13,078 nt of DNA from SAR202 cluster bacterium Io17-Chloro-G7 (GTDB taxonomy: Bacteria; Chloroflexota; Dehalococcoidia; UBA3495). The notes beneath the pieces were generated by a model. It was not told the origin of the DNA and searched no databases. It was given only the letters and a program-made list of their open reading frames with translations. This document shows, in pieces, positions 1-13,078 of this stretch; position 1 is the stretch's first letter, and the number at the start of each line of letters is the position of its first letter. A program made the translations under genes and the position numbers. The DNA is taken from positions 1-13,078 of the forward strand of contig MUCU01000044.1 of NCBI GenBank assembly GCA_002817055.1, read 5' to 3'.

Positions 1-91
1 GCAACGACGCCCTTGCGCTTCGCTAACCCTTCTCCTCCGTCAGGATGGGTAGAGGACTTTCACCTCCAAGCTGCCGTTCATGCCCGGCACA
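1..91. other. Window edge, no gene recognised; possible dispersed-repeat remnant
   Basis: No open frame with a start and ribosome site is seen here. The stretch at about 44-91, with a purine-rich GGGTAGAGGAC followed by TTTCACCTCC and a GCCCGGCAC end, resembles intergenic repeat tails I associate with environmental Chloroflexota genomes. That is recollection, not a database match. It abuts the terminator of the neighbouring small gene. Confidence 0.2.
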
Positions 92-119
92 CAAAAAGAA
101 ACCCCTGAAACTCAGGGGT
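92..119 (-). terminator. Rho-independent terminator of the small CxxC protein gene
   Basis: On the minus strand an 8-base-pair perfect stem (ACCCCTGA paired with TCAGGGGT, 3-base loop) is followed by a T-rich run TTCTTTTTG. It lies about 40 bases past the stop codon of the gene at 161-448, the expected position for its terminator. Confidence 0.8.
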
Positions 120-160
120 CTCTTCTGCAACTACTAAGTTGATAGCCGATGTATCAGCCG

Positions 161-448
161 CTACTCTTCTTCGGATTCTTCACCGTCGGAGGTTTCCACA
201 ACGGCTCTAGAAACCGCCTTCGAGTCTTCGTTGTTGGTCCTATTGGACAATCGTGAATCCCCCCAAGAAGCGCCTTCCACATAGTTTTTAAACTCACGGG
301 TTTCGCCGCATGTCTGACAGATCCCAGGGCTAACCGGCCCAGTGGCCGACTGGATTACCCAATAATGCATGCACTGGGGCGCCTCTTCAATAGCGTCTTC
401 TGTGCGATCGCCCGGCTGTGGTATTGCGGCTTGTTGCGTCATTGTCAT
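161..448 (-). CDS. Small conserved protein with a probable CxH...CxxC metal site and acidic tail
   Basis: This 95-residue protein has no assigned function. Its centre (residues 26-55) carries Cys26 and His28 in a C-M-H-Y-W-V-I stretch and a C44-Q-T-C47 pair followed by G-E-T-R-E-F. Together they could bind one zinc ion as a minimal zinc ribbon; that is inference. I recall similar short proteins with an HYWxI...CxxCGxxREF pattern in Chloroflexota, but could not search. The C-terminus is strongly acidic (a run of Glu and Asp), suggesting a disordered or partner-binding tail. No signal peptide or membrane segment is present. The start at 446-448 has AAGGGG close upstream; a second ATG at 440-442 (two codons later) is equally placed and could be the true start. 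The gene stands alone with its own promoter (471-499) and terminator (92-119), giving a very short leader. Confidence 0.8.
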   Translation of the reverse strand: MTMTQQAAIPQPGDRTEDAIEEAPQCMHYWVIQSATGPVSPGICQTCGETREFKNYVEGASWGDSRLSNRTNNEDSKAVSRAVVETSDGEESEEE

Positions 449-470
449 CTACCCCTTTTCCGGCACCAAT

Positions 471-499
471 ATTTTAGCAGGTGCAGTGGTAATCGTCAA
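471..499 (-). promoter_or_regulatory. Sigma70-type promoter of the small CxxC protein gene
   Basis: Minus strand: -35 TTGACG (494-499), a 17-base spacer, -10 TAAAAT (471-476). Predicted transcription starts about 16 bases before the ATG, leaving just enough leader for the AAGGGG ribosome site. The promoter argues that the longer overlapping minus-strand frame at 449-715 is not a gene. Confidence 0.65.
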
Positions 500-1157
500 T
501 ATTCGAACGGACATTGCCGTCAAACAAACGCCCACTGAAGCCATCAGTAGATATGTTTTGCTCCATGACGACGAAATCTGGCATAATGTCCGGCTTTTCC
601 ACCGGAGCAACGCTTGTCGGAAACTCTGAATAATCTCAAAGAGTTTTCCGACGCTACTATGATGCGCCGTAAAATCCTTAGGTTCTAGAGGCTGGATTGC
701 GCTAGCCGCATGCATTGACCGGCGACCAGCGAATAAACACCGGACGGCTTTACCTAAATGAGAAATAAGGTCCTTTGTGGATTCATGTGCACGGTGGGTC
801 GAATCGGCATCTTCATTAGGTTAACCGAGGTACATAAAAAGTGTCGGCTTCTTGAGGGCATTGGCCTATCCAGGCTAAGGAGCGAGATTACATTGACGCA
901 AAGGGCCGATGAAGGTCAAGTAGTTGTATGGGGAGGCCATCGATTGCGTTACGGAGACTTAGCAGCGCAACAATACGTCGCGAGGGCTGGTATTGCGGAG
1001 GATTTCCCGCTCTTACTTTGATGAGTTCGATAGGGATGATATCGGCAGGAGACTGTGTTGTGGCTCGGGTTCCCAATATTGTATGTATCGGATTTTACGT
1101 AGGTCTTTAGGCCGGACCGGCAAACCCCCGAAAATCTCCGGAAATTTCCAAGTGGAT
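500..1157. other. Intergenic stretch with no convincing gene
   Basis: About 650 bases with only short open frames (best: 758-1021 plus, 888-1076 minus, 449-715 minus). None has a good ribosome site, a recognisable domain or clear coding character. I see no tRNA, terminator of strong form, or repeat array. It could be a decayed gene or a long regulatory region. Confidence 0.5.
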
Positions 1158-2228
1158 CTAAGTTGGCAGTTCAATTTGCCGGGTTACGACCCTGGTCACA
1201 CCCCAACCGGCTAGCCATGCCGAGTGTCGACCGTCGCCTCCTGCGGTAACGATCACAATATCGTCCATCGAGCGGACGATGGGCACCAACGTTTCCGGGT
1301 CGTCTTGGTCTATCCAGGCAGGCCAGTTTCGGTTGCCCCAGTGAGCCATGTCTCTTAGCTGGCGGATTGGCATCCGCGCGTTCTGGTAGATAAATTGCCG
1401 GACGTCGGGTTTGGATAGTCCTGAAGTCGCAATGTCTTGCGCATGCTCCGGACACAGCACCACTACAATTTGGGCGCCTGTCCCAATTTGATAGTAGTTG
1501 GAGACCCCGCCGGCTTTCATCGTGGCGATGATGGTTTGCAACACCCCGTATCCAGTGGGCACCGTGGTTTCCATTACCGTATAAACGCCCCTGATGCCAA
1601 TGATGGTCAACGTGCTGTCGGAAGGTTCGAATCCCAGTTCGACATGTCTGGGTTCCCAAGGACTCCGGTCTTCGTTTTCAGCGAAGCAAAAGCTATACCT
1701 CCCCGGTGTGGAAAGAGTCGCCTTGTCCATCTCGCCCGGAATGAGACCTCCCATGTTGCGTATCACCAAGCGCAACGCTCGCCCGATGGTAGCGTTGGCC
1801 CGCCAGCCTGGTCCGAAACAACCAACATCGGAGTTTATCTCCAACTGCTTGGCGATGGGGCCGTTGACGATGATTACCGGAGCGCCACCGCCGGTGGTGG
1901 CCGATACCCCGGCCACGTTGAACTCCTCCTGCAGCACCGCCCGCACGGCGGCAACCACCACCGGGAAGTACTCAGGAACGCACCCGGCCATGACGGCGTT
2001 AATGGCAACCTTTTCTAGGGTCACCTTGGCATTGCGGGGTTGGATAATTCCCAGCGAGGATGCCGGGTCCCCTCCATATCCCGACAGCATCCGGCGCACT
2101 GCCTCTTCGGTCGGCGGGACCACGGGCATCCCGTCGGTCCAACCTTGCTTCCAACAATAATCCTGAACGGCTTCGAAGCTGTCGGGAACGTCAATGCGGC
2201 GGGCTTGCAGGGCTGAGGGATTTACCAT
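1158..2228 (-). CDS. Conserved protein of unknown function, possible UGSC partner
   Basis: This is a complete 356-residue soluble protein with no signal peptide. I do not recognise a characterised enzyme. Conserved-looking blocks are G-W-T-D-G-M-P-V-V-P-P-T at 29-40, T-T-G-G-G-A-P-V-I-I-V-N-G-P at 111-124, G-P-G-W-R-A-N-A-T-I-G-R-A at 139-151, and A-E-N-E-D-R-S-P-W-E-P at 173-183. The glycine-rich and charged blocks look like a ligand-binding or active site. Cysteines lie at 25, 83, 137, 171 and 259, with no CxxC pair. From memory, proteins with the TDG-PVVPPT opening occur next to, or fused with, UGSC-type domains; this is recollection and needs a search. Here it follows the UGSC selenoprotein gene on the same strand after 316 bases, so it may have its own promoter. 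The ATG at 2226-2228 has AGGAG three bases upstream, a rather tight spacing. Confidence 0.8.
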   Translation of the reverse strand: MVNPSALQARRIDVPDSFEAVQDYCWKQGWTDGMPVVPPTEEAVRRMLSGYGGDPASSLGIIQPRNAKVTLEKVAINAVMAGCVPEYFPVVVAAVRAVLQEEFNVAGVSATTGGGAPVIIVNGPIAKQLEINSDVGCFGPGWRANATIGRALRLVIRNMGGLIPGEMDKATLSTPGRYSFCFAENEDRSPWEPRHVELGFEPSDSTLTIIGIRGVYTVMETTVPTGYGVLQTIIATMKAGGVSNYYQIGTGAQIVVVLCPEHAQDIATSGLSKPDVRQFIYQNARMPIRQLRDMAHWGNRNWPAWIDQDDPETLVPIVRSMDDIVIVTAGGDGRHSAWLAGWGVTRVVTRQIELPT

Positions 2229-2544
2229 GATCTCCTGCCTAAGAAAAATTATTTTATATGTCGTCTGGCTTTAACAAAACCGTCAAGATGTAGCAGTTTG
2301 GGGTTTTGGTGTACTAATCGTCGATTTGATCGAGATCACGTTTACGCCGTAGCCGGGAGCGCCACGGTCCCAGGTAAAACGGGCCAGCGATGGGATTTCT
2401 CATGAGGCATGGTTGTTTGCGAGACGCAGAACCCCAAGGGTCACTGTCTCGGAGCCGACTTGAATCGGCGATAGATATTAGACGCAATCGTTCCCTGGGT
2501 TGTGAAGATCAAGGCTCAACCCGGTGGATTCCGGAATTCGGCGT
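2229..2544. other. 316-base spacer between the UGSC gene and the 356-residue protein gene
   Basis: No gene is seen. The minus strand holds a 6-base-pair hairpin (GGGTTG at 2497-2502 with CAACCC at 2517-2522) shortly after the UGSC stop, but without a T-run it is not a clear terminator. Near the right-hand gene start there is an AT-rich patch with -10-like AATAAT (2248-2253) 18 bases from TTGTTA (2272-2277), a weak promoter candidate. Confidence 0.4.
2248..2277 (-). promoter_or_regulatory. Weak promoter candidate for the 356-residue protein gene
   Basis: Minus strand: TTGTTA (2272-2277), 18-base spacer, AATAAT (2248-2253). TAAAAT at 2251-2256 is an alternative -10 with a 15-base spacer, and TTGACG at 2281-2286 lies too far (22 bases) from TATAAA. 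The AT-rich block is about 20 bases from the start codon, so a promoter is plausible but not well defined. Confidence 0.3.
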
Positions 2545-3075
2545 CTAGTCGCCCGTAACTAACCCCACTATTTCGGGAGCGAACTCGTGGGCCATAGCCC
2601 TAACGTCTTCGGAGCTTCGGGTAGCCAAGGGGCTGGGCAGGACCACGATGCGCACGCCGGGCATTCCCAAGGCTGTCGCCCTAGCGTGGGCTGCCCGGTC
2701 AAACGTGCGGGTTATAACGCTAACGGACGGTATGCCTTGAGACTCGGTTTTTACTGTGTCGTGGAGACCCCACGCCGTGCAAGAGCCTCAATCAGCGATG
2801 GCGTGAACCACCACGTCGCACTGGGATGTTAGCAAGTCGAGGGTCTCATCGGCGCACGGGGCGCTGTAGCTAAACTTGGTTGCGTAGACGACTTTTTCGG
2901 CCCCAAAGTCGTTGACCAAAACCTCTTCAAGTTCACGCAGAAACGAATCTGCGTGGTACTTGCGATTTTCCAGCAGCCCCACTACCTTCCCGCGCAAATC
3001 GGGAAGCTTTGGGCTCAGCCCAAGTTCTTCCGGCACATCTTCGGCGGTGGGGTCGAGAATCTGAATGTTGGGCAT
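2545..3075 (-). CDS. UGSC family selenoprotein (TGA at 2788-2790 read as selenocysteine)
   Basis: With the in-frame TGA read through, the protein has 176 residues: 95 before selenocysteine 96 and 80 after it, ending at TAG 2545-2547. The motif is Sec96-G-S-C99, a UxxC redox pair like the CxxC of thioredoxin-fold and reductase proteins, preceded by V-V-V-H-A-I-A-D and followed by T-A-W-G-L-H-D. This matches the UGSC family signature, whose members use Sec or Cys at the first position. Residues 20-60 (L-R-G-K-V-V-G-L-L-E-N-R-K-Y-H-A-D) also fit my memory of the family. Further cysteines are C74 and C86. The role is a presumed thiol/selenol redox or reductase function; the substrate is unknown. 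I chose ATG 3073-3075 because GGGAG lies seven to eight bases upstream; earlier in-frame ATGs at 3088-3090 and 3157-3159 lack this. The gene follows the GuaB3-like gene by 113 bases. Read conventionally, the product would stop at 95 residues. Confidence 0.85.
2738..2790 (-). promoter_or_regulatory. Candidate bacterial SECIS element for the UGSC selenoprotein
   Basis: In the mRNA, the apical hairpin CGUGG-GGUCU-CCACG (2774 to 2760) begins 13 bases after the UGA, and its 5-base loop begins 18 bases after the UGA with G in both first positions. This fits the known bacterial SECIS pattern (loop about 16-37 bases away, a G among the first two loop bases). A lower 8-base-pair stem joins UGAGGCUC (2790-2783), which includes the UGA itself, to GAGUCUCA (2745-2738), with one G-U pair. 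The element would bind SelB to recode the UGA. Confidence 0.7.
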
Positions 3076-3153
3076 GTTTAATTCTCCCATGGTGAAAAGT
3101 TTGAGGCGCCTAGGTCCGGAAGAACGGAATTGCGGGTGTGCCGGAATGTGAAG

Positions 3154-3177
3154 CCCCAAGGGCTCAGATCCTTGGGG
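3154..3177 (-). other. Hairpin between the GuaB3-like and UGSC genes
   Basis: A perfect 8-base-pair inverted repeat (CCCCAAGG with CCTTGGGG, 8-base loop) lies 12 bases past the stop of the gene at 3189-4331. There is no T-run after it on the minus strand, so it is a weak or partial terminator at most. It may lower or stabilise expression of the downstream selenoprotein gene rather than end the transcript. Confidence 0.45.
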
Positions 3178-3188
3178 TATTGGAATTC

Positions 3189-4331
3189 TTAACCGACGCC
3201 GGAGTATTGGAAGAACTTTCCTTCGGTCTTAATGGCCGGTGCGATCACCATTTCGGCTTTGTGCAAATCCCGGATCGTGTATGCGCCGCACATGCCCATG
3301 GCTACGCGCAAGGCACCCATGAGATTCTGGGTTCCATCGGTCCTAGAAGTTGGTCCGAATAATATCTGGCGCAGGCTACCTTTGGTGCCCACCTTGATGC
3401 GTGTTCCTCTTGGCAACTCAGGGTGGGCGTTGGCCATGCCCCAGTTAAAGCCATGGCCCGGCGCCTCGTCGGCTTGAGCGAAGGGCGTTCCCAGCATCAC
3501 GGCGTCCGCTCCGCTAACGATGGCCTTGCAAATGTCGCCGCCCGTTCGAAAACCACCGTCGGTAATAATGTTCACGTAGCGGCCAGTGCGGCGGTAGTAA
3601 TCTTCCCTGGCGGCTGCGCACTCTAGGGTGGCGCTTACTTGAGGCACACCGACTCCCACGACTTCCCGAGTGGTGCAAGCGGCTCCCGGACCGACGCCGA
3701 CCAGCACTCCGTCGATCCCGGTCTCCATCAACTCTTGGGCCACATCGTAAGTCACGCAGTTTCCCACCACCACAGGCACCTTCAAAGCTTTGACCAGTTC
3801 GGAAAAGATTAAGCCGCGGTAACTGCGGGACATGTGTCTGGCGGTGGTGACCGTGGACTGCACAAACACCAAGTCCGCTCCGGCTTCAACGGCTAGGGGA
3901 GACATGCGTTTTGTATTCTGGGGAGTGAAAGAAACGGCGCATGTTGCGCCGGATGCCCGAATTTCTTCTACACGCCGACCAACCAGCTCTTCGCGAATGG
4001 GCTCCGAGTAGACTTGCTGCAGGTATTGGGTTACGTCTTCTTGAGAAGTGGAGATTATTTCTTCCAGAACGGAATATGGATCTTCGTAGCGAGTATATAG
4101 ACCTTCAGCGTTTAGTACGCCCAGTCCACCCATTTCATGCATCAGGCTTGCGAAGTGGGGGGAGACCGCACCGTCCATGGCTGAGGCTAAGACGGGGATG
4201 TCAAAGCTCCGGTCACCAATCGTCATTTTGGTGGAGGTCAACTCCGGGTTGATAGTCACCTGGCCAGGAACAATCGCCACTTCGTCGAAACCGTAAACCC
4301 TTTCCAGTTCCTTAAATAGGCGCCTACCCAT
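3189..4331 (-). CDS. guaB3: GuaB3-family IMP dehydrogenase-like protein
   Basis: The 380-residue protein is an IMPDH/GMP reductase-type TIM barrel that lacks the pair of CBS domains of ordinary IMP dehydrogenase, as in the GuaB3 group. The catalytic loop is V-G-P-G-A-A-C219-T-T-R-E-V-V-G-V-G-V-P, where the cysteine would form the covalent bond with the purine nucleotide. The phosphate-binding segment I-T-D-G-G-F-R-T-G-G-D-I at 256-267 and G-A-D-A-V-M-L-G at 274-281 are also present. The C-terminal P-R-G and G-P-T-S-R-T-D-G-T-Q-N-L-M-G-A-L-R blocks resemble mycobacterial GuaB3. The family oxidises IMP to XMP or acts on related purine nucleotides; the exact reaction here is not settled by sequence. 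The ATG at 4329-4331 is supported by GAGGT eight bases upstream and a good promoter. The UGSC selenoprotein gene follows on the same strand. Confidence 0.88.
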   Translation of the reverse strand: MGRRLFKELERVYGFDEVAIVPGQVTINPELTSTKMTIGDRSFDIPVLASAMDGAVSPHFASLMHEMGGLGVLNAEGLYTRYEDPYSVLEEIISTSQEDVTQYLQQVYSEPIREELVGRRVEEIRASGATCAVSFTPQNTKRMSPLAVEAGADLVFVQSTVTTARHMSRSYRGLIFSELVKALKVPVVVGNCVTYDVAQELMETGIDGVLVGVGPGAACTTREVVGVGVPQVSATLECAAAREDYYRRTGRYVNIITDGGFRTGGDICKAIVSGADAVMLGTPFAQADEAPGHGFNWGMANAHPELPRGTRIKVGTKGSLRQILFGPTSRTDGTQNLMGALRVAMGMCGAYTIRDLHKAEMVIAPAIKTEGKFFQYSGVG

Positions 4332-4392
4332 CCGTTTTTACCTCTGTTTTAGGCTTTATATGTGTCTTTCGGCTGTTTGTCTATGTAGCTTG

Positions 4393-4421
4393 AATTTATC
4401 GGAAATGTGATGAAAAGTCAA
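4393..4421 (-). promoter_or_regulatory. Sigma70-type promoter of the guaB3-like gene
   Basis: Minus strand: -35 TTGACT (4416-4421), 17-base spacer, -10 TAAATT (4393-4398). The predicted start is near 4386, giving a leader of roughly 55 bases before the ATG at 4331. It probably drives the GuaB3-like gene and, at least in part, the UGSC gene. Confidence 0.65.
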
Positions 4422-4939
4422 TAAAAAAGACACCCGACGGACTACTTAAATCCGGCCTGAAATCGTGACTGAAGTAAGGTCCTGAAGAGAAGACTGGGCC
4501 GGAAGCAACGGGTTACAAATGTAGAGGACAAACTACAACTAGAAACAACAACTAGATAGAACAATGGGAACAAGCGATTGTACATACGGAACGATGGAAC
4601 AATTGATCGCCGGAACTATAGTATGTAGCAGACATTTCCTGGCTGATCCTCTTGGTGGGTCTCAACCTGGAAAAATGTCTGACTATTTTAGCCTCCTTCC
4701 TGAGCATCGTTGGCGTGGCATATATGGGCTCAAACTCGCCGGTATAGAACCGTGGGTCAGTCTGCTTCTGAGAACTCTGACACTTGACTCGAAGCCGCCA
4801 TAGGGTGAAGGGCGGTAACCAAGGGCGAATAGCGTGCCTAGAGAAGTTCGAATGGAGTTTATTTGGTATATAGACCGAAATGTATGGGTTTGGAGGCGAA
4901 TTTATAACTAAAAGACCCTGCGAAGAAGGGTGCGGCCTA
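4422..4939. other. Intergenic stretch upstream of the 5S gene, no gene recognised
   Basis: This stretch of about 520 bases shows no end-of-23S signature, no tRNA and no SRP, RNase P or tmRNA motif that I can recognise. A plus-strand frame at 4564-4803 (79 codons) lacks a ribosome site and a recognisable domain. A 9-base direct repeat ACAACTAGA occurs at 4535-4543 and 4548-4556 in an A/C-rich patch. Confidence 0.45.
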
Positions 4940-4968
4940 TTGCGGACTTGTGAAAAATAGTGCATACT
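4940..4968 (+). promoter_or_regulatory. Weak promoter candidate for the 5S rRNA gene
   Basis: TTGCGG (4940-4945), 17-base spacer, CATACT (4963-4968). Spacing is ideal and the predicted start (about 4975) is just ahead of the 5S gene, but both hexamers are only partial matches to consensus. Confidence 0.35.
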
Positions 4969-4981
4969 GACGTTGTTGTTG

Positions 4982-5103
4982 TCTCCTGGTGGTTCGAGCG
5001 AGGTGGACCCACCCGTTCCCATCTCGAACACGGTAGTGAAACGCTTCAGCGCCGACGATACTGCTCTGGTGACGGGGTGGGAAAATAGGTCACCGCCGGG
5101 GGG
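4982..5103 (+). rRNA. rrf: 5S ribosomal RNA
   Basis: The conserved 5S core is clear: GGTGGACCCACCCGTTCCCA then CTCGAACACGGTAGTGAAACG, followed by CAGCGCCGACGATACTGC. The ends pair to form helix I (CCTGGTGG at 4985-4992 with CCGCCGGG at 5093-5100), and pairing extends outward about three more bases, which sets the approximate boundaries and a length near 122 bases. Exact ends may differ by a few bases. No 23S or 16S gene is next to it in this window; the neighbours are protein genes on both sides. Confidence 0.92.
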
Positions 5104-5523
5104 CAATACTAACACAACTGGGGCTCGTTAAGAAGCCGATCTGCCTCGCCCTGCTGGGTTCTCCGGGCATTAGTTCCGGCGATCTGGAGCTAGTCACAAA
5201 GGTTTCTTCTAAAGATTAGCATCGAGTAGCTGTGGACCCATATCCCCGGTAGCCACGTTTGACCACGGGCATTACGTCTAAAAGCCGCTCTCACTTACCT
5301 TTACACTATTAGGGGCGTCCCTTATAATCGACTCATTAGTGGCGGGGTTGTATTTGGGCCGAATGCCAGGCGAGCAGGGTTGGGTGGACTCGATCAGTGG
5401 GGAGCGCCTTTCACAACAGGCCACTGGAAGCTTTCCAGGGCAGTTTAAATCAAGCCAGTATAAATCCGGATGCATGAACAATCATGGTTCCCAACCCTCA
5501 TCCTCAACCACCAGGAGCGGATA
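5104..5523 (+). other. Spacer and clpC leader
   Basis: About 420 bases without a gene. It contains a 7-base-pair hairpin (TAGTTCC at 5171-5177 with GGAGCTA at 5186-5192) that lacks a strong T-run. The clpC promoter lies at 5300-5328, followed by an untranslated leader of about 190 bases with two small hairpins (CAGTGG 5395-5400 with CCACTG 5421-5426; CTGGAA 5424-5429 with TTCCAG 5433-5438, mutually exclusive). I see no CIRCE element and no CtsR-type repeat. Confidence 0.45.
5300..5328 (+). promoter_or_regulatory. Sigma70-type promoter of clpC
   Basis: -35 TTTACA (5300-5305), 17-base spacer, perfect -10 TATAAT (5323-5328). The predicted start near 5335 gives a long leader to the ATG at 5524. 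It looks like a housekeeping promoter rather than a heat-shock one. Confidence 0.7.
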
Positions 5524-8019
5524 ATGGGAAGTCGATTCGAGAAATTCTCCGAACGTGCCCGGCGAGTCCTATCGTTGGCTCAGGAAGAGGCTCAACGGTT
5601 CAATCATAACTACATAGGTACCGAGCATATCCTCTTGGGGCTTGTGCGCGAAACCGAAGGAGTGGCTGCTCGAGTGCTGTCCAGCTTGACCGTCGACTTG
5701 AGCAAGGTGCGTTCGGCGGTAGAGTTCATCATCGGCCGAGGTGAGAAGCCGCCCCAAGGTGAGATTGGTCTCACCCCCCGAGCTAAGAAAGTGGTTGAAC
5801 TGGCCGTAGACGAAGCACGGCGCATGAACCACACCTACATCGGCACCGAGCATTTGCTCATCGGCCTAATGCGTGAGGGCGAGGGCGTTGCCGCCGGGGT
5901 GTTGGAAAGTCTGGGGGTAACTCTGGACAAGGTGCGGGCCGAAACCCACCGCATTCTGAGCAATACAGGCAGTGGCGCTGCCGGGGCCCGGAGTACTACC
6001 AAGACGCCAACGCTGGACCAATTGGGCGTGGACCTCACGGTGGCCGCCCGAGCGGAGAAGTTGGACCCTGTTATTGGCCGAGAGCAAGAGATTCAGCGGG
6101 TGGTCCAGATACTCAGCCGCCGGACGAAGAACAATCCTGTATTGGTTGGCGAGCCTGGCGTGGGCAAAACCGCGATTGTAGAAGCTTTGGCTCAGAGGAT
6201 TGGCAGCGGGGACGTCCCGGAAACTCTTCAAGGCAAGAGGCTCGTTACCCTGGACATGGGCGCCTTAGTGGCTGGCACCAAGTATCGGGGTGAATTCGAA
6301 GAACGGCTCAAGAAAGTAATCGAAGAAATAAAAGCCTCCGGTAATTGTGTCCTGTTCATTGATGAGATTCATACAATCGTTGGAGCCGGAGCAGCGGAAG
6401 GCGCGGTGGACGCTTCCAATATCCTCAAGCCTTCCCTGGCTAGGGGCGAGCTTCAGTGCATTGGCGCCACCACGTTGGATGACTACCGAAAGTACGTTGA
6501 ACGTGATCCGGCGTTAGAGCGCAGGCTGCAGCCGGTCAGGGTGGAAGAGCCCACCAGCGAAGAGACAGTGCTAATTCTGATGGGCGTCAAGTCCCGTTAC
6601 GAGGATCACCATAAGGTAGACATTACCGACGAGGCGATTAAATCAGCTGCGACGTTGGCTTCCCGGTTTATTGCGGACCGCTTCCTACCGGATAAGGCCA
6701 TCGACCTTATTGACGAGGCTGGTTCCAGGGTCCGCCTCCGTGGCAGCGTTACCCCATCGTCCCTCAAAGACGCCATGAAGGTTGTCGAGGACGTGCGGAA
6801 AGAGAAAGCCGAGGCCATCGCTTCCCAGCAATACGAGGCGGCAGCCGAACTTAGAGACCGGGAACTTCATGCCAACGAAAACTTGGATACTTTGGAGAAA
6901 GAGTGGCAGGAAGGCCGGGATAAAGAGCGCGCTGTAGTTACGGAAGACGATATAGCCGAAGTCGTTAGCATGTGGACCGGTATACCGGTAACCCGGTTGG
7001 CGGCCGAGGAAACAGAACGGCTCATCCGCATGGAAGAGGAAATTCACAAGCGTATCATCGGGCAAGATGAGGCCATCATAAATGTGTCCAAGTCCGTTCG
7101 AAGGGCTCGGGCAGGCCTCAAAGACCCGCGAAGGCCCATCGGCGTCTTTATGTTCTTAGGGCCGACCGGTGTGGGCAAAACCGAGCTGGTACGGGCCATG
7201 GCCGAGTTCATGTTCGGCAACGAAGATAATATGATCCGCTTGGACATGTCCGAGTTCCAAGAACGGCATACGGTTGCCCGGTTGATCGGTGCTCCTCCCG
7301 GATACGTTGGCTACGACGAGGGCGGGCAGTTGACCGAAGGCGTTCGCCGCAAGAACTACTGTGCCGTGCTTTTTGATGAAATCGAAAAGGCTCACCCCGA
7401 AGTATTCAACATCCTGCTCCAGATCTTCGACGCAGGTCAGTTGACTGATGCCAGGGGCCGCAAGGTGGACTTCCGAAACTCGATCCTGGTTATGACCAGC
7501 AACCTGGGTTCGGACCTTATTAAGCGGGAAACGTCGTTGGGATTTAACATTAAGTCCGACGATGCTCAGACTGATGAAAGCTCCTACCAACGGATGAAGG
7601 AAAAGGTTATGGATGAGGTCAAACGCTTCTTCCGGCCGGAATTCCTGAACCGTATCGACGCAACCGTAGTATTCCACCAGCTAAGCCGGTCGGAAATCCT
7701 GGCCATCGTCGACCTGATGATGAACCAGGTGCGTCATGAGTTGACTGAGAAGAATATCAAGCTAGAAACTACGGACAAGCTCCGGGACCACCTGGGTGAG
7801 AATGGCTTCGACCCGGTGCTGGGCGCACGCCCTTTGCGCAGGCTAATCCAGAACGAAGTGGAGGACTTGCTCTCGGAAGAGCTTCTGGGTGGCCGCATCA
7901 ATGAGGGCGATACCGTGATTCTCGACTTCGTTGGTGACGTCGTTGTTTGTCGCACCAAGGAGATCGTTGATGCTCCAGCGGAAGAACTTGAGGAAACTCC
8001 TGCCGAAGCAACAGCTTAA
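5524..8019 (+). CDS. clpC: ATP-dependent Clp protease ATP-binding subunit ClpC
   Basis: This 831-residue Hsp100 unfoldase feeds substrates to the ClpP protease in the cytoplasm. Two Clp N-terminal repeats (about residues 4-55 and 80-138) each carry a Y-I-G-T-E-H block. The first AAA+ module has Walker A G-E-P-G-V-G-K-T at 209-216 and Walker B with D280-E281. A UVR-like middle region follows at about 425-460, typical of ClpC rather than ClpA. The second AAA+ module has Walker A G-P-T-G-V-G-K-T at 546-553, Walker B D618-E619, an L-G-F loop at 672-674 in the position of the ClpP-docking tripeptide, and sensor 2 G-A-R-P-L-R-R at 767-773. The start is ATG 5524 because AGGAG lies six bases upstream and the family normally begins right before this F-E-K-F segment; an in-frame ATG at 5470 would add 18 unlikely residues. 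The tail is Glu/Ala-rich. radA follows on the same strand after a terminator. Confidence 0.97.
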
Positions 8020-8059
8020 CAGCTTAGGGTTACCAAGCAGAGATCGACATATACACTGA

Positions 8060-8089
8060 CAGAAGGCCCCGCTCCGGCGGGGCCTTCTG
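8060..8089 (+). terminator. Strong terminator hairpin after clpC
   Basis: A perfect 13-base-pair GC-rich stem (8060-8072 with 8077-8089) closes a TCCG tetraloop, 40 bases after the clpC stop. The following TGCTGTTAT is only modestly T-rich, and it overlaps the radA promoter. Confidence 0.8.
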
Positions 8090-8090
8090 C

Positions 8091-8099
8091 TGTTATAAT
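8091..8099 (+). promoter_or_regulatory. Extended -10 promoter for radA
   Basis: TG-T-TATAAT is a perfect extended -10 element two bases after the clpC terminator stem. No good -35 exists because that position falls inside the hairpin; extended -10 promoters do not need one. Predicted start is near 8106, which gives a leader of about 105 bases to the preferred radA start. Confidence 0.5.
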
Positions 8100-8104
8100 C
8101 GGCC

Positions 8105-8133
8105 CAGCTTCATTGCAGCTTCATTGCAGCTTC
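8105..8133 (+). repeat. Short tandem repeat, 11-base unit, in the radA leader
   Basis: CAGCTTCATTG occurs twice in perfect tandem (8105-8115 and 8116-8126) and then as a partial third copy (8127-8133). It sits at the predicted radA transcription start. Confidence 0.85.
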
Positions 8134-8210
8134 TTTCCCGTTCCTTCTTATTGAGCCGTGGCAAGCGGGAAGGTGGCGAGCTTGTTGAACTAATATTTCG
8201 GAGACAGACC

Positions 8211-9644
8211 TTGGTCCGGCAGTCCAAGAGCCCCAAGTCAATTTTTCTCTGCGGCGAATGCGGTCACGAAAGTTCCCGTTGGATGGGGTTTTGCCCATCT
8301 CCAGCGTGCGGCTTCAGCCAGCCGCTTGTTGAAACCCGACCCCTCTCCGCGGCTCCAGCCAAGCGAAGCTGGTCGGGCGGCACTGCCGAGCCCATTCAGG
8401 AACTCGTGCATGTAGACCACGAAGGTCATACGAGGACTCGCCTGTCATCAGAGGAACTCAACCGGGTGTTAGGCGGGGGACTGGTGCCTGGATCAGTGGT
8501 GTTGCTGGCCGGTGAGCCGGGGGTGGGCAAGTCGACATTGCTGTTGCAGATTGCCCAGTCCGTAGCTTCACAAGATAGGAAAGTGCTGTACATCAGTGGC
8601 GAGGAATCTCCCCAACAGGTGAAAATCCGGTCGCGACGTCTGGGATTTCCTGGAGAGAGTGTTTATCTCTATTCAGAGACCGATATCGACTTGGTGCTGA
8701 ACCAACTGGAGGAATCCCGGCCTGCCCTGGGTATTATCGATTCCATCCAGACCCTGTATTGTCAGGATACGGCCTCCGGTCCGGGCAGCGTAGCCCAGGT
8801 CAAGGAAGCAGGGTTGAGACTGATGCGATGGGCCAAGGCCAGACATGTGCCGTTGCTGCTGGCAGGTCATATGACCAAAGACGGTTCCGTAGCGGGTCCT
8901 CGGGTGCTCGAGCATATGGTGGATGTAGTGGCTTACCTGGAGTCCCAGGAGTTCAGCGAGTACCGATTACTCCGCAGCAGCAAGAACCGCTTCGGACCCA
9001 CTTCCGAAGTCGGAGTGTTTGAAATGACCGAATTGGGGTTGGTGGATGTGGCTGACCCATCGCAAACCCTGCTTTCGCAGCGCTACGACCAAGCCGTGGG
9101 CACGGCCTTGGCGCCGGTAATGGAGGGTAGCCGACCATTGCTACTGGAGGTGCAGGCTTTGACCTCGCCGTCCCAATTGCCGGTACCCCGTCGGGTGGCC
9201 AATGGCGTGGACCACAACCGGTTGCTGATGTTGGTCGCTGTGATGTCCCGTAGGGCAGGCTTGGAACTGGCCAGTCAGGATATTATCGTCAGCGTTGCCG
9301 GAGGCTTCCGGGTCAGCGAACCAGCGGCCGATCTTGCCATAGTCCTGGCTATCGCATCCAGCATGCGCAATCAGGCGCTGGATTCGGGAATGGCGGCTAT
9401 GGGGGAAGTGGGGCTAAGCGGTGAATTGCGTAGCGTCCCTCAAGCGCAGCGCCGGTTGGCGGAGGCGTCGCGACTGGGCTTAAGCACATTTGCAGTCCCA
9501 GAGGCGGTGGCTAATAGTCTGACGGTGCCTCCGGGGATGAAGCTAGTGCCGGCCAGGACCGTGCGCCAAGCATTTCAAGCAGTGAGCGGAGCCGATAGAG
9601 AGCATGGCGCTGCGGGGATTGCCAATCGCTATGCTTCGGAGTAA
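8211..9644 (+). CDS. radA: DNA repair protein RadA (Sms)
   Basis: RadA is a RecA-like ATPase that helps process branched recombination intermediates. From the preferred start the protein has 477 residues. An N-terminal zinc finger is formed by C14-x2-C17 and C28-x4-C33; the second pair has two extra residues (C-P-S-P-A-C) compared with the usual CPxC. Walker A G-E-P-G-V-G-K-S is at 101-108, the RadA-specific K-N-R-F-G motif at 258-262, and the C-terminal third is the Lon-like domain with V-M-S-R-R-A-G and G-E-V-G-L-S-G-E-L-R. I chose the TTG at 8211 because CGGAG lies about seven bases upstream and family members begin shortly before the zinc finger. The frame is open from an earlier TTG at 8124, which would add 29 residues unlike the family and would start inside the tandem repeat. 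It follows clpC, a common order. Confidence 0.95.
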   Translation: MVRQSKSPKSIFLCGECGHESSRWMGFCPSPACGFSQPLVETRPLSAAPAKRSWSGGTAEPIQELVHVDHEGHTRTRLSSEELNRVLGGGLVPGSVVLLAGEPGVGKSTLLLQIAQSVASQDRKVLYISGEESPQQVKIRSRRLGFPGESVYLYSETDIDLVLNQLEESRPALGIIDSIQTLYCQDTASGPGSVAQVKEAGLRLMRWAKARHVPLLLAGHMTKDGSVAGPRVLEHMVDVVAYLESQEFSEYRLLRSSKNRFGPTSEVGVFEMTELGLVDVADPSQTLLSQRYDQAVGTALAPVMEGSRPLLLEVQALTSPSQLPVPRRVANGVDHNRLLMLVAVMSRRAGLELASQDIIVSVAGGFRVSEPAADLAIVLAIASSMRNQALDSGMAAMGEVGLSGELRSVPQAQRRLAEASRLGLSTFAVPEAVANSLTVPPGMKLVPARTVRQAFQAVSGADREHGAAGIANRYASE

Positions 9645-9828
9645 CGAAGCGAGAGAGTGTACCCGAAAAGCTGCTCCGCTAACCTGCAAGTCTGCGGGCA
9701 GGCAACTTCCCCAAGTAGTGAAATTTCCGGAACATGCCGTTATACGACGGATTACGCTTCTCTCCCTTACGAAGGGGGAGATTGAGAGGGGGTAGATCCC
9801 TATCCATGACCTTGATAAAAGCGCAGCG
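9645..9828. other. Convergent spacer between radA and moaE
   Basis: The 184 bases between the two facing stop codons hold no supported gene. The main structure is the hairpin repeat at 9759-9795. No classical terminator with a T-run was found for radA or moaE. Confidence 0.5.
9759..9795. repeat. Polypyrimidine/polypurine hairpin repeat
   Basis: TCTCTCCCTT (9759-9768) pairs fully with AAGGGGGAGA (9772-9781) around an ACG loop, with one T-G wobble, followed by a GAGAGGGGGTAG segment. This form (CCCTCTCAATCTCCCCCTTCG read on the other strand in parts) resembles a dispersed intergenic repeat I associate with Chloroflexota. It could also act as a bidirectional terminator for the convergent genes. 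Only one copy is in this window. Confidence 0.45.
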
Positions 9829-10290
9829 CTAGTCCCCGTGGGTATGGACCGTGGCGGACTCATCAGTTTCTTCAAACTCATGGTCCTCGCAAGCGACCCA
9901 GCGTGAACCTTCCTCGTAAACCTCTTTCTTCCAGATGGGAACGACTTCCTTGATGCGGTCCACGGCTTGTTGGCACGCCTCGAACGCTAGCTTGCGGTGT
10001 GGTGAAGCGACTGCCACCACCAAGCTAATCTCCCCAATGGGTACCGTGCCGATGCGATGAGATATAGCAATATCTTCCAGTTCGAACTCGGCCTGAAGCT
10101 CTGCCCGCACCTCTCCCAGTTTTTTCAGGGCCATTTCCTCGTAGGCTTCGTACTCCAAGGTTAGCACTTGCTTGCCTTGAAAGTTGTTCCGGGTGGTGCC
10201 CAAGAAAGTGACCACCGCACCGTTGGTGTCCCGTCGGATTTTGGATGTGACTTTTTCCGGGTTTAAAGGCTCGTGGGCTAGTTCGATCAT
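9829..10290 (-). CDS. moaE: Molybdopterin synthase catalytic subunit MoaE
   Basis: MoaE forms a heterotetramer with MoaD and transfers sulfur from the MoaD C-terminal thiocarboxylate to precursor Z (cyclic pyranopterin monophosphate) to make molybdopterin. The 153-residue protein has the family blocks F-L-G-T-T-R-N at 29-35, H-R-I-G-T-V-P-I-G-E at 78-87, S-P-H-R at 96-99, and D-R-I-K-E-V-V-P-I-W-K-K-E at 111-123. Lys114 and Lys121 correspond in position to the active-site lysines of E. coli MoaE. An acidic, His-ending tail (after residue 135) extends past the core. The start ATG 10288-10290 has GGAGG eight bases upstream, lying within the last codons of moaD. The genes are four bases apart, so translation is probably coupled. 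Confidence 0.96.
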   Translation of the reverse strand: MIELAHEPLNPEKVTSKIRRDTNGAVVTFLGTTRNNFQGKQVLTLEYEAYEEMALKKLGEVRAELQAEFELEDIAISHRIGTVPIGEISLVVAVASPHRKLAFEACQQAVDRIKEVVPIWKKEVYEEGSRWVACEDHEFEETDESATVHTHGD

Positions 10291-10294
10291 AAAA

Positions 10295-10540
10295 TTATCC
10301 TCCGCTGACCGGCGGTATCAGGCACACGTCGTCACCGTTTTGCAATACTGTATCTGGCTCGGCGTAATCGGTGTTTACGGCTACCACGATTTTAACTTCC
10401 GGGGGCGCCAACCGTGGAAATAACCGGCGCACCTCGTCGGTCAAATCCGCAACTGTCGCGCCCTCCGGCAATTGTAGCCGGTGAGTGTTGGTTCCGGCCC
10501 GCTCTCTGTATAAAGCAAAAAATCTTACGGATAAATCCAC
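10295..10540 (-). CDS. moaD: Molybdopterin synthase sulfur carrier subunit MoaD
   Basis: This 81-residue ubiquitin-like protein ends in the required Gly-Gly (P-P-V-S-G-G), which is adenylated and converted to a thiocarboxylate that donates sulfur for molybdopterin. The length and the pattern V-R-F-F-A-L-Y-R-E near the start and N-G-D-D-V-C-L-I-P-P-V-S-G-G at the end are typical. The start is GTG 10538-10540 with AGGGA about seven bases upstream. It comes directly before moaE with a 4-base gap. The 93 bases separating it from the upstream dehydrogenase gene contain no clear terminator or promoter (only a 5-base-pair TGAGT/ACTCA hairpin), so it may be co-transcribed with that gene. Confidence 0.95.
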   Translation of the reverse strand: MDLSVRFFALYRERAGTNTHRLQLPEGATVADLTDEVRRLFPRLAPPEVKIVVAVNTDYAEPDTVLQNGDDVCLIPPVSGG

Positions 10541-10633
10541 GGTAAATTCCCTGGGTTCAGGCTACATAGACTTGTCGATCAGGTGCGTGAGTCAGGTCTT
10601 ACTCATTATTATCGCATAACGAAAAGGAACCGG

Positions 10634-11428
10634 TTAGTGCATCACCAGCCCACCGTCGACGTTGAACGTCTGCCCGGTAATGTTGCGCGCCCCAATTCCC
10701 GATAGAAAGACCGCCATCGCCGCTATGTCCTCGGGGTCGTTGGCCCGGCCAATGGGTATTCTGTCCGCCCGCCGCGCTTGCAAATCGCCTACGGGAACGC
10801 CCATTGATTGGGCCCGCTCGGCCATGGTGGTATCCGCCATGGCGGTTATGGTGGAGCCGGGACAGATGGCGTTTACGTTGATGTCATACTGGCCCAGTTG
10901 GCTGGCGGCAATGTATGTCATGGCAATAACCGCGCCTTTGCTGGCGGCATAGGCGGCGTTGGAGGTGCCGGAATAACCTTTCCCAGCGATGGAGGCGATG
11001 TTGATTATGCGCCCTCCCTGGCCTTGGCTAATCAATTCTTTAGCTACACGCTGCATGGTGAAGAATGAGCCTTTTGCGTTCACACGGTGGATGCGGTCCC
11101 AGTCTTCTTCCACCACGTCCATAATATCGATATAGCGGGTGATTCCGGCGTTATTGACCAGGATATCGATGCGACCGAACTTGCTCACCGTCTCTTGGAC
11201 CATACGGTCAATGTCATCCAAGCTCCCGACGTCCGCGTGAATCGCCAGGCTCTGGGAGCCGGATTCTTTCGCCAGCTCCTGGACGGCTATGCTGGTGTCC
11301 TCTACTTCAGTGGCGTTAATGTCCGACACGGCGACACTGGCTCCCTCGGTAGCGAGGGCCAAAGATATGGCGCGTCCCATGCCCCTTCCTGCGCCGGTGA
11401 CTAAAGCGACCTTGTTCTCCAGAGTCAT
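10634..11428 (-). CDS. Short-chain dehydrogenase/reductase (SDR), classical type
   Basis: A 264-residue cytoplasmic oxidoreductase with a Rossmann fold. The cofactor motif T-G-A-G-R-G-M-G is at 11-18, and Asp36 after the second strand favours NAD(H) over NADP(H). N-N-A-G is at 92-95, and the catalytic tetrad is N117, S146, Y160 and K164. The C-terminal G-Q-T-F-N-V-D-G-G is usual for FabG-like and alcohol dehydrogenase-like SDRs. The substrate cannot be told from sequence; family members reduce or oxidise ketones and alcohols, including 3-oxoacyl groups. The start is ATG 11426-11428, just before the fold begins, with GGGG eight bases upstream; the frame is open to 11503 but that part overlaps the TPR gene. 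It starts five bases after the TPR stop, so the two are probably translationally coupled. Confidence 0.93.
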   Translation of the reverse strand: MTLENKVALVTGAGRGMGRAISLALATEGASVAVSDINATEVEDTSIAVQELAKESGSQSLAIHADVGSLDDIDRMVQETVSKFGRIDILVNNAGITRYIDIMDVVEEDWDRIHRVNAKGSFFTMQRVAKELISQGQGGRIINIASIAGKGYSGTSNAAYAASKGAVIAMTYIAASQLGQYDINVNAICPGSTITAMADTTMAERAQSMGVPVGDLQARRADRIPIGRANDPEDIAAMAVFLSGIGARNITGQTFNVDGGLVMH

Positions 11429-11433
11429 TGAGA

Positions 11434-12861
11434 TTACCCCACTTCTTCGATCAAGCTGGTCAATGAGGCCGATTCTGCGGATCCACGGTCTGCCCCTTTC
11501 CAACCCTGGGTGACGGCTGCCAAGCCGCTCCGGGCTTCGTCAAGACGACCCGTACCATTCTGGACTTGGACCATCCGGTACGTGTCGCGAATGGACTCCC
11601 GCTTGTTCAGCCGTGTGCGGAGCATGTCCTCGGCCTTTTCGAACTCCTCGGCTTTTAGGTAAGCCTCCAGCATAGTGTCCTCAAAAACCTCCCGCTGGGC
11701 ATGGCTCCCCCCGATACGGGCCAACTGGGGGAACACCGGCTCAAGTTGAGAAACCGCTTCCGGGTAATCGCCTTGGGCGAATGCGATAATCCCTTTGGCC
11801 AGGGGTAGAGAAACTTCGGCAATTAGAGGGTCGCCGTTTTTGGCGGCCTCAGTTAGCCTTTCCAGGAAGCGGTCTATACCCTGTTCGTCTTCGGTGCCAG
11901 CCAAGGCCAGAGCGGCGTGGGCGTCGCGAAATGCCGGACCCGGGGAATTGGTCGCACCGCTGGCAATCGAGCACACCTCTTCCCAAGAGAAAGGCGGTGT
12001 AACACCGGCGTACATTTGCCATCGCCACATCAAAGAGGCGCTGTCGTTCAGCGCAAGCGTGTTTTTTGCGACAACAGACGGGCGTATCTCTGCCTCGTAC
12101 AGGTCGTAGGCCTTCTGGTAGTGACCGGTGGCCAACTCGAAGAGGGCGTGATGCCAGGATAGGTGGACGTAGTATTGAGCGCGCTTATCGAACGTGGGCA
12201 ACCAATCGGCCATGAATTCACTGCCGACCAGGTTGTTGCCCATCTCGAAATGGGCATGGGCTACCGAGTGGGCCGCCACGGCATTGGTTGGCCGGGCCGC
12301 TAAAGACCGCTCGGCCAGATTTAGCGCCTCTTCCACAAGCCCAACCTCATGATGGGCGAAAGCGCAGGCCGCCAAGTATGACCACTCGCCACTGTTCTGG
12401 CTCTCAATGCTCCTGGTCATCTTGAACAGGTGATTCGGGAAATCGGGAACGCCGGAGCCGAAACAGCCAAGACTGTAGAGCCTTTGGGCTACACGTAACA
12501 TGTTGATGTCCCGAGGAAATTCCGCCAAGTGCTCGTGAATCAAGGGGATGGCTTCGGGGCCTTTCCCGTTGGCCCACCAATCGATGGCTTGAGCTTGTTG
12601 CTGTTCCCTTTTTGAGATGCCGCCGGACAGTTCCAGTGCCCGTTGGCTGCTTTGGCGGGCTTCCTTGGGCTTCGCCGCTTGAATATAGGTGTAGGCCAGC
12701 AGAGCGTGGGCCAAGGAAAATCCCTCGTCCGCCTCTATGGCTTTCTGGAAACTTTCCGCAGGCCCATAGTTGTTCTCCAGCAACAGGTCGAGACCCTCCG
12801 CGCAGAGCGCAGCAGCCGATGTGGAACTGGTGGTCATTGGTAACCCAAACCGGTCTTCCAT
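11434..12861 (-). CDS. TTC38-like tetratricopeptide repeat protein
   Basis: A 475-residue helical repeat protein with no signal peptide. Repeat-like helices begin with A-L-C-A-E-G-L-D-L-L-L and run throughout, for example S-L-A-H-A-L-L-A-Y-T-Y-I-Q-A-A-K. The segment R-I-G-G-S-H-A-Q-R-E-V-F-E-D-T-M-L-E-A near the C-terminus and S-W-H-H-A-L-F-E-L-A-T-G-H in the middle match my memory of the TTC38 family, found in bacteria and animals. No enzymatic activity is established for that family; TPR proteins usually mediate protein contacts. The start ATG 12859-12861 has a near-perfect AAAGGAGG eight bases upstream, and the promoter at 12940-12968 lies inside the longer frame that runs to 12993, which rules that extension out. 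It leads a possible operon with the SDR and perhaps moaD-moaE. Confidence 0.88.
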   Translation of the reverse strand: MEDRFGLPMTTSSTSAAALCAEGLDLLLENNYGPAESFQKAIEADEGFSLAHALLAYTYIQAAKPKEARQSSQRALELSGGISKREQQQAQAIDWWANGKGPEAIPLIHEHLAEFPRDINMLRVAQRLYSLGCFGSGVPDFPNHLFKMTRSIESQNSGEWSYLAACAFAHHEVGLVEEALNLAERSLAARPTNAVAAHSVAHAHFEMGNNLVGSEFMADWLPTFDKRAQYYVHLSWHHALFELATGHYQKAYDLYEAEIRPSVVAKNTLALNDSASLMWRWQMYAGVTPPFSWEEVCSIASGATNSPGPAFRDAHAALALAGTEDEQGIDRFLERLTEAAKNGDPLIAEVSLPLAKGIIAFAQGDYPEAVSQLEPVFPQLARIGGSHAQREVFEDTMLEAYLKAEEFEKAEDMLRTRLNKRESIRDTYRMVQVQNGTGRLDEARSGLAAVTQGWKGADRGSAESASLTSLIEEVG

Positions 12862-12915
12862 ATTTTGCGCCTCCTTTGGGAGTTGGCAGCGTTTTGAGGC
12901 TGAATTGAACGGGAC

Positions 12916-12935
12916 CTTTATGCAAGGCCATAAAG
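12916..12935. promoter_or_regulatory. Operator-like inverted repeat at the TPR gene transcription start
   Basis: CTTTATG (12916-12922) and CATAAAG (12929-12935) form a perfect 7-6-7 inverted repeat. It begins just downstream of the -10 box and covers the predicted start near 12933, the expected place for a repressor site. It could also form a small 5' hairpin in the mRNA. Confidence 0.4.
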
Positions 12936-12939
12936 TTCG

Positions 12940-12968
12940 AGTGTAATGCGGCGCATTCCCAGTGTCAA
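12940..12968 (-). promoter_or_regulatory. Sigma70-type promoter of the TPR-SDR(-moaDE) gene group
   Basis: Minus strand: consensus -35 TTGACA (12963-12968), 17-base spacer, -10 TACACT (12940-12945). The predicted leader is about 70 bases. Confidence 0.7.
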
Positions 12969-13078
12969 CGGAAATAGGTAGTCCCAGATCCACCGCCTAG
13001 CGCCCTTGGGCGGTTTCCGGCCGGGAAGTTAGTGCTCGAATACAGAATTTTGGCGTGAGCGTCGCGCTTCGGGAGGGA
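12969..13078. other. Window edge, no gene recognised
   Basis: About 110 bases upstream of the TPR promoter. A GC-rich inverted repeat (CGCC-CTTG-GGCG around 12999-13010) is followed by GTTTCC on the plus strand, a weak terminator-like form, but no gene that it could end is in view. Confidence 0.3.

Follow-up and report, generated by a model that had tools for sequence, protein, structure and literature searches.

The window analysed here is the whole stretch of 13,078 nucleotides of contig MUCU01000044.1 from SAR202 cluster bacterium Io17-Chloro-G7. It carries a gene of the UGSC family with an in-frame TGA codon, between an upstream guaB3 gene and a downstream gene for a 356-residue protein, hereafter the partner. 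The features on which the argument turns are the following.

3189 to 4331, minus strand: guaB3 (IMPDH-related), the upstream neighbour, with a TIGR01304 match of 430 bits
3084 to 3088, minus strand: GGGAG, a possible ribosome-binding site 8 bases 5' of the ATG, read from the sequence
2545 to 3075, minus strand: predicted UGSC-family selenoprotein gene, 176 codons plus TAG, with the TGA read through
2788 to 2790, minus strand: TGA codon 96, predicted to encode selenocysteine (Sec), the U of U-G-S-C; TGA in the window and 33 related loci (34/34), TGC or TGT in 5/5 distant loci
2779 to 2781, minus strand: TGC codon 99, the second Cys of the UGSC motif and the proposed resolving Cys, invariant in 81/81 rows of alignment A1
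2760 to 2774, minus strand: SECIS-like hairpin CGUGG-GGUCU-CCACG with its loop at 2765 to 2769, invariant in 34/34 sequences, with no synonymous change, the loop of fdhF and covariation in paralogues
2737 to 2790, minus strand: longer fold enclosing the hairpin, −19.5 kcal/mol, z −2.2, with 6 of 200 shuffles folding as well
1158 to 2228, minus strand: the partner, 356 aa, without a Pfam or NCBIfam family, perhaps 'Unknown_1' of the GOS paper

Elsewhere in the window, a 5S rRNA gene (4985 to 5101, plus strand) stands alone, and the window gave no tRNA or other Rfam match.

The UGSC frame opens with an ATG at 3075, reaches TGA (2790 to 2788) at codon 96, continues for 80 further sense codons and closes at TAG (2547 to 2545). 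A sequence-only reading had placed the stop and the open extension at these same positions, and the residues it gave, a U-G-S-C motif opened by the TGA and followed by T-A-W-G-L-H-D, were seen again as U96-G-S-C99 and its continuation. Its assignment of the protein to the UGSC family was borne out by curated models: the 176-residue read-through product scored 143 bits against NF041046 'UGSC family (seleno)protein' (cut-off 125) and 173.8 bits against PF24696 (cut-off 25), with residues 5 to 174 matched across the TGA and the U/C-G-S-C motif at the conserved column. Since the read-through product exceeds both curated cut-offs, the in-frame TGA is not a chance occurrence within the gene. UGSC selenoproteins have been known since 2007-2008, and the window gene fits this family well. 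It passes the curated cut-offs and has the U-G-S-C motif, but differs from the family as described in excerpts of PMC2398784 in being a stand-alone gene in a conserved guaB3-UGSC-partner order.

A scan of named genomes yielded 38 related UGSC loci, 33 of them close and five distant; L013 and L015 carry the same isolate name, hence the 33 close loci fall in 32 genomes. The nearest, L001 (Dehalococcoidia bacterium UBA1141) and L002 (SAR202 cluster bacterium Io17-Chloro-G4), are 90% identical to the window in UGSC and 93-94% in GuaB3. Titles of SAR202, Dehalococcoidia, Chloroflexi or Chloroflexota are borne by 30 of the 33 close loci, and the source bacterium is close to the marine SAR202 group. 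SAR202-like UGSC loci with 67-75% identity also occur under the titles Planctomycetaceae (L004), Proteobacteria (L031) and Rhodothermales (L032), reflecting either misbinning or transfer.

TGA stands at the same codon in all 33 close loci, and the frame remains open for about 80-84 codons beyond it (128 in L030), whereas all five distant loci have TGC or TGT at this position and are Cys forms. These CGSC homologues align across residue 96, in agreement with the earlier statement that the family has Sec or Cys at this site. When dN/dS was compared on the two sides of the TGA, the pairs used being those in which each side had a dS of 0.05 to 1.5 (200 of 561), the median was 0.114 after the codon and 0.161 before it; the sequence 3' of the TGA is under purifying selection. 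Gene callers cut window-type genes at the TGA, and the truncated annotation foreseen by the sequence-only reading is what the databases hold: the read-through product has 714 database relatives, the 120 listed all cover 52-54% of the query, most of them 99 residues, and, among seven truncated relatives inspected, six end one residue before the TGA and one diverges a few residues earlier.

Such truncated entries fit a true stop, a pseudogene or a sequencing error. That explanation is contradicted by the recurrence of the TGA in 33 loci from 32 genomes, by purifying selection beyond it and by the invariant hairpin described below, and we regard it as extremely improbable. Termination at Sec-UGA is common in principle when selenium is low, and the locus could accordingly act as a selenium-dependent switch in which a short product of 95 residues is made beside the full protein and both matter. 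However, the second half of the protein, which contains Sec and Cys99, is by dN/dS as conserved as the first, and nothing indicates a role for the short form, making a switch of this kind very unlikely.

The hairpin occupies bases 17-31, with the T of the TGA as base 1, and is identical in all 34 window-type sequences. Among rows with the majority residue, codons +5 (29/34 rows) and +7 to +10 (34/34 rows each) showed zero synonymous change, codon +6 being Trp, which cannot vary synonymously. Mean normalised synonymous diversity was 0.11 over the six usable codons from +4 to +10, compared with 0.76 over 54 upstream codons and 0.74 over 41 codons past +16 (permutation p 2e-5), and none other of 104 contiguous codon windows was as low; codon −1 was the sole other usable codon without synonymous change. 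Distant Cys homologues have neither the hairpin nor the Gly-Leu-His encoded by it. The codon directly 5' of the TGA is GAT (2791 to 2793, minus strand, in the window) and never GAC in the 34 window-type sequences; GAC is common at this place in paralogues.

The stem was also followed in the paralogues, represented by 73 distinct sequences. Its five pairs were standard in 87.7% of cells, against a mean of 70.2% and a maximum of 74.8% in 1000 shuffles and 22.5-62.2% when the register was shifted by 1 to 3, and compensatory C-G/G-C swaps were observed at pairs 18-30 and 21-27. All five pairs were kept in 55 of the 73 sequences, while 18 do not keep them in this register. The loop of the paralogues differs from that of the window, being AGUNU in 46 of the 73 sequences instead of GGUCU. 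The window loop is in turn the same as that of the E. coli fdhF SECIS, with GGUCU at positions 22-26 on the same count, although the stem letters are different; the fdhF query consisted of the 42 bases of its SECIS region and matched 5368 of 5426 E. coli genomes, the three rows shown being named fdhF. The fdhF SECIS also has a bulged U. The TGA in 33/33 close loci, the Cys homologues and the SECIS-like hairpin all uphold the original reading of the codon as selenocysteine, and, judged by these sequence comparisons, the TGA of the window gene almost certainly encodes Sec.

Searches for the selenocysteine machinery were performed in the relatives' genomes, which are draft assemblies. Among the 32 genomes with TGA-form loci, SelB was above the cut-off in 25, a strong tRNA-Sec (at least 64 bits) was present in 22, and one or both were detected in 27; in the draft assemblies of the remaining five, neither SelB nor a strong tRNA-Sec was found. 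We used the 64-bit threshold because the Rfam value of 47 bits was passed by 31 of 37 genomes and by 5 of 14 control genomes, and because the four weaker matches inspected in other genomes (39.7 to 52.8 bits) turned out to be tRNA-Ser or tRNA-Leu. ARAGORN assigned the anticodon UCA to all five strong tRNA-Sec inspected, which came from G001 (L043), three other TGA genomes and the archaeal G033. SelA was found in four and SelD in five of the five genomes searched. The genome of L001 (G001) contains selA, selB, selD and tRNA-Sec, while that of L002 (G002) contains SelB and SelD, with no SelA and no strong tRNA-Sec found in its draft assembly.

Two observations were made alongside these searches. 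The selD genes of G001, G002, G005, G016 and G025 (L049, L050) each have one in-frame TGA of their own, and SelD of these relatives is probably a selenoprotein itself. G033, titled Archaeoglobi JdFR-42 (L034 / L040), carries a tRNA-Sec with UCA and SelB above the cut-off, yet its UGSC is a Cys form; this case represents either archaeal Sec use or a binning error.

Among the close loci, guaB3 lies upstream of UGSC within 3.5 kb in 31 of 33 (the exceptions being L023 and L031) and the partner follows downstream, at most 2.7 kb away, in 28 of 33, incomplete in L023. As for the five loci without a partner, L003 and L010 end less than 300 bases from the match, L032 has about 2 kb more, and at L005 and L017 the partner was not found within 6 kb. 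In the distant relatives L035-L038 a single frame spans the UGSC and partner domains (for L035 one ORF was seen), and in L034 the two are separate neighbours. UGSC and the partner are tightly coupled genetically. The partner matched no Pfam or NCBIfam family, and at least 7,975 database relatives were obtained from 7,998 candidates scored. A fusion of UGSC to a domain termed 'Unknown_1' was reported in 2008, as described in an excerpt of PMC2398784, and the partner may be that domain.

To judge from profile comparison, the Sec half of UGSC is remotely homologous to the C-terminal Sec domain of the glycine/proline-reductase subunit GrdB. Alignment of 106 UGSC rows with 11 GrdB-type Sec domains by hhalign gave a probability of 95.4 (E 1.8e-8) with the Sec columns aligned, whereas a reversed profile gave 0.5 and 40 column shuffles at most 1.5; it is from these 11 GrdB-type sequences that the link is drawn. 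An earlier attempt had given 79.2 with five GrdB rows and 16.8 with six rows of a second type. The UGSC product showed no match to Pfam GRDB (PF07355) at E up to 5; in the GrdB-like frames inspected the GRDB match ends where Sec begins, so the model is blind to the Sec half. Compared with GrdB/PrdB, the Sec subunit of the glycine, sarcosine, betaine and proline reductases (PF07355), UGSC has a homologous Sec domain but is only 176 residues long, against 434-440 in the GrdB-like frames L051-L053, lacks a Pfam GRDB match and has a different partner.

Relatives also encode, at loci L051-L055 and L056-L060, L062, GrdB-like proteins with Sec of their own, mostly of the STUGTSTRSG type and read through a TGA, and shorter proteins resembling the GrdB C terminus, of UPLC and UPRC types.

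In the AlphaFold model of UGSC (mean pLDDT 93.6), strand and helix alternate through five strands, and Sec96 is placed between strand 88-94 and helix 97-112. The U-x-x-C redox motif, which UGSC shares with thioredoxin-fold selenoproteins, stands at the start of a helix, as would suit the published guess of a thioredoxin-like thiol oxidoreductase containing Sec, for which the partner would be the target protein. In contrast, the alternation of strand and helix throughout the confidently predicted model may set it apart from thioredoxin-fold selenoproteins, the profile homology is to GrdB, and a large partner that accompanies UGSC almost one to one points to substrate-specific work. A thioredoxin fold was not among the UGSC match lists, an absence that is no proof. 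We consider the thioredoxin-like role unlikely, and, given the GrdB homology of the Sec half, favour a two-part enzyme with Sec as the nucleophile.

In such a two-part enzyme, SelB and tRNA-Sec would decode the TGA as selenocysteine via a bacterial SECIS hairpin with its stem from base 17, and the product would be a single-domain UGSC selenoprotein forming one half, the other half being the downstream 356-residue protein. Sec decoding combined with a two-part UGSC/partner enzyme is, very probably, the best explanation of the locus as a whole. The Sec selenolate chemistry of GrdB serves as the model for what UGSC might do: the partner may bind and position an organic substrate, the Sec96 selenolate may attack it and break a carbon-heteroatom bond, and Cys99 may resolve the selenium intermediate in the manner of GrdB. 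This chemistry, drawn by analogy, is a possibility that we put forward tentatively. With somewhat less confidence again, we suggest that paralogues might differ in the imported substrates that they process when dissolved organic matter is broken down.

A quick tree, built from 89 rows, placed the window-type group on one side of a branch with a support of 43, and Cys forms appeared at several places among Sec forms, with four changes, two of them forced by starred branches. As far as this tree can tell, Sec and Cys have probably interchanged during the evolution of UGSC.

Paralogues are abundant in the class to which G001 belongs. With 148 genomes sampled and at most the best 22 candidates per genome scored, PF24696 matches occurred in 45 genomes, several having many. 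G064, a 5-Mb genome of the same class searched alone, gave 208 candidates, and all of the best 150, which were scored, were above the cut-off; 143 had one in-frame TGA, three had two and four had none, so that G064 has at least 146 UGSC domains with an in-frame TGA (loci L073, L083-L131). SelA and SelB were found in G064, and a search for tRNA-Sec there found none; G065 has SelA, SelB and a tRNA-Sec with UCA. In 49 loci from both searches, all 54 domain rows had a single TGA, located at the Sec column (two places were seen twice).

Contig C99 of G064 (340 kb of a 350-kb contig) holds 25 UGSC domains, 20 of them already listed, each with one TGA at the Sec column. Their mutual identity is only 20-73% (median 28%), indicating that the copies are not assembly duplicates. 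UGSC is in one frame with a partner domain in 18 of the 25 cases; the contig has 24 partner domains, all inside or beside a UGSC gene, and one UGSC domain has none. Two more stretches (60 kb) contributed 13 further domains that have TGA at the Sec column, plus a partial match of 20.8 bits in which this column is empty. Catabolism is suggested by ten chosen neighbours on contig C99, among them family-5 solute-binding proteins, an FAD oxidoreductase, an MmgE/PrpD protein, a TPP enzyme and a mannonate dehydratase.

The same contig bears on whether TGA might be read genome-wide as an ordinary amino acid, an idea for which no supporting sign was found. On contig C99, TGA terminates 73 of the 188 long ORFs, and the frame then stays open for a median of 24 codons, against 83-477 after the UGSC TGAs; since so few open codons follow, TGA is a normal stop there. 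Together with the single TGA, at the Sec column, in each of the 54 domain rows, this contradicts reassignment in the relatives, and under the standard code the guaB3 and radA genes of the window match their families over almost the full length. Reassignment is the least probable of all the explanations considered, less likely even than a true stop.

Record selenoproteome figures given in excerpts of earlier papers run from 39 (PMC5029168) and 46 (PMC12013277) through 57 and 63 for bacteria (PMC13188914) to 96 for the alga Emiliania huxleyi (PMC7539508). A 2026 review, likewise in excerpt, warns that such assemblies may mix strains; the 25 diverged copies on a single contig speak against strain mixing as the whole cause of the G064 copy number. 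In the literature searched, no report of an explosive UGSC expansion was found, and the main texts of a pangenome paper (PMC6946804) and a cultivation paper (PMC10444878) on SAR202 contain no word starting with 'seleno'. It is likely that UGSC/partner selenoenzymes radiated in this Chloroflexota class to the largest selenoproteomes known, which would form a Sec-dependent, GrdB-like catabolic toolkit for organic matter in which routine annotation misses most of each fused enzyme behind a 'stop' codon. If true, the G064 count would be more than double the largest bacterial selenoproteome that we found reported (63) and above the 96 of the alga.

The UGSC family gains a tightly coupled partner and a likely amino-acid-reductase ancestry. 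If the proposed radiation is real, selenium supply would be a factor in the use of organic matter by such bacteria, and cultivated SAR202 strains could make this testable.
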